DNA of 64,000 nt from Streptomyces californicus. GTDB lineage: Bacteria > Actinomycetota > Actinomycetes > Streptomycetales > Streptomycetaceae. How positions within the stretch are numbered: position 1 is the stretch's first letter; every line of letters starts with the position of its first letter. The DNA is taken from contig NZ_JNZZ01000007.1 in NCBI RefSeq assembly GCF_000717645.1, positions 62,001 to 126,000 on the forward strand, written 5' to 3'. The position numbers and the translations under genes are program-made. The notes under the pieces were generated by a model. It was not told the DNA's origin and did not search any database. It was given only the letters and a program-made list of their open reading frames with translations. Positions 1 through 64,000 of the stretch are shown piece by piece.

Positions 1-2343
<2,343 letters not shown>

Positions 2344-2344
<1 letters not shown>

Positions 2345-2381
2345 GGCGCGCGTCCGGCGGATCCCGACCGGGCGCGCGCCC
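2344..2381 (+). terminator. Hairpin after argH
   Basis: Arms GGGCGCGCG (2344-2352) and CGCGCGCCC (2373-2381) form a 9-bp stem starting at the last base of the argH stop codon. The 20-nt loop (2353-2372) is exactly one copy of a dispersed intergenic motif that recurs at 8247 and 50596. Confidence 0.55.
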
Positions 2382-2470
2382 GGCTCGGAGGCGCACCGGA
2401 TGGGCGAAGGGTGGCGCGGGCCGCGTTCACCTGGGTAGGAGTATCCGAAACCCGACCCGAGGAGCCCGCG

Positions 2471-3442
2471 ATGCCCTTCGCCGCCCTGGCCGCCGCGACG
2501 ACCCCGACCGCCCACATCGGACTGGGCCTGGCCGCCGTCGGGAGGCCCGGCTACATCAACCTCCACCGCGACCGGGACCTCCCCGCCGACCGCGACCCCG
2601 ACGCCCTGCGCGCCCGCACCCACGAACTGCTGGACGCGGCCTACGCCCAGGGCGTCCGGTACGTCGACACGGCCCGCTCCTACGGCCGCGCCGAGGAGTT
2701 CCTCGCGGAGTGGCTGAACGCCCGGCCCGCCTTCACCGACCTCGTCGTCGGCTCCAAATGGGGCTACACCTACACCGCCGACTGGAGCACGGACGCCGAG
2801 CGGCACGAGGTCAAGGACCACAGCCTCGCCGCCTTCGAGCGCCAGTACGCCGAGACCCGGGAACTCCTCGGCGACCGGCTCAGCCTGTACCAGGTCCACT
2901 CCGTCACCCCGGACAGCCCGGCGCTCGCCGACAAGGAACTGCTCCACCGCCTCGCCGCCCTGGCCGCCGACGGCGTCACCGTCGGCCTCTCCACCAGCGG
3001 CCCCGCCCAGGCCGACGCGATCCGCGCGGCCCTCGCCGTCACGGTCGACGGCGAACCCCTCTTCCGTACGTTGCAGGCCACCTACAACGCCCTGGAGACC
3101 TCGGCGGCGCCCGCCCTCGCCGAGGCCCACGACGCCGGGCTCACCGTGATCGTCAAGGAGGGCATGGCCAACGGCCGCCTCGCCGGGGAGGAGGCCCCCG
3201 CCGTCTTCCAGGAGATCGCCGCCGACGCGGGGGTGGGCGGCGACGCGGTGGCCCTCGCGCTGGTCCTGCACCAGCCCTGGGCGGGGGTGGTGCTCTCCGG
3301 CGCCGCGACGGCAGCCCAGCTCTCCGGCAACCTGCACGCGGCCGTCGTCGACCTGGACGAGGAGCAGCGCGCGGGCCTAGACGCCCTGGTGGAGGAGCCG
3401 GAGGCGTACTGGCGCCACCGCGCGGGCCTGCCTTGGCACTGA
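2471..3442 (+). CDS. Aldo/keto reductase family oxidoreductase
   Basis: This 323-residue TIM-barrel NAD(P)H-dependent oxidoreductase has the AKR catalytic tetrad in order: Asp66 and Tyr71 (YVDTARSYG), Lys96 (VGSKWGY) and His143 (LYQVHSV). The ATG at 2471 has GAGGAG six bases upstream. The physiological substrate cannot be read from the sequence. Similar proteins are usually annotated as general carbonyl reductases. It follows argH by 126 bp but probably has its own promoter, because a hairpin ends argH. The end of the gene is part of a 23-bp tandem duplication that also copies the stop codon region. Confidence 0.85.
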   Translation: MPFAALAAATTPTAHIGLGLAAVGRPGYINLHRDRDLPADRDPDALRARTHELLDAAYAQGVRYVDTARSYGRAEEFLAEWLNARPAFTDLVVGSKWGYTYTADWSTDAERHEVKDHSLAAFERQYAETRELLGDRLSLYQVHSVTPDSPALADKELLHRLAALAADGVTVGLSTSGPAQADAIRAALAVTVDGEPLFRTLQATYNALETSAAPALAEAHDAGLTVIVKEGMANGRLAGEEAPAVFQEIAADAGVGGDAVALALVLHQPWAGVVLSGAATAAQLSGNLHAAVVDLDEEQRAGLDALVEEPEAYWRHRAGLPWH

Positions 3443-3469
3443 TACCGGGCCTGCCCCGGCACTGATACC
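3424..3469. repeat. 23-bp tandem duplication at the end of the aldo/keto reductase gene
   Basis: Two adjacent 23-bp units (3424-3446 and 3447-3469) differ only at two bases (TT against CC). The first unit contains the last codons and the stop of the reductase gene; the second is non-coding. It looks like a recent replication-slippage duplication. No gene is visible in the rest of 3443-3579. Confidence 0.85.
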
Positions 3470-3579
3470 TGCGAGGGCGGCGGGCCCGGCGCGCCGGAGC
3501 CCGTACGCCCCGCCCGGTACGGACCGCGCACGGGCCACGCCGGTACGCGGCCCGCCCGGTACGGCTGCCCCGGCGGGGC

Positions 3580-5745
3580 TCAGGCGCTCGTGAGGACCAC
3601 GAGCTCCCGGGTCGCCCGGGTCATCGCCACGTACCGGTCCACCGCCCCCGCGACGCCCCCGCCGAACTCCTCCGGACCGACCAGCACGACCAGGTCGAAC
3701 TCCAGCCCCTTCGACAGCTCCGGGGTCAGCGACCGCACCCGGGGCGTCGCCGGGAACGCGGGCGCGCCGATGACGCAGGCGGTCCCCTCGTCGTGCGCGG
3801 CGAGCCACCGCGCCACGACCGCCTCCAGCTCCTCGGTACGGCCGTGGGCGACGGGGACGCCGCTGCTGCGGACGGAGACCGGCACGTTGGCGTCCGGGAG
3901 CACGGCCCGGACGACCGGCGCGGCCTCCGCCATGATCTCCTCCGGCGTCCGGTAGTTGATGGTGAGGGAGGCCAGGGTGATCCGGTCGAGACCCACCCGC
4001 TCCAGCCGCTCCCGCCACGACTCCGGGAACCCGTGCCGGGCCTGCGCCCGGTCCCCGACGACGGTGAAGCTCCGGGACGGGCACCGCTGGATCAGCATCT
4101 GCCACTGGGCGTCGGTCAGCTCCTGCGCCTCGTCCACGACGATGTGCGCGAACGGCCCGGCCAGGAGGTCCGGCTCCACCCCGCTCGGCCGGTCGGCGGT
4201 GGCCAGCGTCTCCCGCAGATCCGCGCCGCGCAGCATCACCAGCGCGCCCTCGCCGTCCGCGTCCGCGTCGGCCAGCGTCTCGTCCGCGAGCAGGCTCTCG
4301 ACGACCCGGTCCATCTGCTCCCGCTCGGCTGCCGCCGCCGCCTCGTGGCGACGGCGGCGCCGGGACGCCTCCGGGTCCCCGAGCCGCTGCCGCGCCGCGT
4401 CCAGGATCGGCAGGTCGGACTCGGTCCACGCCCGCGCGTCCGCCCGCTGCAACCGCCGCACCTCCTCCCTGCTCAGCCACGGGGCGCAGGTGCGCAGATA
4501 GGCGGGTACGGACCAGAGGTCACCGACCAGGTCGGCCGCCTCGATCAGCGGCCAGGCGCGGTCGAGGAGGGCGGTCAGCTCCCGGTTCCCCCGGAGCGAG
4601 GCGCGCAGTCGCTCCTCGGGCGCGTCGCCGTCGTGCTTGTCCACGAGGATCGCGATCAGCTCGTCCCGGATCTGGTCGCGTGCCTCGTTGTGGGGGGTGC
4701 CGGGCTCGGCCGCCCCGAACGCGGCGGCCCAGTCGGCGGGGCCCAGCCAGATGTCGGACCAGTGGGTCTCCACCCGTACGCCCTCGGCGGGCGGCTCCTC
4801 GTAGAACCGGACCGCCGCCTCGACGGCCCCCACCAGCTCCGCCGACGCCTTGAGCCGCGCCACCTCCGGATCGGTCTCGTCCCCGGCCGTCGCCCCCTCC
4901 GCGACCAGGTCCCGCAGGGTGCACGTCCGCACGCCCTCCTCCCCGAGGCTGGGCAGCACATCGGCGACGTACCCGAGATAGGGCTCGTGCGGGCCGACGA
5001 ACAGCACGCCGCCCCGGCGGTGGGACAGGCGCGGGTCGGCGTACAGGAGGTAGGCGGAGCGGTGCAGGGCCACGACGGTCTTCCCTGTGCCCGGCCCGCC
5101 GTCCACGACGAGCGTGCCCCGGGAGCCCGCCCGGATGACGGCGTCCTGGTCGGCCTGGATGGTGCCCAGCACGTCGCGCATCCGGGGCGAGCGGGTCGAG
5201 CCGAGGCTCGCGATGAACGCGGACTGGTCGTCCAGCGCCGCGTGCCCGGCGAAGGCGTCCGGGGCGTACACCTCGTCCCAGTAGTCGCTGACCCGTCCGC
5301 CGGTCCAGCGGTAGCGGCGGCGGCCGGCCAGACCCATCGGGTCGGCGTGGGTGGCCCCGAAGAAAGGCTCGGCGGCGGGGGAGCGCCAGTCGACCAGCAG
5401 CCGGCGGCCCGAGCTGTCGGTCAGGCCGAGCCGTCCCACGTACAGCGGGCCGGAGCCGTCGGCGGGGTCCATCCGCCCGAGGCACAGGTCCAGGCCGAAC
5501 CGGCGCAGGGCGCGGAGCCGGGCGGTCAGCCGGTGGATCTCCACGTCCCGGTCCATCGCCTGCCGGCTCGCCCCGCCGGGCGCCCGGCGCTCGGCGTCCA
5601 GCCGGTCGGTCAGCTCCGCGACCGACTCCTCCAGGCAGCGGGCGATGTCGGCGAAGTGCCGTTCGTCGTCGGCGATCAGCGCCGGGTCGGCCTTGGCGGA
5701 GAGGCGGTCGGGAAGGTCGAACGCATGGGTGGTCAGGGGGTTCAC
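3580..5745 (-). CDS. helR: HelD/HelR-type RNA polymerase-associated UvrD-like ATPase
   Basis: This 721-residue superfamily 1 ATPase has Walker A GGPGTGKT (about 216-223), Walker B DEAQEL (about 537), a Q-motif-like NYRTPEEI (about 597) and the C-terminal SKGLEFD and YVAMTRAT motifs. The N-terminal 90 residues are charged and helical, as in the HelD arm that enters the RNA polymerase secondary channel. HelD proteins release stalled RNA polymerase. The actinobacterial class called HelR also dislodges rifamycins and gives rifampicin tolerance. The gene lies behind a palindrome resembling the rifamycin-associated element (5819-5847), which supports the HelR subtype. Start GTG 5745 was chosen because the longer ATG form would begin inside that palindrome. 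The next gene upstream, tetR, is divergent. Confidence 0.85.
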   Translation of the reverse strand: MNPLTTHAFDLPDRLSAKADPALIADDERHFADIARCLEESVAELTDRLDAERRAPGGASRQAMDRDVEIHRLTARLRALRRFGLDLCLGRMDPADGSGPLYVGRLGLTDSSGRRLLVDWRSPAAEPFFGATHADPMGLAGRRRYRWTGGRVSDYWDEVYAPDAFAGHAALDDQSAFIASLGSTRSPRMRDVLGTIQADQDAVIRAGSRGTLVVDGGPGTGKTVVALHRSAYLLYADPRLSHRRGGVLFVGPHEPYLGYVADVLPSLGEEGVRTCTLRDLVAEGATAGDETDPEVARLKASAELVGAVEAAVRFYEEPPAEGVRVETHWSDIWLGPADWAAAFGAAEPGTPHNEARDQIRDELIAILVDKHDGDAPEERLRASLRGNRELTALLDRAWPLIEAADLVGDLWSVPAYLRTCAPWLSREEVRRLQRADARAWTESDLPILDAARQRLGDPEASRRRRRHEAAAAAEREQMDRVVESLLADETLADADADGEGALVMLRGADLRETLATADRPSGVEPDLLAGPFAHIVVDEAQELTDAQWQMLIQRCPSRSFTVVGDRAQARHGFPESWRERLERVGLDRITLASLTINYRTPEEIMAEAAPVVRAVLPDANVPVSVRSSGVPVAHGRTEELEAVVARWLAAHDEGTACVIGAPAFPATPRVRSLTPELSKGLEFDLVVLVGPEEFGGGVAGAVDRYVAMTRATRELVVLTSA

Positions 5746-5818
5746 GTCGGCGGTTCCGATCTGCGGGAGTGCGGTGGGCGGCGTCCCGGCCCGGCTACGG
5801 CGGACGATTCTGCGGCAG

Positions 5819-5847
5819 ATGGGGGGCCTTGCCGCAAGACCCCCCAT
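5819..5847 (-). promoter_or_regulatory. 29-bp palindrome resembling the rifamycin-associated element (RAE)
   Basis: Symmetric about base 5833: arms ATGGGGGG and CCCCCCAT, then CTTGC and GCAAG, with one mismatched pair and one central base. On the helR sense strand the core reads CTTGCGGCAAGGCCCC. As I recall it, the RAE found upstream of rifamycin-inactivating genes in actinomycetes is a palindrome with this core. It lies 74-102 bp upstream of the chosen helR start. A possible -10 (TATAG, 5851-5855 on the minus strand) abuts it. RAE identity rests on memory, not alignment. Confidence 0.75.
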
Positions 5848-6059
5848 GCGCTATAAGTTGAGAGTGGCGAGGAGGGGATTCACCTCCGGCCACTTTTCTC
5901 TTTCCGGCCCCTCTCGGGGCCCTTTCTCTTTCCCGCAGGCTTCCTGCGGCTTTCCCGTTCTCCTTCCCGCGGCCCCTGTCGTGGTCCGCGCGCCCTCGCG
6001 CTCCCCTCCCGTCCCGACGCGTACGCCGGCTCATGGTGACGCCGCTTCCGACCCCTCGA
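5848..6059. other. Intergenic region between helR and tetR
   Basis: There is no convincing gene. The plus strand is unusually pyrimidine-rich (runs of TTTCTCTTTCC and similar). Two small perfect hairpins stand out: GGCCCC/GGGGCC with a TCTC loop (5906-5921) and CCGCAGG/CCTGCGG with a 3-nt loop (5933-5949). Either could lie in a long helR leader on the minus strand. Confidence 0.5.
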
Positions 6060-6077
6060 TGAGACATTCATGTCTCA
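6060..6077. promoter_or_regulatory. Probable TetR operator
   Basis: An 18-bp perfect inverted repeat, TGAGACAT-TC-ATGTCTCA, lies 19 bp before the tetR start. A related half-site (GTCTCAT) overlaps the start codon itself at 6092-6098. Position and symmetry fit autorepression of the tetR-MFS operon. Confidence 0.75.
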
Positions 6078-6096
6078 CATGGTCTATGGTCGTCTC

Positions 6097-6648
6097 ATGA
6101 CTCTCGACCGTGAGCAGGTGCTGCGCAGCGCCGCCGCCCTGCTGTCCCGCAAATCGACCGCCACCATGGACGAGGTCGCCAGGGCGGCCGGTATCGGGCG
6201 GGCCACCCTCCACCGGCACTTCGCCGGGCGCGACGCGCTGGTGAAGGCCCTGGAGAGCCTCGGCATCCAGGAGTTCGAGGCGGCCCTTGACGCCGCCCGG
6301 CTCGACGAGGGCACCTCCGAGGAGGCGCTGCGCCGCCTCATCGCGGCCGTCGAGCCCAGCGCGGGCCTGATGTCCTTCCTGGTCAACGAGAACCAGCTCT
6401 TCGAGGGCGACGAGGTCGACGAGGGCTGGAACCGGGCCGACGCCCGGGTCTCCGCCTTCTTCCGCCGCGGCCAGGAACGCGGCGAATTCCGTATCGACCT
6501 GACCCCCGCCTGGCTGACCGAGGCCCTCTACGGGCTCGTCGGCACCGCGGCCTGGTCCGTCCAGGCGGGCCGGGTCGCCGCACAGGACTTCCAACACATG
6601 ATCGTCGAGTTGCTGCTCGGCGGAGCACGCCGGAGCGTGGAGCAATGA
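6097..6648 (+). CDS. TetR/AcrR-family transcriptional regulator
   Basis: This 183-residue regulator has the N-terminal helix-turn-helix of TetR repressors (TMDEVARAAGIGRATLHRHF, about residues 24-43) and a helical C-terminal ligand domain. An ATG at 6070 is also in frame, but it would lie inside the palindromic operator, so ATG 6097 is preferred. The stop overlaps the start of the MFS transporter by four bases (ATGA), so the two are translationally coupled. The regulator most likely represses this operon until a toxic ligand binds. The ligand cannot be predicted. Confidence 0.9.
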   Translation: MTLDREQVLRSAAALLSRKSTATMDEVARAAGIGRATLHRHFAGRDALVKALESLGIQEFEAALDAARLDEGTSEEALRRLIAAVEPSAGLMSFLVNENQLFEGDEVDEGWNRADARVSAFFRRGQERGEFRIDLTPAWLTEALYGLVGTAAWSVQAGRVAAQDFQHMIVELLLGGARRSVEQ

Positions 6649-8189
6649 CCAGGACCGACCAGAACGCGCACACCACGGACGAGGTCCGCCGCCCGGGGCG
6701 GTGGATCGCGCTCGCGGTCCTCGTCCTCGCGGTGCTGCTGGTGGCCGTGGACGCCACCGTCCTCGGCCTCGCCACCCCGTTCCTCAGCGAGGACCTGAAG
6801 CCCACCGGAACCCAGCTGCTCTGGATCGGTGACGTCTACTCCTTCGTCATCGCCGGTCTGCTCGTCTCGATGGGCAGCCTCGGCGACCGCATCGGCCGCA
6901 AGAAGCTGCTGCTGGTCGGCGCCGTCGCGTTCGGCGCGGTCTCCGTGCTCAACGCGTACGCCACCACGCCCGAGATGATGATCGTCGCGCGGGCGCTCCT
7001 CGGTGTCGCCGGCGCCACCCTGATGCCGTCGACCCTCGCCCTGATCCGCAACCTCTTCCACGACCCGCGCGAGCGCAGCCTCGCCATCGGGATCTGGGGC
7101 GCGATGGCCTCGGCGGGCGCCGCCGTCGGCCCGGTGGTCGGTGGTTTCCTGCTCGAACACTTCTGGTGGGGCTCGGTCTTCCTCATCAACCTGCCCGTGA
7201 TGGCCGTCCTCGTCGTCGTCGGCGTCAAGCTGATCCCCGAGTCGAAGAACCCGGCCCCCGGTCCCTGGGACATGCCCAGCGTCGGGCTCTCCCTGGTCGG
7301 CATGTTCGGCGTCGTGTACGCCATCAAGGAGATGGCCTCGCACGGCGCGGGCTGGGACTCGATCGCGGCCGCGGTCGTCGGCCTCGCCGCGCTGACCTGG
7401 TTCGTCCGGCGGCAACTGCGGCTGCCCGCGCCCCTGCTGGACATGCGGCTCTTCCACCACCGGGGCTTCTCCGGCGCGGTCCTCGCCGACCTGCTGACCA
7501 TCCTCGGCCTGTCGGGCCTCGTCTTCTTCCTCTCCCAGTTCCTCCAACTGGTGCAGGGCCGCGGGCCGCTGGAGGCCGGACTCGCCGAACTGCCGGCCGC
7601 CATCGGCGCGGTGACCGCCGGTCTGCTGGCCGGTCTCGCCGCCCGCCGTTTCTCGGTCCGCTCCGTCGTCACCGGCGGCCTCGCCGCGGTCGGACTGGCG
7701 CTGGGCAGTGTGACCCTGCTCGACGAGCACACCGACTACCCGCTGCTCGGCTCCATGCTGCTGGTCGTCGGGCTCGGCGCGGGCTTCGCCTTCACCGTCA
7801 CCGCCGACGTGATCCTCTCCAGCGTGCCGAAGGAGCAGGCGGGCTCAGCCTCCGCCGTCTCCGAGACGGCGTACGAACTCGGCGCGGCCCTCGGCATCGC
7901 CGTGCTCGGCTCCATCGTCACCGGCGTCTACCGGGGCTTCCCGACCCCGTCCGGCATCCCCGCCGACGTGGAGGCGGCCGCCCACGAGTCCCTGGGCGGG
8001 GCGGTCGAATCCGCCGCCGCCCTGCCCGCCGCCCAGGCGGGGCCGCTCGTCTCGGCCGCCCAGGATGCGTTCGTCGAGGGGCTGCGCTCCGCCGCGGGCG
8101 TCGGCGCCGCGGTGCTGCTGGCGGCGGCCGTCGCCGCCTGGTTCCTGCTGCGGGGCCAGAAGCTGGAGGACTCCGTCGAGCACCCGTGA
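6645..8189 (+). CDS. MFS drug-efflux transporter, DHA2 (14-TM) family
   Basis: This 514-residue membrane protein has about 14 hydrophobic segments and the MFS motif A (GSLGDRIGRKK, about residues 76-86) after TM2. The second half contains the typical PAAIGAVTAG motif region. Length and topology fit the DHA2 proton-drug antiporters (SmvA/QacA-like), which export cationic or hydrophobic toxins. It is translationally coupled to the TetR gene by an ATGA overlap. A strong 18-bp hairpin follows the stop. Confidence 0.9.
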   Translation: MTRTDQNAHTTDEVRRPGRWIALAVLVLAVLLVAVDATVLGLATPFLSEDLKPTGTQLLWIGDVYSFVIAGLLVSMGSLGDRIGRKKLLLVGAVAFGAVSVLNAYATTPEMMIVARALLGVAGATLMPSTLALIRNLFHDPRERSLAIGIWGAMASAGAAVGPVVGGFLLEHFWWGSVFLINLPVMAVLVVVGVKLIPESKNPAPGPWDMPSVGLSLVGMFGVVYAIKEMASHGAGWDSIAAAVVGLAALTWFVRRQLRLPAPLLDMRLFHHRGFSGAVLADLLTILGLSGLVFFLSQFLQLVQGRGPLEAGLAELPAAIGAVTAGLLAGLAARRFSVRSVVTGGLAAVGLALGSVTLLDEHTDYPLLGSMLLVVGLGAGFAFTVTADVILSSVPKEQAGSASAVSETAYELGAALGIAVLGSIVTGVYRGFPTPSGIPADVEAAAHESLGGAVESAAALPAAQAGPLVSAAQDAFVEGLRSAAGVGAAVLLAAAVAAWFLLRGQKLEDSVEHP

Positions 8190-8201
8190 GCCGTACGGCG
8201 G

Positions 8202-8241
8202 CAAGGGCCCGCACCCCGGTCTCCCGGGGTGCGGGCCCTTG
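8202..8241 (+). terminator. Strong terminator after the MFS gene
   Basis: A perfect 18-bp stem (8202-8219 with 8224-8241) closes a TCTC tetraloop 12 bases after the stop. It may serve both directions, because the PlsC gene converges from the other side. Confidence 0.85.
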
Positions 8242-8246
8242 TCGTG

Positions 8247-8310
8247 TCCGGTGGATCCTGACCGGGTCCACGACGCCCGGTGCGGCCCGTCCGGTCCTGA
8301 TCCGCCGGAC
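8247..8310. repeat. Dispersed intergenic motif, two copies in opposite orientation
   Basis: The 20-mer at 8247-8266 (TCCGGTGGATCCTGACCGGG) differs by one base from 50596-50615 and by two from 2353-2372. A related copy lies inverted at 8291-8310 (its reverse complement begins GTCCGGCGGATC). These fill the gap between two convergent genes. Confidence 0.6.
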
Positions 8311-8343
8311 GCGCCCCAGCCGTTCCGTCGCGTCCCGCGCCGG

Positions 8344-9015
8344 TCAGGCCGCCTTCGCCTTGGTCGCGTACATGTCCACGTACTCCTGGCCGGAGAGCCG
8401 CATGACCTCGGCCATCACCGAGTCCGTCACCGCCCGCAGCACGTAGCGGTCGCGGTCCATGCCCTCGTAGCGCGAGAACTCCATCGGCTCGCCGAAACGC
8501 ACCGTGACCTTGCCCGGCCGGGGCAGACCCGCACCGCCGGGCTGCAGCTTGTCGGTCCCGATCATCGCGAACGGGACCACCGGCGCGCCCGTCATCAGGG
8601 TCAGCCGCGCGATGCCCGTACGGCCCCGGTAGAGCCGGCCGTCGGGGGAGCGGGTGCCCTCCGGGTAGATCGCGAACGCCTGGCCCTCCTCCAGTACCCG
8701 GCGGCCCGTCATCAGCGCCGCGACGCCGCCTCGGCCGCCGTCCCGGTCCACCGGGATCATGCCGCAGCCGGTGAAGAACCAGGCCATCAGCCGGCCCTTG
8801 AACCCCTTGCCCGTCACGTACTCGTCCTTGCCGATGTAGAACACCGGCCGGTCGCAGCAGATCGGCATGATCATCGAGTCGATGAAGGTCAGGTGGTTGC
8901 CCGCGAGGATCACCGGCCCGGTCCCGGGGATGTTCTCGGCGCCTTCCACCTGTGGGCGGAACATCAGGCGCAGAATCGGTCCGAGCACTGCCTTGATGAC
9001 CGTGAGACGGGACAA
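8344..9015 (-). CDS. 1-acyl-glycerol-3-phosphate acyltransferase family protein (PlsC-like)
   Basis: This 223-residue protein has the acyltransferase motifs NHLTFID (HX4D, about residues 39-45) and EGTRS (about 118-122) plus a hydrophobic N-terminal segment. Enzymes of this family acylate lysophosphatidic acid or related lysolipids at the inner membrane face. I chose a TTG start at 9015 because GGAGGA lies seven bases upstream and the protein then starts at the conserved family N-terminus. The longer ATG form would add 45 low-complexity residues. It converges with the MFS gene and is divergent from the glycerophosphodiesterase gene, suggesting a lipid-metabolism neighbourhood. Confidence 0.88.
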   Translation of the reverse strand: MSRLTVIKAVLGPILRLMFRPQVEGAENIPGTGPVILAGNHLTFIDSMIMPICCDRPVFYIGKDEYVTGKGFKGRLMAWFFTGCGMIPVDRDGGRGGVAALMTGRRVLEEGQAFAIYPEGTRSPDGRLYRGRTGIARLTLMTGAPVVPFAMIGTDKLQPGGAGLPRPGKVTVRFGEPMEFSRYEGMDRDRYVLRAVTDSVMAEVMRLSGQEYVDMYATKAKAA

Positions 9016-9278
9016 CGGTTCCTCCGGTGTCGTGGCCGGGCCTGACGCGGTGGAACGGGTCCACCGGGCGGTGGCCGGTGCCGACGGATATGGGTCGGTG
9101 CAGGTGAGGACGATACTCGCGGGTATGGGCTGATCGCACATCGGGTTCACGGAGCGGATACGCGGTGTTGACGGGTGTTTCCGCCATGTTGGCCGAAGGT
9201 CCGCCCCGACGTACGGCTCCCAGCCTACGATCGGGCCTCGCTCGAACGGTCCCGGACATCACCAAGCGAGGAGCATTC

Positions 9279-10430
9279 ATGACGGAGCGTGCGCGGACGA
9301 CCCCCGGCCGGCGGACCCTTCTGGGCGCCGCGGTCCTCGGCACCGCGGCCCTGGGCCTGCCCGCCACCGCCCAGGCGGCCGAGCGGGGGCGCGGCCACGG
9401 CGGCGGCTCGCTGCGCGACCTGCCCGTACCCACGGTGATCGGCCACCGCGGGGCCAGCGGCTACCGGCCCGAGCACACCCTCGGCTCCTACCAGCTCGCC
9501 CTCGACATGGGCGCGCACATCGTCGAGCAGGACCTCGTGCCGACCAAGGACGGCCACCTCGTCTGCCGCCACGAGAACGACATCACCGGCACCACCGACG
9601 TCGCCGACCACCCCGAGTTCGCCGGCCGCAAGGCGACCAAGAGCATCGACGGCGTCTCCTCCACCGGCTGGTTCACCGAGGACTTCACCCTCGCCGAGCT
9701 GAAGACGCTCCGCGCGAAGGAGCGCATCCCCGCCAACCGCCCCGACAACACCCTCTACGACGGCCGCTGGACGGTCCCCACCTTCGAGGAGGTCCTGCGC
9801 TGGGCCGAGAAGGAGGGCCGCAGGCGCGGCAAGCCGGTCTGGCTGTACGTCGAGACCAAGCACCCCACCTACTTCCGCAAGCTCGGCCTCCCCCTGGAGG
9901 AGCCGCTCGCCCGCCTGCTGCGCCGCCACGGCCGGGACCGCAAGAACTCCCCGCTCATCCTCCAGTCCTTCGAGCCCACCTCGGTCCAGCGCCTCGCGCG
10001 GCTCGTCGACACCCCGCGCATCGTGCTGCTGTCCGGTCCGAAGACGCGCCCCTGGGACTTCGTCGAGTCGGGCGACCCGCGCACGGTGGCCGACCTGGTG
10101 AAGCCGGCCGGCCTGACGTGGATGGCCTCCTTCGCCCAGGGCATCGGCCCCACCCTCGACCTGGTCATCCCCAAGGACGCCTCGGGCCGGCTCACCGCCC
10201 CGACCACCCTGGTGCGGGACGCGCACGCCCGGCGCCTGCTGGTGCACCCGTACACCCTGCGCAACGAGAACGGCTTCCTGCCCGCCGACTTCCGGCGCGG
10301 CACCGACCCCAACGCCTACGGGGACGTCTTCGGTGCCTGCGCCGCCTACTTCGCCACGGGTATCGACGGCATCTTCGCCGACCACCCCGACACGGCCCTC
10401 CTGGCGGCTGCGGACCACGCCGGACGCTGA
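9279..10430 (+). CDS. glpQ: Tat-exported glycerophosphodiester phosphodiesterase
   Basis: This 383-residue secreted enzyme hydrolyses glycerophosphodiesters to glycerol-3-phosphate and an alcohol. The N-terminus carries a twin-arginine signal (Arg11-Arg12-Thr-Leu-Leu, hydrophobic stretch, cleavage near ATAQA, about residue 31). The GDPD core begins VIGHRGASG (catalytic His56-Arg57), followed by VEQDLVPTKDGHLVCRHE (metal ligands around residues 83-100), and ends with GIFADHPD. ATG 9279 has CGAGGAG eight bases upstream. Family members are often under phosphate control (PhoP); only one weak GTTCAC half-site (9147-9152) is visible upstream, so I do not claim a PHO box. Confidence 0.92.
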   Translation: MTERARTTPGRRTLLGAAVLGTAALGLPATAQAAERGRGHGGGSLRDLPVPTVIGHRGASGYRPEHTLGSYQLALDMGAHIVEQDLVPTKDGHLVCRHENDITGTTDVADHPEFAGRKATKSIDGVSSTGWFTEDFTLAELKTLRAKERIPANRPDNTLYDGRWTVPTFEEVLRWAEKEGRRRGKPVWLYVETKHPTYFRKLGLPLEEPLARLLRRHGRDRKNSPLILQSFEPTSVQRLARLVDTPRIVLLSGPKTRPWDFVESGDPRTVADLVKPAGLTWMASFAQGIGPTLDLVIPKDASGRLTAPTTLVRDAHARRLLVHPYTLRNENGFLPADFRRGTDPNAYGDVFGACAAYFATGIDGIFADHPDTALLAAADHAGR

Positions 10431-10484
10431 CCGGCACGGCGGTACGGGGGCGGGCCCGGCGTGTCCCGGCGGCGCCTGCCCCGG

Positions 10485-10549
10485 ACCCGGGCCTGCCCCT
10501 TACCCGGGCCTGCCCCTTACCCGGTGCCGTCCCGTACCCGGGTAGGGGA
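10485..10549. repeat. 17-bp tandem repeat and hairpin after glpQ
   Basis: A 17-bp unit beginning ACCCGGGCCTG is repeated 2.4 times (10485-10524). It is followed by a near-palindrome (GTCCCGTACCCGGGTAGGGGAC, with one mismatched pair) at 10528-10549. Together they probably form the terminator of glpQ. Confidence 0.7.
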
Positions 10550-10641
10550 CGCCGCGTCAGCCGCCCGCCCCGGGTTGCCCCGGTCGAGTGGTCCCTCACG
10601 TCCGGTGCAACCGCCGGCCCTCCCGCCACGTCCGCCCGGAC

Positions 10642-11187
10642 ATGACGCTTCTCGACCACGCCCCCGGCCCGGCGGCCGCCTCCGCCACCCACGTCGTCCG
10701 CGCCTTACAGCCCCTGGTGCGCGCGGAGGCGCGGGCCGAGGCGCCCGCCGCCGGGCTCGACCCCGCCGACCTCGAACAGAGCGTCTGGGTGCGGCTGCTG
10801 GAACGTCCGGCCGCCGGGCCGCCCGACGACGCCGCCCGCTGGGTGCGCGACACCGTACGGGCGGAGGCCCGCCGCGGCCGCCGTACGGCCCGGCGCGAAC
10901 GCCCGTACGCCGGTACGGAACCCGCCGCCGGACCGGCCGACTGCCCGGAACGCGCCGCGCTCGGGGCCGCCGAACGCCTCGCCCTGCGCGCCGCGCTGAG
11001 CCGGCTCCCCGGCCGCTGCCCCCGGGTACTGGAGGCGCTGCTCGCCCCCGGTGACCTGACCTACCGGGAAATCGCAGGGGAGTTGGGTATGTCACAGGGC
11101 AGTTTGGGTCCGATCCGTTCCCGTTGCCTTGGATGTCTGCGCAGAATGCTGGCTGCGGAGGTTGTCGCTCCATCCGTGCGGGGATAG
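10642..11187 (+). CDS. Sigma-70-family-like protein with a TTA codon
   Basis: This 181-residue protein resembles the ECF-type sigma fold. A short region-2-like helix (LDPADLEQSVWVRLLE, about residues 38-53) is followed by an alanine/arginine-rich linker. The C-terminal region-4 helix-turn-helix (LTYREIAGELGMSQGSLGPI, about 137-156) follows LSRLPGRCPRVL. Region 2 is weak, so it may act as a regulator rather than a true sigma factor. ATG 10642 is the start that gives the conserved MTLLDHAPG N-terminus. Codon 22 is TTA (10705-10707), so translation should depend on the bldA tRNA. No anti-sigma gene is adjacent. Confidence 0.75.
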   Translation: MTLLDHAPGPAAASATHVVRALQPLVRAEARAEAPAAGLDPADLEQSVWVRLLERPAAGPPDDAARWVRDTVRAEARRGRRTARRERPYAGTEPAAGPADCPERAALGAAERLALRAALSRLPGRCPRVLEALLAPGDLTYREIAGELGMSQGSLGPIRSRCLGCLRRMLAAEVVAPSVRG

Positions 11188-11233
11188 GGAGCGTGAGGCA
11201 ACCGGCGGACAGGTGAGCGGGAGGCGTGCACAC

Positions 11234-11737
11234 ATGGGCATGAGCGTGACCATCTCGGCGGCGACGGCACAGGACGTCGAACAGATCTTCAGACTGCAGT
11301 ACCTCTGCTTCCAGCGCGAGGCCGAGCTGTACGACAACTACCGGATCGACCCGCTCGTCCAGAGCCTCGACGCGCTGCGCGCCGAAGTCGCCGACGACCT
11401 GGTGTTCGTGGCCCGGCTCGGCGACGAAGTGGTCGGCTCGGTCCGCGGGTTCACCGATCCCGACGGCGCGGGGCAGATCGGCAAGCTCTGCGTCCACCCG
11501 CGCCTCCAGCGCCACGGCCTCGGCTCCCGGCTGCTGCTCGCCGCCGAGTCGGCGCTGGCGGCGGAGCGGGCGGCGACCCGGTTCCGGCTGCACAGCGGGC
11601 ACCGCAGCGAGACCAACCTGCGGCTGTACCGGCGGGCCGGCTACGCCCGGGTCGGGGCGGTCACCGGAGCCGACGGGGTCCAGCTCATCCTGCTGGAGAA
11701 GGACGCCGCCGACCGGGACTTCGTGGCCAGCGCCTGA
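11234..11737 (+). CDS. GNAT-family N-acetyltransferase
   Basis: This 167-residue protein has the GNAT fold: the acetyl-CoA pyrophosphate loop QRHGLGSRLL (about residues 92-101) after KLCVHPRL, then the NLRLYRRAGY motif B. It should acetylate an amine on an unknown small molecule or protein. ATG 11234 has GGGAGG nine bases upstream. ATG 11240 is an alternative. It lies 46 bp after the sigma-like gene and may share its transcript. Confidence 0.85.
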   Translation: MGMSVTISAATAQDVEQIFRLQYLCFQREAELYDNYRIDPLVQSLDALRAEVADDLVFVARLGDEVVGSVRGFTDPDGAGQIGKLCVHPRLQRHGLGSRLLLAAESALAAERAATRFRLHSGHRSETNLRLYRRAGYARVGAVTGADGVQLILLEKDAADRDFVASA

Positions 11738-11760
11738 GCGGGCGCCGCGCGCGGCGGAGC

Positions 11761-11889
11761 GGACCGGCGGGCCCTCGGGACCGGTGGGGCCTGCGGGTCC
11801 TCAGGGCCTGCGGGTCCTCGGGACCGGTGGGCCATCAGAGCCGGCGGGTCCTCAGGGCAGTGGGCCGTCAGGACCGGCAGGCCCTCAGA
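11761..11889. repeat. Degenerate GGNCCT tandem repeat between convergent genes
   Basis: About seven degenerate units of 15-18 bp built on GGGTCCTCGGGACCGG run from the end of the acetyltransferase into the last codons of the convergent membrane protein. They are G/C-rich and partly self-complementary, so they could act as a bidirectional terminator. The plus-strand frame looks collagen-like (GPAGPQ) but has no start signals and is not called. Confidence 0.7.
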
Positions 11890-12325
11890 CCGCGACCGTT
11901 TTCGCGCGGCGCAGCCAGATCATCCCGGTGACCGGCAGGATCACCGGGATGAAGAGGTACCCCATCCCGAAGTCCGACCACACGGTCGCGTCCGGGAAGG
12001 CGGCCGGCTCGGCCAGCGTCCACGCGCCGACGACCAGCACGCCCAGCAGCTCCGCCGCGCAGCACACCAGCGCCGCCCTGCGGGCCTTCTCCCCGCCGCG
12101 CACCAGCGAGTACGTGATGAAGCCGTAGACCACCGCCGCCACCGCCGAGAGCGAGTAGGCGAGCGGGGCACGGTCGAAGCCCCGGGCCATCTCGACGATC
12201 GTCCGCGAGGCCGCCGCGACCGTGAACACCCCGTAGAACCAGACCAGGACCCGGCCGGGCCCGGTGCCCAGTTCGAAGGGCGGCTTCGGTTCCGTCGCCA
12301 CCTCGGAGCGGTCGGTGTCGCTCAC
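11885..12325 (-). CDS. Unknown membrane protein (four predicted TM segments)
   Basis: I do not recognise this family. The 146-residue protein has a polar N-terminus and four hydrophobic segments (about residues 25-45, 55-75, 85-105 and 115-135), ending WLRRAKTVAV. Its GTG start at 12325 lies one base after the stop of the upstream membrane-protein gene, with GGGGA upstream, so the two form an operon. An ATG 21 bases earlier overlaps that gene and is an alternative start. The pair may act together in the membrane; no enzymatic motif is visible. Confidence 0.75.
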   Translation of the reverse strand: MSDTDRSEVATEPKPPFELGTGPGRVLVWFYGVFTVAAASRTIVEMARGFDRAPLAYSLSAVAAVVYGFITYSLVRGGEKARRAALVCCAAELLGVLVVGAWTLAEPAAFPDATVWSDFGMGYLFIPVILPVTGMIWLRRAKTVAV

Positions 12326-12326
12326 G

Positions 12327-12686
12327 TCAGTTTCCCCAGATGTCATAGAGCCGGACCTCCAGAACCGCCAGTACGACCGCGCCCGCCGCCACCGTGATCG
12401 ATCCCCAGCGGGTCCGCTCGGTCAACGACAGGAATCCGGCCGCGGGCACGGCGGCGAACGAACCGATCAGATAGGCGATGAACACGGCCATCCCCTGCTC
12501 GGGCCGCTCCCCGCGTGCCAGCTGTACGACGCCCACCACCAGCTGCGCCAGCGCCAGCACGGTGACGACCGCCATCCCGATGAAGTGCCAGTCCTTCGTC
12601 GGCTGGTCCCGGTAGGCGGCGTGTCCGCACCAGGCGGCGAGGGCGAGCGCGGCCACGGCGACCGCGACCGTCAGGGCGTCAAGCAT
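12327..12686 (-). CDS. Unknown small membrane protein (four predicted TM segments)
   Basis: This 119-residue, almost entirely hydrophobic protein starts MLDALTVAVAVAALALA and has four likely membrane segments. No known domain is recognised. It is the first gene of a two-gene operon. On the coding strand TACCCT lies six bases before the ATG, which would place transcription start at the A of the start codon; no Shine-Dalgarno sequence is present, so the mRNA may be leaderless. Confidence 0.75.
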   Translation of the reverse strand: MLDALTVAVAVAALALAAWCGHAAYRDQPTKDWHFIGMAVVTVLALAQLVVGVVQLARGERPEQGMAVFIAYLIGSFAAVPAAGFLSLTERTRWGSITVAAGAVVLAVLEVRLYDIWGN

Positions 12687-13005
12687 GAGTCGAGGGTATT
12701 ACGGGCGGAACGCCCGCCCGCGTGCGGCCCCGAACGGCCGCGCGCGGGGCTCGGCGGCCGGTGCCGGGGCCGCGTCGCGCGGGGTGGCCTTGGCCACAAC
12801 CGGTGGGCCTGATTCCGCTCCCGGACCCCTCGTTCCTCCCCGGCCCCACCCGCGCGCTCCCTCCGTATCGAGGATGTTTCCGCAGTTCACAGCCGTATGA
12901 AGCGGTTCCGTGGTCCACTCGTAGGGGGCTTCTCGGAGTGTCCGGCGCTGTCCGCTATGCGGACAGTCGGGCTCGGGGCGGCCTCACGTCTGTTTTACTT
13001 GGCCC
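12687..13005. other. Intergenic region upstream of the met leader
   Basis: There is no convincing gene in these 319 bases. A 14-bp perfect palindrome, GTGGCC-TT-GGCCAC, lies at 12784-12797. The promoter of the met operon should be near the right end; TTTACT (12994-12999) is spaced correctly to act as a -10 for a transcript starting at the leader ATG, although it lacks the conserved A at position two. Confidence 0.45.
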
Positions 13006-13092
13006 ATGACCACGACGAGCAGCCGCACCCTTGCGACCGAGGCGATCAGCACGCCCGGTGCTCGTTGTATGTGTCGAATGCGCGCCTTCTGA
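13006..13092 (+). CDS. Putative Cys/Met leader peptide upstream of metNIQ
   Basis: This 28-codon ORF encodes a peptide starting MTTTSSRTLATEA and ending RCMCRMRAF. Two Cys and two Met codons are packed into the last eight residues, the pattern expected where a ribosome would stall when charged tRNA-Cys or tRNA-Met is scarce. It lacks a Shine-Dalgarno sequence and may be leaderless. Fifteen bases after its stop lies a hairpin (13107-13128). It precedes the methionine importer operon by 198 bp, so a ribosome-mediated attenuator is plausible. The mechanism is inference; the ORF and its codons are visible directly. Confidence 0.65.
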   Translation: MTTTSSRTLATEAISTPGARCMCRMRAF

Positions 13093-13106
13093 GGGCCCCC
13101 GCCTGA

Positions 13107-13128
13107 GCCTCGCGCCCCGAAGCGAGGC
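13107..13128 (+). promoter_or_regulatory. Possible attenuator hairpin of the met leader
   Basis: GCCTCGC (13107-13113) pairs perfectly with GCGAGGC (13122-13128) across an 8-nt loop just after the leader-peptide stop codon. It may compete with upstream pairing when the ribosome stalls. No further gene is seen in the remaining bases to the metN start. Confidence 0.45.
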
Positions 13129-13290
13129 CGAGCCTGCGCCGTCCGCGTCCAGCGGAACGAGCGCGCCCGCGCATGTGCCACCCCGGCCGACCGCCGCGTA
13201 CAGCCATGCCGAGACCCCGGCCGACCAGCCCGAAAAGTCTCTTCAGACGAATGCCCCGTGCCCGGCGGACACCGCGCCGCGCACTCGACA

Positions 13291-14418
13291 GTGACGGAAA
13301 CCCCTGTGATCACCACGACGGGCCTCACGAAGGTCTACCAGTCGCGCGACCGTGAGGTCACCGCACTCGACGGCGTCGACCTCCACGTCCGCGAGGGCGA
13401 GGTGTACGGCGTCATCGGACAGAGCGGCGCCGGCAAGTCCTCCCTCATCCGCTGCGTCAACCTCCTGGAACGCCCCACCTCCGGCACCGTGACGGTGGCC
13501 GGCCAGGACCTCACCGCACTCGCCGGCCGCGGCCGCCGCGCCGGCGCGGAGCTGCGCCGGGCGCGCACCCGCATCGGCATGGTCTTCCAGCACTTCAACC
13601 TGCTGGACTCGCGCACCGTCCTGGACAACGTGGAACTGCCGCTGGAGATCCTCGGCGTCTCCGGCCAGGCGCGCACCCGCAAGGCGAAGGAACTGCTCGA
13701 CCTGGTCGGCCTCGCCGAGAAGGCGAAGTCCTACCCGGGCCAGCTCTCCGGCGGCCAGAAGCAGCGCGTGGGCATCGCCCGCGCCCTCGCCGGCGACCCC
13801 CAGGTGCTGCTCTCCGACGAGGCGACCTCCGCGCTCGACCCCGAGACCACCCGCTCCATCCTCCAGCTGCTGCGCGACCTCAACCAGCAGCTCGGGCTGA
13901 CCGTCCTCCTCATCACGCACGAGATGGACGTCGTCAAGACCGTCTGCGACTCCGCGGCCCTCATGCAGCGCGGCCGGATCGTCGAGTCCGGGACCGTCGG
14001 CGAACTCCTCGCCACCCCCGGCTCCGAACTCGCCCACGAGCTGTTCCCGGTCGGCGGCACCGCCTCCGGCCCGGACCGCACCGTCGTGGACGTCACCTTC
14101 CACGGCGAATCGGCCTCGCGGCCGGTCATCTCCCAGCTCTCCCGTACGTACAACATCGACATCTCGATCCTCGGCGCCGCGATGGACACCGTCGGCGGCA
14201 AGCAGATCGGCCGGATGCGCATCGAGCTGCCCGGCCGGTTCGAGGAGAACGTCGTGCCCATCGGATTCCTGCGCGAGCAGGGCCTCCAGGCCGAGGTCGT
14301 CGACGGCGACCCCGCCCCGAAGACCCCCGCCGGGGCCTCCGCGGCGACCGCCGGCCCCGCCGGGACCACCGCCGTACCGGAGCAGACCGCCCCGCCCGTC
14401 AAGGAGGCCGCCAAGTGA
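13291..14418 (+). CDS. metN: Methionine ABC transporter, ATP-binding protein
   Basis: This 375-residue ATPase drives D- and L-methionine import. It shows Walker A GQSGAGKSS (about residues 43-51), the signature LSGGQKQR (about 152), Walker B VLLSDEAT (about 173) and the switch histidine in LITHEMD. The C-terminal NIL domain (about 267-340, RPVISQLSRTYNIDISILG) binds methionine and causes trans-inhibition. An alanine/proline-rich tail follows. Starts GTG 13291 and GTG 13306 are both possible and neither has a strong ribosome site. It overlaps metI by four bases (GTGA). Confidence 0.93.
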   Translation: MTETPVITTTGLTKVYQSRDREVTALDGVDLHVREGEVYGVIGQSGAGKSSLIRCVNLLERPTSGTVTVAGQDLTALAGRGRRAGAELRRARTRIGMVFQHFNLLDSRTVLDNVELPLEILGVSGQARTRKAKELLDLVGLAEKAKSYPGQLSGGQKQRVGIARALAGDPQVLLSDEATSALDPETTRSILQLLRDLNQQLGLTVLLITHEMDVVKTVCDSAALMQRGRIVESGTVGELLATPGSELAHELFPVGGTASGPDRTVVDVTFHGESASRPVISQLSRTYNIDISILGAAMDTVGGKQIGRMRIELPGRFEENVVPIGFLREQGLQAEVVDGDPAPKTPAGASAATAGPAGTTAVPEQTAPPVKEAAK

Positions 14419-15086
14419 CCTGGTCCGAAATGCAGCCCCTGCTGACCCAGGGCACCGTCGACACCCTCTACATGGTGCTGTGGTCCGCGCTGGTCACCGT
14501 TGTCGGCGGCCTGCCGCTCGGCGTCCTGCTGGTCCTGACCGACAAGGGCGGACTGCTCCAGAACACCGTGGTGAACAAGGTCATCGGCGTGATCGTGAAC
14601 ATCGGCCGCTCGCTGCCGTTCATCATCCTGCTGATCGCCCTGATCCCCTTCACCACCTGGGTCGTCGGCACCTTCATCGGCCCCACCGCGATGATCGTGC
14701 CGCTCGCCGTCGGGGCCATCCCGTTCTTCGCCCGGCTCGTGGAGACGGCGATCCGCGAGGTCGACCACGGACTCGTCGAAGCGGTCCAGTCGATGGGCGG
14801 CTCCATCCCCACGATCGTCCGCAAGGTGCTCCTCCCGCAGGCCCTGCCCTCGCTCGTCTCGGGCGTCACCACCACCCTGATCGTCCTCATCGGCTACTCC
14901 GCGATGGCCGGCGCGGTCGGCGGCGAAGGGCTCGGCTCCAAGGCCGTGACCTACGGATTCCAGCGCTTCGACAACCAGTTCATGCTGATCACCGTCGCGC
15001 TGCTGATCGTCATCGTCACCGTGGTCCAGCTCATCGGCGACCTCGTCGTCCGGCTGCTGGCCCGCCGTGGCCGCACCGCCTCCTGA
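14415..15086 (+). CDS. metI: Methionine ABC transporter, permease
   Basis: This 223-residue inner-membrane protein of the MetI family has about five membrane segments and the EAA loop that docks with MetN (region GLVEAVQSMGGS, about residues 119-130). Start GTG 14415 overlaps the metN stop; AAGGAGG eight bases upstream is the ribosome site. It forms the channel of the MetNIQ importer. Confidence 0.93.
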   Translation: MTWSEMQPLLTQGTVDTLYMVLWSALVTVVGGLPLGVLLVLTDKGGLLQNTVVNKVIGVIVNIGRSLPFIILLIALIPFTTWVVGTFIGPTAMIVPLAVGAIPFFARLVETAIREVDHGLVEAVQSMGGSIPTIVRKVLLPQALPSLVSGVTTTLIVLIGYSAMAGAVGGEGLGSKAVTYGFQRFDNQFMLITVALLIVIVTVVQLIGDLVVRLLARRGRTAS

Positions 15087-15169
15087 GGCCCGGCCCCCCA
15101 GAACTTCCCGTCCCCACCGAGCCCGAACTCCTTGTCCGGGCGCACCACCACAAGAAAGAGGCACTTTTC

Positions 15170-16036
15170 GTGCGCAAGAACATCAAGATCACCGCTGCCG
15201 CCGCGTCCGCCGCCGCTCTCGCCCTCGGCCTGAGCGCCTGCGGCACGGACTCCGACCCCGCCGCCAAGGGCGAGACCGGAGCCAAGGCCGACACCTCCAA
15301 GGCGCTGGTCGTCGCCGCCTCCCCGACGCCGCACGCCGACATCCTGGAGTTCGTCAAGAAGAACCTGGCGGCGAAGGAGGGCCTCAAGCTGGAGGTCAAG
15401 GAGTTCACGGACTACGTCCTGCCGAACACCGCCACCCAGAACGGCCAGGTCGACGCCAACTTCTTCCAGCACAAGCCCTACCTGGACGACTTCAACGCCA
15501 AGCAGAAGACCACCATCGTGCCGGTGGTCAACGTGCACCTGGAGCCGCTCGGCCTGTACTCCAAGACGGTCAAGGACCTGAAGGACATCAAGGCCGGCCA
15601 GACCATAGCCGTTCCCAACGACACCACCAACGGCGGCCGCGCCCTCCAGCTCCTGGCCGAGAACGGCCTCATCACCCTCAAGGACGGCGTCGGCACCAGC
15701 GCCAAGCTGAGCGACGTCACCGACAAGAAGGGCCTGGAGCTCAAGGAGCTGGAGGCCGCCACCGTGCCCCGCGCCCTGAACGACGTGGACGCCGCCGTCA
15801 TCAACGGCAACTACGCGATCCAGGCCGAGCTCTCCCCGGCGAAGGACGCACTCGCCCTGGAGAAGGCCGAGGGCAACCCGTACGCCAACTTCCTCGCGGT
15901 CAAGGCGGGCAACGAGAAGGACCCGCGCGTCGAGAAGCTCGCGGGGCTCCTCAACTCCGACGAGGTCAAGAAGTACATCGAGGACACCTACAAGGGCTCG
16001 ATCGTCCCGGCCTTCGGCGCCCCCGCCAAGTCCTGA
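15170..16036 (+). CDS. metQ: Methionine-binding lipoprotein
   Basis: This 288-residue solute-binding protein begins with a lipoprotein signal ending in the lipobox LSAC, with Cys24 as the lipid anchor. The mature part is the NlpA/MetQ fold (ALVVAASPTPHADILEFVKK; DYVLPNTATQNGQVDANFFQ region). It captures methionine outside the membrane and delivers it to MetNI. The GTG start at 15170 has GAAAGAG upstream. It lies 83 bp after metI and ends the operon. Its codon use is typical of a well-expressed gene. Confidence 0.94.
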   Translation: MRKNIKITAAAASAAALALGLSACGTDSDPAAKGETGAKADTSKALVVAASPTPHADILEFVKKNLAAKEGLKLEVKEFTDYVLPNTATQNGQVDANFFQHKPYLDDFNAKQKTTIVPVVNVHLEPLGLYSKTVKDLKDIKAGQTIAVPNDTTNGGRALQLLAENGLITLKDGVGTSAKLSDVTDKKGLELKELEAATVPRALNDVDAAVINGNYAIQAELSPAKDALALEKAEGNPYANFLAVKAGNEKDPRVEKLAGLLNSDEVKKYIEDTYKGSIVPAFGAPAKS

Positions 16037-16176
16037 CCCCCGCACAGCAGTTGACCCGGAGCCTCGCATCCGCCACCCGGCGGGCGCGGGGCTCCCGCGT
16101 GCGCCCCCGCCCATGCGCGCGACCACCCCGATGCTGCATGCTGTGCTTTTAACCGGTCTTCGGCATGGAGCTGCGC

Positions 16177-16824
16177 ATGACTACCACCTTTCCGTCCATC
16201 TCCATCAGCACGGACAGGTTGGTGATGCGCCCCTTCGAGATGGCCGACATCCCCGCGCACATCGAGATGATGAACGACGAGGCGGTCATCGCCTGGATGG
16301 ACGGACCGAACCCCTACACGCAGGTCGACGCCGAGCGCTGGGTCCGCAGGATCGCCCCCGCCGAGCGCACCGGCGGCCACGGCATCGCCCTCGCCGTCAC
16401 CGAGTTCCTCACCCAGCGGCTCGTCGGCAGCGTCCGCCTCCTCAACACCGACTGGCGCACCCGCTCCGCCGAGGTCCGCTACATCACCGCCCCCTGGGCC
16501 CGCGGCGAGGGGTACGCCACCGAGTCCGTGCTCGCCATAGCCGAGTGGCTCTTCCGCGACCAGGGCTTCGAACGCATGGAACTGCGCACCCCCGCCGACA
16601 ACACCGACTCCCAGCAGGTCGCCCAGAAGCTCGGCTGCATCAGCGAGGGCGTCCTGCGCAACGCCCGCATCGCCCGCACCCGGACCGAGAACGGCACCGA
16701 CGGCGGCTGGACCGACATCCGCACCGACCTGATCGTCTGGGGGCTCCTGCCCGAGGACCTCGAAGGCGTCGCCGAGCAGCTCGCCGACGCCGGCGGCTAC
16801 GGCACGTACAACGACTGGAAGTAG
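16177..16824 (+). CDS. GNAT-family N-acetyltransferase (RimJ/RimL type)
   Basis: This 215-residue protein has the RimJ/RimL-like N-terminus (TDRLVMRPFEMADIPAHIE) and the acetyl-CoA loop RGEGYATES (about residues 109-117), followed by NTDSQQVAQKLGC. Such enzymes acetylate protein N-termini or small amines. I chose ATG 16177 because GGAG (16167-16170) lies just upstream; an ATG at 16165 is in frame but would overlap that site. Upstream, ATGCTGCATGCTGTGC (16130-16145) is partly palindromic and could be a regulatory site. Confidence 0.85.
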   Translation: MTTTFPSISISTDRLVMRPFEMADIPAHIEMMNDEAVIAWMDGPNPYTQVDAERWVRRIAPAERTGGHGIALAVTEFLTQRLVGSVRLLNTDWRTRSAEVRYITAPWARGEGYATESVLAIAEWLFRDQGFERMELRTPADNTDSQQVAQKLGCISEGVLRNARIARTRTENGTDGGWTDIRTDLIVWGLLPEDLEGVAEQLADAGGYGTYNDWK

Positions 16825-16969
16825 CCCCTCCGCTCCCACGCACGGCCGCCCGCTCCACCGAGGTACGGACCAGGTACTCTCACCCCTGCCCCGCGTACAC
16901 CGAGCCCCGCCCCGCGTACGTCGGACACCCGCTTCCGCTCCCTCCGACACCCCCAGGAGACAGACGACG

Positions 16970-18208
16970 ATGGCCGACCGGGTCACGGTGATCGGCTGGG
17001 ACGGCTCGCCGCTGACCAGAGCGGCCACGGCCGCGCTCTCGGGCGCCACCCTCGTCGCGGGCGCGGCCCACCACCTCGCCCTGCCCGAAGTGCCCCCCAC
17101 CGCCGAACGCGTCCGCCTCGGCAGCGTCGACCTCGCCGCCCGCCGGATCGCCGGACACCGCGGCAGCGCCGTCGTCCTCGCCGACGGCGACCCCGGGTTC
17201 TTCGGCGTCGTCCGCACCCTGCGCGCCCGCGAACACGGCCTGGAGGTCGAGGTCGTCCCCGCCGTCTCCTCCGTGGCCACCGCCTTCGCCCGGGCCGGCA
17301 TGCCGTGGGACGACGCCCAGATCGTCGTCGCCCACCCCCGCACCCTGCGCCGCGCGGTCAACGTCTGCCGGGCCCACCACAAGGTGGCCGTCCTCACCTC
17401 GCCCGGCGCGGGCCCCGCCGAACTGGCCCTCCTCCTCGACGGAATCCACCGCACCTTCGTCATCTGCGAGGAACTCGGCACCGCCCGCGAGCGCGTCACC
17501 GTCCTCACCTCCGACAAGGCCGCCGACCACGCCTGGCGCGACCCGAACGTCGTCATCGTCGTCGGCAGCGGCCCCGAGACCGCCGCCGCCGGCGGCTGGA
17601 TCGCCGGCCGCATGCCCGCCTACCCCCAGGGCATACGGGGCTGGGCCCTGCCCGCCGACGCCTACCGGGCCGCCGGGGCCGAGCGCATGCAGGAGTCCGG
17701 CGAGGGCGAGTTCCCCGGCCTGCGCGCCGCCCAGCTCGCCCGCCTCGGTCCGCGCACCGGCGACCTGCTCTGGGACATCGGCTCCGGCAGCGGAGCCCTC
17801 GCCGTCGAGGCGGCCCGCTTCGGCGCCGCCGTCTTGGCCGTGGACGACGACCCGGCCGCCTGCGCCCGTACCGAGGCCGCCGCCCGCGCCTTCGGCGTCC
17901 CCGTCCAGATCGTCCGCGGACGCGCCCCCCACGTCCTGGAACGGCTCCCCGAACCGGACGTCGTACGGATCGGCGGCGGGGGAGTGCCGGTGGCCCGGGC
18001 CGTGATGGACCGGCGGCCGGAACGCATCGTCACGCACGCCTCCAACCGGGACGAGGCCGAGGCGCTCGGCGCCGCCCTCACCGGCGACGGCTACACCGTC
18101 GAGTGCTCGCTCCTCCAGTCCGTCGACCTGGACACCGAGGTCTGGACCGAGCGGGAGAGGTCCGTCGTGTTCCTGCTCTCCGCCTGCCGTTCCGACCTCG
18201 CCCCCTGA
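16970..18208 (+). CDS. cobL: Precorrin-6Y C5,15-methyltransferase (decarboxylating)
   Basis: This 412-residue bifunctional enzyme of aerobic cobalamin synthesis methylates precorrin-6B at C5 and C15 and decarboxylates the C12 acetate. The N-terminal half is the CbiE tetrapyrrole methylase (ADGDPGFFGVVRTLR; VEVVPAVSSVATAFARAGM). The C-terminal half is CbiT, with the SAM-binding motif LLWDIGSGSGALAVEAA (about 266-282). ATG 16970 has AGGAGAC upstream. It sits next to the bluB-cobT fusion and cysG, so three corrin genes are clustered. No cobalamin riboswitch was recognised upstream. Confidence 0.92.
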   Translation: MADRVTVIGWDGSPLTRAATAALSGATLVAGAAHHLALPEVPPTAERVRLGSVDLAARRIAGHRGSAVVLADGDPGFFGVVRTLRAREHGLEVEVVPAVSSVATAFARAGMPWDDAQIVVAHPRTLRRAVNVCRAHHKVAVLTSPGAGPAELALLLDGIHRTFVICEELGTARERVTVLTSDKAADHAWRDPNVVIVVGSGPETAAAGGWIAGRMPAYPQGIRGWALPADAYRAAGAERMQESGEGEFPGLRAAQLARLGPRTGDLLWDIGSGSGALAVEAARFGAAVLAVDDDPAACARTEAAARAFGVPVQIVRGRAPHVLERLPEPDVVRIGGGGVPVARAVMDRRPERIVTHASNRDEAEALGAALTGDGYTVECSLLQSVDLDTEVWTERERSVVFLLSACRSDLAP

Positions 18209-18541
18209 CCCGTTCGGCCCGGTACGGGAGGTAGGCTGGCCGATTGTTGTACCGCGCCCGGCCGTTCGTCGATTCATTCGCCAATGTCCGGAAAAGTGGA
18301 ACGTTTTGGTCCGCACTGTGGTACGGCACAACCCGGGGGACGCGCAACGTGGCGCAGTCCACAGTGAGCCGTGGCGGAACTGCCTGCCGCGGCGGCGAAC
18401 GGCCGCGAGAATGGGAAGTCGCGCGGGCGGTTCGTGCCGCGCGGCGAGCCCGCTCGTTCTTGAGGACGAGCACCGGCGTGCCGTGGTTCGGCGTCCCGGG
18501 CGAAGGGCCGAAGGAGCACTGACGATGGGCGAGGGGTACGC
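18209..18541. other. Intergenic region before the bluB-cobT fusion
   Basis: These 333 bases hold no gene I trust. Two open frames cover it but have weak starts. An inverted repeat CACTGTGG (18314-18321) / CCACAGTG (18359-18366) is visible. GAAGGAG (18510-18516) is a good ribosome site, followed by a six-codon frame MGEGYA (18525-18545) whose TGA overlaps the ATG of the fusion gene. It may couple translation into the fusion. A B12 box was looked for and not found. Confidence 0.5.
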
Positions 18542-21500
18542 ATGACTGACACCGGCCAGATCCCGGGTGAGGGACTGCCGGAGAACGCAGGCATGGTGGA
18601 GCAGCCGGGCGTCCCCGCCCCGGACGCGTACACCTACCTCGACCCCTCCGAGCACGCTCCCGAGGACGACGACCTCCTCCTGATGCCCGCCTCCCACGGG
18701 GCCTGGGGCGAGCCGCAGGCCGCCCCGGCCCCCGCGCAGGCGCAGCCCGCCGCCGTGGCGCAGCCGGCCCCCGCGCAGGGCGGGCCGCAGCACCAGCGGC
18801 AGACGCCCGCGCAGCAGGCCCGCCCGGCCCAGGCCCCCGCCGGGCCGCACACCACCCACGAGTCCGGCGGCCGCGACTCCGGCCACGTGGACCTCAACGG
18901 CGTACGCGTTCCCGCGCCCGCCCCCGCCCCGGTCGGCACGCCCGCCCCCGCCCGCCGCCCCCTGCACCGGGGCCCTGCGGCCCCCGAGGCCCCGACGTAC
19001 GGCGGCACGCAGGGCGGCGTCGTCCGCTCGCTGGCCGACCGGGGGCCGGCCGGAGCCACCCGCACCGCGGCTCCGTCGCGCCCCGCCGGCCCGCAGGCCG
19101 GCGGCGCCGAGCGCCCCGAGGCCCCGGCCGAGGCGCCCTCGGCCCTGCCCGGCCCGCAGCTGGGCGAGATCCCGCCGCAGGCCGGCGCCCCGTGGGGAGC
19201 GCCGCAGCCGCAGCCCGAGGCGACGGCGACGCCGGAAGCCGCGCCCGTACCCGAGCAGCCGGTCGCGGAAGCGGGGCAGGCCGCCGCCGAACCGGAGCAG
19301 ACTCCCGCCGAACCGGAGCAGACTCCCGCCGAACCGGGGCAGACTGCCGTCGAGCCGGGGCAGACCGTCGCGGAGCCGGTGGCCGCCGAGCAGACCGCGG
19401 CCCCGTCGACCGCCGTCGAGCCGTCCGCGGAGGAGGCGCCCCAGCCGGAGCAGGCCGTCGAGGCGGGCCGGCCCGTGGCCGGGCCCGCGCCGGTGGAACA
19501 GCCCGTGGTGGCCGACCCGGCGGCGGCTCCGGCCGAGGCTCCGGCGGCCGTCGAGGCCGAGCAGCCGGCCGGGGCGACGGAGGAGGACGTGACCGAGCGG
19601 CCCGCACAGTCCGCTCAGGCGGCTGCGCCGGAAGGTACGGCGGAGCCGACGGCCGCCCCCTCCCCGGCGGCCCAGCCGGAACCCGCCGCCGTGGCCGAGC
19701 AGCCGGAACCGGCGGGCGTGGCCGAGCAGCCGGAACCTGCCGCCGTGGCCGAGCAGTCGGAACCCGCCGCCGTGCCCGAGATGTCGGAACCGGCCGCCGT
19801 TGCCGAGCAGCCGGTGGAGCCCGCTGCCGATTCCCTGCCCGAGCAGCCGGTGGAGCTCGGCGTCGACGCCCGCCCCGAGCCCGCCGCCCCCGCCGTTCCG
19901 GCAGCGCCCGAGACGGGCCGGCAGGCCGTTCCGGCTGAGCCCGTTCCGGCAGAAACGGTCGTCCCGGAGCCGGTCGCCGGCCAGACGCCTCCCGCCGGAC
20001 CGGCCGATGTTCCGGAGACTCCGGCGGACGCGTCCGCCCCGGCCCCGGCGGACGGCTCGACCGCTCCGGAGGCCGAGCACCCCGCCGTGGCCGCCCCGGC
20101 CGGATCGCAGCCCGAGCCGCAGGCCGTTCCGGTGGATCCGGCCGCCGTGGTGGCCGAGGGGCAGTCCCCGGCGCAGGAGCCCGTACCCGAGCAGCCGGCG
20201 ACGGAGCCCGCCCAGGCCGAGCCCGTACGGGCGGAGCCCGAGGCCGAGGTCCGGCCCGATGCTCCGGCCCTGCCCGGCCAGGAGCAGGCCGTCGAAGCCG
20301 TCGCGGCACCGGCGGAGACCGCCGAACCCGCGCACGAGGAGCCGACCCCGGCCGCCGAGCAGCTCCAGGACGCCCCGGTGGCCGGGACCCCGGAGGCTGT
20401 CACGACTCCGGTGGCCGAGACCCCGGAGGCCGTCACGGCTCCGGAGACGGCCGTGGCCCCGGAAGCCGCTGTGGCCACGGAGGACGCCGTGGCGGAGCCG
20501 GCGGCGCAGCACGCCGCCCCCGTGGAGCCCGAGCCCGCCGCCGAGCCGCCCGCCGCGCCTTCCGCAGAGGGCGCGCGGGGAGAGGACGCGTCGGAGCCCC
20601 CGGCCGGGCAGCTCCCCGCCCCGGAGCCGGAGACCGCCCCCGTGGCCGCCGAGCCGGTACGGGCGACCGCGCCCGGCGACGAGGACGGCGCCGGCCCCGA
20701 GGCCGGCGCGCCGTCCGAGCTCCCGGAGCCGCTGGACGCCACCCGGCAGGACCGGTCGCCCGCCACGCCCGCCCCGGCGGAGCAGCAGGCGGAGACCGTC
20801 GCCGACCAGCAGGCGCAGACCGTCTCCGACGACCGGCAGGCGTCGCCGCAGGAGGCCGCGCAGCCGGCGGAGGCCGAGCGGCCCGAGGTGGCCGCGGAGC
20901 TCCCGGACGCGGCCGGACAGGCCGCTCCCGAGGAGGCCCCGGCGTCCGAGGAGCCCGCCGAGCCGGCCACTCCGCCCGCTCCCGGTTACGACGACGCCGA
21001 GCGCGAAGCCGTCCTGCGGGTGATGCGGGAGCGGCGGGACATCCGCAACGGCTTCCGCAGCGACCCCATCCCGCACGAGGTGCTGCTGCGCGTGCTGGAG
21101 GCGGCGCACACCGCCCCGAGCGTCGGCCACTCGCAGCCGTGGGACTTCGTCGTGATCCGCTCGGCGGAGACCCGCCGTTCCATGCACGAACTGGCCCAGC
21201 GCCAGCGCGACGCCTACGCCAAGTCGCTGCCCAAGGGCCGGGCGAAGCAGTTCAAGGAACTCAAGATCGAGGCGATCCTCGACACCCCGGTCAACATCGT
21301 CGTGACCGCCGACCCCACCCGGGGCGGCCGCCACACCCTCGGCCGGCACACCCAGCCGCAGATGGCGCCGTACTCCTCGGCCCTCGCCGTCGAGAACCTC
21401 TGGCTCGCCGCCCGCGCCGAGGGCCTCGGCGTCGGCTGGGTCAGCTTCTTCGACGAGCGGGAGATGGTCCGCGCCCTGGGCCTGCCCGAGCACCTCGAAG

Positions 21501-22702
21501 TGGTGGCCTACCTCTGCGTGGGATACGTCGACGAGTTCCCCGAGGAGCCCGAGCTGATGCAGGCGGGCTGGTCCAAGCGCCGCCCGCTGTCCTGGGTCGT
21601 CCACGAGGAGACGTACGGCCGCCGCGCGCTGCCCGGCGCCGAGCCGCACGACCTGCTCCAGGAGACGATCTCCGCGATCCGCCCGCTGGACGCGAAGGCG
21701 CTCGGCGAGGCGTGGGAGCGCCAGAAGCGGATGACGAAGCCCGCCGGGGCGCTCGGCATGCTGGAGATCATCTCCGCGCAGCTCTCCGGGCTCTCCCGGG
21801 CGTGCCCGCCGCCGATCCCGGAGCCCGCCGCCGTCGCGATCTTCGCCGGTGACCACGGGGTGCACGCCCAGGGGGTCACCGCCTGGCCGCAGGAGGTCAC
21901 CGCCCAGATGGTGGCCAACTTCCTCGGCGGCGGAGCCGTCTGCAACGCCTTCGCCGCCCAGGTCGGCGCCGAGGTCTGCGTCGTGGACGTCGGCGTGGCG
22001 GCGGAGCTGCCCGCGACCGCCGGTCTGCTGCCCCGCAAGGTGCGGCCCGGCACGGCGGACTTCACGACGGGCCCCGCGCTCAGCCGGGAGGACGTCCTAG
22101 CCGCGATCGAGGTCGGCATCGAGACCGCGCGCGACCTGGTGGCGGCGGGCAACAAGGCGCTGCTCACCGGTGAGATGGGCATCGCCAACACCACCGCTTC
22201 GGCCGCGCTGATCTGCGTCTACACCGGGATCGACGCCTCCGAGGTGACCGGCCGGGGGACCGGCATCAACGACGAGATGCACGCCCGCAAGGTCGACGTC
22301 GTCCGCCGCGCCCTCGACCTGCACCAGCCGGATCCGGCCGACCCGATCGGCGTGCTCGCGGCGGTCGGCGGCCTGGAGCACGCGGCGATGGCCGGCTTCC
22401 TCCTCGGCGGAGCCTCCCTGCGTACGCCGGTGATCCTGGACGGTGTGAGCGCCGGCGCGGCGGCCCTGGTCGCCCGCGCCATCGCCCCCGAGGCGCTGGC
22501 CGCCTGCATCGCCGGCCACCGCAGCGCCGAGCCCGGCCACGTCGCCGCGCTCAACAAGCTGGGCCTGCGCCCCCTGGTCGACCTCGACCTGCGCCTGGGC
22601 GAGGGCACCGGCGCGCTGCTGGCGCTGCCGATCGTGCAGAGCGCGGCACGCGCGATGCACGAGGTGGCGACGTTCGACTCGGCGGGCGTGACGGAGAAGT
22701 AG
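18542..22702 (+). CDS. cobT: BluB-CobT fusion with an 810-residue disordered N-terminus
   Basis: This 1386-residue protein has three parts. Residues 1 to about 812 are Pro/Ala/Glu-rich and contain short repeats (AEPEQTP; AVAEQPEPA). Residues about 815-1030 are BluB-like nitroreductase (RRDIRNGFRSDPIPHEVLL; HTAPSVGHSQPWDFVVI), which makes 5,6-dimethylbenzimidazole from reduced FMN. Residues about 1034-1386 are CobT, which activates that base with nicotinate mononucleotide; the catalytic Glu lies in RLGEGTGA. One polypeptide thus makes and activates the lower ligand of B12. ATG 18542 has GAGGGG upstream. Large CobT proteins occur in other Streptomyces; the role of the disordered head is unknown. 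Confidence 0.88.
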   Translation: MTDTGQIPGEGLPENAGMVEQPGVPAPDAYTYLDPSEHAPEDDDLLLMPASHGAWGEPQAAPAPAQAQPAAVAQPAPAQGGPQHQRQTPAQQARPAQAPAGPHTTHESGGRDSGHVDLNGVRVPAPAPAPVGTPAPARRPLHRGPAAPEAPTYGGTQGGVVRSLADRGPAGATRTAAPSRPAGPQAGGAERPEAPAEAPSALPGPQLGEIPPQAGAPWGAPQPQPEATATPEAAPVPEQPVAEAGQAAAEPEQTPAEPEQTPAEPGQTAVEPGQTVAEPVAAEQTAAPSTAVEPSAEEAPQPEQAVEAGRPVAGPAPVEQPVVADPAAAPAEAPAAVEAEQPAGATEEDVTERPAQSAQAAAPEGTAEPTAAPSPAAQPEPAAVAEQPEPAGVAEQPEPAAVAEQSEPAAVPEMSEPAAVAEQPVEPAADSLPEQPVELGVDARPEPAAPAVPAAPETGRQAVPAEPVPAETVVPEPVAGQTPPAGPADVPETPADASAPAPADGSTAPEAEHPAVAAPAGSQPEPQAVPVDPAAVVAEGQSPAQEPVPEQPATEPAQAEPVRAEPEAEVRPDAPALPGQEQAVEAVAAPAETAEPAHEEPTPAAEQLQDAPVAGTPEAVTTPVAETPEAVTAPETAVAPEAAVATEDAVAEPAAQHAAPVEPEPAAEPPAAPSAEGARGEDASEPPAGQLPAPEPETAPVAAEPVRATAPGDEDGAGPEAGAPSELPEPLDATRQDRSPATPAPAEQQAETVADQQAQTVSDDRQASPQEAAQPAEAERPEVAAELPDAAGQAAPEEAPASEEPAEPATPPAPGYDDAEREAVLRVMRERRDIRNGFRSDPIPHEVLLRVLEAAHTAPSVGHSQPWDFVVIRSAETRRSMHELAQRQRDAYAKSLPKGRAKQFKELKIEAILDTPVNIVVTADPTRGGRHTLGRHTQPQMAPYSSALAVENLWLAARAEGLGVGWVSFFDEREMVRALGLPEHLEVVAYLCVGYVDEFPEEPELMQAGWSKRRPLSWVVHEETYGRRALPGAEPHDLLQETISAIRPLDAKALGEAWERQKRMTKPAGALGMLEIISAQLSGLSRACPPPIPEPAAVAIFAGDHGVHAQGVTAWPQEVTAQMVANFLGGGAVCNAFAAQVGAEVCVVDVGVAAELPATAGLLPRKVRPGTADFTTGPALSREDVLAAIEVGIETARDLVAAGNKALLTGEMGIANTTASAALICVYTGIDASEVTGRGTGINDEMHARKVDVVRRALDLHQPDPADPIGVLAAVGGLEHAAMAGFLLGGASLRTPVILDGVSAGAAALVARAIAPEALAACIAGHRSAEPGHVAALNKLGLRPLVDLDLRLGEGTGALLALPIVQSAARAMHEVATFDSAGVTEK

Positions 22703-22707
22703 CACGC

Positions 22708-22778
22708 CCCGCCCCCTCCGCCCCGCGCCCGGGCCGGAGGGGGCGGGACATCGCCCCGGCCCGACGACGGGCCGGGGC
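22708..22778 (+). terminator. Two tandem hairpins after cobT
   Basis: The first is a 13-bp stem (22708-22720 with 22735-22747). The second is a perfect 10-bp stem GCCCCGGCCC/GGGCCGGGGC (22753-22778) with a 6-nt loop. Together they should stop transcription before cysG. Confidence 0.75.
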
Positions 22779-22927
22779 AGGCGGGAAGCCGGCCACCCGC
22801 CCCGGCCCGCCGCCCACCCCCACCCCGTATCGTGTTCCCACCCGGACCCCCGGGTCTTCGCACGTCACAGCCGCTCCACCGCCGCAGCGGCACGCAACGC
22901 AGCACCCGCACGAGGAGCCGTACCGCC

Positions 22928-24220
22928 ATGGCCGAGCACGCAGAGCACGCCGACCGCTCAGGTCACGCCGACCACCCCGCGTACCCCGTAGGGCTGCGTC
23001 TGCACGGCCGTCGCGTCGTCGTCGTCGGCGGCGGGCAGGTCGCCCAGCGGAGGCTGCCGCAGCTCATCGCCACCGGCGCCGTCATCACCCTCGTCTCCCC
23101 GTCCGCGACCCCCTCCGTCGAGGCCATGGCCGACGCGGGCGAGATCCGCTGGGAGCGCCGCCGCTACCGGGACGGCGACCTCGCCGACACCTGGTACGCC
23201 CTGGTCGCCTCCTCAGACACCGCCGCCAACGACGCCGCGTCCGCCGAGGCCGAGCGCACCCGCACCTGGTGCGTGCGGGCCGACGACGCCGAGGCCGCCA
23301 CCGCCTGGACCCCGGCCACCGGCCGCATCGACAACATCACCGTCGCCGTCCTCAACACGACCCCCCGGGGCCGCGACCCCCGGCACTCCGCCGCCCTCCG
23401 CGACGCCATCGTCGACGCCCTCCGCAACGGCACCCTCGCCGCCCCGCACCACCGCACCCGCGCCCCCGGCGTCGCCCTGGTCGGCGGTGGCCCCGGCGAC
23501 CCGGACCTGATCACCGTGCGCGGCCGCCGCCTCCTCGCCGAGGCCGACGTCGTCATCGCCGACCGCCTCGGCCCCCGCGATCTCCTCGACGAACTCCCGC
23601 CGCACGTCGAGGTCATCGACGCGGCGAAGATCCCGTACGGCCGGTTCATGGCCCAGGAGGCGATCAACCAGGCGCTCATCGAGCACGCCAAGGCGGGCAA
23701 GGCCGTGGTCCGGCTGAAGGGCGGCGACCCGTTCGTCTTCGGCCGGGGCATGGAGGAGGCCCAGGCGCTGGCCGCCGAGGGCATCCCCTGCACGGTCGTC
23801 CCCGGCATCTCCAGCACCATCTCCGTCCCCGGCGCCGCCGGCATCCCCGTCACCCACCGGGGCGTGGCCCACGAGTTCACCGTGGTCAGCGGCCACGTCG
23901 CCCCCGAGGACCCGCGCTCGCTGGTCGACTGGGAGGCCATCGCCCGGCTGCGCGGCACCCTCGTCCTGCTGATGGCCGTCGACAAGATCGGCGCGATCGC
24001 CGCCGCCCTCGTCGCCCACGGCAAGGACCCGGCCACCCCGGTCGCCCTCGTCCAGGAGGGCACCACCGCCGCCCAGCGCCGGGTCGACGCGACCCTCGCG
24101 GACGTCGGCGAGCGCGCGGCCGCCGAGGACGTACGCCCGCCCGCCGTGATCGTGATCGGCGACGTCGTGGCGGTCGGCCCGGACTCCGCCCCGGGGGACG
24201 CCGAGACCGCCGCGGAGTAG
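22928..24220 (+). CDS. cysG: Siroheme synthase / uroporphyrinogen-III C-methyltransferase
   Basis: This 430-residue enzyme has two parts. The N-terminal precorrin-2 dehydrogenase domain has the NAD-binding motif VVVVGGGQVAQRR (about 31-43). The C-terminal SUMT domain (about 180-415; ALVGGGPGDPDLIT, VRLKGGDPFVFGRG) methylates uroporphyrinogen III twice to precorrin-2. Precorrin-2 is the branch point to siroheme (sulfite and nitrite reduction) and cobalamin, which explains the neighbours cobL and bluB-cobT. Start ATG 22928 is the first methionine before the conserved part; the preceding 32 codons are arginine-rich and unlikely to be coding. The canonical ferrochelatase residues of CysG were not checked. 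Confidence 0.92.
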   Translation: MAEHAEHADRSGHADHPAYPVGLRLHGRRVVVVGGGQVAQRRLPQLIATGAVITLVSPSATPSVEAMADAGEIRWERRRYRDGDLADTWYALVASSDTAANDAASAEAERTRTWCVRADDAEAATAWTPATGRIDNITVAVLNTTPRGRDPRHSAALRDAIVDALRNGTLAAPHHRTRAPGVALVGGGPGDPDLITVRGRRLLAEADVVIADRLGPRDLLDELPPHVEVIDAAKIPYGRFMAQEAINQALIEHAKAGKAVVRLKGGDPFVFGRGMEEAQALAAEGIPCTVVPGISSTISVPGAAGIPVTHRGVAHEFTVVSGHVAPEDPRSLVDWEAIARLRGTLVLLMAVDKIGAIAAALVAHGKDPATPVALVQEGTTAAQRRVDATLADVGERAAAEDVRPPAVIVIGDVVAVGPDSAPGDAETAAE

Positions 24221-24287
24221 TCCCGCCCCGCCACGGGGCCCGGGGTTCCGCCCCGTAACCCGTGGTTGCGCATCTTCATCCCAGGCG

Positions 24288-24322
24288 TTGGCACCACACA
24301 CCGGACAAGGCAGTATCACCCT
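24288..24322 (+). promoter_or_regulatory. Promoter of the trmH-like gene, leaderless
   Basis: TTGGCA (24288-24293), a 17-bp spacer and CAGTAT (24311-24316) form a good sigma-70-type promoter. The GTG start follows six bases after the -10, at the expected transcription start, and there is no Shine-Dalgarno sequence. Confidence 0.75.
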
Positions 24323-25141
24323 GTGGCAGAACTCATCACCATCGACGACCCCGACGACCCCCGGCTCAGCGACTACACCGGCCTGACCGACGTCGAGCTG
24401 CGGCGCCGACGCGAACCCGCCGAGGGGCTGTTCATCGCCGAGGGCGAGAAGGTGATCCGCCGCGCCCGGCAGTCCGGGTACGAGATGCGGTCCATGCTGC
24501 TCTCCGCCAAGTGGGTCGACGTCATGCGCGACGTCATCGACGAGGTCCCCGCCCCGGTGTACGCCGTCGCCCCCGAGCTGGCCGAACGCGTCACCGGCTA
24601 CCACGTCCACCGCGGAGCGCTCGCCTCCATGCAGCGCAAGCCGCTGCCGGCCGCCGGTGACCTGCTCACCGCCGCGCGCCGGGTGGTGATCATGGAGTCG
24701 GTGAACGACCACACCAACATCGGCGCCATCTTCCGCAGCGCCGCCGCCCTGGGCATGGACGCGGTGCTGCTCTCCCCGGACTGCGCGGACCCGCTCTACC
24801 GGCGCTCCGTCAAGGTCTCCATGGGCGCGGTCTTCTCCGTCCCGTACGCCCGGCTCGACGCCTGGCCGAAGTCGCTGGAGACGGTACGGGAAGCCGGCTT
24901 CCGGCTCCTCGCCCTCACTCCGGACGCCAAGGCCACCAGCATCGACGAGGCGGCCCCGCACCGGCTGGAGCGGGTGGCGCTGATGCTCGGAGCGGAGGGC
25001 GACGGGCTGTCCACCCGGGCGCTCATGGCCGCCGACGCCTGGGTCCGCATCCCGATGGCGCACGGCGTCGACTCGCTGAACGTGGGCGCAGCGGCGGCCG
25101 TCGCCTTCTACGCGGTGGCCACCGGCCGCCCGGAGAGCTGA
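24323..25141 (+). CDS. TrmH/SpoU-family RNA 2'-O-methyltransferase
   Basis: This 272-residue SPOUT methyltransferase has all three family motifs: NIGAIFRSAAALGMDAVLL (about residues 132-150), LMLGAEGDGLS (about 222) and RIPMAHGVDSLNVGAAAAV (about 243-261), which form the knotted SAM site. It methylates a ribose in tRNA or rRNA; the exact target is unknown. GTG 24323 is chosen because the promoter places transcription start there. It is convergent with the kinase gene and shares a terminator hairpin with it. Confidence 0.88.
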   Translation: MAELITIDDPDDPRLSDYTGLTDVELRRRREPAEGLFIAEGEKVIRRARQSGYEMRSMLLSAKWVDVMRDVIDEVPAPVYAVAPELAERVTGYHVHRGALASMQRKPLPAAGDLLTAARRVVIMESVNDHTNIGAIFRSAAALGMDAVLLSPDCADPLYRRSVKVSMGAVFSVPYARLDAWPKSLETVREAGFRLLALTPDAKATSIDEAAPHRLERVALMLGAEGDGLSTRALMAADAWVRIPMAHGVDSLNVGAAAAVAFYAVATGRPES

Positions 25142-25147
25142 ACGAGG

Positions 25148-25182
25148 CGGCTCCCGGGGCCGGCGTCAGGCCGCGGGAGCCG
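25148..25182. terminator. Bidirectional hairpin between trmH-like and kinase genes
   Basis: CGGCTCCCG (25148-25156) pairs with CGGGAGCCG (25174-25182). The loop contains the stop codon of the minus-strand kinase gene, so the hairpin overlaps its 3' end. Confidence 0.7.
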
Positions 25183-26569
25183 ACGGGCCCGCGGGCCCGC
25201 CGGCGGAGCGGTGCCCCGCCCCGTGAGCGCCACCGGAATCGCCCCCGATCGCTCCGTCCCGTACGGAATCGGCCCGCGCCTGCGACACCCCGCCCGGCCG
25301 CTCGTTCCCGCCGAGGCCGCGCGCCGGCCCCTGGCAGCCCTGCGCCGCCGCGATGCCCAGCGCCACCAGCAGCGTCACGACGACGAACACCACGAGCCGC
25401 TGACGCAGCAGCCGCGGATTGGCCGGACGCCGCCCCGTCGAGGTCGTACGGCTCCCGGAGCGGGTGCTCGGCCGGCCGTTCGTCCCGGCCGGAGCCCCCG
25501 GCCGCTTCCCCGTCCGCGCGCCCGACCGCGTCGTGTCGCGCGACGCCTGCTGCGGCCGGGACCCACCGGTGCGCGGGGCGCCGGTCCGCGCGGACGGCGC
25601 CCCGCGCCGGCCCGGCTGGGAGCGGGGGCCGGACGGGCCCTCGGAGCGGCGGGTGTGCTGGTCGGCGTACGGGTCGGCCATCCGCCCCGTCGGCCGGTCG
25701 GCCTCCTGCGCGGAACGCTGGACGGGCGGCCGGCTCTCGTGCAGCCCCTGCGCCTCCCGCGCCGCGATCTCCTTGAGCCGCATGGACAGTTGCAGGGTGC
25801 TGGGCCGGTCCTCGGGGTCCTTCGCCAGGCAGGCGCTGATCAGCGGGGCCAACGCATCGTGCACACCGCGCAGTTGCGCCTCCTCGTGCACCACGCGGTA
25901 CAGCATCACCTCGGAACTGCCGTGCCCGAAGGGGGAGTCGGCCATCGCCGCGTACGCCAGCGTGGCACCGAGCGAGAAGACGTCGGTCGCGGGCGTCACC
26001 GCCGCGCCCCGGACCTGCTCGGGCGCGAGGAAGCCGGGCGACCCCACCGCCGTACCGACGTGGGTGAGCGTGCTGGCCCCGGTCGCCCAGGCGATGCCGA
26101 AGTCGATGATGCGCGGGCCCTTGGGGGAGAGCAGGATGTTCGACGGCTTCAGATCGCGGTGGACCACGCCCGCCTCGTGCACCGCGACCAGGCCCTCGGA
26201 GAGCGCGGCCCCGATCGAGGCGACCTCGGCGGCGGCCAGCGGGCCCTCCTCGGCGACCTTGTCGTGCAGCGAGGGTCCGGGCACGTACTGGGTGGCGAAC
26301 CACGGTCGCTCCGCCTCCAGATCGGCGGCGACCAGCCGGGCCGTGCAGCCGCCGCGGATGCGCCGGGCCGCCGACACCTCACGCGCGAACCGCGAGCGGA
26401 ACTCCTGATCCTCCGCCAGGTCGGGCCGGATCACCTTGAGCGCGACCCGCTGTCCGCGCCGGTCGGAGCCGAGGTAGACCACGCCCATGCCGCCCGCGCC
26501 GAGCCGCCGGTGCAGCCGGAACGAGCCGACGAGACGCGGGTCCTCGCGCCGGAGCCGCATCATCGCCAT
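25166..26569 (-). CDS. Membrane-anchored Ser/Thr protein kinase (PknB-like)
   Basis: This 467-residue protein has an N-terminal Hanks-type kinase domain: glycine loop LGAGGMG (about 21-27), VALKV lysine, catalytic HRDLKPSN (about 136-143), DFG (about 155) and activation segment SPGFLAPEQ. A basic, Ser/Arg/Pro-rich linker follows (about 290-380). One membrane segment (VVFVVVTLLVALGIAA, about 385-400) precedes a short extracellular tail without PASTA repeats. Start ATG 26569 has GGGGATGG upstream. The C-terminal tail is glycine-rich and may sense nothing by itself. Substrates cannot be predicted. Confidence 0.9.
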   Translation of the reverse strand: MAMMRLRREDPRLVGSFRLHRRLGAGGMGVVYLGSDRRGQRVALKVIRPDLAEDQEFRSRFAREVSAARRIRGGCTARLVAADLEAERPWFATQYVPGPSLHDKVAEEGPLAAAEVASIGAALSEGLVAVHEAGVVHRDLKPSNILLSPKGPRIIDFGIAWATGASTLTHVGTAVGSPGFLAPEQVRGAAVTPATDVFSLGATLAYAAMADSPFGHGSSEVMLYRVVHEEAQLRGVHDALAPLISACLAKDPEDRPSTLQLSMRLKEIAAREAQGLHESRPPVQRSAQEADRPTGRMADPYADQHTRRSEGPSGPRSQPGRRGAPSARTGAPRTGGSRPQQASRDTTRSGARTGKRPGAPAGTNGRPSTRSGSRTTSTGRRPANPRLLRQRLVVFVVVTLLVALGIAAAQGCQGPARGLGGNERPGGVSQARADSVRDGAIGGDSGGAHGAGHRSAGGPAGPSAPAA

Positions 26570-27301
26570 CGTCTGCCCATCCCCGCTGCCTGGTCCGCCT
26601 GACGAGGCACAGCTTACGTACCCCGCGCCCGGCGCGCTCAGAGGCCGCGCCCTCGCCGGGGATTCGATTGCCCGCGGCGGGCCGGAGAGGTGAAGAGGGG
26701 TCAGGGGACGGCGGATCGGCGGCCCTCGGCCGGACGGCCCGCCCAAGGCGCCACCGGACAAGGGGGATTGGATCACCGGGGGAGGGTGCGGACGCGGTGA
26801 CCGGGGCGGCCGTGACCACCGCGCCGGCATACGGGGTACCGGTGTCCCGGCGGTCCCCCGGCAGGGGGACGCCCGGCACCCCGAGCGCGGTCGACGTGAG
26901 TGAAGTCACCCGATTCGCACCACCCGGGGCCGATCGCGCACCCCGGTGCGGCCCCTGGGTACGCACCGGCCGTTGAACTCGTGGAGGCATGACGGGCCGG
27001 CCCCCGGGGAAGAGCGCCCGTCCCGTCCCCGGCGGCAGGCGTACGTCCCTCCACGGATCGGACACGTGTCGGCCGCTTCCGGGCGCCCCCTCCGGGATGC
27101 CCCCGACCTCCGAGGGTCCTTCTCCACCCAGGGGAGTACGCCGGTCGACGGCGGCTCATCCTCCGGGAGGCCCGGGAATGGGTCCGCGGGCATGACGCCC
27201 CGTGGGCGCCGGTTACCTAGTGTTGAGGCCAAGCGGTGGGCGAGATACTCGTCCCCCGAGGTCACACGCCCACCGCTCCCCATCGCGTCAGGAGAGGAAC
27301 C
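26570..27301. other. 732-bp intergenic region
   Basis: No gene is supported. Several open frames cross it on both strands but lack credible ribosome sites. Base composition is somewhat less biased than in flanking genes. A partly palindromic GTGAGTGAAGTCACCCGATT (26896-26915) looks like a regulator or promoter site. The promoter of the small downstream membrane-protein gene is probably near 27210-27240. Confidence 0.5.
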
Positions 27302-27508
27302 ATGGCGGACACGGCAACGCGGACGATGGCCCGTATGGGCGGACGCAAGGCGTACGCCGCGTTCGGCGCCCGCCCGTCCGGCACCCGTCACCCCTTGGTG
27401 GCGACGGCGATGGTCCTCCCCCTGGCGGCCCTGCTCGTGGTCGTCTTCGGCGGCTGGGAAGCGGTGGTCACAGAGGCGTCGTCCGTGGCGGTGATGCTGG
27501 GGCGCTGA
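27302..27508 (+). CDS. Small membrane protein of unknown function
   Basis: This 68-residue protein has a basic N-terminus (MADTATRTMARMGGRKAYAAFG) and one membrane segment (about residues 33-53, TAMVLPLAALLVVVFGGW). ATG 27302 has AGGAGAGG six bases upstream, a very good ribosome site. No family is recognised. It is monocistronic between two long non-coding stretches. Confidence 0.7.
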   Translation: MADTATRTMARMGGRKAYAAFGARPSGTRHPLVATAMVLPLAALLVVVFGGWEAVVTEASSVAVMLGR

Positions 27509-27518
27509 GCGGCGCCCG

Positions 27519-27623
27519 GGGTCCGGAAGAGCGGTCCGGACCCGCACATCCGGCCAACAGCCCCGTGGGGACGGGGGTGCGGCGGACGGCAGCGACTGTC
27601 CGGTCAGCTGGGGAGCTGACCGG
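27519..27623 (+). terminator. Two hairpins after the small membrane protein
   Basis: GGGTCCGG/CCGGACCC (27519-27543) lies ten bases after the stop. A second perfect 10-bp stem CCGGTCAGCT/AGCTGACCGG with a GGGG loop is at 27600-27623. No gene is seen from 27509 to 27782. Confidence 0.65.
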
Positions 27624-27782
27624 GCATCGCGCTGTCCGGGCCCGTACGGCCCGAGGGGGACGTGCCACCGGGCCCGGCGCCTGCCTCGTCCGGCCGGAGT
27701 ACGGTGCCGCCCCCTCGGCCCGCCCCGCGTTACCCTCACGGCGGGACCGGTGCCACGGCCGGGCCGATCGCCGGGGGAGCCG

Positions 27783-28922
27783 TTGACCACCACCCACACC
27801 TCAGTCGTCCACGACCTGGGCGCCCTCGCGCACCGCCTGGCCCACCCCGCCGGCCCGCCCTGCGTGTGCGAGCCGCCCCGGATCCTCGCCGACCGTCCCG
27901 ACGGCACCGTGGTCCGCAGCGGGGCGGTCGTCGCGAAGGCCCACGCCGCCGACACCGACCGCGAGGCGCTGGCGGCCCGGATCGCCCTGGCCGCCGCGCC
28001 CGGGCTCGCCGGCATCCTGCTCCCGCCCCTCACCGCCCCGGAGCACGTGGAGCGCGCCGACCGGGACGGCCGCCCCGCCACGCCGCACCTCGGCGTCGCC
28101 GCACCGTACGGAAGCACCACCGCCCCTGACGCCGGCGTCGCCACATCGGGCGGAAGCCCCGCCGCCTCTGACGCCGGCCTCGTCGCGCCCCGGGTCGGCG
28201 TCGCCGCACCGGCCGGAAGCCCCGGCGCCCCCGGCGGCCGGCCCGTCTCCCTCTGGCCGCTCGGCACCCCGGTGGACCCCACCGACCCCGGGGCCGCCCC
28301 CTGGGCCGAGGCCGCCGAACTGCTCGCCCGCCTGCACCGGACGGCGCCCCCCTTCCCACTGCCGCCGATGCGCGGACCGGCCAAGGCGGCCCGCGCCGTC
28401 GCCCGGATGAGCGCCGCCCGCCCCGGGGACCCGGCCCTCCTGCCCGTACTCGCCGGCTGGCGCACCCTCCCCGCCTGGGCCAGGGACGAGGCCGCGCCGC
28501 CCGCGCTCCGGAGCGGCTTCCTGTGCCACGGCGACCTGCACCTGGGCCAACTCGTCCGCCATCCCGTGCCGGACGGCCCCTGGCTGCTCATCGACGTGGA
28601 CGACGCGGGGGTGGGCGACCCGGCCTGGGACCTTGCCCGCCCCGCCGCCTGGTACGCGGCCGGGCTCCTCGCCCCCGAGGACTGGTCCGTCTTCCTGCAC
28701 GCCTACCGGTCCGCCGGAGGGCCGGCCGTCCCCGCCGACGGCGACCCCTGGCCCGTACTGGACGTCCCGGCCCGCGCGCTGACCGTGCAGACGGCGGCCG
28801 TCGCCCTCGCCAAGTGCGCCGCTGAGCAACGGGATCCGGACGCACACGAACAGCTGATGATCGAATCCTGTGCCCGAATCGCTACGTTGCCGCCCGAGTT
28901 GACCCCCGGCCCCGCGTCGTAG
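27783..28922 (+). CDS. Aminoglycoside phosphotransferase-family protein with internal repeats
   Basis: This 379-residue protein has the APH/choline-kinase catalytic motif HGDLHLGQL (about residues 249-257) and the metal-binding DVDDAGVGDPAWD (about 272). It should phosphorylate a small hydroxylated molecule; resistance cannot be inferred. A 14-residue repeat (GVAAPYGSTTAPDA and relatives) interrupts the N-lobe at about residues 104-150, encoded by 42-bp units. Start TTG 27783 has GGGGGAG upstream; an ATG at 27750 is in frame but lacks a site. Confidence 0.8.
   Translation: MTTTHTSVVHDLGALAHRLAHPAGPPCVCEPPRILADRPDGTVVRSGAVVAKAHAADTDREALAARIALAAAPGLAGILLPPLTAPEHVERADRDGRPATPHLGVAAPYGSTTAPDAGVATSGGSPAASDAGLVAPRVGVAAPAGSPGAPGGRPVSLWPLGTPVDPTDPGAAPWAEAAELLARLHRTAPPFPLPPMRGPAKAARAVARMSAARPGDPALLPVLAGWRTLPAWARDEAAPPALRSGFLCHGDLHLGQLVRHPVPDGPWLLIDVDDAGVGDPAWDLARPAAWYAAGLLAPEDWSVFLHAYRSAGGPAVPADGDPWPVLDVPARALTVQTAAVALAKCAAEQRDPDAHEQLMIESCARIATLPPELTPGPAS
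28092..28229 (+). repeat. 42-bp in-frame repeats within the phosphotransferase gene
   Basis: Two complete 42-bp units (28092-28133 and 28134-28175) and a third diverged unit from 28197 all start GGCGTCGCC. They are separated by an 18-21 bp partial unit and preserve the reading frame. Confidence 0.75.
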
Positions 28923-28987
28923 GGTGAACGGACCGCCGCCGGGCAGACATTCCGGCGACGGCACAACGAGGGCGAGGAGCCGAGTCG

Positions 28988-29278
28988 ATGATGCAGTGTC
29001 CGAAGTGTCACGCACCGATGAACACGTACAACCGCAACGGCGTTCAGATCGAGCAGTGCAGCGGATGCCGGGGGATATTCCTCGACTACGGCGAGCTGGA
29101 GTCCCTGACCCGGCTGGAGTCCCAGTGGGCCCAGCAGGCGCCCCCCGCCCCGCCGCAGGCGTACCCGGCCGCTCCGCCCGCCGCCCACGCCCCCGCCTGG
29201 GGTGCGCCGCAGCACCACGGCGGGCACTACGGTCACCACCGCCAGAAGGGCTTCGGCCGGATGCTGTTCTCGTCCTGA
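28988..29278 (+). CDS. TFIIB-type zinc-ribbon protein
   Basis: This 96-residue protein has a CxxC...CxxC zinc ribbon (Cys4, Cys7, Cys24, Cys27) followed by the family motif GIFLDYGELESL, matching the zf-TFIIB group. The middle is Pro/Ala-rich and the C-terminus His-rich (HHGGHYGHHRQKGFGRMLFSS). The His-rich stretch might bind metal. ATG 28988 has CGAGGAG nine bases upstream. Function is unknown. Confidence 0.8.
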   Translation: MMQCPKCHAPMNTYNRNGVQIEQCSGCRGIFLDYGELESLTRLESQWAQQAPPAPPQAYPAAPPAAHAPAWGAPQHHGGHYGHHRQKGFGRMLFSS

Positions 29279-29339
29279 CCGCCCCCGTGGGCCGGGCTCT
29301 CGGTCCGCCCGGTCCACGGGACGGACCGTACGACGAAAG

Positions 29340-29369
29340 AAACCCCGGTCGTGGAGACGACCGGGGTTT
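29340..29369. terminator. Bidirectional terminator between zinc-ribbon gene and tRNA array
   Basis: A perfect 13-bp stem AAACCCCGGTCGT/ACGACCGGGGTTT has a GGAG loop and short A and T runs at its ends. It should end both the zinc-ribbon mRNA and the minus-strand tRNA transcript. Confidence 0.85.
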
Positions 29370-29374
29370 CTCGC

Positions 29375-29449
29375 TGGTGCGCGATACTGGGATTGAACCA
29401 GTGACCTCTTCCGTGTCAGGGAAGCGCTCTCCCGCTGAGCTAATCGCGC
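29375..29449 (-). tRNA. tRNA-Val(GAC), copy 1
   Basis: The minus strand folds into a cloverleaf: acceptor GCGCGAT/ATCGCGC, anticodon stem CTTCC/GGAAG with loop CTGACAC (anticodon GAC), T-arm GGTTCAATCCC. The 3' CCA is encoded (29375-29377). It is last in the five-gene transcript. Confidence 0.97.
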
Positions 29450-29471
29450 AGGTGACCCTGCGTGTACTGCG

Positions 29472-29543
29472 TGCGCGATACTGGGATTGAACCAGTGACC
29501 TCTTCCGTGTCAGGGAAGCGCTCTCCCGCTGAGCTAATCGCGC
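29472..29543 (-). tRNA. tRNA-Val(GAC), copy 2
   Basis: It is identical to copy 1 through the mature 72 nt, with discriminator A73, but lacks an encoded CCA. It lies 22 bp upstream of copy 1 in the transcript. Confidence 0.97.
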
Positions 29544-29562
29544 GGGGATCCTTGCGGATCAG

Positions 29563-29634
29563 TGGACGATACTGGGATTGAACCAGTGACCTCTTCCGTG
29601 TCAGGGAAGCGCTCTCCCGCTGAGCTAATCGTCC
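29563..29634 (-). tRNA. tRNA-Val(GAC), copy 3, variant acceptor stem
   Basis: The body matches copies 1 and 2, but the acceptor stem is GGACGAT/ATCGTCC instead of GCGCGAT/ATCGCGC. The changes are compensatory, so pairing is kept. Anticodon is GAC; CCA is not encoded. Confidence 0.96.
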
Positions 29635-29635
29635 T

Positions 29636-29709
29636 TGGAGGTGGAGACGGGATTTGAACCCGTGTAGACGGCTTTGCAGGCCGTTGCCTCGCCTCTCGGC
29701 CACTCCACC
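29636..29709 (-). tRNA. tRNA-Cys(GCA)
   Basis: Acceptor GGTGGAG/CTCCACC, anticodon loop CTGCAAA (anticodon GCA), T-loop TTCAAAT and discriminator U73, as is typical for tRNA-Cys. CCA is encoded (29636-29638). It lies one base from tRNA-Val copy 3. Confidence 0.96.
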
Positions 29710-29747
29710 AGGGATGGGGGCTCGGGAAGAATCCCCCATCTGCTGCG

Positions 29748-29820
29748 AGCGGACGACCAGGTTCGAACTGGCGACCTCAACCTTGGCAAGGTTGCGCTCT
29801 ACCAACTGAGCTACGTCCGC
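29748..29820 (-). tRNA. tRNA-Gly(GCC)
   Basis: Acceptor GCGGACG/CGTCCGC, anticodon stem CAACC/GGTTG with loop TTGCCAA (anticodon GCC), T-arm GGTTCGAACC, discriminator U73. CCA is not encoded. It is first in the minus-strand array, so the promoter lies to its right. Confidence 0.97.
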
Positions 29821-29952
29821 TTGTCTTTCCCGGTCCGCTTGCGCGTCCCGGCGACGTGTTGAACTCTAGCGGATTCCTGGGCCAGTACAAAAACGCGTTT
29901 GCGCAGCGTGCTGCGGTCGCCTCGCCCCGGCGCAGGTCATCGCGCACCGTCC

Positions 29953-29965
29953 TAGACTCATTCGT
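29953..29965 (+). promoter_or_regulatory. -10 element of pabB, probably leaderless
   Basis: TAGACT (29953-29958) ends seven bases before the GTG start at 29966. There is no Shine-Dalgarno sequence, so the transcript likely begins at the start codon. No clear -35 is visible. Confidence 0.6.
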
Positions 29966-31021
29966 GTGTCCGACCTCGCCCCCTTGGCCCGTTTCGACGG
30001 CCTCACCGCCTCCGGTCTACGGGATGTGACCCACGATCCCGCGGCGCTCGACTCATCCGGTTTCTGGGCGGTTTCCGCCGATTTCGAGGGTCGTCTCGTC
30101 TGCGCCCGCTTCTCCGACGTGCGGAGGGAAGCGGTCCCCCCGCCCGTGCCCGGGGCCTGGCGCGGGCCCGCCGCCGGGGACTGGACCTCCTCACTGGACC
30201 GTGACACCTACACGGCGGGCGTACGGCGGATCCGTGAACACATCGCCGCGGGCGAGGTCTACCAGGCCAACCTCTGCCGGGTGCTCTCCGCGCCGCTCCC
30301 CGACGGCGGGGCCGGCGCCGACGTGGACGCCCTGACCGCCCTGCTCGCCCGCGGCAACCCCGCCCCGTACGCGGGAACGGTGCGGCTGCCCGGTCACGGG
30401 GTGGAGATCGCCACCGCGTCGCCGGAGCTGTTCCTGAGGCGCGACGGGCGGACGGTGGAGTCCGGGCCGATCAAGGGCACCGGCCGGACCGAGGCCGATC
30501 TGCTGGAGAAGGACCACGCGGAGAACGTGATGATCGTGGACCTGGTCCGCAACGACCTGGGTCGGGTCTGCGCCACCGGGAGCGTGAGCGTGCCCGACCT
30601 CTGCGTGGTGGAGAAGCACCCGGGCCTCGTCCACCTCGTCTCCAGCGTCCGGGGCCGGCTGGCCGACGGGGCGGGCTGGCCCGAACTGTTCGCGGCGGCC
30701 TTCCCGCCCGGCTCGGTCACCGGAGCGCCGAAGTCCAGCGCGCTGCGGATCATCGCCGAACTGGAACGGAGCCCGCGCGGCCCCTACTGCGGGGCGATCG
30801 GCTGGGTCGACGCCGACCGGGGGACCGCCTCGCTCGCGGTGGGCATACGGACGTTCTGGATCGACCGCACCGGGCCCGCGCCGCTGCTGCGGTTCGGCAC
30901 GGGCGCCGGGATCACCTGGGGCTCCGACCCCGACCGCGAGTGGGACGAGACCGAGCTCAAGGCATCCCGGCTGCTCGCTGTAGCGTCGGGGACGCATCCG
31001 GAGACAGGAAGGACCGCATGA
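29966..31021 (+). CDS. pabB: Aminodeoxychorismate synthase component I
   Basis: This 351-residue chorismate-binding enzyme converts chorismate and ammonia to 4-amino-4-deoxychorismate, the first step of p-aminobenzoate and folate synthesis. The motif GPIKGTGRT (about residues 166-174) with Lys in PIKGT distinguishes it from anthranilate synthase (PxAGT). It is followed by DHAENVMIVDLVRNDLGRV and the C-terminal PPGSVTGAPK. It is shorter than the usual 450 residues, missing part of the N-terminal tryptophan-site region. The glutaminase subunit PabA is not nearby. The stop overlaps pabC (ATGA). Confidence 0.92.
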   Translation: MSDLAPLARFDGLTASGLRDVTHDPAALDSSGFWAVSADFEGRLVCARFSDVRREAVPPPVPGAWRGPAAGDWTSSLDRDTYTAGVRRIREHIAAGEVYQANLCRVLSAPLPDGGAGADVDALTALLARGNPAPYAGTVRLPGHGVEIATASPELFLRRDGRTVESGPIKGTGRTEADLLEKDHAENVMIVDLVRNDLGRVCATGSVSVPDLCVVEKHPGLVHLVSSVRGRLADGAGWPELFAAAFPPGSVTGAPKSSALRIIAELERSPRGPYCGAIGWVDADRGTASLAVGIRTFWIDRTGPAPLLRFGTGAGITWGSDPDREWDETELKASRLLAVASGTHPETGRTA

Positions 31022-31842
31022 TGAGGATCTGGGTCAACGGCGGGCTGCGGGACGCCGGCGACGCCCGGCTGTCGGTGCTCGACCACGGGCTGACCGTGGG
31101 CGACGGCATCTTCGAGACGGTGCGTACGAGCGAGGGGCGTCCCTTCGCGCTGACCCGGCACCTCGACCGCCTCACCCGCTCGGCCCGGGGCCTGGGACTG
31201 GCCGATCCGGACCACGACGAGATCCGGCGTGCCGCCGCCGCGGTCATCGAGGCCAACCCCGTCGCGCTGGGACGGTTGCGCATCACCTACACCGGCGGGC
31301 TCTCCCCGCTCGGCTCCGACCGGGGCCAGGACGGGCCGAGCCTGGTCGTCGCGCTCGACGGGGTGCACCGCCGCCCGGACAGCACGGCGGTGATCACCGT
31401 CCCCTGGACCCGCAACGAGCGGGGCGCGCTCGCGGGCCTGAAGACCACCTCGTACGCGGAGAACGTCGTCGCCCTGGCCCGGGCGCGCGAGCGGGGCGCG
31501 TCCGAGGCGCTGTTCCCCAACACCGCGGACCGGCTCTGCGAGGGCACCGGGTCGAACGTCTTCGTGGTCCTGGACGGCCGCGTCCACACCCCGCCCGTCG
31601 CCTCCGGCTGCCTCGCCGGGATCACCCGCGCGCTGACCGTGGAGTGGACCGGGGCCGAGGAGACCGATCTGCCGATGGACGTGCTCGCCGAGGCCGACGA
31701 GGTGTTCCTGACCTCGACGCTCCGGGACGTCCAGGCGGTGCACCGGATCGACGACCGCGAGCTGACGCCGGGGATCGGGCCGGTGACGGCGAAGGCGATG
31801 CGCGTCTTCGACGAGCGGGCGGGCGACGACCTCGACCCGTGA
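31018..31842 (+). CDS. pabC: Aminodeoxychorismate lyase (class IV aminotransferase fold)
   Basis: This 274-residue PLP enzyme has the class IV fold with catalytic Lys142 (in GLKTTSYAENV) and the phosphate-binding region EGTGSNVFVV. Next to pabB it should remove pyruvate from aminodeoxychorismate to give p-aminobenzoate. Branched-chain or D-amino-acid aminotransferases share this fold, but the ATGA overlap with pabB supports PabC. ATG 31018 has AGGAAGGA upstream; ATG 31021 is an alternative. Confidence 0.88.
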   Translation: MMRIWVNGGLRDAGDARLSVLDHGLTVGDGIFETVRTSEGRPFALTRHLDRLTRSARGLGLADPDHDEIRRAAAAVIEANPVALGRLRITYTGGLSPLGSDRGQDGPSLVVALDGVHRRPDSTAVITVPWTRNERGALAGLKTTSYAENVVALARARERGASEALFPNTADRLCEGTGSNVFVVLDGRVHTPPVASGCLAGITRALTVEWTGAEETDLPMDVLAEADEVFLTSTLRDVQAVHRIDDRELTPGIGPVTAKAMRVFDERAGDDLDP

Positions 31843-31899
31843 CCGGCCCGCAGCGCCCCGGCCACCGGCCGGCAGGAGCCCGGTGACCGGGAAACGCGC

Positions 31900-31931
31900 G
31901 TGACGGGGCGGCGGCCGGGGGATACAACCCT
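31900..31931 (+). promoter_or_regulatory. Promoter of the double-GNAT gene, probably leaderless
   Basis: GTGACG (31900-31905), a 17-bp spacer and TACAAC (31923-31928) place transcription start at or next to the GTG-ATG start pair (31932-31937). No Shine-Dalgarno sequence is visible. Confidence 0.55.
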
Positions 31932-31934
31932 GTG

Positions 31935-32774
31935 ATGACCACGACACTCCGGCCGTCCGGGCCGCTTCAGCAGGGAGACGGCGGCGCGCGGTCCCGCCGC
32001 TACGACGTCTGCGACAACGGGCGGCCCGTCGGCGCCGTCGCGATCAGCACCGACGAGGCGTTCGGTCCGACCGCCGGGGTGCTGTCCTCCCTCGCCGTCG
32101 ACGAGGACCGCCGCAGGCGCGGCCGGGGCACCATCGCCGCGCTCGCCGCCGAGGAGGTGCTGCGGGGATGGGGCTGCACCCGGGTACGGGCGGAGGTCCC
32201 GGCGGGCAACGACCCGGCCCGGCGCCTCGCGACCGCCCTCGGCTACACCGAACGCAGCCGCAACATGGCCAAGGACCTCGGACCGGACCCCGTCCCGCTG
32301 CCGGCCGGGCTCACCGCCCGCGCCATGAGCGAGGAGGAGTTCGCCGACTGGCGGCAGGAGGCGGTCCTGGCGTACGCCCGGAGCTGGGTCGAGCGCGGGG
32401 CGGAGCCCGAACAGGCCCGCCTCAAGTCCGAGAGGGACCACGCCGCCCTCCTGCCGGACGGACTGGCCACCGAGAAGGTGCGCTTCGAGGTGCTGGTGAG
32501 GGCGGGCGAGGCCGTCGGCCATGTGTGGGTCGCCCTGCGGGAACCGGAGCCGGGCGGTCCGGAGGCCGGGTTCGTCTTCGACGTGGAGGTGCGCGCGGAG
32601 CACCGGGGCCGGGGGTACGGGCGGGCGCTGATGCTGCTGGCCGAGGACGTCACCCGCGCCTGGGGCGCGGACCGGCTCGGCCTGCACGTCTTCGCGTCCA
32701 ACACCCCGGCCCTCGGGCTGTACGAGTCGCTCGGCTACACGACGACCCGGTACAACCTGGCCAAGGCCCTGTAG
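31935..32774 (+). CDS. GNAT acetyltransferase with two GNAT domains
   Basis: This 279-residue protein contains two GNAT-like halves. The first has a degenerate loop (RRRRGRGTIAALAAEEVL, about residues 58-75). The second has an intact acetyl-CoA loop HRGRGYGRALMLL (about 218-230) followed by NTPALGLYESLGY. Only the second is likely catalytic. The design recalls mycothiol synthase-type tandem GNATs, but sequence motifs are insufficient to claim that. Start could be GTG 31932 or ATG 31935. Confidence 0.78.
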   Translation: MTTTLRPSGPLQQGDGGARSRRYDVCDNGRPVGAVAISTDEAFGPTAGVLSSLAVDEDRRRRGRGTIAALAAEEVLRGWGCTRVRAEVPAGNDPARRLATALGYTERSRNMAKDLGPDPVPLPAGLTARAMSEEEFADWRQEAVLAYARSWVERGAEPEQARLKSERDHAALLPDGLATEKVRFEVLVRAGEAVGHVWVALREPEPGGPEAGFVFDVEVRAEHRGRGYGRALMLLAEDVTRAWGADRLGLHVFASNTPALGLYESLGYTTTRYNLAKAL

Positions 32775-32818
32775 CGGACTCCGGGGCCGGGCGCCCCGGG
32801 AGCCCGCGGGCCCCTCGG

Positions 32819-33337
32819 CTACCGCCCCCGCGCGGCCTGCGTGCCGTCGATGATCTCCTCGATCCGCTCGCGCAGTCCGTCCTGGCTCTTGCCGCCGTCC
32901 AGCCGCTCCTCGCCGATCACATAGGTCGGGGTGCCGGTGACGCCGATCGCCTTGCCCTCCGCGTGGTCGGCGTCGACGATCAGCAGATGGCGGCCGTCGA
33001 TCAGGGCCGTGTCCAGCTCTTCGACATCCAGGCCCAGTTCGCGCGCCACGTCGAGGAGGACCGGCTCGCCCGTGCCCGAGAGGTCGTCGGTCCGGGCCAG
33101 CAGGGCCTCGATGTACGGCCAGCCCCGGCCCTGCTCGATCGCCTCCTCGGCGGCCTGGGCCGCGGCGTAGGCGTGCTTGTGCTTCTCCAGCGGGAAGTGC
33201 CGCAGCCGGATCTCGACGCGGTCCCCGTACCGTGCGCGCAGGGCGCGCACATCGTCGAGGGCTCGGTGGCAGTCGGGGCATTCGAGATCGCACCAGAGGT
33301 CGAGGACGACCGGCGCCGCGGGGGTGGAATCGCTCAT
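32819..33337 (-). CDS. DsbA-family thioredoxin-fold protein
   Basis: This 172-residue cytosolic protein has a CPDC redox motif (Cys20, Cys23) after VVLDLWCDLE and a cis-proline loop TGTPTYV (about residue 137). It belongs to the DsbA/FrnE group of oxidoreductases. No signal peptide is present. ATG 33337 is the first Met before the conserved strand. The gene is divergent from the next membrane-protein gene, with a strong hairpin in between. Function could be disulfide exchange or 2-hydroxychromene isomerase-like; the CPDC pair favours the former. Confidence 0.82.
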   Translation of the reverse strand: MSDSTPAAPVVLDLWCDLECPDCHRALDDVRALRARYGDRVEIRLRHFPLEKHKHAYAAAQAAEEAIEQGRGWPYIEALLARTDDLSGTGEPVLLDVARELGLDVEELDTALIDGRHLLIVDADHAEGKAIGVTGTPTYVIGEERLDGGKSQDGLRERIEEIIDGTQAARGR

Positions 33338-33378
33338 GCGCCCAGTCTTCCAGGCCGTGCGGGCCTCCGGGCCGCGCG

Positions 33379-33410
33379 GGGGTGGGCCCGATCCGGACCG
33401 GGCCCACCCC
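33379..33410. other. Strong hairpin between divergent genes
   Basis: A perfect 12-bp stem GGGGTGGGCCCG/CGGGCCCACCCC with an 8-nt loop lies between two divergent genes. That position is odd for a terminator, so it may be in a 5' untranslated region or act as a regulator site. Confidence 0.6.
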
Positions 33411-33524
33411 CTGGGGAGGAGGTCCGGCCCTGAGATGTCCCTGAGGTGGACCGTCGTCGTGGCCCCATCGGTGGACGCCGGTGCAGGATGGAGGGGACGT
33501 ACCCCCCTGCGCCTGGAGGCCGCC

Positions 33525-33980
33525 ATGCTTGCCGAGACCATCTGTTCCGCGGTGTCGGCGGCCGGTGTGGGCATCGCCGCGGTGACCGCGTACCGCAAGC
33601 GGTTCCTCACGGCGACGCGGATCGCCGCCTACTCCCTGGTCCCTGTCGGGCTCGTGCTGACCGGCGTCGTCGAATGGGTTGCCGGGATCGCCTTCAAGCC
33701 GAGCGTCTGGGCCGGTTTCGGGGTGCTCGGCCTCTCCTGGCTGCTGTTCATGACCACCCGCGCCGTCGAGCGCCGCAGCGGCACCACCCGCGCGGAGCGC
33801 AAGGCCGCCCGCGCGGCCGGACGGAACGAGGCGGTCGCCCCGGCCGCCTCCGCCCCCTCGCTCGGCGCGGGCGCCGCGCCCGGACCCGCGGCGGCGAAGC
33901 CGGGGAAGAAGCGGGAGGCCGCGGCGCCCGCGGACGACTTCAGCGACATCGAGGCGATCCTCAAGAAGCACGGCATCTGA
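33525..33980 (+). CDS. Unknown membrane protein with a charged C-terminal tail
   Basis: This 151-residue protein has two or three membrane segments in its first 70 residues (MLAETICSAVSAAGVGIAAV; SLVPVGLVLTGVVEWVAG; VWAGFGVLGLSWLLFM). A basic, Ala/Pro-rich linker leads to the acidic tail DDFSDIEAILKKHGI, which looks conserved and could bind a partner. ATG 33525 has TGGAGG six bases upstream. No family name is recognised. Confidence 0.72.
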   Translation: MLAETICSAVSAAGVGIAAVTAYRKRFLTATRIAAYSLVPVGLVLTGVVEWVAGIAFKPSVWAGFGVLGLSWLLFMTTRAVERRSGTTRAERKAARAAGRNEAVAPAASAPSLGAGAAPGPAAAKPGKKREAAAPADDFSDIEAILKKHGI

Positions 33981-34147
33981 GGGGCGGACCGCTCCGGCCG
34001 GCGGCCGTCGGCGGCCCGCCATGTCGAACGCCTGGCGGAGATTCGTGTGCCGGAGCGATTACTGATGACCACGTGACGGTGAACTCCCGGGCAGATCACC
34101 CTGGTTGACCGTCGGGAGGGTCACCGGTGCGTCATGATCACCCCGAG

Positions 34148-34303
34148 ATGGTGGACACTTCCCGGGGCGAAGCCCCCGCACGCACCGCCGAAGAGCCCCG
34201 CGGCTGCCTCTTCGCGCTGTCCCAGCCGCCGCTGATGATCTTCCTGACGGTGGTCGGGGGGCTGTTACTGATGGCCGCGCTGCACGACCTCTTCATGTTG
34301 TGA
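34148..34303 (+). CDS. 51-residue membrane protein with a TTA codon
   Basis: The frame encodes a 51-residue protein with a polar N-terminus (MVDTSRGEAPARTAEEPRG) and one membrane segment (PPLMIFLTVVGGLLLMAAL, about residues 27-45). Codon 40 is TTA (34265-34267), so its translation should require bldA tRNA. The ribosome site is weak (CCCGAG before the ATG). No family recognised. It is called because codon use and the membrane segment are coherent, and it lies in an otherwise empty gap. Confidence 0.6.
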   Translation: MVDTSRGEAPARTAEEPRGCLFALSQPPLMIFLTVVGGLLLMAALHDLFML

Positions 34304-34347
34304 GCCGGTGCGCCCCGGGGCCGGCGCCCACGGGTGGCGGCCCCGGG

Positions 34348-34932
34348 TCAGGCCGAGGCTTCCTTGCGCCGGGCCCGGTAGGCGGCGACGTGGAGCCGGT
34401 TCCCGCACGTACGGCTGGAGCAGTAGCGGCGGGACCGGTTGCGCGACAGGTCGACGAAGGCGTGCCCGCAGTCCGGCGCCTCGCAGCGCCGCAGCCGCTC
34501 CTGCTCGCCCGCCACGATGATGAAGGCCAGGGCCATGCCGCAGTCGGCCGCGAGGTGGTCGGCGATCGAGGCGTCCGGCGCGAAGTAGTGCACGTGCCAG
34601 TCGTAGCCGTCGTGGTCGGTGAGCTGCGGAGTGGTCCCGGCGGCCGCGACGAGCCGGTTGACCAGGTCGGCCGCGGTGCGCGGGTCGGGCGCCGCGAAGA
34701 CCTCGGCGAACCGTGCCCGGACGTCGCGCACGGCGGCCAGGTCCTTCTCGCCGAGCGCGCCGACCCCGCTGATGTGGTGCCGCTCCGCGAAGGCGTACAG
34801 CGCCGCGACGCCGTCAAGGCCGTCGGCGGGCCCGTCGGCGGTCTCCTCCCGGGGCGGCTCGCTCTCCGGTGCGGTGTTCACCAGATCGACCACCGTGTCG
34901 AGGGCGATCCGGGTGTCGTGGGGGATCAGCAC
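34348..34932 (-). CDS. CGNR zinc-finger (ABATE domain) transcriptional regulator
   Basis: This 194-residue protein has the N-terminal ABATE domain (DTVVDLVNT; GDDLVNRL-like) and a C-terminal CGNR zinc finger: Cys at RRCEAPDCGHAF and RRYCSSRTCGNRLHVAAYRARR (about residues 148-190). These are predicted stress-linked transcription regulators. ATG 34932 gives MLIPHDTRIALD, the usual N-terminus. Target genes unknown. Confidence 0.85.
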   Translation of the reverse strand: MLIPHDTRIALDTVVDLVNTAPESEPPREETADGPADGLDGVAALYAFAERHHISGVGALGEKDLAAVRDVRARFAEVFAAPDPRTAADLVNRLVAAAGTTPQLTDHDGYDWHVHYFAPDASIADHLAADCGMALAFIIVAGEQERLRRCEAPDCGHAFVDLSRNRSRRYCSSRTCGNRLHVAAYRARRKEASA

Positions 34933-35055
34933 GCTTCGCTCCCTGGCCTCCGGCGGGCGGGCGCCTGCCGATGGCGGCTGACTCTACTGGCTGCTCACGC
35001 CGCGGCCGGGGCCGGTGGCGCCCGGCGGTGAGCGGAACGAGGCCGTCCGGCGGCT

Positions 35056-35108
35056 CCGGCCGCGAAGGCCGCGGGCGCGAAGGCCCAGGCCGCGAAGGCC
35101 GCGGGCGC
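35056..35108. repeat. GGCCGCGAAGGCCGCGGGCGCG tandem repeat
   Basis: Degenerate units of GCGAAGGCCGCGGGC repeat about three times upstream of the CGNR gene. With the flanking sequence (34933-35175) no gene is visible. Confidence 0.6.
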
Positions 35109-35175
35109 ACCGACGCCGCCGCCGCGGTGGTGTCCGCGACGACGGCGCCGGTGTCAGCCCTATGCGGTTGTCGTG

Positions 35176-35208
35176 ACGACGCCGTCGCCCCGAGTCGGAC
35201 GGCGTCGT
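35176..35208 (-). terminator. Terminator of ssgB
   Basis: A perfect 11-bp stem ACGACGCCGTC/GACGGCGTCGT with an 11-nt loop begins 17 bases after the ssgB stop on the minus strand. Confidence 0.8.
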
Positions 35209-35225
35209 GCGGCTCTCTGCCTGGC

Positions 35226-35639
35226 TCAGCTCTCGGCCAGGATGTGGGAGAGCTCCGTGTCCAGATCGAAGTGGCGATGTTCGGTACCCGGCGGAACCGC
35301 TGCGTCGGTCCTCTTCAGGAACGACTCCAGGGCCCGCGCCGGAGCTTCGAGCAGGGCTTCGCCCTCCGGGGAACTCAGGGCGATGCAGACGACGCCTTGA
35401 CCGTGACTACGAGATGGCCAGACGCGGACGTCACCGGTGCCGGTGGGCCTGTGCAGCCCCTCGGCGAGGAGGTCGCGGGCGAATACCCACTCGACCGTCT
35501 CCTCCGCTCCGGTGTGGAAGGTGGCGTGCACGGCATAGGGATCGGCCGTGTCATACCGCAGGCCCGCAGGTACAGGCAGTGAGGACTCGCTCGACACAAC
35601 GAGGCGCAGGTGCAGCTCGCAGCTGACCGTGGTGTTCAT
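35226..35639 (-). CDS. ssgB: Sporulation-specific cell division protein SsgB
   Basis: This 137-residue SALP-family protein reads MNTTVSCELHLRLVVSSESS and matches what I know of S. coelicolor SsgB over its whole length. SsgB is the archetype of the SsgA-like proteins; it marks sporulation septum sites together with SsgA and recruits FtsZ. Length is exactly typical. Known ssgB expression depends on sporulation sigma factors; upstream on the coding strand GTTTA and a downstream GGTGGC are weakly reminiscent of a SigH promoter but I do not claim it. A 15-bp inverted repeat (GCCACC-TAC-GGTGGC, 35701-35715) lies 62 bp upstream. Confidence 0.98.
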   Translation of the reverse strand: MNTTVSCELHLRLVVSSESSLPVPAGLRYDTADPYAVHATFHTGAEETVEWVFARDLLAEGLHRPTGTGDVRVWPSRSHGQGVVCIALSSPEGEALLEAPARALESFLKRTDAAVPPGTEHRHFDLDTELSHILAES

Positions 35640-35700
35640 AAGCGCCAGGGCCTTTCGCTCAGTGTGCGCTCGGGGATTCGCACGTCGGCGAAATCGACAT

Positions 35701-35715
35701 GCCACCTACGGTGGC
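35701..35715. promoter_or_regulatory. Inverted repeat upstream of ssgB
   Basis: GCCACC-TAC-GGTGGC lies in the 190-bp divergent gap between ssgB and the PGPGW membrane-protein gene. It is a candidate developmental regulator site. Confidence 0.4.
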
Positions 35716-35829
35716 GTTGTAAACCCCTCTGACCCATTTGTGACGCTTCGGGTCCCCCGCTCAGCGGCGTGTAACTTTGAGTTATGCGCCCATTCCAGTG
35801 ACGACGACGGGTCGGGTAAGTTGAGTCTC

Positions 35830-36285
35830 ATGAACGCGGAGAGTGACGAGCGGACGAAGGTGGCCGAGCAGGCCGACCCGGCGTCCGCCACGGGGGAATC
35901 GGACCGGGAGGAACGCGAGCTGGGCTCGCGGGCCCCGGGTTTCATCAAGGCGTCGAAGGCGCTGCACCTGAGCTGGCAGGTCGGCGTCTTCGTCGTCGGG
36001 CTCGGCGTGGTGATCGCGGGTGTGCTCATGCTGGTCCTGCCCGGACCCGGCTGGCTGGTGATCTTCGGCGGCATGGCGATCTGGGCGACCGAGTTCGTCT
36101 GGGCGCAGCTCGTGCTGCGCTGGACCAAGCGCAAGGTCACGGAGGCGGCGCAGCGCGCGCTCGACCCCAAGGTCCGGCGGCGCAACATCATCCTGACCGC
36201 CGTCGGGCTCGTGATCATGGCGGTGCTGGTCGGGATCTACGTCTGGAAGTTCGGGCTCACCATGCCGTGGAAGATCAGCGAGTGA
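35830..36285 (+). CDS. TIGR02611-type PGPGW membrane protein
   Basis: This 151-residue protein has an acidic N-terminus and three membrane segments. The first pair surrounds the motif LPGPGWLVIFGG, characteristic of the small actinobacterial PGPGW family (TIGR02611). The C-terminus is a last TM (AVGLVIMAVLVGIYVW). ATG 35830 is preferred since 94 upstream codons in the same frame are non-typical. Function unknown. It is divergent from ssgB, so might be developmentally regulated. Confidence 0.82.
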   Translation: MNAESDERTKVAEQADPASATGESDREERELGSRAPGFIKASKALHLSWQVGVFVVGLGVVIAGVLMLVLPGPGWLVIFGGMAIWATEFVWAQLVLRWTKRKVTEAAQRALDPKVRRRNIILTAVGLVIMAVLVGIYVWKFGLTMPWKISE

Positions 36286-36339
36286 CCTCGGAGTGGTCCG
36301 GAAGCACCGCTGACATGGGGTAATGTTTGCGGTGCGCCC

Positions 36340-36411
36340 GGGCGATTAGCTCAGTGGGAGAGCGCTTCGTTCACACCGAAGAGGTCACTGGTTCGAACCC
36401 AGTATCGCCCA
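36340..36411 (+). tRNA. tRNA-Val(CAC), copy 1
   Basis: Acceptor GGGCGAT/ATCGCCC, anticodon stem CTTCG/CGAAG with loop TTCACAC (anticodon CAC), T-arm GGTTCGAACCC, discriminator A73. CCA is not encoded. It is followed by a 16-bp terminator hairpin. Confidence 0.97.
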
Positions 36412-36420
36412 CCCGGACAG

Positions 36421-36455
36421 AGGGCCCGGGAAACGGATTCCGTTTCCCGGGCCCT
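36421..36455 (+). terminator. Terminator of tRNA-Val(CAC) copy 1
   Basis: A perfect 16-bp stem (36421-36436 with 36440-36455) has an ATT loop, starting nine bases after the tRNA. It may also serve the minus-strand gene that converges here. Confidence 0.85.
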
Positions 36456-36522
36456 CTGCTGTGCCCGTTTCCCTCCCGGTCCGGGGACCGCCCGTGCGGC
36501 GCGGCCCCCGGACCGGGAGGAC

Positions 36523-39132
36523 TCACCGCATCCGGCCCAGCGCGTCCCTCAGCCGGCGGGCGTCCCGCAGCCGCTGCTCGTACGTCGCCCCCACCACCAG
36601 CAGGAGCAGCCCGGCCAGGGCCGGCGGCAGCCAGCGGGGGAGCGCCCCCGCCACCTGCACCACGTACGGGGCCAGCTCGTGCAGGCCGTCCACGGCCAGC
36701 ACCGCTCCGCCGAGGACCAGCAGCGCCTGGAGGCGGTGGTGCGCGCCCAGCAGGGTGATCACCAGCGCCGCCGCTCCCAGCAGCAGCGGCCTCGGCCAGT
36801 CCGGATCGGTCCAGGCGACCGCCAGGCTCGGCAGCAGCGTCGCCGCGAGCCCCGGCCCGTACGCCGTCCACGACGACGCCCCGGGGTCCTCGCGCCGCCG
36901 CAGGAACCCGACCACCAGCGCGGGCACCGTCACCGGCAGCGTGTACGCCTCGACCAACGACACCTCCGAGGCCGCCAGCCGCACCCAGGCGGCCAGTACG
37001 AACAGTCCCGCCGCGAGCCACCCCGCGACCGGCCGCCGCTCCGGCCGCACCGCCGCGCCCGCCGCCAGCACCCCGCACAGCGCCAGCGTCAGCGCCAGGA
37101 ACGGCGCGTCGGAGACCGCGAGCCCCACCGCCAGCAGCGCCCCCGGCACGCCCGCCAGCTCCACCGGCAGTGCCACCGGGGTTCGCCGCAGCCGCGCCCC
37201 CAGCCCCACCGTCAGCGCGGGCGCCAGGAGCAGCAGCGGCGTGGCCTCGTACGGGGCGAGCTCCAGGGACCGGCCGGCGAACCCCGTGAGCGCGGTGCCC
37301 CAGACCACCGCGGCGACCGCGAGCACCGCGCGCGGCACCCCGGCCCCCGCCCGGACCGCCGCCCCCGCGAACAGGGCCGTCAGCGCGACGAACACCGCGT
37401 AGGAAGCGCCCTCGGAGGCCAGCGACAGCAGCCCGGCGCTCACCGCCCCGGCCACCGCCACCACCAGCGCGGTCACCGGCACCGCGGCCGACTCTGCCCG
37501 GTCGCTCCCCCCGCCGCGTACGGCCAGGGCGAGCAGACCAGCCACCAGCAGCGTCTCCGCGACCGCCGCGAGGGCGTACGGCACGTCCAGCACGGCCCCG
37601 GCCACCAGCAGCGCGCCCCAGCCGAGCATCACCGCCCCGGCCCCGGCGGACCCGCGCAGCGCCGCCCCGGAAGGCCCCCCGCGCCCGCCCGCCCCGCCGA
37701 CCGCGTGCCAGGGCGCTCCGGGCCCGTACGGCGGCAGGCCGCCGGGCTCGCCCGCTCCCGGCGCCGCGGCCTCCGGAGCCCCGGGGGCGCCCGGCTCCCG
37801 CGCGGTCAGCGGGGCGACGATCCGTACCAGCGACGGCCACCACCGGTACGCCGACCCCAGCAGCCCGGCCGTCAGGGCGAGCACCACCGGCGCCGCGCCC
37901 GACTCCGGCCACGGCGGCGTCGACCCCAGCGCGGACCGGAAACCGTCCGGCGCCCCGGCCCAGACGTCCTCCAGCAGCGTCACCGGGCCCAGCACCACCG
38001 CCACCACCGACGGCAGCGCCCCCACCAGCGCCCCGGCCGCCACCGCGGCCGACGCCACCAGCACCCCGCGCGCCGCGTCCCTCGGCAGCCGGGTCCGTAC
38101 GACCCCGGTCAGCGCGAGACCGCACAGCAGGTGGGCGAGCACCGGCCAGGTCGCCGGTACCGCCGCCGCAGGGACTCCGCCCACCGCGGCCACAGCGGCG
38201 AGCCCCGCCACCAGGCCGCCCGCCGTCGCGAAGCCCTTCGGGGCGTGCCACGCACCGGCGAGGGCCGCCGCCGCTGCCGCCAGCAGCAGCGCGCCCGGCG
38301 CCAGCGCGCCGAGCGGCCCCGAGGCCGTCACGGACAGCACCAGCCCCACCAGCAGCGCCGAGAGGCCCAGCGCCGAACCGCCGAGGGCGGCCGTGATCCG
38401 CACCCCGAGGCCCCGGCCCCGCAGCGCGACCACCCCGTCCGCCACCGCCGTCGCCAGCAGCGCCCAGCCGACCACCAGCGTCGGCGCGCCCGCCGCCCAC
38501 GCCCAGAACAGCAGCGGCCACTGCGCCAGCACCACGGCGGCCGGCAGCGGCATACGAAGCTTCCCGAGCGTCAGGCCGTACGCCGTCCACAACGCCGCCA
38601 GCACCGCGCAGGCGGCGGCCGTGAAACCGAGCCCGTCCGTGTCCGGGGCGGCCACCGCGTGGACCGCGTAGGCGTCGAGCAGGGTCAGCGCCAGCGCCAG
38701 CGCCGCCAGCGCCTCGGCGGTGGCGGTCAGCCCGCGCCGCAGCAGCACCGCCGGGGCGATCAGTGCCGCCAGGGTCACCACGGACAGCACGGCCGCCCGG
38801 CCGCCGATCCCCATCGAGCCCCAGCTCACCAGTGTGAACGCGACCGCCGCGACCGTCAGCAGCAGACCACCCAGCGTCAGCAGGACGTTCTGGGCGCTGC
38901 GCGGGGCGGCGGGCCGCCCGCCGGAGGCGTGGCCCCACGGTTGCGCGGGAGCGCCGGGCGGGGCGCCCCAGGCCGACGGGTTCCAGCCCGGGGCGGGGGC
39001 CGGCGCGGGCGGCCGCAGCGCGGCGAGCAGCCAGGCGCGCCGGGTCAGCAACTGGGCGCGGCGGGCGTCCAGCTCGGCCAGTTCGCGGTCGAGGCGGGCC
39101 AGTTCCTCGGCGGGCGGGGGCATAGGTTCCAT
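36523..39132 (-). CDS. Very large polytopic membrane protein (SCO7613 C-terminal-type)
   Basis: This 869-residue protein starts with a short coiled helix (ELARLDRELAELDARRAQLLTRRAWLL), a Pro/Ala linker, then more than 20 hydrophobic segments with very high Ala/Leu/Val/Gly. The start of the membrane part (QNVLLTLGGLLLTVAAVAF) resembles the actinobacterial family that I remember as SCO7613 C-terminal domain membrane proteins. No transport or enzyme motif is visible. Start ATG 39132 or 39123; neither has a strong ribosome site. Both ends of the gene are flanked by identical tRNA-Val genes on the opposite strand. Confidence 0.7.
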   Translation of the reverse strand: MEPMPPPAEELARLDRELAELDARRAQLLTRRAWLLAALRPPAPAPAPGWNPSAWGAPPGAPAQPWGHASGGRPAAPRSAQNVLLTLGGLLLTVAAVAFTLVSWGSMGIGGRAAVLSVVTLAALIAPAVLLRRGLTATAEALAALALALTLLDAYAVHAVAAPDTDGLGFTAAACAVLAALWTAYGLTLGKLRMPLPAAVVLAQWPLLFWAWAAGAPTLVVGWALLATAVADGVVALRGRGLGVRITAALGGSALGLSALLVGLVLSVTASGPLGALAPGALLLAAAAAALAGAWHAPKGFATAGGLVAGLAAVAAVGGVPAAAVPATWPVLAHLLCGLALTGVVRTRLPRDAARGVLVASAAVAAGALVGALPSVVAVVLGPVTLLEDVWAGAPDGFRSALGSTPPWPESGAAPVVLALTAGLLGSAYRWWPSLVRIVAPLTAREPGAPGAPEAAAPGAGEPGGLPPYGPGAPWHAVGGAGGRGGPSGAALRGSAGAGAVMLGWGALLVAGAVLDVPYALAAVAETLLVAGLLALAVRGGGSDRAESAAVPVTALVVAVAGAVSAGLLSLASEGASYAVFVALTALFAGAAVRAGAGVPRAVLAVAAVVWGTALTGFAGRSLELAPYEATPLLLLAPALTVGLGARLRRTPVALPVELAGVPGALLAVGLAVSDAPFLALTLALCGVLAAGAAVRPERRPVAGWLAAGLFVLAAWVRLAASEVSLVEAYTLPVTVPALVVGFLRRREDPGASSWTAYGPGLAATLLPSLAVAWTDPDWPRPLLLGAAALVITLLGAHHRLQALLVLGGAVLAVDGLHELAPYVVQVAGALPRWLPPALAGLLLLVVGATYEQRLRDARRLRDALGRMR

Positions 39133-39272
39133 GCAGGGGAGTGTGGCCCCGGCCGCCCGGCTCGTACATGCGCTCGGATACTCAGTTCCCGGCCACGGCG
39201 GCTCTGAGTAGAGCCCGGCCGGAAGCGGTTTGAACGAAGCCCGCGGAGCCCTGTATGGTTCAACCCGTTCCC

Positions 39273-39344
39273 GGGCGATTAGCTCAGTGGGAGAGCGCTT
39301 CGTTCACACCGAAGAGGTCACTGGTTCGAACCCAGTATCGCCCA
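39273..39344 (+). tRNA. tRNA-Val(CAC), copy 2
   Basis: It is identical in all 72 nt to the copy at 36340. The last three transcribed bases before the following hairpin do not encode CCA. Confidence 0.97.
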
Positions 39345-39349
39345 CCGGG

Positions 39350-39386
39350 GAAAGCCGGTTCGCACGTGTCACGCGGACCGGCTTTC
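39350..39386 (+). terminator. Terminator of tRNA-Val(CAC) copy 2
   Basis: GAAAGCCGGT (39350-39359) pairs with ACCGGCTTTC (39377-39386) around a 17-nt loop, six bases after the tRNA. Confidence 0.75.
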
Positions 39387-39411
39387 GCATGTCCGGACCC
39401 CGTCCGGCCCG

Positions 39412-40137
39412 TCACGCCGCGGCGGGCAGCTCCGGGCGCAGCGGCCACGACGGGTCCACCGTCTCCGGCGTCCCGCTCTTGGCGAACCACGCCTCCAGGC
39501 CCCGGGCCTGGGCCGCGTGCCAGGTCGCCTGGAGGGTGTGCAGCTCGGCCGGGGACAGCCGCTCCAGCCGGGTCGAGAAGCGCCGGCACACCGCCCGCAC
39601 CAGCTCCAGCGAGGCGGTCGCGTCGGCCGCCGCGTCATGGGCCCCGTCGAGCACCACCTCGTAGCGCGCGCACAGGTCCGTGAGCGTGCGGCGGCCCTTG
39701 CGGTAGCGGTCCAGATGCTTGTCCAGCACCCGCGGGTCCACCACCCGCATCGGCGTCCCGTCGAGGTACCGGGCCAGCGACGACGCCCGGTGCCGCCTCA
39801 ACTCCCGGTCCAGCATCGTCAGGTCGAACGGAGCGTTCATCACGACGAGCGGCCGGCCCGACGCGCAGCTCTCCGCCAGCGCGCGGGCCATCTCGTGCAT
39901 CACCGGCGCGGGCCACCGGCCGTTGCGCCGCAGGTGATCGTCGGTCAGGCCGTGGACGTCGGTCGCCCCGGGCGGGACCGGCACCCCCGGACTGACCAGC
40001 CAACGGGTGACGCGGACGCGACCGCCCGCGGTGTCCTGCGCGACGAGAGCGGCCGAAACGATCCGGTCCTGCTCGACGTCCACGCCTGTCGTCTCCGTGT
40101 CAAAAGCGGCCAGCGGCCCCTCGAACCAATGCGTCAT
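39412..40137 (-). CDS. DEDD 3'-5' exonuclease (DnaQ/epsilon-like)
   Basis: This 241-residue exonuclease has ExoI FDTETTG (Asp13, Glu15), ExoII around MNAPFDLTMLDREL and ExoIII HDAAADA, the DEDDh set that binds two metals. It is a stand-alone epsilon-type nuclease of the kind involved in repair or RNA/DNA trimming. ATG 40137 has GAGGAG nine bases upstream. It is divergent from a DUF4365 gene with a 225-bp shared gap, so promoters for both lie there. Confidence 0.9.
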   Translation of the reverse strand: MTHWFEGPLAAFDTETTGVDVEQDRIVSAALVAQDTAGGRVRVTRWLVSPGVPVPPGATDVHGLTDDHLRRNGRWPAPVMHEMARALAESCASGRPLVVMNAPFDLTMLDRELRRHRASSLARYLDGTPMRVVDPRVLDKHLDRYRKGRRTLTDLCARYEVVLDGAHDAAADATASLELVRAVCRRFSTRLERLSPAELHTLQATWHAAQARGLEAWFAKSGTPETVDPSWPLRPELPAAA

Positions 40138-40362
40138 CCCCGAACTCCTCGCACCCGCACGGCAGATGGAGTGATTCCCCTGCCCGATATCGGTGATACC
40201 CGGGCTGTTTGCCTGATACGCCGTTTGCGGGCGTTCCGATGCGGTGACAACACAGGTGTGACGCCGAGGAGTTGGCCCCGGCGTCCGGCGATCCCTCCCG
40301 CCCACGACACTCCGCCGGCAGGTCCTCTGCCGTCGATCGGCACGCCCGGAAGGCACGGAGCC

Positions 40363-40959
40363 ATGGCGCTCGCGCAGCCCGACCCCGGGGGAACCGCCCG
40401 CGCCGAGGCCCCCGGGCCCCGGCCGCCGCAGCAGCCCGAAGCGCCACTGCGCGGCTCCCTCGCCACCACCGCCTGCATGGAGACCCTTCAGGTGGGCTAC
40501 CTGCACGCCGTCGCGGCGGCCGCCGGATGCTCCCTGTCCCAGCCCTTCCCCGACAACGGCATCGACTGGCACGTCAGCCACGGGGCCGCCGCCCACACCG
40601 TCGACGACGAGGTGACCATCAAGGTGCAGCTCAAGTGCACCTACCAGATACCGCCGCACCCGGCGGGCGGGGCGTTCTCCTTCACCCTCGACAACGCCCA
40701 CCTGGCCAAGCTCGCCCGCCACCCGGTGGCGGTGCACCGGATCCTCGTCGTGATGATCGTCCCCCGCAGCCGGGACGACTGGCTGCGCGCCGGGCCGGGC
40801 GGGCTCGACCTGCGCCACTGCTGCTACTGGACCAACCTGGCCGGCCACCCCGTGACGGGCCGGCAGCGCACCACCGTGCGCGTCCCGACCTCACGGATCT
40901 TCGACGACCGCGCACTCTGCGACATCATGGCCCGGGTCGGGGCCGGAGGGAGACCCTGA
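40363..40959 (+). CDS. DUF4365-domain protein, putative PD-(D/E)XK-like nuclease
   Basis: This 198-residue protein matches the DUF4365 pattern: a conserved NGIDWHV (Asp68) followed by KVQLKCT (Gln89, Lys91), then a hydrophobic-aromatic C-terminal half. The Asp...Q-x-K arrangement resembles a PD-(D/E)XK nuclease core. ATG 40363 has GGAAGG upstream. The stop overlaps the next gene by a TGATG junction, so they are translated together. Similar domains are found in defence islands, but nuclease activity here is inference. Confidence 0.75.
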   Translation: MALAQPDPGGTARAEAPGPRPPQQPEAPLRGSLATTACMETLQVGYLHAVAAAAGCSLSQPFPDNGIDWHVSHGAAAHTVDDEVTIKVQLKCTYQIPPHPAGGAFSFTLDNAHLAKLARHPVAVHRILVVMIVPRSRDDWLRAGPGGLDLRHCCYWTNLAGHPVTGRQRTTVRVPTSRIFDDRALCDIMARVGAGGRP

Positions 40960-42215
40960 TGCACCGGTCGATGGACGAGCCCACGGGCGCGGCGGGAGCC
41001 CGCGCCGCCCGCTCGCACCCCGCCCCCGCCCGCACCTGGGCCCCGCCCCTCGCCGAGGCCGGGGCGCAGCCTCCCGGCCCCGCCGTCCTCGGGGCCCTGC
41101 TGCTGCGCCACGGCTGGCAGCGGCGCGGGGGAGCGCCCGGACGGTACGGGCGGTGGACCCCGCCCGGGGCCGCCGACGCGGCGGGCGGCCTGCTGGTGCC
41201 CGAGAGCGCGGCCTTCCCCGACAGCGCGGAGCTGATGGAGGAGGCCCTCGCCGCCCTCGCCCACAGCCCCGCCCCCTCCGCCCGCGACATCCTCGTCTCC
41301 CTCGCCGTGCCCGGCGACGAGATCCGCTGGCGGCGCGAGATCCCCGAGTCGGCGGCAGCGGCGGCCGGGGCCTCGGGATGGACGGAGGCCGAGGAGCTGC
41401 GGTCGGCGGCCCGCCAGATCCTCCTGGCCGGCGCCCTCGCCGCGCGCGGCCGGGCCGGCTACCACGGGGCACGGCACCGCAGAAAGGCCCGGGCCGCCCT
41501 GGACGAGGTGCTGCTCGGGCCCGGGGCGGACGGCCGCGCCCTCACCGCGTACCTGCCCGCCGCCTCCGGGCGCGCGATCGCCGTCCGGCTCTGCCACGCC
41601 CTGCACGCCACCCGGGAGGCGGTGGACTACCAGCGGGCCACCGGCTCCATGGACGCGTTCGACAGCGCGGTCGCGGCGGGCGCCGGCCGCGAGCTGACGG
41701 AGGCGCTGATCACCTTGGTGCGCGGCTGCGAGGGGGCCCGCGTCGACCTGCGGTGGGCGCCCGCCGCAGGCGCCCCGGACGGCTGCCCGTCCCGCCCCGG
41801 GCCCGTCGAGTTCTCCCCGGGCGACCTGCCCGCCCTGCGCGCCGCCGGTGCCCGCTACCTCCGCGACGAACCCGCCGTCCGGGTGCGGCTGACCGGTGCG
41901 GTGGTCCGGCTGCGGCGGTCGGGGCCGCGCGGCGCCGGGATCGTACGGCTGAGAGTGCTGGCCGGGGCGGAGGTCGGGCACGTCCGGGCGGAGCTGGACG
42001 AGGAGGCGTACCGCATCGCGGGCCACGCCCACCTGGTGGGGCTGCCGCTGCGGCTGGAGGGGCGGCTGGAGAGCCGGGGCGGCTTCCGGCGGCTCACCGG
42101 GGCCTCGCAGGTCGCGCCCGTCCAGGTCGACGAGGCGGAGCGGGACCGGCTGATGAAGGCCCTCCAGGAGAACGTGGACTTCTTCGAGGAGGCGTGCGCG
42201 GGGGAGGAGTCGTAG
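40959..42215 (+). CDS. Unknown 418-residue protein coupled to the DUF4365 gene
   Basis: I do not recognise this family. It is Ala/Arg/Gly-rich with likely helical middle ([22 protein letters not shown]) and a beta-rich C-terminal third ([35 protein letters not shown]) that may be an OB- or Ig-like fold. There is no signal peptide or membrane segment. Its ATG at 40959 overlaps the DUF4365 stop, so the products probably work as partners. An OB-like end would fit a nucleic-acid binding partner of a nuclease. Confidence 0.65.
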
Positions 42216-42256
42216 GACCGCCCGGAAGGCGTTCGCATCGGGGGCCGGGGGCTCGG

Positions 42257-42262
42257 TACGAT
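42257..42262 (+). promoter_or_regulatory. -10 element of thrS
   Basis: TACGAT lies six bases upstream of an in-frame GTG (42268) that would add 16 residues to ThrS. The main start at 42316 has a good ribosome site, so the promoter may yield both forms. No T-box was found. Confidence 0.5.
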
Positions 42263-42315
42263 TCGCAGTGCTTGGCCGTACGAAGGCAGGCATCCCCCTC
42301 AGTCAGGAGAGACCG

Positions 42316-44292
42316 GTGTCAGACGTCCGTGTGATCATCCAACGCGATTCCGAGCGGGAAGAGCACGTGGTGACGACGGGCACGACCGCCGGCGAGCTCT
42401 TCCCCGGTCAGCGCACCGTCGTCGCCGCGCGCGTCGGCGGCGAGCTGAAGGACCTCTCCTACGTGCTCCAGGACGGCGAGAGCGTCGAGCCCGTGGAGAT
42501 CTCCTCCCCGGACGGCCTCGACATCCTGCGCCACTCCACCGCGCACGTCATGGCCCAGGCCGTGCAGGAGCTGTTCCCCGAGGCCAAGCTCGGCATCGGC
42601 CCGCCGGTCAAGGACGGCTTCTACTACGACTTCGACGTCGAGAAGCCGTTCACCCCCGAGGACCTCAAGGCCGTCGAGAAGAAGATGCAGGAGATCCAGA
42701 AGCGGGGCCAGAGGTTCTCCCGCCGGGTGGTCTCCGACGAGGACGCCCGCGAGGAGCTCGCGAACGAGCCGTACAAGCTGGAGCTCATCGGCATCAAGGG
42801 CTCCGCCTCCTCGGACGACGGCGCGGACGTCGAGGTGGGCGGCGGCGAGCTGACCATCTACGACAACCTCGACCCGAAGACCGGCGACCTGTGCTGGAAG
42901 GACCTCTGCCGGGGTCCGCACCTGCCCACCACCCGGTTCATCCCGGCGTTCAAGCTGATGCGCAACGCCGCCGCGTACTGGCGCGGCAGCGAGAAGAACC
43001 CGATGCTCCAGCGCATCTACGGCACCGCCTGGCCCACCAAGGACGAGCTCAAGGCGCACCTGGAGTTCCTGGAGGAGGCCGCCAAGCGCGACCACCGCAA
43101 GCTCGGCAACGAGCTGGATCTCTTCTCCTTCCCCGACGAGATCGGCCCCGGCCTCGCCGTCTTCCACCCCAAGGGCGGCGTCATCCGCCGGGCCATGGAG
43201 GACTACTCGCGTCGCCGTCACGAGGAGGAGGGCTACGAGTTCGTCTACAGCCCGCACGCCACCAAGGGCAAGCTCTTCGAGAAGTCCGGCCACCTGGACT
43301 GGTACGCCGACGGCATGTACCCGCCCATGCAGCTCGACGACGGGGTGGACTACTACCTCAAGCCGATGAACTGCCCGATGCACAACCTGATCTTCGACGC
43401 GCGCGGCCGCTCCTACCGCGAACTGCCGCTGCGCCTCTTCGAGTTCGGCACGGTGTACCGGTACGAGAAGTCGGGCGTCGTGCACGGCCTGACCCGCTCC
43501 CGCGGCTTCACGCAGGACGACGCGCACATCTACTGCACCAAGGAGCAGATGGCGGAGGAGCTGGACCGCACGCTCACCTTCGTGCTGAACCTGCTCCGCG
43601 ACTACGGGCTCACCGACTTCTACCTGGAGCTGTCCACCAAGGACCCGGAGAAGTACGTCGGCTCCGACGAGACCTGGGAAGAGGCCACCGAGACCCTGCG
43701 CCAGGTCGCCGAGAAGCAGGGGCTGCCCCTCGTCCCGGACCCGGGCGGCGCCGCGTTCTACGGCCCGAAGATCTCCGTACAGTGCCAGGACGCCATCGGC
43801 CGCACCTGGCAGATGTCGACCGTGCAGCTCGACTTCAACCTGCCGGAGCGCTTCGACCTGGAGTACACCGGCCCGGACGGCTCCAAGCAGCGCCCGGTGA
43901 TGATCCACCGCGCCCTGTTCGGCTCCATCGAGCGCTTCTTCGCCGTGCTCCTGGAGCACTACGCGGGCGCGTTCCCGGTCTGGCTCGCCCCGGTCCAGGC
44001 GGTCGGCATCCCGATCGGCGACGCCCACATCCCCTACCTCCAGGAGTTCGCCGCCAAGGCGCGCAAGCAGGGGCTGCGGGTGGACGTGGACGCCTCGTCC
44101 GACCGGATGCAGAAGAAGATCCGCAACCAGCAGAAGGCCAAGGTGCCCTTCATGATCATCGCTGGTGACGAGGACATGGCCAACGGAGCGGTCTCCTTCC
44201 GCTACCGCGACGGTTCGCAGGAGAACGGAATCCCGGTCGACGAGGCCATCGCCAAGATCGCGAAGGCCGTCGAGGACCGCGTACAGGTCTGA
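42316..44292 (+). CDS. thrS: Threonyl-tRNA synthetase
   Basis: This 658-residue class II synthetase has an N-terminal TGS domain (1-65), an editing domain with [12 protein letters not shown] (about 72-84), the catalytic core with motif 2 ([10 protein letters not shown], Cys353 zinc ligand) and the C-terminal anticodon-binding domain ([17 protein letters not shown] onward). It charges tRNA-Thr. GTG 42316 has CAGGAGAG upstream. It is the first gene of an ancient actinobacterial block that usually continues with HIT, pgsA, patA and pimA. Confidence 0.97.
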
Positions 44293-44308
44293 TTCCCCGG
44301 CGCCGGCA

Positions 44309-44343
44309 CGGCCCCCGGAGCGTCACCCGCGCTCCGGGGGCCG
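44309..44343. terminator. Bidirectional terminator after thrS
   Basis: A 14-bp stem CGGCCCCCGGAGCG/CGCTCCGGGGGCCG is found 17 bases after the thrS stop. It overlaps the last codons of the convergent potassium-channel gene. Confidence 0.8.
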
Positions 44344-45000
44344 TTTCTCGTCCTCCCGGGTGAACACCTGGATCAGCCACGACGAGAACGACCCCGTCAC
44401 CGCCCCGAGCAGGGCGAGCCCGCAGGCCATCAGCCCCGCCGCGACCACCCGTCCCCAGAACGTGACCGGGGTGGCGTCCCCGTAGCCGACCGTCGTGAGC
44501 GTCGCGCACGCCCACCACACCGCGTCGCCGAACGTGACGATGGAGGCCCCCGGGGCCCGGTGCTCCAGGTGGTAGACGGCGAGGGAGGCGGCGAACCCGA
44601 GCAGGGCCGCGGTCATCCCCGCGTACGCCATCACCCGCGCGTACAGATCGAGCCGCGGCCGGTCGCGCCGGCGCTGGACCGCCAGGTACACCTTCACCAT
44701 CCGCAGCGGGCGCAGCAGCGGCAGCAGCAGGACCAGGGTGTCCAGCCAGTGCGTACGCGGGAAGCGCGCGCCGAGGCCGCTCAGGCGCAGCCGGGCCGCG
44801 TAGTCCAGCAGGAAGAGCAGCCAGGTCGACCAGACGAGGGTCAGCGCGATGTCGTTCCAGGGCTCCGCCTCGTGCGGGGTCAGCACCCGGACCGCGTACC
44901 CCGTGAGGAAGACCAGCCCCGCGAGGAAGAGGGGGACCTCCGTGCGCTGCTCCCAGCGGGTCAGCCGGGCGGGCGGATCGGGGGAGGGGCGGTCGCTCAT
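44323..45000 (-). CDS. Voltage-gated-type potassium channel
   Basis: This 225-residue membrane protein has the selectivity filter TTVGYGDATPVT (about residues 167-178) between two pore helices, preceded by four hydrophobic segments with an arginine-rich region (FPRTHWLDTLVLLLPLLRPLRMVKV) that may act as a voltage sensor. It is of the 6TM-like potassium-channel class. ATG 45000 is the first start that gives the conserved part. It interrupts the thrS-HIT order seen in mycobacteria. Confidence 0.88.
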   Translation of the reverse strand: MSDRPSPDPPARLTRWEQRTEVPLFLAGLVFLTGYAVRVLTPHEAEPWNDIALTLVWSTWLLFLLDYAARLRLSGLGARFPRTHWLDTLVLLLPLLRPLRMVKVYLAVQRRRDRPRLDLYARVMAYAGMTAALLGFAASLAVYHLEHRAPGASIVTFGDAVWWACATLTTVGYGDATPVTFWGRVVAAGLMACGLALLGAVTGSFSSWLIQVFTREDEKRPPERG

Positions 45001-45078
45001 CGCCTCAGCATCGCGGGCGGCCGGGCGGCGCGGCCCCGGCGACACGCCCCGTCGGGGTGACGCCATATGCTGACGGGC

Positions 45079-45642
45079 ATGACGAGTGAGCCGGAGCAGC
45101 AGATCGGGGTGGGCACGCCCGACGCATTCCAGCGCCTGTGGACGCCCCATCGGATGGCGTACATCCAGGGCGAGAACAAGCCGAGCGGCCCGGGGGCCGA
45201 CGACGGCTGTCCGTTCTGCTCGATCCCCGCCAAATCCGACGAGGACGGGCTGATCGTGGCCCGCGGCGAGCACGTCTACGCGGTGCTGAACCTGTATCCG
45301 TACAACGGCGGCCACCTCATGGTCGTGCCCTACCGCCACGTGGCCGACTACACCGAGCTGAACGGCCCCGAGACCGTCGAGCTGGCGGACTTCACCAAGC
45401 GGGCCATGACCGCGCTGCGGACGGCCTCCGGGGCGCACGGCTTCAACATCGGCATGAACCAGGGCTCCGTCGCCGGCGCCGGGATCGCCGCGCACCTGCA
45501 CCAGCACCTGGTGCCGCGCTGGGGCGGGGACGCCAACTTCATGCCGGTCATCGGCCACACCAAGGTGCTGCCCCAGCTGCTGGGCGACACCCGGGCCATC
45601 CTGGCCGACGCCTGGCCGACGGGGGACCTGCCGGTCCGCTGA
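45079..45642 (+). CDS. HIT-family hydrolase (AP4A phosphorylase-like)
   Basis: This 187-residue protein has the histidine triad HLHQHLVPRW (about residues 140-149) and a GCPFCSIP zinc/Cys pair near residue 50. HIT enzymes hydrolyse or phosphorolyse nucleotides such as AP4A. In mycobacteria the homologue lies between thrS and pgsA in the same operon; the same context is kept here. ATG 45079 is preferred; an ATG 12 bases upstream is also possible. No Shine-Dalgarno sequence, so it may be leaderless. Confidence 0.9.
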   Translation: MTSEPEQQIGVGTPDAFQRLWTPHRMAYIQGENKPSGPGADDGCPFCSIPAKSDEDGLIVARGEHVYAVLNLYPYNGGHLMVVPYRHVADYTELNGPETVELADFTKRAMTALRTASGAHGFNIGMNQGSVAGAGIAAHLHQHLVPRWGGDANFMPVIGHTKVLPQLLGDTRAILADAWPTGDLPVR

Positions 45643-45689
45643 GCTGTGTGCCGTGTGCCGTGTGCCCTACGCGTGTCGCCGGTCGTGCG

Positions 45690-45722
45690 GGAGGGGAGGC
45701 CCGGTCGCCGGGCCTCCCCTCC
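45690..45722. terminator. Bidirectional terminator after HIT gene
   Basis: A perfect 15-bp stem GGAGGGGAGGCCCGG/CCGGGCCTCCCCTCC has a TCG loop. It is preceded by a short GTGCCGT tandem run at 45647-45667. Confidence 0.85.
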
Positions 45723-45770
45723 GCGTTCCGCCCTCCGCACCGGCCGACCCGTGCCGTACGGGCGCCGCGC

Positions 45771-47441
45771 CTACGCGTCGTACACGTCGGCCTTGCGCGG
45801 GGCCGGGTCCTGGACGAGGCCGCTCAGGACCATCGAGCGGTTGTCGAAGCGCTCGGTGTCGACGCCGTTCTCCGCGAGGACGCGCATCGCCGCCGTGTGC
45901 ACGGCCCGCAGCACCGGAGTGGCGGCGCGCATCGCGTCGTCCGCCATGAAGCGGTGGTTCCACGGCTTGGCCGCCCACGCGTGGCGCAGCCCGAACGGCT
46001 CCGGCAGCACGATCTTGCCGCCCAGGTAGTCCAGCAGCGGCGGATACCAGGTGAGCGGTGCGCGGAGGGCGAGCCGGACGACCTCCTTGGCGTCCACCAG
46101 CGCCAGCTGCACGTCCCGGGTCTCCCAGAAGCGGACCGTCTTGTTGACCGTCTTCGTCTTCGCCGCGGGCTTGGAGAGGAACAGGCCGTGCACCGGCCCC
46201 AGCGCGTGACCGGTGACCTCGATGCGCAGCGTCTCGTGGAGGACGGTCACGGTGATCATCATCGTGATGACCAGCTGACCGTCCCACAGGGTGAACTGGA
46301 CGCCCAGGTAGTGCCGGTCGCCGCTGCCGAACTGCTGGTGGTTGCAGATCCGCTGGATCTCGTGCGGCTTCACCTGGAAGGTGGCGACGTCCTCGCCGGC
46401 GGGGCGGGTGACGGAGTCGGCGTTCTCCCCGATGGGCGAGACGATCCAGTGCTTCACGGACGGCTTCGGGAAGCCGCCGGTGTTCAGCGGGCCGCGCTCC
46501 AGCATCTTCAGCTGGTCGTGGATGATCCGGATCAGGTCCCAGCTGCGGAACTGGTGGATCTCCTTGGTCTTGTCCTTGGGGATCAGCTCCTCGGCCAGCT
46601 GCCAGCTGCCCCAGCGGGTGCCCATCCCGAGGACGCCCTTGGGCCCGGCGTAGAAGACCGAGTTCGACTGCTGCTCGGCCGACAGCTTCTCCAGCCCCTG
46701 GCGCATCGCCTCGCGCGCGGTCTCGTTGGGGTTCTTCGGCACCGCCTCGGGGATCTTCGCGATCACGCCGCCGCCCGAGAGCAGCCCCTCCCAGCGGGCC
46801 CGCAGGTCCCTGGCCGAGGTCTCCGCGATCCGCTTGGCGATCACCCAGCCGATCACCGGGGCGATGAGCGCCCCCCGGACGTACAGCGCGAGCAACCCGT
46901 TCAGCGGGAGCTTGACCATCAGGACCAGCGCGCCGATCCCGAAGGCCGCCAGCAGGACCGTGCCGACCGCGCGGAACGCGGTGTCCTTGGACTTGTTCAG
47001 CGCGTCCCGGATCCGGAACGCGATCACCCAGGCCAGCATGCCGGGCAGGAACAGGACGCCGAACACCAGCGTGACCAGGGTGAGCCGGGTGTCCCGGGCC
47101 TTGCGGAGGTTGTTCGCCGACAGGCAGTGCTCCACCACCGTCTGCGGGTCCATGCCGAAGGACTGGATGAGCGCCGCACGCGCGCCGCCGAGCATCCGCT
47201 CCTGCACCGCACGGGCGAACGCCTCGCCGAGATTCGGCTTGAAGTAGTCCGACTTGAAGAGTTTGGACGAGCCCGTCTTCACCGTCGATTTGTGCCACTC
47301 GCCGTTGGCGTCGAGGATCGTCTCCACCGGACTGTCCCGGTACGCCGCCGAGGCCAGGGCGTTGGTCGCCACGGTCTGGCCGCCCGCGCCCTGGATCGGG
47401 ACCTGCGCCCCGGGTGAGAAGTCGAATCCGTCGTTGGCCAC
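45771..47441 (-). CDS. Unknown 556-residue membrane protein
   Basis: No named family is recognised. The N-terminal 120 residues are polar and bear SDYFKPNLGEAFARAVQERML. Residues about 125-215 contain three or four membrane segments (LTLVTLVFGVLFLPGMLAWV; AVGTVLLAAFGIGALVLMV). The rest is a large cytosolic domain, with a conserved-looking WDLIRIIHDQLKMLERGPL and VTVLHETLRIEVTGHALGP. GTG 47441 has GGGGGCG upstream. It is divergent from pgsA. In S. coelicolor a similar protein lies beside pgsA. Confidence 0.75.
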   Translation of the reverse strand: MANDGFDFSPGAQVPIQGAGGQTVATNALASAAYRDSPVETILDANGEWHKSTVKTGSSKLFKSDYFKPNLGEAFARAVQERMLGGARAALIQSFGMDPQTVVEHCLSANNLRKARDTRLTLVTLVFGVLFLPGMLAWVIAFRIRDALNKSKDTAFRAVGTVLLAAFGIGALVLMVKLPLNGLLALYVRGALIAPVIGWVIAKRIAETSARDLRARWEGLLSGGGVIAKIPEAVPKNPNETAREAMRQGLEKLSAEQQSNSVFYAGPKGVLGMGTRWGSWQLAEELIPKDKTKEIHQFRSWDLIRIIHDQLKMLERGPLNTGGFPKPSVKHWIVSPIGENADSVTRPAGEDVATFQVKPHEIQRICNHQQFGSGDRHYLGVQFTLWDGQLVITMMITVTVLHETLRIEVTGHALGPVHGLFLSKPAAKTKTVNKTVRFWETRDVQLALVDAKEVVRLALRAPLTWYPPLLDYLGGKIVLPEPFGLRHAWAAKPWNHRFMADDAMRAATPVLRAVHTAAMRVLAENGVDTERFDNRSMVLSGLVQDPAPRKADVYDA

Positions 47442-47777
47442 CTTGTCGCCCCCACTCGCCGCACGTCTGCTCCTGCGGTGTGCCCAACTACCGTACGCGG
47501 CATACCTTCTGAGCTGCGCCCACAGCGTATCGTCCGGATCACGCCACTGCCCGTCACCGACGTGACCGAGGGCGGTGTGTGCGACAGTGCGCCGGTCACG
47601 CGCCGGGGGGTCGCTCCGCACGGAGCGGTGGCGGCGCCGCCCGACGTCGTCGTCGTGGCCGAAGACCGGTGACACCCGGCCGCGGGTGCCCGGCCGGTGG
47701 AAGGCACCGGCGGTGACTACGATGGGCCAGCCGGTGGCCGAATGGGCCGCCCGGTGAACCGAACCCTCGGGAAGGCC
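47442..47777. other. Divergent promoter region before pgsA
   Basis: No gene is called in 336 bases. TACGAT (47718-47723) is a likely -10 for the pgsA operon. On the minus strand GGTAGTTGG (around 47494-47502) could belong to the promoter of the large membrane-protein gene. Confidence 0.45.
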
Positions 47778-48500
47778 ATGCTGAACAAGTACGCGCGTGC
47801 ATTCTTCACGCGTGTCCTCACACCGTTCGCCGCACTGCTGCTCCGCCTCGGGGTCAGCCCCGACGCGGTCACGCTCATCGGTACGGCCGGAGTGATGGCG
47901 GGCGCGCTGGTCTTCTTCCCGATGGGGGAGTTCTTCTGGGGCACGATCGTCATCACGGTCTTCGTCTTCTCCGACCTCGTCGACGGGAACATGGCGCGGC
48001 AGGCCGGGATCTCCAGCCGGTGGGGCGCGTTCCTCGACTCGACGCTGGACCGGGTCGCCGACGGGGCGATCTTCGGCGGTTTCGCGCTCTGGTACGCGGG
48101 CCGCGGGGACGACGACATCCTCTGCGCCGTGGCGATCTTCTGCCTGGCCAGCGGCCAGGTGGTCTCGTACACCAAGGCGCGCGGCGAGTCGATCGGCCTG
48201 CCGGTCGCGGTCAACGGCCTGGTGGAGCGCGCCGAGCGGCTCGTCATCTCGCTGGTCGCCGCCGGTCTCGCCGGACTGCACAAGTTCGGCGTCCCCGGCA
48301 TCGACGTGCTGCTCCCGATCGCTCTGTGGATCGTCGCCGTCGGCAGCCTCGTCACGTTGATCCAGCGCGTGGTGACGGTACGCCGCGAGTCGGCCGAGGC
48401 GGACGCGGCCGAGGCCGCCGCGCCTGCGGCCCAGGGGCCGGCCGGGGTGCTCCGCCCGGACGCGGACGCCTCCGGGCGGGACGGCGAGGGCGACCGGTGA
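47778..48500 (+). CDS. pgsA: Phosphatidylinositol phosphate synthase (CDP-alcohol phosphatidyltransferase)
   Basis: This 240-residue membrane enzyme condenses CDP-diacylglycerol with inositol-1-phosphate to give phosphatidylinositol phosphate, the base of phosphatidylinositol mannosides. The CDP-alcohol motif DGxxARxxxxxSxxGxxxDxxxD is intact (DLVDGNMARQAG... FLDSTLDRVAD, about residues 63-92). About six membrane segments follow the family. ATG 47778 has GGGAAGG upstream. GTGA overlap couples it to the acyltransferase gene. Confidence 0.93.
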   Translation: MLNKYARAFFTRVLTPFAALLLRLGVSPDAVTLIGTAGVMAGALVFFPMGEFFWGTIVITVFVFSDLVDGNMARQAGISSRWGAFLDSTLDRVADGAIFGGFALWYAGRGDDDILCAVAIFCLASGQVVSYTKARGESIGLPVAVNGLVERAERLVISLVAAGLAGLHKFGVPGIDVLLPIALWIVAVGSLVTLIQRVVTVRRESAEADAAEAAAPAAQGPAGVLRPDADASGRDGEGDR

Positions 48501-49414
48501 CCGGCTCCGACCTGAGGGGCCGCCTCACCGACGGGCTCTACGGACTGGGCTGGGGCGCGGTCAAGAAGCTGCCCGAGCCCGCCGCCGCCCGGCTTTTCCG
48601 CACCATCGCCGACCAGACGTGGAAGCGGCGCGGCAAGAGCGTGCTGCGACTGGAGTCGAACCTCGCCCGGGTCGTGCCCGACGCCACCTCGGAGCGGCTG
48701 GCCGAGCTGTCGCGGGCCGGGATGCGCTCGTACATGCGGTACTGGATGGAGTCGTTCCGGCTGCCGACCTGGACCCCGGAGCGGATCCGGGCGAGCATCG
48801 ACGTCAGGGACGCCCACCTGCTGACCGAGGGCCTCGACGCAGGGAAGGGCGTCATCCTGGCCCTGCCCCACCTCGGCAACTGGGACCTCGCGGGCGCCTG
48901 GGTAACCACGGACCTCAAGGTGCCCTTCACCACCGTCGCCGAACGGCTGGAACCGGCCACCCTCTACGACCGGTTCGTCGCCTACCGCGAGGGCCTCGGC
49001 ATGGAGGTCCTGCCGCACAGCGGCGGCGCCGCCTTCGGCACCCTGGCCCGCCGGCTGCGCGCGGGCGGCCTGGTCTGCCTGGTCGCGGACCGGGACCTGT
49101 CGGCGTCCGGCGTCGAGGTGTCGTTCTTCGGCGCCACCGCCCGGATGCCCGCGGGACCGGCGCTCCTCGCCCAGCAGACGGGCGCGCTGCTGCTGCCGGT
49201 GACGCTCTGGTACGACGGCACGCCGGTGATGGGCGCCCGCGTCCACCCGGCGGTCGAGAAGCCCGCGGAGGGCGCCCGCGCCGAGAGGACCGCCGCCATG
49301 ACCCAGGCCCTGGCCGACGCCTTCGCCGGCGGCATCGCCGAGCACCCGGAGGACTGGCACATGCTCCAGCGGCTCTGGCTGGACGATCTGGACCCCCGGA
49401 GGGAACCGACGTGA
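48497..49414 (+). CDS. patA: Phosphatidylinositol mannoside acyltransferase
   Basis: This 305-residue lysophospholipid acyltransferase-like protein (HtrB/PatA group) has the active-site motif HLGNWD (about residues 125-130) and the motif VAERLEP. It adds an acyl chain to the mannose of PIM1 or PIM2. Start GTG 48497 overlaps pgsA; its stop overlaps pimA by four bases. The coupled order pgsA-patA-pimA is the same as in mycobacteria. Confidence 0.9.
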   Translation: MTGSDLRGRLTDGLYGLGWGAVKKLPEPAAARLFRTIADQTWKRRGKSVLRLESNLARVVPDATSERLAELSRAGMRSYMRYWMESFRLPTWTPERIRASIDVRDAHLLTEGLDAGKGVILALPHLGNWDLAGAWVTTDLKVPFTTVAERLEPATLYDRFVAYREGLGMEVLPHSGGAAFGTLARRLRAGGLVCLVADRDLSASGVEVSFFGATARMPAGPALLAQQTGALLLPVTLWYDGTPVMGARVHPAVEKPAEGARAERTAAMTQALADAFAGGIAEHPEDWHMLQRLWLDDLDPRREPT

Positions 49415-50571
49415 AGATCGGCATCGTCTGCCCGTACTCCTGGGACGTACCGGGCGGCGTGCAGTTCCACATCCGGGACCTCGCCGAACACCTGATCCGG
49501 CTCGGCCACCAGGTCTCCGTCCTGGCCCCCTCCGACGACGAGACCCCGCTGCCGCCCTACGTCGTCTCGGCCGGCCGGGCCGTCCCCGTCCCGTACAACG
49601 GCTCCGTCGCCCGGCTCAACTTCGGCTTCCTCTCGGCGGCCCGGGTGCGGCGCTGGCTGCACGACGGCACGTTCGACGTCATCCACATCCACGAGCCGAC
49701 CTCCCCCTCGCTCGGCCTGCTGGCCTGCTGGGCGGCGCAGGGGCCGATCGTCGCGACCTTCCACACCTCCAACCCGCGCTCCCGGGCGATGATCGCCGCG
49801 TACCCGATCCTCCAGCCCGCGCTGGAGAAGATCAGCGCCCGGATCGCGGTCAGCGAGTACGCGCGGCGCACCCTGGTCGAGCACCTCGGCGGGGACGCGG
49901 TCGTCATCCCCAACGGCGTCGACGTCGACTTCTTCGCCGACGCCGAGCCGAAGGCCGAGTGGCAGGGGCGGACCCTGGGCTTCATCGGCCGCATCGACGA
50001 ACCCCGCAAGGGCCTGCCCGTCCTGATGAAGGCGCTGCCCGCGATCCTCGCCGCCCACCCCGAGGCCCGGCTCCTCGTCGCCGGACGCGGTGACGAGGAG
50101 GAGGCGGTGGCCACCCTGCCGAAGGAGCTGCGCGAGCGCGTCGAGTTCCTCGGCATGGTCAGCGACGAGGACAAGGCCCGGCTGCTGCGCAGCGTCGACG
50201 TGTACGTGGCCCCCAACACCGGCGGCGAGAGCTTCGGCATCATCCTGGTGGAGGCGCTGTCGGCCGGTGCGCCGGTCCTCGCCAGCGACCTGGACGCCTT
50301 CGCGCAGGTGCTGGACCAGGGCGCGGCGGGCGACCTGTTCGCCAACGAGGACGCCGACGCGCTGGCCGCCGCCGCGATCCGGCTGCTGGGCGACCCGGAG
50401 CGCCGGGCCGGACTGCGCGAGCGCGGCGGGGCCCACGTCCGCCGCTTCGACTGGGGGACGGTGGGCGCCGACATCCTCGCGGTGTACGAGACGGTGACCG
50501 ACGGCGCCGCCTCGGTCGGGGCGGACGAACGCTCGGGGCTGCGGGCCCGGTTCGGGCTCGCCCGGGACTGA
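49411..50571 (+). CDS. pimA: Phosphatidylinositol alpha-mannosyltransferase
   Basis: This 386-residue GT4-family glycosyltransferase transfers mannose from GDP-mannose to phosphatidylinositol. It has the N-terminal SYPYSWDVPGGVQFH-like glycine loop (residues 7-20), a central IPNGVDVDFF, and the C-terminal EX7E motif ESFGIILVEAL (about 272-282). GTG 49411 overlaps patA. A proline-poor acidic tail ends the protein. It ends the operon. Confidence 0.93.
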   Translation: MKIGIVCPYSWDVPGGVQFHIRDLAEHLIRLGHQVSVLAPSDDETPLPPYVVSAGRAVPVPYNGSVARLNFGFLSAARVRRWLHDGTFDVIHIHEPTSPSLGLLACWAAQGPIVATFHTSNPRSRAMIAAYPILQPALEKISARIAVSEYARRTLVEHLGGDAVVIPNGVDVDFFADAEPKAEWQGRTLGFIGRIDEPRKGLPVLMKALPAILAAHPEARLLVAGRGDEEEAVATLPKELRERVEFLGMVSDEDKARLLRSVDVYVAPNTGGESFGIILVEALSAGAPVLASDLDAFAQVLDQGAAGDLFANEDADALAAAAIRLLGDPERRAGLRERGGAHVRRFDWGTVGADILAVYETVTDGAASVGADERSGLRARFGLARD

Positions 50572-50649
50572 GGGCACGTCCCGGACCGGTCCACGTCCGG
50601 CGGATCCTGACCGGGTCCGCGGGCACGTCCCGGACCGGTCCACGTCCGG
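50572..50649. repeat. 29-bp perfect direct repeat with central dispersed motif
   Basis: Copies at 50572-50600 and 50621-50649 (both begin GGGCACGTCCCGGACCGG) are identical. Between them lies the dispersed 20-mer TCCGGCGGATCCTGACCGGG (50596-50615). Starts right after the pimA stop. Confidence 0.85.
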
Positions 50650-50733
50650 TCGTGAACGGGCCCCGGTGGTCGACGGGCCCTCCCGCCCGGGGGATGCGTT
50701 CCGGGCCCGCGCGCGAGGGTAGCGTGTGGGCCC

Positions 50734-51282
50734 GTGACCGTAACCCTCATCGTCTGGATCGTCGTCGCCCTCGTCGCGATCGGCGTGTACCTCAGCTGGA
50801 CCGCCGGCCGGCTCGACCGCCTGCACTCCCGGATCGACGCCGCCCGCGCCGCCCTCGACGCCCAACTCCTGCGCCGCGCCTCGGTCACCCAGGAGCTCGC
50901 CACCTCCGGCGTCCTGGACCCGGCCGCCTCGATCGTCCTGTACGAGGCCGCGCACGCCGCCCGGCAGGCCGAGGAGGACCACCGGGAGGTGGCCGAGAGC
51001 GAACTGAGCGCCGCCCTGCGCGCGGTCTTCGGCGAACCGGCCCAGGTGGAAGCGGTGAAGGAGGTCCCCGGCGGCGAGGAGGCGGCCACCGAACTGGCCG
51101 CCGCCGTACGCCGCGTGCCGATGGCCCGGCGCTTCCACAACGACGCCGTACGCGCCGCCCGCGCGCTGCGCCGGCACCGTACCGTCCGGCTCTTCCGGCT
51201 GGCCGGGCACGCCCCGTTCCCGCTCGCCGTCGAGATGGACGACGCCCCGCCGGTGGCCCTCGCGGACCGTCCGGGCACCTGA
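50734..51282 (+). CDS. LemA-like membrane protein
   Basis: This 182-residue protein has an N-terminal membrane anchor (TVTLIVWIVVALVAIGVYLSW) and a long helical region of LemA type (RLDRLHSRIDAARAALDAQL; ARRFHNDAVRAARALRRH). LemA proteins bundle helices on the cell surface; their role is unclear. GTG 50734 follows TAGCGT (50720-50725) by eight bases, so the mRNA may be leaderless. Confidence 0.75.
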   Translation: MTVTLIVWIVVALVAIGVYLSWTAGRLDRLHSRIDAARAALDAQLLRRASVTQELATSGVLDPAASIVLYEAAHAARQAEEDHREVAESELSAALRAVFGEPAQVEAVKEVPGGEEAATELAAAVRRVPMARRFHNDAVRAARALRRHRTVRLFRLAGHAPFPLAVEMDDAPPVALADRPGT

Positions 51283-51289
51283 GCCGGGG

Positions 51290-51420
51290 AACGCACCGGG
51301 CCCGGCGTCCGAGCGGGGAACGTACCGGTCCCCCCGGCCGGAGAACGGACCCGGGGAACGGACCCGGAGAACGGACCGGCCCGGCGTCCGAGCCGGACCG
51401 TGGGGCGGCCCGGCATCCGA
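51290..51420. repeat. GGGGAACGGACC tandem repeats before pdxS
   Basis: Degenerate units of CGGAGAACGGACCCG repeat four times (51340-51381); a longer CCCGGCGTCCGAGC unit occurs twice (51301 and 51383). The rest of 51283-51552 has no gene and should contain the pdxS promoter. Confidence 0.65.
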
Positions 51421-51552
51421 CACGGACAGCGGTCCGCGGCGCGGGCCCGGCCAGAACGATCCACGGCCTGCCCATTGGCCCTTGCTGTGGCCTGGTCCCG
51501 GAGCGTTTCCTCGGTGGTGCAGAGTTCAGCGTCTTTCACCGAGTGAGGTCCC

Positions 51553-52473
51553 GTGTCCACGCTTCCCAGCACCCCGCAGTCCGCCGGTTCCCCCGCCACC
51601 GGCACCGCCCGCGTCAAGCGCGGCATGGCCGAGCAGCTCAAGGGCGGCGTGATCATGGACGTCGTCGACGCCGAGCAGGCGAAGATCGCCGAGGACGCGG
51701 GGGCCGTGGCCGTCATGGCCCTGGAGCGGGTCCCGGCCGACATCCGCAAGGACGGCGGCGTGGCCCGGATGTCCGACCCCAACATGATCGAGGAGATCAT
51801 CGGGGCCGTCTCCATCCCCGTCATGGCCAAGTCCCGCATCGGCCATTTCGTCGAGGCCCAGGTGCTCCAGTCCCTCGGCGTCGACTACATCGACGAGTCC
51901 GAGGTCCTCACCCCCGCCGACGAGGTCAACCACAGCGACAAGTTCGCCTTCACCACCCCGTTCGTCTGCGGCGCCACCAACCTCGGCGAGGCCCTGCGCC
52001 GCATCGCCGAGGGCGCGGCCATGATCCGCTCGAAGGGCGAGGCCGGCACCGGCAACGTCGTCGAGGCGGTCCGCCACCTGCGCCAGATCAAGAACGAGAT
52101 CGCGCGTCTGCGCGGCTTCGACAACAACGAGCTGTACGCCGCCGCCAAGGACCTCCGCGCCCCCTACGAGCTGGTCAAGGAGGTCGCGGAGCTGGGCAAG
52201 CTGCCCGTCGTGCTCTTCTCCGCCGGCGGTGTCGCCACCCCGGCCGACGCCGCGCTGATGCGCCAGCTCGGGGCCGAGGGCGTCTTCGTCGGCTCCGGCA
52301 TCTTCAAGTCCGGCGACCCGGCCAAGCGCGCCGCCGCCATCGTGAAGGCCACCACCTTCTACGACGACCCGAAGGTCATCGCGGACGCCTCCCGCAACCT
52401 GGGCGAGGCCATGGTCGGCATCAACTGCGACACGCTGCCCGAGTCCGAGCGCTACGCCAACCGCGGCTGGTAA
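51553..52473 (+). CDS. pdxS: Pyridoxal 5'-phosphate synthase, lyase subunit
   Basis: This 306-residue TIM-barrel enzyme makes vitamin B6 directly from ribose 5-phosphate, glyceraldehyde 3-phosphate and ammonia. The catalytic Lys93 lies in [13 protein letters not shown], and the family signature [16 protein letters not shown] is intact. GTG 51553 has GAGTGAGG upstream. The next gene, pdxT, starts six bases after its stop and supplies the ammonia. Confidence 0.96.
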
Positions 52474-52479
52474 CCACCG

Positions 52480-53073
52480 ATGAGCGACACCCCCCTGATC
52501 GGCGTCCTCGCACTCCAGGGCGACGTACGGGAGCACCTGATCGCCCTGGCCTCGGCGGACGCCCTGGCCAGGCCGGTCCGGCGCCCCGAAGAACTGGCGG
52601 AGGTCGACGGCCTGGTCATCCCGGGCGGCGAGTCCACCACCATGTCCAAACTGGCGGCGCTCTTCGGCATGCTGGAGCCGCTGCGCGCACGGGTGCGGAC
52701 CGGGATGCCGGTCTACGGCACCTGCGCCGGCATGATCCTGCTCGCCGAGAAGATCCTCGACCCCCGCTCGGGGCAGGAGACCGTCGGCGGCATCGACATG
52801 ATCGTGCGGCGCAACGCCTTCGGCCGGCAGAACGAGTCGTTCGAGGCCGCGATCGACGTCGTGGGCGTCGACGGCGGCCCGGTGGAGGGCGTGTTCATCC
52901 GCGCGCCCTGGGTCGAGTCCGTGGGAGCCGACACCGAGGTCATCGCCGAACACGACGGACATATCGTCGCCGTCCGGCAGGAAAACGCCCTCGCCACCTC
53001 CTTCCACCCCGAACTGACCGGCGACCACCGCATGCACGCCCTGTTCGTGGACATGGTGCGCGCGGTGAAGTGA
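52480..53073 (+). CDS. pdxT: Pyridoxal 5'-phosphate synthase, glutaminase subunit
   Basis: This 197-residue class I amidotransferase has the triad Cys85 (GTCAGM), His176 and Glu178 (FHPE) and the GGESTT motif. It hydrolyses glutamine and channels ammonia to PdxS. It begins six bases after the pdxS stop. Confidence 0.96.
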
Positions 53074-53084
53074 GCCGACCCCGG

Positions 53085-53090
53085 TAGGAT
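53085..53090 (+). promoter_or_regulatory. -10 element of yebC
   Basis: TAGGAT lies 44 bases upstream of the yebC start codon (51 counted from its first base). A good -35 is not obvious. Confidence 0.5.
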
Positions 53091-53134
53091 CTCTCGGGTT
53101 CGACTCGATTTTGGTGACGCGAAGGAGAAGGCAG

Positions 53135-53887
53135 ATGTCCGGCCACTCTAAATGGGCTACGACGAAGCACAAGAAGGCCGTGATCGATGCCAAGCGCGGC
53201 AAGCTCTTCGCGAAGCTGATCAAGAACATCGAGGTCGCGGCCCGCTCCGGCGGCGTTGACCCCGACGGCAACCCCACGCTCGTCGACGCCATCCAGAAGG
53301 CGAAGAAGAGCTCCGTCCCGAACAAGAACATCGACTCCGCGGTCAAGCGCGGCGGCGGTCTCGAAGCGGGCGGAACCGACTACGAGACGATCATGTACGA
53401 GGGCTACGGCCCCAACGGCGTCGCGGTGCTCATCGAGTGCCTCACCGACAACCGCAACCGCGCCGCCTCCGACGTACGCGTCGCCATGACCCGCAACGGC
53501 GGCTCCATGGCCGACCCGGGCTCGGTCTCGTACCTGTTCAACCGCAAGGGCGTCGTGATCGTGCCCAAGGGCGAGCTGACCGAGGACGACGTCCTCGGCG
53601 CGGTCCTCGACGCGGGCGCCGAGGAGGTCAACGACCTCGGCGAGACCTTCGAGGTGGTCAGCGAGGCCACCGACATGGTCGCGGTGCGCACCGCTCTCCA
53701 GGAGGCGAGCATCGACTACGACTCCGCCGAGGCCAGCTTCCTGCCCACCATGCAGGTCGAGCTGGACGAGGAGGGCGCGCGCAAGATCTTCAAGCTCATC
53801 GACGCGCTGGAGGACAGCGACGACGTGCAGAACGTCTTCGCCAACTTCGACGTGTCCGACGAGGTCATGGAGAAGGTCGACGCCTGA
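53135..53887 (+). CDS. yebC: YebC/PmpR-family protein
   Basis: This 250-residue protein has the invariant N-terminus [23 protein letters not shown] and three domains of the family. YebC proteins are now linked to translation of proline stretches by the ribosome; older annotation is transcriptional regulator. ATG 53135 has AAGGAG eight bases upstream. It is followed by ruvCAB, as in most actinomycetes. Confidence 0.95.
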
Positions 53888-53912
53888 CGGCACGACCGGC
53901 CGATCCTCACGC

Positions 53913-53946
53913 GACGGGCCGACGGGGCACTCCCCGTCGGCCCGTC
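53913..53946 (+). terminator. Terminator after yebC
   Basis: A perfect 15-bp stem GACGGGCCGACGGGG/CCCCGTCGGCCCGTC with a CACT loop, 26 bases after the stop. Confidence 0.85.
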
Positions 53947-54056
53947 GTCCTGTGGTTACGACGGATTGTCGGTGCGAGCCGATAGCCTGCGGGAACAGAT
54001 GATCGAGCGGGTGCGCGGAACGCGCCGGCGACGACGGAGGACAGGGGGGGGGCTCC

Positions 54057-54716
54057 ATGCGGGTTCTGGGCATCGACCCGGGGCTGACCCGGTGCGGCGT
54101 CGGCGTGGTCGAAGGGGTCGCGGGCCGGCCGCTCACCATGATCGGCGTCGGCGTCGTCCGCACGCCCGCCGACGCCGAGCTGGGCGACCGGCTCGTCGCC
54201 GTCGAGCGCGGCATCGAGCAGTGGCTCGACGAACACTCCCCGGGCTTCGTCGCGGTCGAGCGCGTCTTCGCCCAGCACAACGTCCGTACGGTGATGGGCA
54301 CCGCCCAGGCCAGCGCGGTCGCCATGCTCTGCGCCGCCCGCCGCGGCATCCCCGTCGCCCTGCACACCCCCAGCGAGGTCAAGGCCGCCGTCACCGGCTC
54401 CGGCCGGGCCGACAAGGCCCAGGTCGGTGCGATGGTGACCCGGCTGCTGCGGCTGGACGCGCCGCCCAGGCCCGCCGACGCCGCGGACGCCCTCGCCCTC
54501 GCGATCTGCCACATCTGGCGGGCCCCCGCGCAGAACCGGCTCCAGCAGGCCGTCGCCGCCCACCGCGCGCCCGGCACGCACCGGGCGGCCGCCCCCTCCC
54601 GTACGCCCGGTGTCCCGCGCACGCCGGGCTCCACCCGCGCGCCGGGACCGTCCGGCGCGACCGGCTCCTCCAGCGCCTCCGGCGCGCCCCGCACGTCGAA
54701 AGGCCGCACCGCATGA
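54057..54716 (+). CDS. ruvC: Holliday junction resolvase RuvC
   Basis: This 219-residue resolvase has catalytic Asp7 ([10 protein letters not shown]), a Glu in FVAVERVF (about 72) and the C-terminal [13 protein letters not shown]. It cuts the Holliday junction after branch migration by RuvAB. The usual length is about 175-190; here residues 178-219 form an extra tail of short TPG/APG units rich in Thr, Pro and Ser. The start ATG 54057 has GGGGGG upstream. ATGA overlap with ruvA. Confidence 0.95.
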
Positions 54717-55339
54717 TCGCCTTCGTCTCCGGCCCGGTGGCCGCCCTCGCCCCGACCACGGCCGTCATCGAGGTCGGCGGCATCGGCATGGCCGTCCAGT
54801 GCACGCCGAACACCCTCGCCGGCCTGCGCGTCGGCAAGGAGGCCCGGCTCGCCACCTCGCTGGTCGTCCGCGAGGACTCCCTCACCCTGTACGGCTTCGC
54901 CGACGACGACGAGCGGCAGGTCTTCGAACTCCTCCAGACCGCCAGCGGCGTCGGCCCCCGCCTCGCCCAGGCGATGCTCGCCACCCACAGCCCCGACGCC
55001 CTGCGCCTCGCCGTCTCCACCGGCGACGAGAAGGCGCTGACCGCCGTCTCCGGCATCGGGAAGAAGGGCGCCCAGAAGCTGCTCCTGGAGCTCAAGGACC
55101 GCCTCGGCGAACCGGTCGGCGCGCACATCGGCCAGCAGGGCATCGGCACCCCCGTCACCTCGGGCTGGCGCGACCAGCTCCAGGCCGCGCTGATCGGCCT
55201 CGGCTACGCGAGCCGCGAGGCCGACGAGGCCGTCAACGCCGTCGCCCCGCAGGCCGAGGCCGCCGCCGCCGAAGGCGCCGCACCCCCCGTGCCGCAGCTC
55301 CTGCGGGCCGCCCTGCAGACTCTCAACCGCGCACGCTGA
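54713..55339 (+). CDS. ruvA: Holliday junction branch-migration protein RuvA
   Basis: This 208-residue junction-binding protein has the N-terminal OB fold ([12 protein letters not shown]), two helix-hairpin-helix motifs ([35 protein letters not shown]) and the C-terminal RuvB-binding domain. ATG 54713 overlaps the ruvC stop. Confidence 0.96.
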
Positions 55340-55369
55340 CCGGCACCGAACCACCGAAGAGGCCCCGAA

Positions 55370-56455
55370 ATGAACTGGGACGAGACCGGATCCGAGACCG
55401 ACGAGCCGACCGGCCCGGTCCTCGACGACCGGCTGGTCGACGCGGACGCGGACGGCGAGGACACCGCGGTCGAGGCGGCGCTGCGCCCCAAGGACCTGGA
55501 CGAGTTCGTCGGCCAGGAGAAGGTCCGCGAGCAGCTCGACCTGGTGCTCAAGGCCGCCCGCGCCCGGGGCGCCACCGCCGACCACGTACTGCTCTCCGGG
55601 GCTCCCGGCCTCGGCAAGACCACCCTCTCGATGATCATCGCCGCCGAGATGAACGCTCCGATCCGGATCACCTCGGGCCCCGCCATCCAGCACGCCGGTG
55701 ATCTCGCCGCGATCCTCTCCTCCCTCCAGGAGGGCGAGGTCCTCTTCCTCGACGAGATCCACCGCATGTCCCGGCCCGCCGAGGAGATGCTGTACATGGC
55801 GATGGAGGACTTCCGCGTCGACGTCATCGTCGGCAAGGGCCCCGGCGCCACCGCCATCCCGCTGGAGCTGCCGCCGTTCACCCTGGTCGGGGCCACCACC
55901 CGGGCGGGACTGCTGCCGCCCCCGCTCCGCGACCGCTTCGGCTTCACCGGGCACATGGAGTTCTACGCCCCCGCCGAGCTGGAGCGCGTCATCCACCGCT
56001 CCGCCCGCCTCCTCGACGTCGGCATCGACGCGGACGGCGCGGCCGAGATCGCCGGACGCTCCCGGGGCACCCCCCGTATCGCCAACCGGCTGCTCCGCCG
56101 CGTCCGCGACTACGCCCAGGTCAAGGCCGAGGGCATGATCGACCGGGAGATCGCCGCGGCGGCCCTCAAGGTGTACGAGGTTGACGCCCGCGGACTCGAT
56201 CGGCTGGACCGTGCCGTCCTCGGCGCCCTGCTGAAGCTCTTCGGGGGCGGACCGGTCGGCCTGTCCACCCTGGCGGTCGCCGTGGGGGAGGAGCGGGAGA
56301 CCGTCGAGGAGGTCGCCGAACCCTTCCTCGTACGGGAAGGACTGCTGGCCAGGACGCCGCGCGGCCGGGTCGCGACCCCCGCGGCCTGGGCGCATCTGGG
56401 GCTGGTTCCGCCGACCCACGGAGCAAAGGGACAACAGGGTTTGTTCGGGGCGTGA
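55370..56455 (+). CDS. ruvB: Holliday junction branch-migration ATPase RuvB
   Basis: This 361-residue AAA+ motor has Walker [10 protein letters not shown] (about 77-85), Walker B LDEIH (about 127), sensor 1 VGATTRAG and the arginine finger region FTGHMEFY. It drives branch migration with RuvA. It starts 30 bp after ruvA. Confidence 0.97.
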
Positions 56456-56527
56456 GAGGTCACAGGTTCGCGTGTACGGGAACCCGGGTGCCATGCTGGG
56501 CGTTGTTCCATCGATGCGGACTCATCT

Positions 56528-56533
56528 AGACTC
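56528..56533 (+). promoter_or_regulatory. -10 element of yajC
   Basis: TAGACT lies about 90 bases before the yajC start, downstream of ruvB, which suggests that yajC has its own promoter. Confidence 0.4.
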
Positions 56534-56622
56534 CGCCGATGCCGCCCTAACCGGTCGGTGTACCCACCCCCGTAGATAACAGGCCGCATTCCAGCGCGGT
56601 CGTGCGAAGGAATTCCCGTCCC

Positions 56623-57108
56623 GTGGATCTCTTGACTTTCCTCCCCTTCATCGTGCTCATCGGGGCCATGTTCCTGATGACCCGCTCCGCCAAGAAGAAG
56701 CAGGCGGCGGCCGCGCAGATGCGCAACGACATGCAGCCCGGCACCGGCGTCCGCACGATCGGGGGCATGTACGCGACCGTCAAGGAAGTCCACGACGACA
56801 CCGTCCTCCTCGAAGTCGCCCCCGGCGTGCACGCCTTCTACGCGAAGAACGCCATCGGCGCCGTCCTGGACGACGCGGAGTACAACCGCATCGTGCACGG
56901 CGACGACCCGGAGCTGGACACGGAGGGCACCGTCGTTCCCGACGACGCCTCCTCGCTGACCGGTGACGCCGAGGTGGCCAAGATCGACCTGGGCAAGGAC
57001 GACGCGGACGACGACGCCGGCCCCGAGGACGCCCCGGCCAAGGACGTCAAGGACGCCAAGGACGCCAAGGACGAGGGCAAGACCGACGGCGAAGCCGACA
57101 CCAAGTAG
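56623..57108 (+). CDS. yajC: Preprotein translocase subunit YajC
   Basis: This 161-residue protein has one N-terminal membrane segment (LLTFLPFIVLIGAMFLM) followed by the YajC core (MRNDMQPGTGVRTIGGMYATV; VLLEVAPGVHAFYAKNAI). A long acidic tail of KDA repeats (VKDAKDAKDEG) is typical of actinobacteria. It works with SecD and SecF in protein export. GTG 56623 has GAAGGAA upstream. Confidence 0.93.
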   Translation: MDLLTFLPFIVLIGAMFLMTRSAKKKQAAAAQMRNDMQPGTGVRTIGGMYATVKEVHDDTVLLEVAPGVHAFYAKNAIGAVLDDAEYNRIVHGDDPELDTEGTVVPDDASSLTGDAEVAKIDLGKDDADDDAGPEDAPAKDVKDAKDAKDEGKTDGEADTK

Positions 57109-57118
57109 TTCACACGAC

Positions 57119-57160
57119 CCCGGGGACGTCGCGCGCCCACCGGCGCGCGGCGTCCCCGGG
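57119..57160 (+). terminator. Terminator between yajC and secD
   Basis: A nested hairpin: 10-bp outer stem CCCGGGGACG/CGTCCCCGGG and 8-bp inner stem CGCGCGCC/GGCGCGCG. It should separate yajC from secDF. A TACATT (57195-57200) between it and secD is a likely -10 of secD. Confidence 0.75.
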
Positions 57161-57258
57161 ACCGTGAGGTCGTCCGCGGGGGCGGGGTCCCCACTACATT
57201 TCGTGGCCGTTCCGACGCGTACCCGGCGCGGGGCGGTTGGACAGGGAGAAACGAGAAG

Positions 57259-59061
57259 GTGGCAGCAGCCAAGAAGGGCCGAGGGCCGTCCGGCGGTCAG
57301 GGCAGGCCAGGGCGTGCCCTGGCGCTGATCCTCATCGCCATGGTCGCGCTCGCCGGGGGGATGTTCCTGTCCGGGCACACCACGCCCCGGCTCGGCATCG
57401 ACCTCGCCGGCGGCACGTCGATCACGCTGGAGGCGCAGAACCAGCCCGGCAAGCCGAACGCGATCAACAAGACCAACATGGACACCGCGGTCGGCATCAT
57501 CGAACGCCGCGTCAACGGTCTTGGCGTCTCCGAGGCCGAGGTTCAGACCCAGGGCGATCGCAACATCATCGTCAACATCCCCAAGGGGACGAACTCCAAG
57601 CAGGCCCAGGAGCAGGTCGGCACCACCGCCCAGCTCTACTTCCGGCCCGTGCTGACGGTGCAGGCGAGCGGCCCCGCGCCGACGCCGTCCGGCTCCGCCA
57701 AGCCCTCGGGCAACGCCACCCCGAAGCCCGGCGAGTCCGCCGAGGGCGGCGACAAGGCCAAGGACGGGGACAAGGCCGAGGACGGCGACAAGCCCGAGGG
57801 CGAGGAGGCCACCGGTACGGAGGCCACCCCCTCGGCGAGCGCCACCACCCAGGGCCGCGCGGTCACCGGCGCCCTGACCAAGGACCCGACGCCCGGCGCC
57901 TCCGACAAGCCGAAGCCGTCCGACTCCCCGGCGGCGACGCCCTCCGCGGACCCGGCGACGGCCAAGCTCCAGGAGGAGTTCACCAAGCTCGACTGCACGG
58001 ACCCCAAGCAGCGGACCGACGCGGGCAAGGGCGCCAAGGCCACCGACTCGATCGTCGCCTGCGGTTCCAACGTCCCGGGCAGCTACGAGAAGTACATCCT
58101 CGGCCCCGCCGAGGTCTCCGGCGGTGACGTCGACGACGCCAAGGGCGCCATCGACCAGCAGACCGGCGAGTGGATCGTGTCGATGGAGTTCACCTCCGCC
58201 GGCGCCAAGAAGTTCCAGACGATCACCGGCCGGCTCTCGCAGCAGCAGCCGCCGATGAACCAGTTCGCGATCGTCCTCGACGGCGAGGTCGTCTCCGCGC
58301 CCTCGGTCCGCACCGCGCTCAGCAAGAACGCCCAGATCTCCGGCAGCTTCACCCAGCAGTCGGCCGAGGACCTCGGCAACATCCTGTCGTACGGCGCCCT
58401 GCCCCTGACCTTCAAGGAGGTCAGCGTCACCACCGTGACCGCGGCGCTCGGCAGCGAGCAGCTCCGGGGCGGCCTCATCGCCGGAGCCATCGGTCTCGCC
58501 CTCGTCGTCGTCTACCTGGTGGTCTACTACCGGGGCCTCGCGTTCATCGCGCTCCTGAGCCTCCTGGTCTCCGGCGTCCTCACGTACACGATCATGTCGT
58601 TGCTGGGCCCGGCCATCGGTTTCGCGCTGAACCTCCCCGCGGTCTGCGGCGCCATCGTCGCCATCGGCATCACGGCCGACTCGTTCATCGTCTACTTCGA
58701 ACGCGTCAGAGACGAGATCCGCGAGGGCCGTACGCTCCGTCCGGCCATCGAGCGCGCCTGGCCGCGCGCCCGCCGCACCGTCCTGGTCTCCGACTTCGTG
58801 TCGTTCCTGGCCGCCGCGGTGCTCTTCATCGTCACCGTCGGCAAGGTGCAGGGCTTCGCCTTCACGCTCGGCCTCACCACCCTGCTCGACGTCGTCGTGG
58901 TCTTCTTCTTCACGAAGCCCCTGATGACGCTCATGGGCCGCACGAAGTTCTTCTCCCGGGGCGGCCCGTGGTCCGGGCTGGACCCGAAGCGGCTCGGCGC
59001 CCAGCCGCCGCTGCGCCGCTCGCGCCGTGTCAACGCCCCCACCGAACCGAAGGAGGCGTGA
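57259..59061 (+). CDS. secD: Protein translocase subunit SecD
   Basis: This 600-residue membrane protein has one N-terminal TM, a large external domain and five C-terminal TM segments (from about residue 400). It uses proton motive force to pull exported proteins. Conserved motifs are LGIDLAGGTSITLE (about 44-57) and LGSEQLRGGLIAGAIGLALV. Between about 140 and 235 a disordered Lys/Gly/Asp/Ser-rich stretch (GDKAKDGDKAEDGDKPEG) is inserted in the external domain. GTG 57259 has GGGAG upstream. Confidence 0.95.
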   Translation: MAAAKKGRGPSGGQGRPGRALALILIAMVALAGGMFLSGHTTPRLGIDLAGGTSITLEAQNQPGKPNAINKTNMDTAVGIIERRVNGLGVSEAEVQTQGDRNIIVNIPKGTNSKQAQEQVGTTAQLYFRPVLTVQASGPAPTPSGSAKPSGNATPKPGESAEGGDKAKDGDKAEDGDKPEGEEATGTEATPSASATTQGRAVTGALTKDPTPGASDKPKPSDSPAATPSADPATAKLQEEFTKLDCTDPKQRTDAGKGAKATDSIVACGSNVPGSYEKYILGPAEVSGGDVDDAKGAIDQQTGEWIVSMEFTSAGAKKFQTITGRLSQQQPPMNQFAIVLDGEVVSAPSVRTALSKNAQISGSFTQQSAEDLGNILSYGALPLTFKEVSVTTVTAALGSEQLRGGLIAGAIGLALVVVYLVVYYRGLAFIALLSLLVSGVLTYTIMSLLGPAIGFALNLPAVCGAIVAIGITADSFIVYFERVRDEIREGRTLRPAIERAWPRARRTVLVSDFVSFLAAAVLFIVTVGKVQGFAFTLGLTTLLDVVVVFFFTKPLMTLMGRTKFFSRGGPWSGLDPKRLGAQPPLRRSRRVNAPTEPKEA

Positions 59062-59062
59062 G

Positions 59063-60148
59063 ATGTCGCGACTCGGCAATCTCGGCGCCCGGCTCTACCG
59101 CGGTGAAGTCGGCTACGACTTCATCCGCAACCGCAAGATCTGGTACGGCATCTCGATCCTGATCACCATCACGGCCATCATCGGCGTGGCGGTCGGCGGG
59201 CTGCGGATGGGCATCGAGTTCAAGGGCGGCGCGGTCTTCACGACCGACACCAAGGCCCGGATCTCGACAGCCCAGGCCACGGACGTGGCGACCGAGGCGT
59301 CCGGCCACATGGCGATCGTCCAGGAGCTCGGCAACGGCGGTCTGCGCATCCAGATCACCGAGGTCGACACCGCCAAGGCCAACGAGATCAAGGAGACGCT
59401 CTCCGACGAGCTCGGCATCCCGGCCGACGACATCAACGCGGACCTGGTCGGCCCGAGCTGGGGCGAGCAGATCGCCAACAAGGCGTGGACCGGCCTCGGG
59501 GTCTTCATGGTCCTGGTGGTGATCTACCTGGCCATCGCCTTCGAGTGGCGGATGGCCGTCGCCGCCCTCATCGCGCTGATCCACGACATCACCATCACGG
59601 TCGGCGTCTACGCCCTGGTCGGCTTCGAGGTCACCCCGGGCACGGTGATCGGTCTGCTGACCATCCTCGGTTACTCCCTGTACGACACGGTGGTGGTCTT
59701 CGACAGCCTCAAGGAGGGCCAGAAGGACATCACCAAGCAGACCCGCTTCACCTACAGCGAGATCGCCAACCGGTCGATCAACAGCACCCTGGTCCGCTCC
59801 ATCAACACCACCGTGGTGGCGCTCCTGCCGGTCGCCGGACTGCTGTTCATCGGCGGCGGCGTCTTCGGCGCGGGCATGCTGAACGACATCTCGCTCTCGC
59901 TGTTCGTGGGTCTCGCCGCCGGTGCGTACTCCTCGATCTTCATCGCCACGCCGCTCGTCGCCGACCTCAAGGAACGCGAACCGCAGATGAAGGCGCTGAA
60001 GAAGCGGGTGCTGGCCAAGCGGGCCGCCGCGGCCGCCAAGGGCGAGTCCCCGGACGACGGGTCCGAGGGCCGGCACGACGCGGCCGAGGCAGCGGGCACC
60101 GGGATCGGCCGCCCCCGGTCCCACGGCAGCACCCCCGGGAAGCGCTGA
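59063..60148 (+). CDS. secF: Protein translocase subunit SecF
   Basis: This 361-residue protein has six TM segments, the external domain with GIEFKGGAVF, and the motif LTILGYSLYDTVVVFD. It pairs with SecD. AAGGAGG lies seven bases upstream of ATG 59063, which begins one base after the secD stop, so the genes are tightly coupled. Confidence 0.95.
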   Translation: MSRLGNLGARLYRGEVGYDFIRNRKIWYGISILITITAIIGVAVGGLRMGIEFKGGAVFTTDTKARISTAQATDVATEASGHMAIVQELGNGGLRIQITEVDTAKANEIKETLSDELGIPADDINADLVGPSWGEQIANKAWTGLGVFMVLVVIYLAIAFEWRMAVAALIALIHDITITVGVYALVGFEVTPGTVIGLLTILGYSLYDTVVVFDSLKEGQKDITKQTRFTYSEIANRSINSTLVRSINTTVVALLPVAGLLFIGGGVFGAGMLNDISLSLFVGLAAGAYSSIFIATPLVADLKEREPQMKALKKRVLAKRAAAAAKGESPDDGSEGRHDAAEAAGTGIGRPRSHGSTPGKR

Positions 60149-60151
60149 GCC

Positions 60152-60703
60152 ATGACGAGCACCGCCGAATCCGTCCGCGAGCTGCTGCTCAGCCGGATCC
60201 GCGATGTCGCGGACTACCCGAAGCCGGGCGTGATGTTCAAGGACATCACCCCGCTGCTCGCGGACCCGGCCGCCTTCACGGCGCTCACCGACACCCTCGC
60301 GGAGCTGTGCGTACGGCACGGCGCCACGAAGATCGTCGGCCTGGAGGCGCGCGGCTTCATCCTGGCCGCGCCCGTCGCGGTCCGGGCGGGCATGGGATTC
60401 GTCCCGGTCCGCAAGGCCGGGAAGCTCCCGGGGGCCACGCTGAGCCAGTCCTACGAGCTGGAGTACGGCAGCGCCGAGATCGAGATCCACGCCGAGGACC
60501 TCGACCCGGCGGACCGGATCATGGTCATCGACGACGTGCTCGCCACCGGCGGCACCGCCGAGGCGTCGCTGGAGCTCATCCGGCGGGCCGGCGCCCGGGT
60601 CGCGGGCGTCGCGGTCCTCATGGAGCTCGGCTTCCTCGCGGGCCGGGCCCGGCTGGAGCCGCGTCTCGACGGCGCCCCGCTGGAGGCCCTGATCACGGTC
60701 TGA
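60152..60703 (+). CDS. apt: Adenine phosphoribosyltransferase
   Basis: This 183-residue purine salvage enzyme makes AMP from adenine and PRPP. The PRPP motif [15 protein letters not shown] (about residues 124-138) and the substrate loop [15 protein letters not shown] are intact. It starts three bases after secF. apt beside relA is an ancient arrangement. Confidence 0.96.
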
Positions 60704-60743
60704 TCCGCGGTCGCGGTCCGGCGACGGACACCGAGCACACAGG

Positions 60744-60774
60744 GACGGGCACCCGGGAACACCGGGTGCCCGTC
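60744..60774 (+). terminator. Terminator after apt
   Basis: A perfect 13-bp stem GACGGGCACCCGG/CCGGGTGCCCGTC with a GAACA loop, 40 bases after the stop. Confidence 0.85.
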
Positions 60775-60827
60775 GTGCGTTGTCCCGTCTCCCACCGTCC
60801 CCGGGCGAGGTCCCGCCGGGGGATCGA

Positions 60828-60833
60828 TACCAT
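60828..60833 (+). promoter_or_regulatory. -10 element of relA
   Basis: TACCAT lies 39 bases before the TTG start of relA, downstream of the apt terminator. relA thus likely has its own promoter. Confidence 0.5.
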
Positions 60834-60872
60834 GGGCTCTCCGGGTACCCCGGATCCGCACGAGGAGCGCTC

Positions 60873-63473
60873 TTGCCAGACGAGGCCCAGTCAGCCGCCG
60901 CCCCGCAGCCCGAGAAGCCCGTGGCGGCCCCCGCCACGCCGGAGAAGGCCGCGCCCTCGAACGCGCCGGAGCACGCTCCCGCCGACACCGAGCGTCCCCC
61001 GGGGACGCCGCCGGCCGGGAAGCCGGCCGCCCCCGAGGCCCCGCCGAACCCGGCCGGGACGACGGGCCCGGCGCAGCCGCCGGCCAGGAAGCCGGCCGCC
61101 GCCGCGCCCAAACCGCCGCCCCCCGGGCCTCCCGCCAGGTCCGGGTCCTCGGCCGGTTCAGCCTCGCGCTCCGGCGGCTCCTCCAACCGGGTGCGGGCCC
61201 GCCTCGCCCGACTGGGCGTACAGCGCTCCAGCCCGTACAACCCGGTCCTGGAACCCCTCCTGCGGACCGTCCGGAGCAACGACCCCAAGATCGAGACGGC
61301 CACGCTCCGCCAGATCGAGAAGGCGTACCAGGTCGCCGAGCGCTGGCACCGGGGCCAGAAGCGCAAGAGCGGCGACCCCTACATCACCCACCCGCTGGCC
61401 GTCACCACGATCCTCGCCGAGCTGGGCATGGACCCGGCGACGCTGATGGCGGGCCTGCTGCACGACACCGTCGAGGACACCGAGTACGGCCTCGACACCC
61501 TCAGGCGCGACTTCGGCGACCAGGTCGCCCTCCTCGTCGACGGCGTCACCAAGCTGGACAAGGTCAAGTTCGGCGAGGCGGCGCAGGCCGAGACCGTCCG
61601 CAAGATGGTCGTCGCCATGGCCAAGGACCCCCGGGTGCTGGTCATCAAGCTCGCCGACCGCCTGCACAACATGCGCACCATGCGCTACCTCAAGCGGGAG
61701 AAGCAGGAGAAGAAGGCCCGCGAGACGCTGGAGATCTACGCCCCGCTGGCGCACCGGCTGGGCATGAACACCATCAAGTGGGAGCTGGAGGACCTCGCCT
61801 TCGCGATCCTCTACCCCAAGATGTACGACGAGATCGTCCGGCTCGTCGCCGAGCGGGCCCCCAAGCGCGACGAGTACCTCGCCATAGTGACCGACGAGGT
61901 CCAGGCCGATCTGCGCGCCGCCCGCATCAAGGCCACCGTCACCGGCCGCCCCAAGCACTACTACAGCGTCTACCAGAAGATGATCGTGCGGGGCCGCGAC
62001 TTCGCCGAGATCTACGACCTGGTGGGCATCCGCGTCCTCGTCGACACCGTCCGCGACTGCTACGCGGCGCTCGGCACCGTCCACGCCCGCTGGAACCCGG
62101 TCCCGGGGCGGTTCAAGGACTACATCGCGATGCCCAAGTTCAACATGTACCAGTCGCTGCACACCACGGTGATCGGTCCCAGCGGCAAGCCCGTCGAACT
62201 GCAGATCCGCACCTTCGACATGCACCGCCGCGCCGAGTACGGCATCGCCGCCCACTGGAAGTACAAGCAGGAGGCCGTCGCGGGCGCCTCCAAGGTGCGC
62301 ACCGACGTCCCCAAGAACACCGGGCGCGGCCAGGACACCGTCAACGACATGGCGTGGCTGCGCCAGCTCCTGGACTGGCAGAAGGAGACCGAGGACCCCA
62401 GCGAGTTCCTGGAGTCCCTGCGCTTCGACCTCTCGCGCAACGAGGTCTTCGTCTTCACGCCGAAGGGCGACGTGATAGCGCTGCCCGCCGGCGCGACCCC
62501 CGTCGACTTCGCGTACGCCGTCCACACCGAGGTCGGCCACCGGACCATAGGAGCACGCGTCAACGGGCGGCTCGTCCCGCTCGAATCGACGCTCGACAAC
62601 GGGGACCTGGTCGAGGTCTTCACCTCGAAGGCGGCCGGCGCCGGGCCGTCCCGTGACTGGCTCGGCTTCGTCAAGTCGCCGCGCGCCCGCAACAAGATCC
62701 GCGCCTGGTTCTCCAAGGAGCGCCGCGACGAGGCCATCGAGCAGGGCAAGGACGCCATCGCGCGCGCCATGCGCAAGCAGAACCTGCCGATCCAGCGCAT
62801 CCTGACCGGCGACTCCCTGGTCACCCTCGCCCACGAGATGCGCTACCCGGACATCTCCTCGCTGTACGCCGCGATCGGCGAGGGCCACGTCGCCGCGGCC
62901 GGCGTCGTCCAGAAGCTGGTCCAGGCGCTCGGCGGCCACGACGAGGCCAACGAGGACATCGCCGAGTCCACCCCGCCCTCGCACGGCGGCCGCAGCAAGC
63001 GACGGGCCAACGCCGACCCCGGCGTCGTCGTCAAGGGCGTCGAGGACGTCTGGGTCAAACTGGCCCGCTGCTGCACGCCCGTCCCCGGCGACCCGATCAT
63101 CGGCTTCGTCACCCGGGGCAGCGGCGTCTCCGTGCACCGCGCCGACTGCGTCAACGTGGAGTCGCTGTCGCAGCAGCCCGAGCGCATCCTCGACGTCGAG
63201 TGGGCCCCCACCCAGTCCTCCGTCTTCCTGGTCGCCATCCAGGTCGAGGCGCTGGACCGCTCCCGGCTGCTCTCCGACGTCACCCGGATCCTCTCCGACC
63301 AGCACGTCAACATCCTGTCGGCGGCCGTCCAGACCTCCCGCGACCGGGTGGCCACCTCGCGGTTCACCTTCGAGATGGGCGACCCCAAGCACCTGGGCCA
63401 CGTCCTGAAGGCCGTACGCGGTGTCGAGGGCGTCTACGACGTCTACCGGGTCACCTCGGCCCGCAGGCCGTGA
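60873..63473 (+). CDS. relA: (p)ppGpp synthetase/hydrolase (RelA/SpoT homologue)
   Basis: This 866-residue stringent-response enzyme has a Pro/Ala-rich head (1 to about 105), an HD hydrolase domain with intact HDTVEDT (about 197-203) and DRLHNMRTM, a synthetase domain (YYSVYQKM, about 363; [19 protein letters not shown]), a TGS domain (about 520-585), a conserved-cysteine helical region ([10 protein letters not shown], about 731) and a C-terminal ACT domain (about 785-862). Both active sites look intact, so it should make and degrade (p)ppGpp. I chose TTG 60873 because GAGGAG lies five bases upstream; the frame extends 31 codons further without a good site. Confidence 0.95.
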
Positions 63474-63495
63474 CGCGGATGCCAGGGGGAAGCGA

Positions 63496-64000
63496 GTGAC
63501 CGACCCGGGCCTGATCGACGGGCGCTACCGGCTGGTGCGACCGCTGGGGCGTGGCGCCATGGGCGTGGTCTACGAGGCCGAGGACGAGAACCTCCAACGC
63601 CGGGTCGCGCTGAAGAAGTTATCGGCGGTCGGCGGCATGTCGGCGGACGACGAGGCGCTGGCGAGGTTCAAGCGCGAAGCGGTGGCGTTGGCCCGCATCG
63701 ACCACCCCGGCGTGGTCTCGCTGTACGACAGCGGGCTCCACGGGGACGTGCCCTACTTCGTGATGCAGCTCGTTGACGGAGTGGACCTCGCCACGCTGGT
63801 CGAGGCGGGGGCCCTCACTCCGGGTGTGGCCTGTGCCGTCGGCCTCGGGGTGGCGCGGGCGTTGGCGGCCGCCCACGAAGCGGGCGTCCTCCACCGCGAC
63901 GTCAAACCGACCAACGTGGGCATCACACGCCAGGGCAGCGTGGTCCTGCACGACTTCGGACTGGCCCGGCTGGCGGGCGAGTCGGCCATCACCCGCACGG
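63496..64000 (+). CDS. Ser/Thr protein kinase, N-terminal part (3' end outside window), with TTA codon
   Basis: The frame from GTG 63496 is open to the window edge (168 codons) and encodes a Hanks-type kinase: glycine loop LGRGAMGVVYEA (residues 17-28), VALKK lysine, HRDVKPTN (about 134-141) and DFG (about 154). GGGGGAAG lies upstream of the start. Codon 42 is TTA (63619-63621). It also uses AAA, CAA, GTT, TGT and ACT codons that are rarer in its neighbours, so it may be more recently acquired. It starts 22 bp after relA. Confidence 0.88.
   Translation, partial: MTDPGLIDGRYRLVRPLGRGAMGVVYEAEDENLQRRVALKKLSAVGGMSADDEALARFKREAVALARIDHPGVVSLYDSGLHGDVPYFVMQLVDGVDLATLVEAGALTPGVACAVGLGVARALAAAHEAGVLHRDVKPTNVGITRQGSVVLHDFGLARLAGESAITRT

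What the first reader, a model, noticed from the sequence alone, without database searches (positions are those of the whole stretch)
5745..5847. HelR-like RNA polymerase ATPase behind a rifamycin-associated-element-like palindrome
The minus-strand gene at 3580-5745 is a HelD-type ATPase, and 74 bases upstream of its start lies a 29-bp palindrome with core CTTGCGGCAAGGCCCC. As I recall, the RAE that precedes rifamycin-inactivating genes has this core. A HelD gene with an RAE matches the known HelR rifamycin-protection system. This suggests a rifamycin-inducible RNA polymerase rescue module in this strain, apart from any drug-inactivating enzyme.
Basis: partly seen in the sequence, partly recalled or inferred. 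Interest (0 to 1): 0.75.

Follow-up and report, generated by a model that had tools for sequence, protein, structure and literature searches.

The report
HelR gene behind two-way rifamycin switch
This actinomycete carries the known rifamycin-protection gene helR behind the known rifamycin-associated element, and comparison with relatives shows that this element is the middle of a larger two-way promoter whose backward arm often runs straight into a stop signal, which makes the unsolved question of how these bacteria sense the drug testable.

Summary
In detail: window 3580-5745 (-) encodes HelR (NCBIfam NF041254, 1257 bits, cutoff 750) behind a 29-bp palindrome with core CTTGCGGCAAG. HelR behind an RAE is a known kind. 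The strain is not without an inactivating enzyme: its only other full RAE precedes a rifamycin phosphotransferase.

New, as far as the held literature shows, is the anatomy of the RAE. The palindrome is flanked at exactly equal distances by two outward -10-like elements (CANAAT towards the gene, TANGTT away from it), each 19 bp from a TTG inside the palindrome: in 42 of 42 RAE-bearing HelR orthologues picked without using these bases. Searching for the two -10s alone finds the palindrome core in 109 of 113 hits. The backward promoter has a conserved GG at its predicted start, and a hairpin arm begins exactly there in 45 of 114 sites (swap control 3.4) and 31 of 59 in a second set (2.6); so about half the sites show none.

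I infer that polymerase dwelling at the backward promoter holds helR down and rifamycin breaks the hold. Plain occlusion cannot give induction; dwell plus eviction can. A transcription-factor sensor is a strong rival.

The parts
3580..5745 (-). helR, 721-aa class II HelD/HelR ATPase, GTG start
   Evidence: NF041254 motor_HelR 1257 bits, cutoff 750; DWR at residue 119, GGPGTGKT at 216, VVDEAQEL at 536; PDB relative M. smegmatis HelD 6yxu_H, 358 bits
5819..5847 (.). RAE palindrome, core 5828-5838, centre 5833
   Evidence: second copy in the genome before Rph
5832..5837 (-). -35-like TTGCGG of the sense promoter S, inside the palindrome
   Evidence: TTG/CAA kept in the core variants seen
5807..5812 (-). 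-10-like CAGAAT of S, 19-bp spacer; +1 predicted near 5800
   Evidence: A +22 99%, T +26 98% in 115 oriented sites; 42 of 42
5829..5834 (+). -35-like TTGCCG of the backward promoter A, overlapping the S -35
5854..5859 (+). -10-like TAAGTT of A, 19-bp spacer
   Evidence: sense A -26 and T -22 both 100% in 115 oriented sites; 42 of 42
5866..5867 (+). predicted A start, GG
   Evidence: sense C at -33 and -34 95% and 96% in 115 sites; GG in 57 of 59
5866..5903 (+). imperfect hairpin beginning at the predicted A start, then ACTTTTCTCTTT
   Evidence: fold -14.9 kcal/mol, z -1.8, 12 of 200 shuffles as good: weak in this copy
5906..5931 (+). second terminator-like hairpin GGCCCC-TCTC-GGGGCC with T-rich tail, before the tetR gene at 6070
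   Evidence: two overlapping hits in 5700-6080; shuffle mean 0.4; both hairpins together z -2.38

Best explanation
The locus is a rifamycin-protection gene (helR) under a genuine RAE, and the RAE is the core of a divergent two-promoter switch. Shown by sequence comparison: the palindrome holds two overlapping -35-like TTG motifs facing opposite ways; two outward -10-like elements stand at identical fixed distances; the backward promoter A has a conserved GG at its predicted start; in 39-53% of sites a hairpin arm begins at that base. Inferred: A is a real promoter making a very short RNA; RNA polymerase cannot sit on A and on the gene promoter S at once; without drug the polymerase dwells on A, so helR is low; rifamycin hits polymerase during its long dwell on A, the arrested enzyme is then removed (HelD-type eviction is the natural candidate), and free polymerase uses S; HelR then strips rifamycin from polymerase, as published for its relatives. 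Odds: divergent two-promoter anatomy about 0.85; RNA polymerase as the sensor through A about 0.45-0.5.
For: Family. Unbiased test: 51 HelR orthologues from 148 genomes; 42 of 51 have the palindrome at 15 of 19 or better, and all 42 have all four -10 marker bases, while none of the 9 without it has all four. Converse test: the two -10s alone, with 36 unspecified bases between, in 246 genomes: 113 hits in 82 genomes, 109 with CTTGNNNCAAG at the exact centre (my count of the printed rows), 0 with the backward-read control. Orientation given by the -10s agrees with gene direction: 112 of 114 loci have a HelR, Rox, Rgt, Rph, Arr or MFS gene downstream; the other 2 hold only 74 and 100 bases of downstream DNA. 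Hairpin arms at the predicted A start: 45 of 114, swap control 3.4 (max 9), 0 of 114 at the mirror position on the sense side; second set 31 of 59, swap 2.6, sense 2. Terminator score >=30: 37 of 113, sense side 0, shuffles 0.3. The Rph copy in the same genome gives GGCAAGGAG-UUCU-CUCCUUGCC-UUUU from the predicted start, z -4.1. Precedent for polymerase as sensor: B. subtilis helD, where an rpoB H482Y strain loses induction (PMC12802891, section 48), and M. smegmatis rpoB-rpoC promoters I/II (PMC6181997, passages). Dwell plus eviction gave up to 58-fold induction in simulation, without eviction none.
Against: No transcript was measured; A is inferred from sequence. 69 of 114 and 28 of 59 sites lack the hairpin-arm match; Arr sites show it least (0 of 8; 1 of 8 at score >=30); the window copy is weak (z -1.8). 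Plain mutual exclusion, even with eviction of drug-bound polymerase from the pool, gave no induction in 200,000 random parameter sets; the dwell model gave more than 2-fold in only 2.8% of 100,000 sets, so the mechanism needs extra, unproven assumptions. The GGGG/CCCC flanks are more conserved than two -35 boxes need, which favours a bound protein. In B. subtilis, bringing the two promoters so close that they clash abolished induction. The five dropped sites include one (L076) with an A spacer one base shorter (by eye) and one (L112) lacking the marks.
Confidence: 0.5

Rival explanations
1. A dedicated dimeric transcription factor that senses rifamycin binds the palindrome and controls S; A is a second target of the same symmetric site, and the hairpin insulates the upstream neighbour from it.
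For: The reviews suppose an unknown factor (PMC10719064 section 9; PMC12802891 passage). The core and the GGGG flank are nearly invariant beyond the TTG/CAA of the -35s. Plain polymerase competition fails.
Against: If A were a by-product it should decay, yet its -10 marker bases are at least as conserved as those of S (100%/100% against 99%/98%). A symmetric site cannot by itself tell S from A. I did not look for a linked or co-occurring regulator gene.
Confidence: 0.35
2. The flanking AT-rich bases and the inverted repeat are outer protein-binding sites, not a promoter and a terminator.
For: They are symmetric about the palindrome; an inverted repeat can be an operator; many sites lack a hairpin.
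Against: The marker bases are the A and T that are the hallmark of -10 hexamers (recalled), on outward strands, each 19 bp from TTG; the hairpin arms change together (13 distinct paired 6-mers; own arm 45 of 114, swapped 3.4) and are followed by T-rich tails, mean 4.2 T in 8, as RNA terminators are.
Confidence: 0.1
3. Convergent-promoter interference as in B. subtilis helD.
For: Published for a HelD gene responding to the same drug; a sense promoter P1 upstream of the RAE is reported for M. smegmatis helD.
Against: Here the two conserved promoters point away from each other. I saw no conserved sense -10 at the place P1 would need in the alignments (judged by eye, not by a dedicated search).
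Confidence: 0.05

Closest known systems
HelR of Streptomyces venezuelae (SVEN_6029) and Mycobacterium abscessus (MAB_3189c)
   Same: HelR family model; RAE upstream; class II HelD motifs
   Different: Nothing decisive. The tip of the primary-channel loop reads ADADADGEG where most relatives read DDDGEG or similar. Rifampicin phenotype untested. Reviews seen as passages; the original papers were not read.
Rifamycin-associated element (RAE), described as a 19-bp palindrome
   Same: Same core, same set of downstream genes (rox, rgt, rph, arr, helR)
   Different: Here shown to be the centre of a divergent promoter pair with fixed geometry, and in many sites a backward terminator. The reviews describe a palindrome overlapping the -35 of the downstream sense promoter P2 (which fits S), and call the mechanism unresolved.
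B. subtilis helD/pps dual-promoter rifampicin alarm (PMC12802891)
   Same: A gene promoter paired with an antisense promoter, rifamycin-responsive, upstream of HelD
   Different: B. subtilis promoters converge with 39 bp between the starts; RAE promoters diverge and share the -35 region
M. smegmatis rpoB-rpoC promoters I and II (PMC6181997)
   Same: One promoter holds down another until rifampicin stops it
   Different: Tandem promoters with a required inter-promoter region; effect about 1.6-fold (passages)

Membership tests
HelR (NF041254) | passes the curated family cutoff | tested here: met
   1257.4 bits, cutoff 750
HelR (NF041254) | HelD signature and ATPase motifs | tested here: met
   DWR, GGPGTGKT, VVDEAQEL, NYRTP, KGLEFD all present in the window protein
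HelR (NF041254) | acidic tip of the primary-channel loop | tested here: inconclusive
   M. smegmatis E484 aligns with E489, D485 falls in a gap (alignment; I counted the mycobacterial numbering by hand); acidic stretch present but not identical in relatives
HelR (NF041254) | deletion lowers rifampicin tolerance; frees polymerase of the drug | not testable with these tools
   needs experiment
RAE | palindromic core upstream of a rifamycin-resistance gene | tested here: met
   112 of 114 keyed loci from an exact-core scan
RAE | needed for rifamycin induction | not testable with these tools
   published for a relative (half-RAE deletion, section 9 of PMC10719064)
B. subtilis-type convergent dual promoter | convergent promoters with starts about 39 bp apart | tested here: not met
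   the two conserved -10 elements face outward
Intrinsic terminator behind A | GC-rich hairpin plus T-rich tail at the start of the transcript | tested here: inconclusive
   strong over the set and in the Rph copy, weak first hairpin in the window copy, a second hairpin follows

The most novel reading that the evidence does not exclude
The RAE is a factor-free rifamycin sensor: two promoters fused back to back through one palindrome, where the polymerase dwelling on the backward, quickly terminated promoter is both the repressor of the resistance gene and the drug receptor.
Probability: 0.4. Interest if true: 0.85.

Novelty: new variant of a known kind. Interest (0 to 1): 0.6.

Why it matters
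How the RAE responds to rifamycins is stated as unresolved in reviews of 2022 and 2026. A fixed divergent promoter pair, with a backward start and stop, turns that into a few direct tests, would link actinobacterial sensing to the dual-promoter logic reported for Bacillus helD, and gives a search signature independent of the palindrome that also found RAE modules before transporter genes.

Tried and rejected
Plain occlusion of S by A, with or without eviction of drug-bound polymerase: rejected by steady-state calculation, 0 of 200,000 sets induced. Convergent interference: no conserved convergent promoter seen (by eye). A known RNA family: no Rfam match up to E = 1 in window 5400-6200. Standard sigma-70 promoter scan (16-18 bp spacers): 0 in 5700-6080, as expected with 19-bp spacers, so that scan neither supports nor refutes A and S. 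Open frame extended to the ATG at 5847: rejected as start. A backward promoter in the gene leader (CAGGTT, the complement of AACCTG): considered and dropped, because its would-be -10 marker bases are poorly conserved. Published RAE alignments: the 2014 PNAS paper and Hurst-Hess 2022 are not held; Surette 2022 was not looked up; their content here comes from reviews or recall.

Full report
Observation. The minus-strand gene 3580-5745 is HelR: NF041254 at 1257 bits against a cutoff of 750, with DWR and ATPase motifs and M. smegmatis HelD as the best solved relative (6yxu_H). The palindrome is at 5819-5847, core 5828-5838. In the 7.78-Mb genome (window GC 73%; probably a Streptomyces, inferred, no name given) CTTGCGGCAAGNCCCC occurs twice: here, and before a 906-aa gene that passes the model of rifamycin-inactivating phosphotransferase, 1559 bits, cutoff 999. 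A protein search with HelR gave six matches in the genome, which I read as HelR and three weaker HelD-like genes, two of them matched in two pieces; the only two full RAE cores are the HelR and Rph ones.

The RAE is larger than its palindrome. They hold 120 sites; 115 could be oriented by their flanks, five were dropped (L042, L068, L073: not RAE-like; L076, L112: borderline). With 0 as centre and the gene to the right, sense A -26, T -22, A +22 and T +26 are at 100, 100, 99 and 98% (the orientation score used these bases, so these figures are partly circular; without orientation the same four are at 98, 98, 96 and 96%, with the window genome's two sites included). These are the second and last bases of outward hexamers TANGTT and CANAAT, each 19 bp from a TTG in the palindrome. 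Orientation agrees with gene direction: of 114 keyed loci (L037 holds two sites keyed as one) HelR 47, Rox 34, Rgt 13, Rph 9, Arr 8, MFS 1, none 2; both of these hold too little downstream DNA (the reference proteins for five of the six classes come from five of these loci). Five loci also had a family hit on the other strand on the far side of the RAE.

Two tests do not depend on that choice. First, 51 HelR orthologues (E <= 1e-150) in 148 genomes of the class, 26 of 81 genera: 42 have the palindrome at 15 of 19 or better within 700 bp, and all 42 have all four marker bases; of the other 9, none has. In at least two of these nine (G051, G057) a module lies about 1.4 kb upstream on the same strand (positions). 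Second, the two -10s alone with 36 free bases between (<= 1 mismatch) gave 113 hits in 82 of 246 genomes; by my count of the printed rows 109 have CTTGNNNCAAG exactly at the centre; the backward-read control gave 0. In the printed core variants (CTTGCCACAAG, CTTGTGGCAAG, CTTGCGTCAAG) TTG and CAA stay and only the middle three bases change.

The backward arm starts and often stops. Seven bases beyond the A -10, the predicted +1 and +2, the sense strand has C at 95 and 96% of 115 sites: a GG start; in the second set 57 of 59. A 6-base arm starting at that base finds its exact complement within 36 bases in 45 of 114 sites; 6-mers swapped from other sites give 3.4 on average (max 9); other start positions on that strand give 0 to 7, except 32 three bases on, inside the same stem; the mirror position on the gene side gives 0 of 114. 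An unrelated repeat (CCGCAG with CTGCGG) shows up on the gene side at +18 in 16 of 115. Tails after the stem average 4.2 T in 8. A terminator score of 30 or more is reached by 37 of 113 backward arms, 0 gene-side arms and 0.3 expected from shuffles; at 25 or more, 49, 0 and 1.3. By gene at 30 or more: Rph 7 of 9, MFS 1 of 1, Rgt 5 of 13, Rox 11 of 33, HelR 12 of 48, Arr 1 of 8, unclassed 0 of 1. Of 60 regions fetched, 59 carry the core: 31 have the backward arm, 2 a gene-side arm, swap 2.6; one of the 59 repeats a module of the first set. So about half of all sites show no hairpin by this test. In the Rph copy of this genome the hairpin is strong (z -4.1, none of 200 shuffles as good); in the HelR copy the first is weak (z -1.8) and a second follows at 5906-5921.

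Mechanism. HelR action (stripping rifamycin from polymerase) is taken from published relatives (passages of PMC10719064 and PMC8655204). For the switch, two steps are inferred: A fires, and polymerase on A excludes S, since the -35s overlap. Plain exclusion cannot give induction, because drug-free polymerase on A and S falls together (0 of 200,000 parameter sets). If the drug hits polymerase during a long dwell on A and the arrested enzyme is evicted, S can rise, up to 58-fold, in a small part of parameter space (above 2-fold in 2.8% of 100,000 sets, above 10-fold in 0.3%; none without eviction). This is an existence proof only. The near-invariant GGGG flank is not explained by two -35s and favours a bound protein. 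I give polymerase-as-sensor 0.45-0.5 and a transcription-factor sensor 0.35.

Known or new. HelR with RAE is known. The reviews describe the RAE as a 19-bp palindrome overlapping the -35 of the downstream sense promoter, which agrees with S, and state that the mechanism is open. Full-text searches in the held library showed, in the listings and passages I saw, no description of a backward promoter or terminator at the RAE; subscription papers and preprints are not held, so this is not proof of novelty.

Noticed in passing
L055, L121, L122, L206 and others, about +65 to +115 from the RAE centre: Leaders of helR, rox and rph genes often carry the 5' end of rgt (28 or more of 47 bases): HelR 18 of 66, Rox 6 of 54, Rph 6 of 21; control stretch 0 of 165. 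Some of these (probably L194, L204) seem to have rgt itself between the RAE and helR; the rest look like stubs left by loss of rgt.
   Followed up: partly
L236 and L237: An RAE module stands before an ABC transporter pair in two genomes; in L236 the ATPase passes the drrA model (325.7 bits, cutoff 312.45), the membrane protein is below the drrB cutoff: candidate rifamycin efflux.
   Followed up: partly
L034:229-1794: An RAE module before a DHA2-type MFS transporter in Actinoplanes aureus; 212 bits to efflux_EmrB, below its cutoff of 230.
   Followed up: partly
L238, gene side of the RAE: The leader runs into MIDVIVAGGGPTG, the start of rox, followed by unrelated sequence: looks like a broken rox (by eye).
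   Followed up: no
RAE leaders at about +45 to +55: CCTGCGGAAAT is matched at 9 or more of 11 bases in leaders of four gene classes (HelR 21 of 48, Rox 14 of 34, Rph 7 of 9, Rgt 6 of 13; Arr 0 of 8); 7 of 570 in shuffles. Role unknown.
   Followed up: partly
window 6070-8189 (+): A TetR-type regulator and a DHA2-type MFS transporter lie divergent to helR on the A side; the backward hairpins would insulate them.
   Followed up: no
window 722-3337 (-): An 871-aa open frame downstream of helR has no NCBIfam or Pfam match at E <= 0.001.
   Followed up: no
L079, L092: RAE modules on contigs labelled Chloroflexi MAG (Rph) and Xanthomonadaceae MAG (Arr); either wider spread or binning errors.
   Followed up: no
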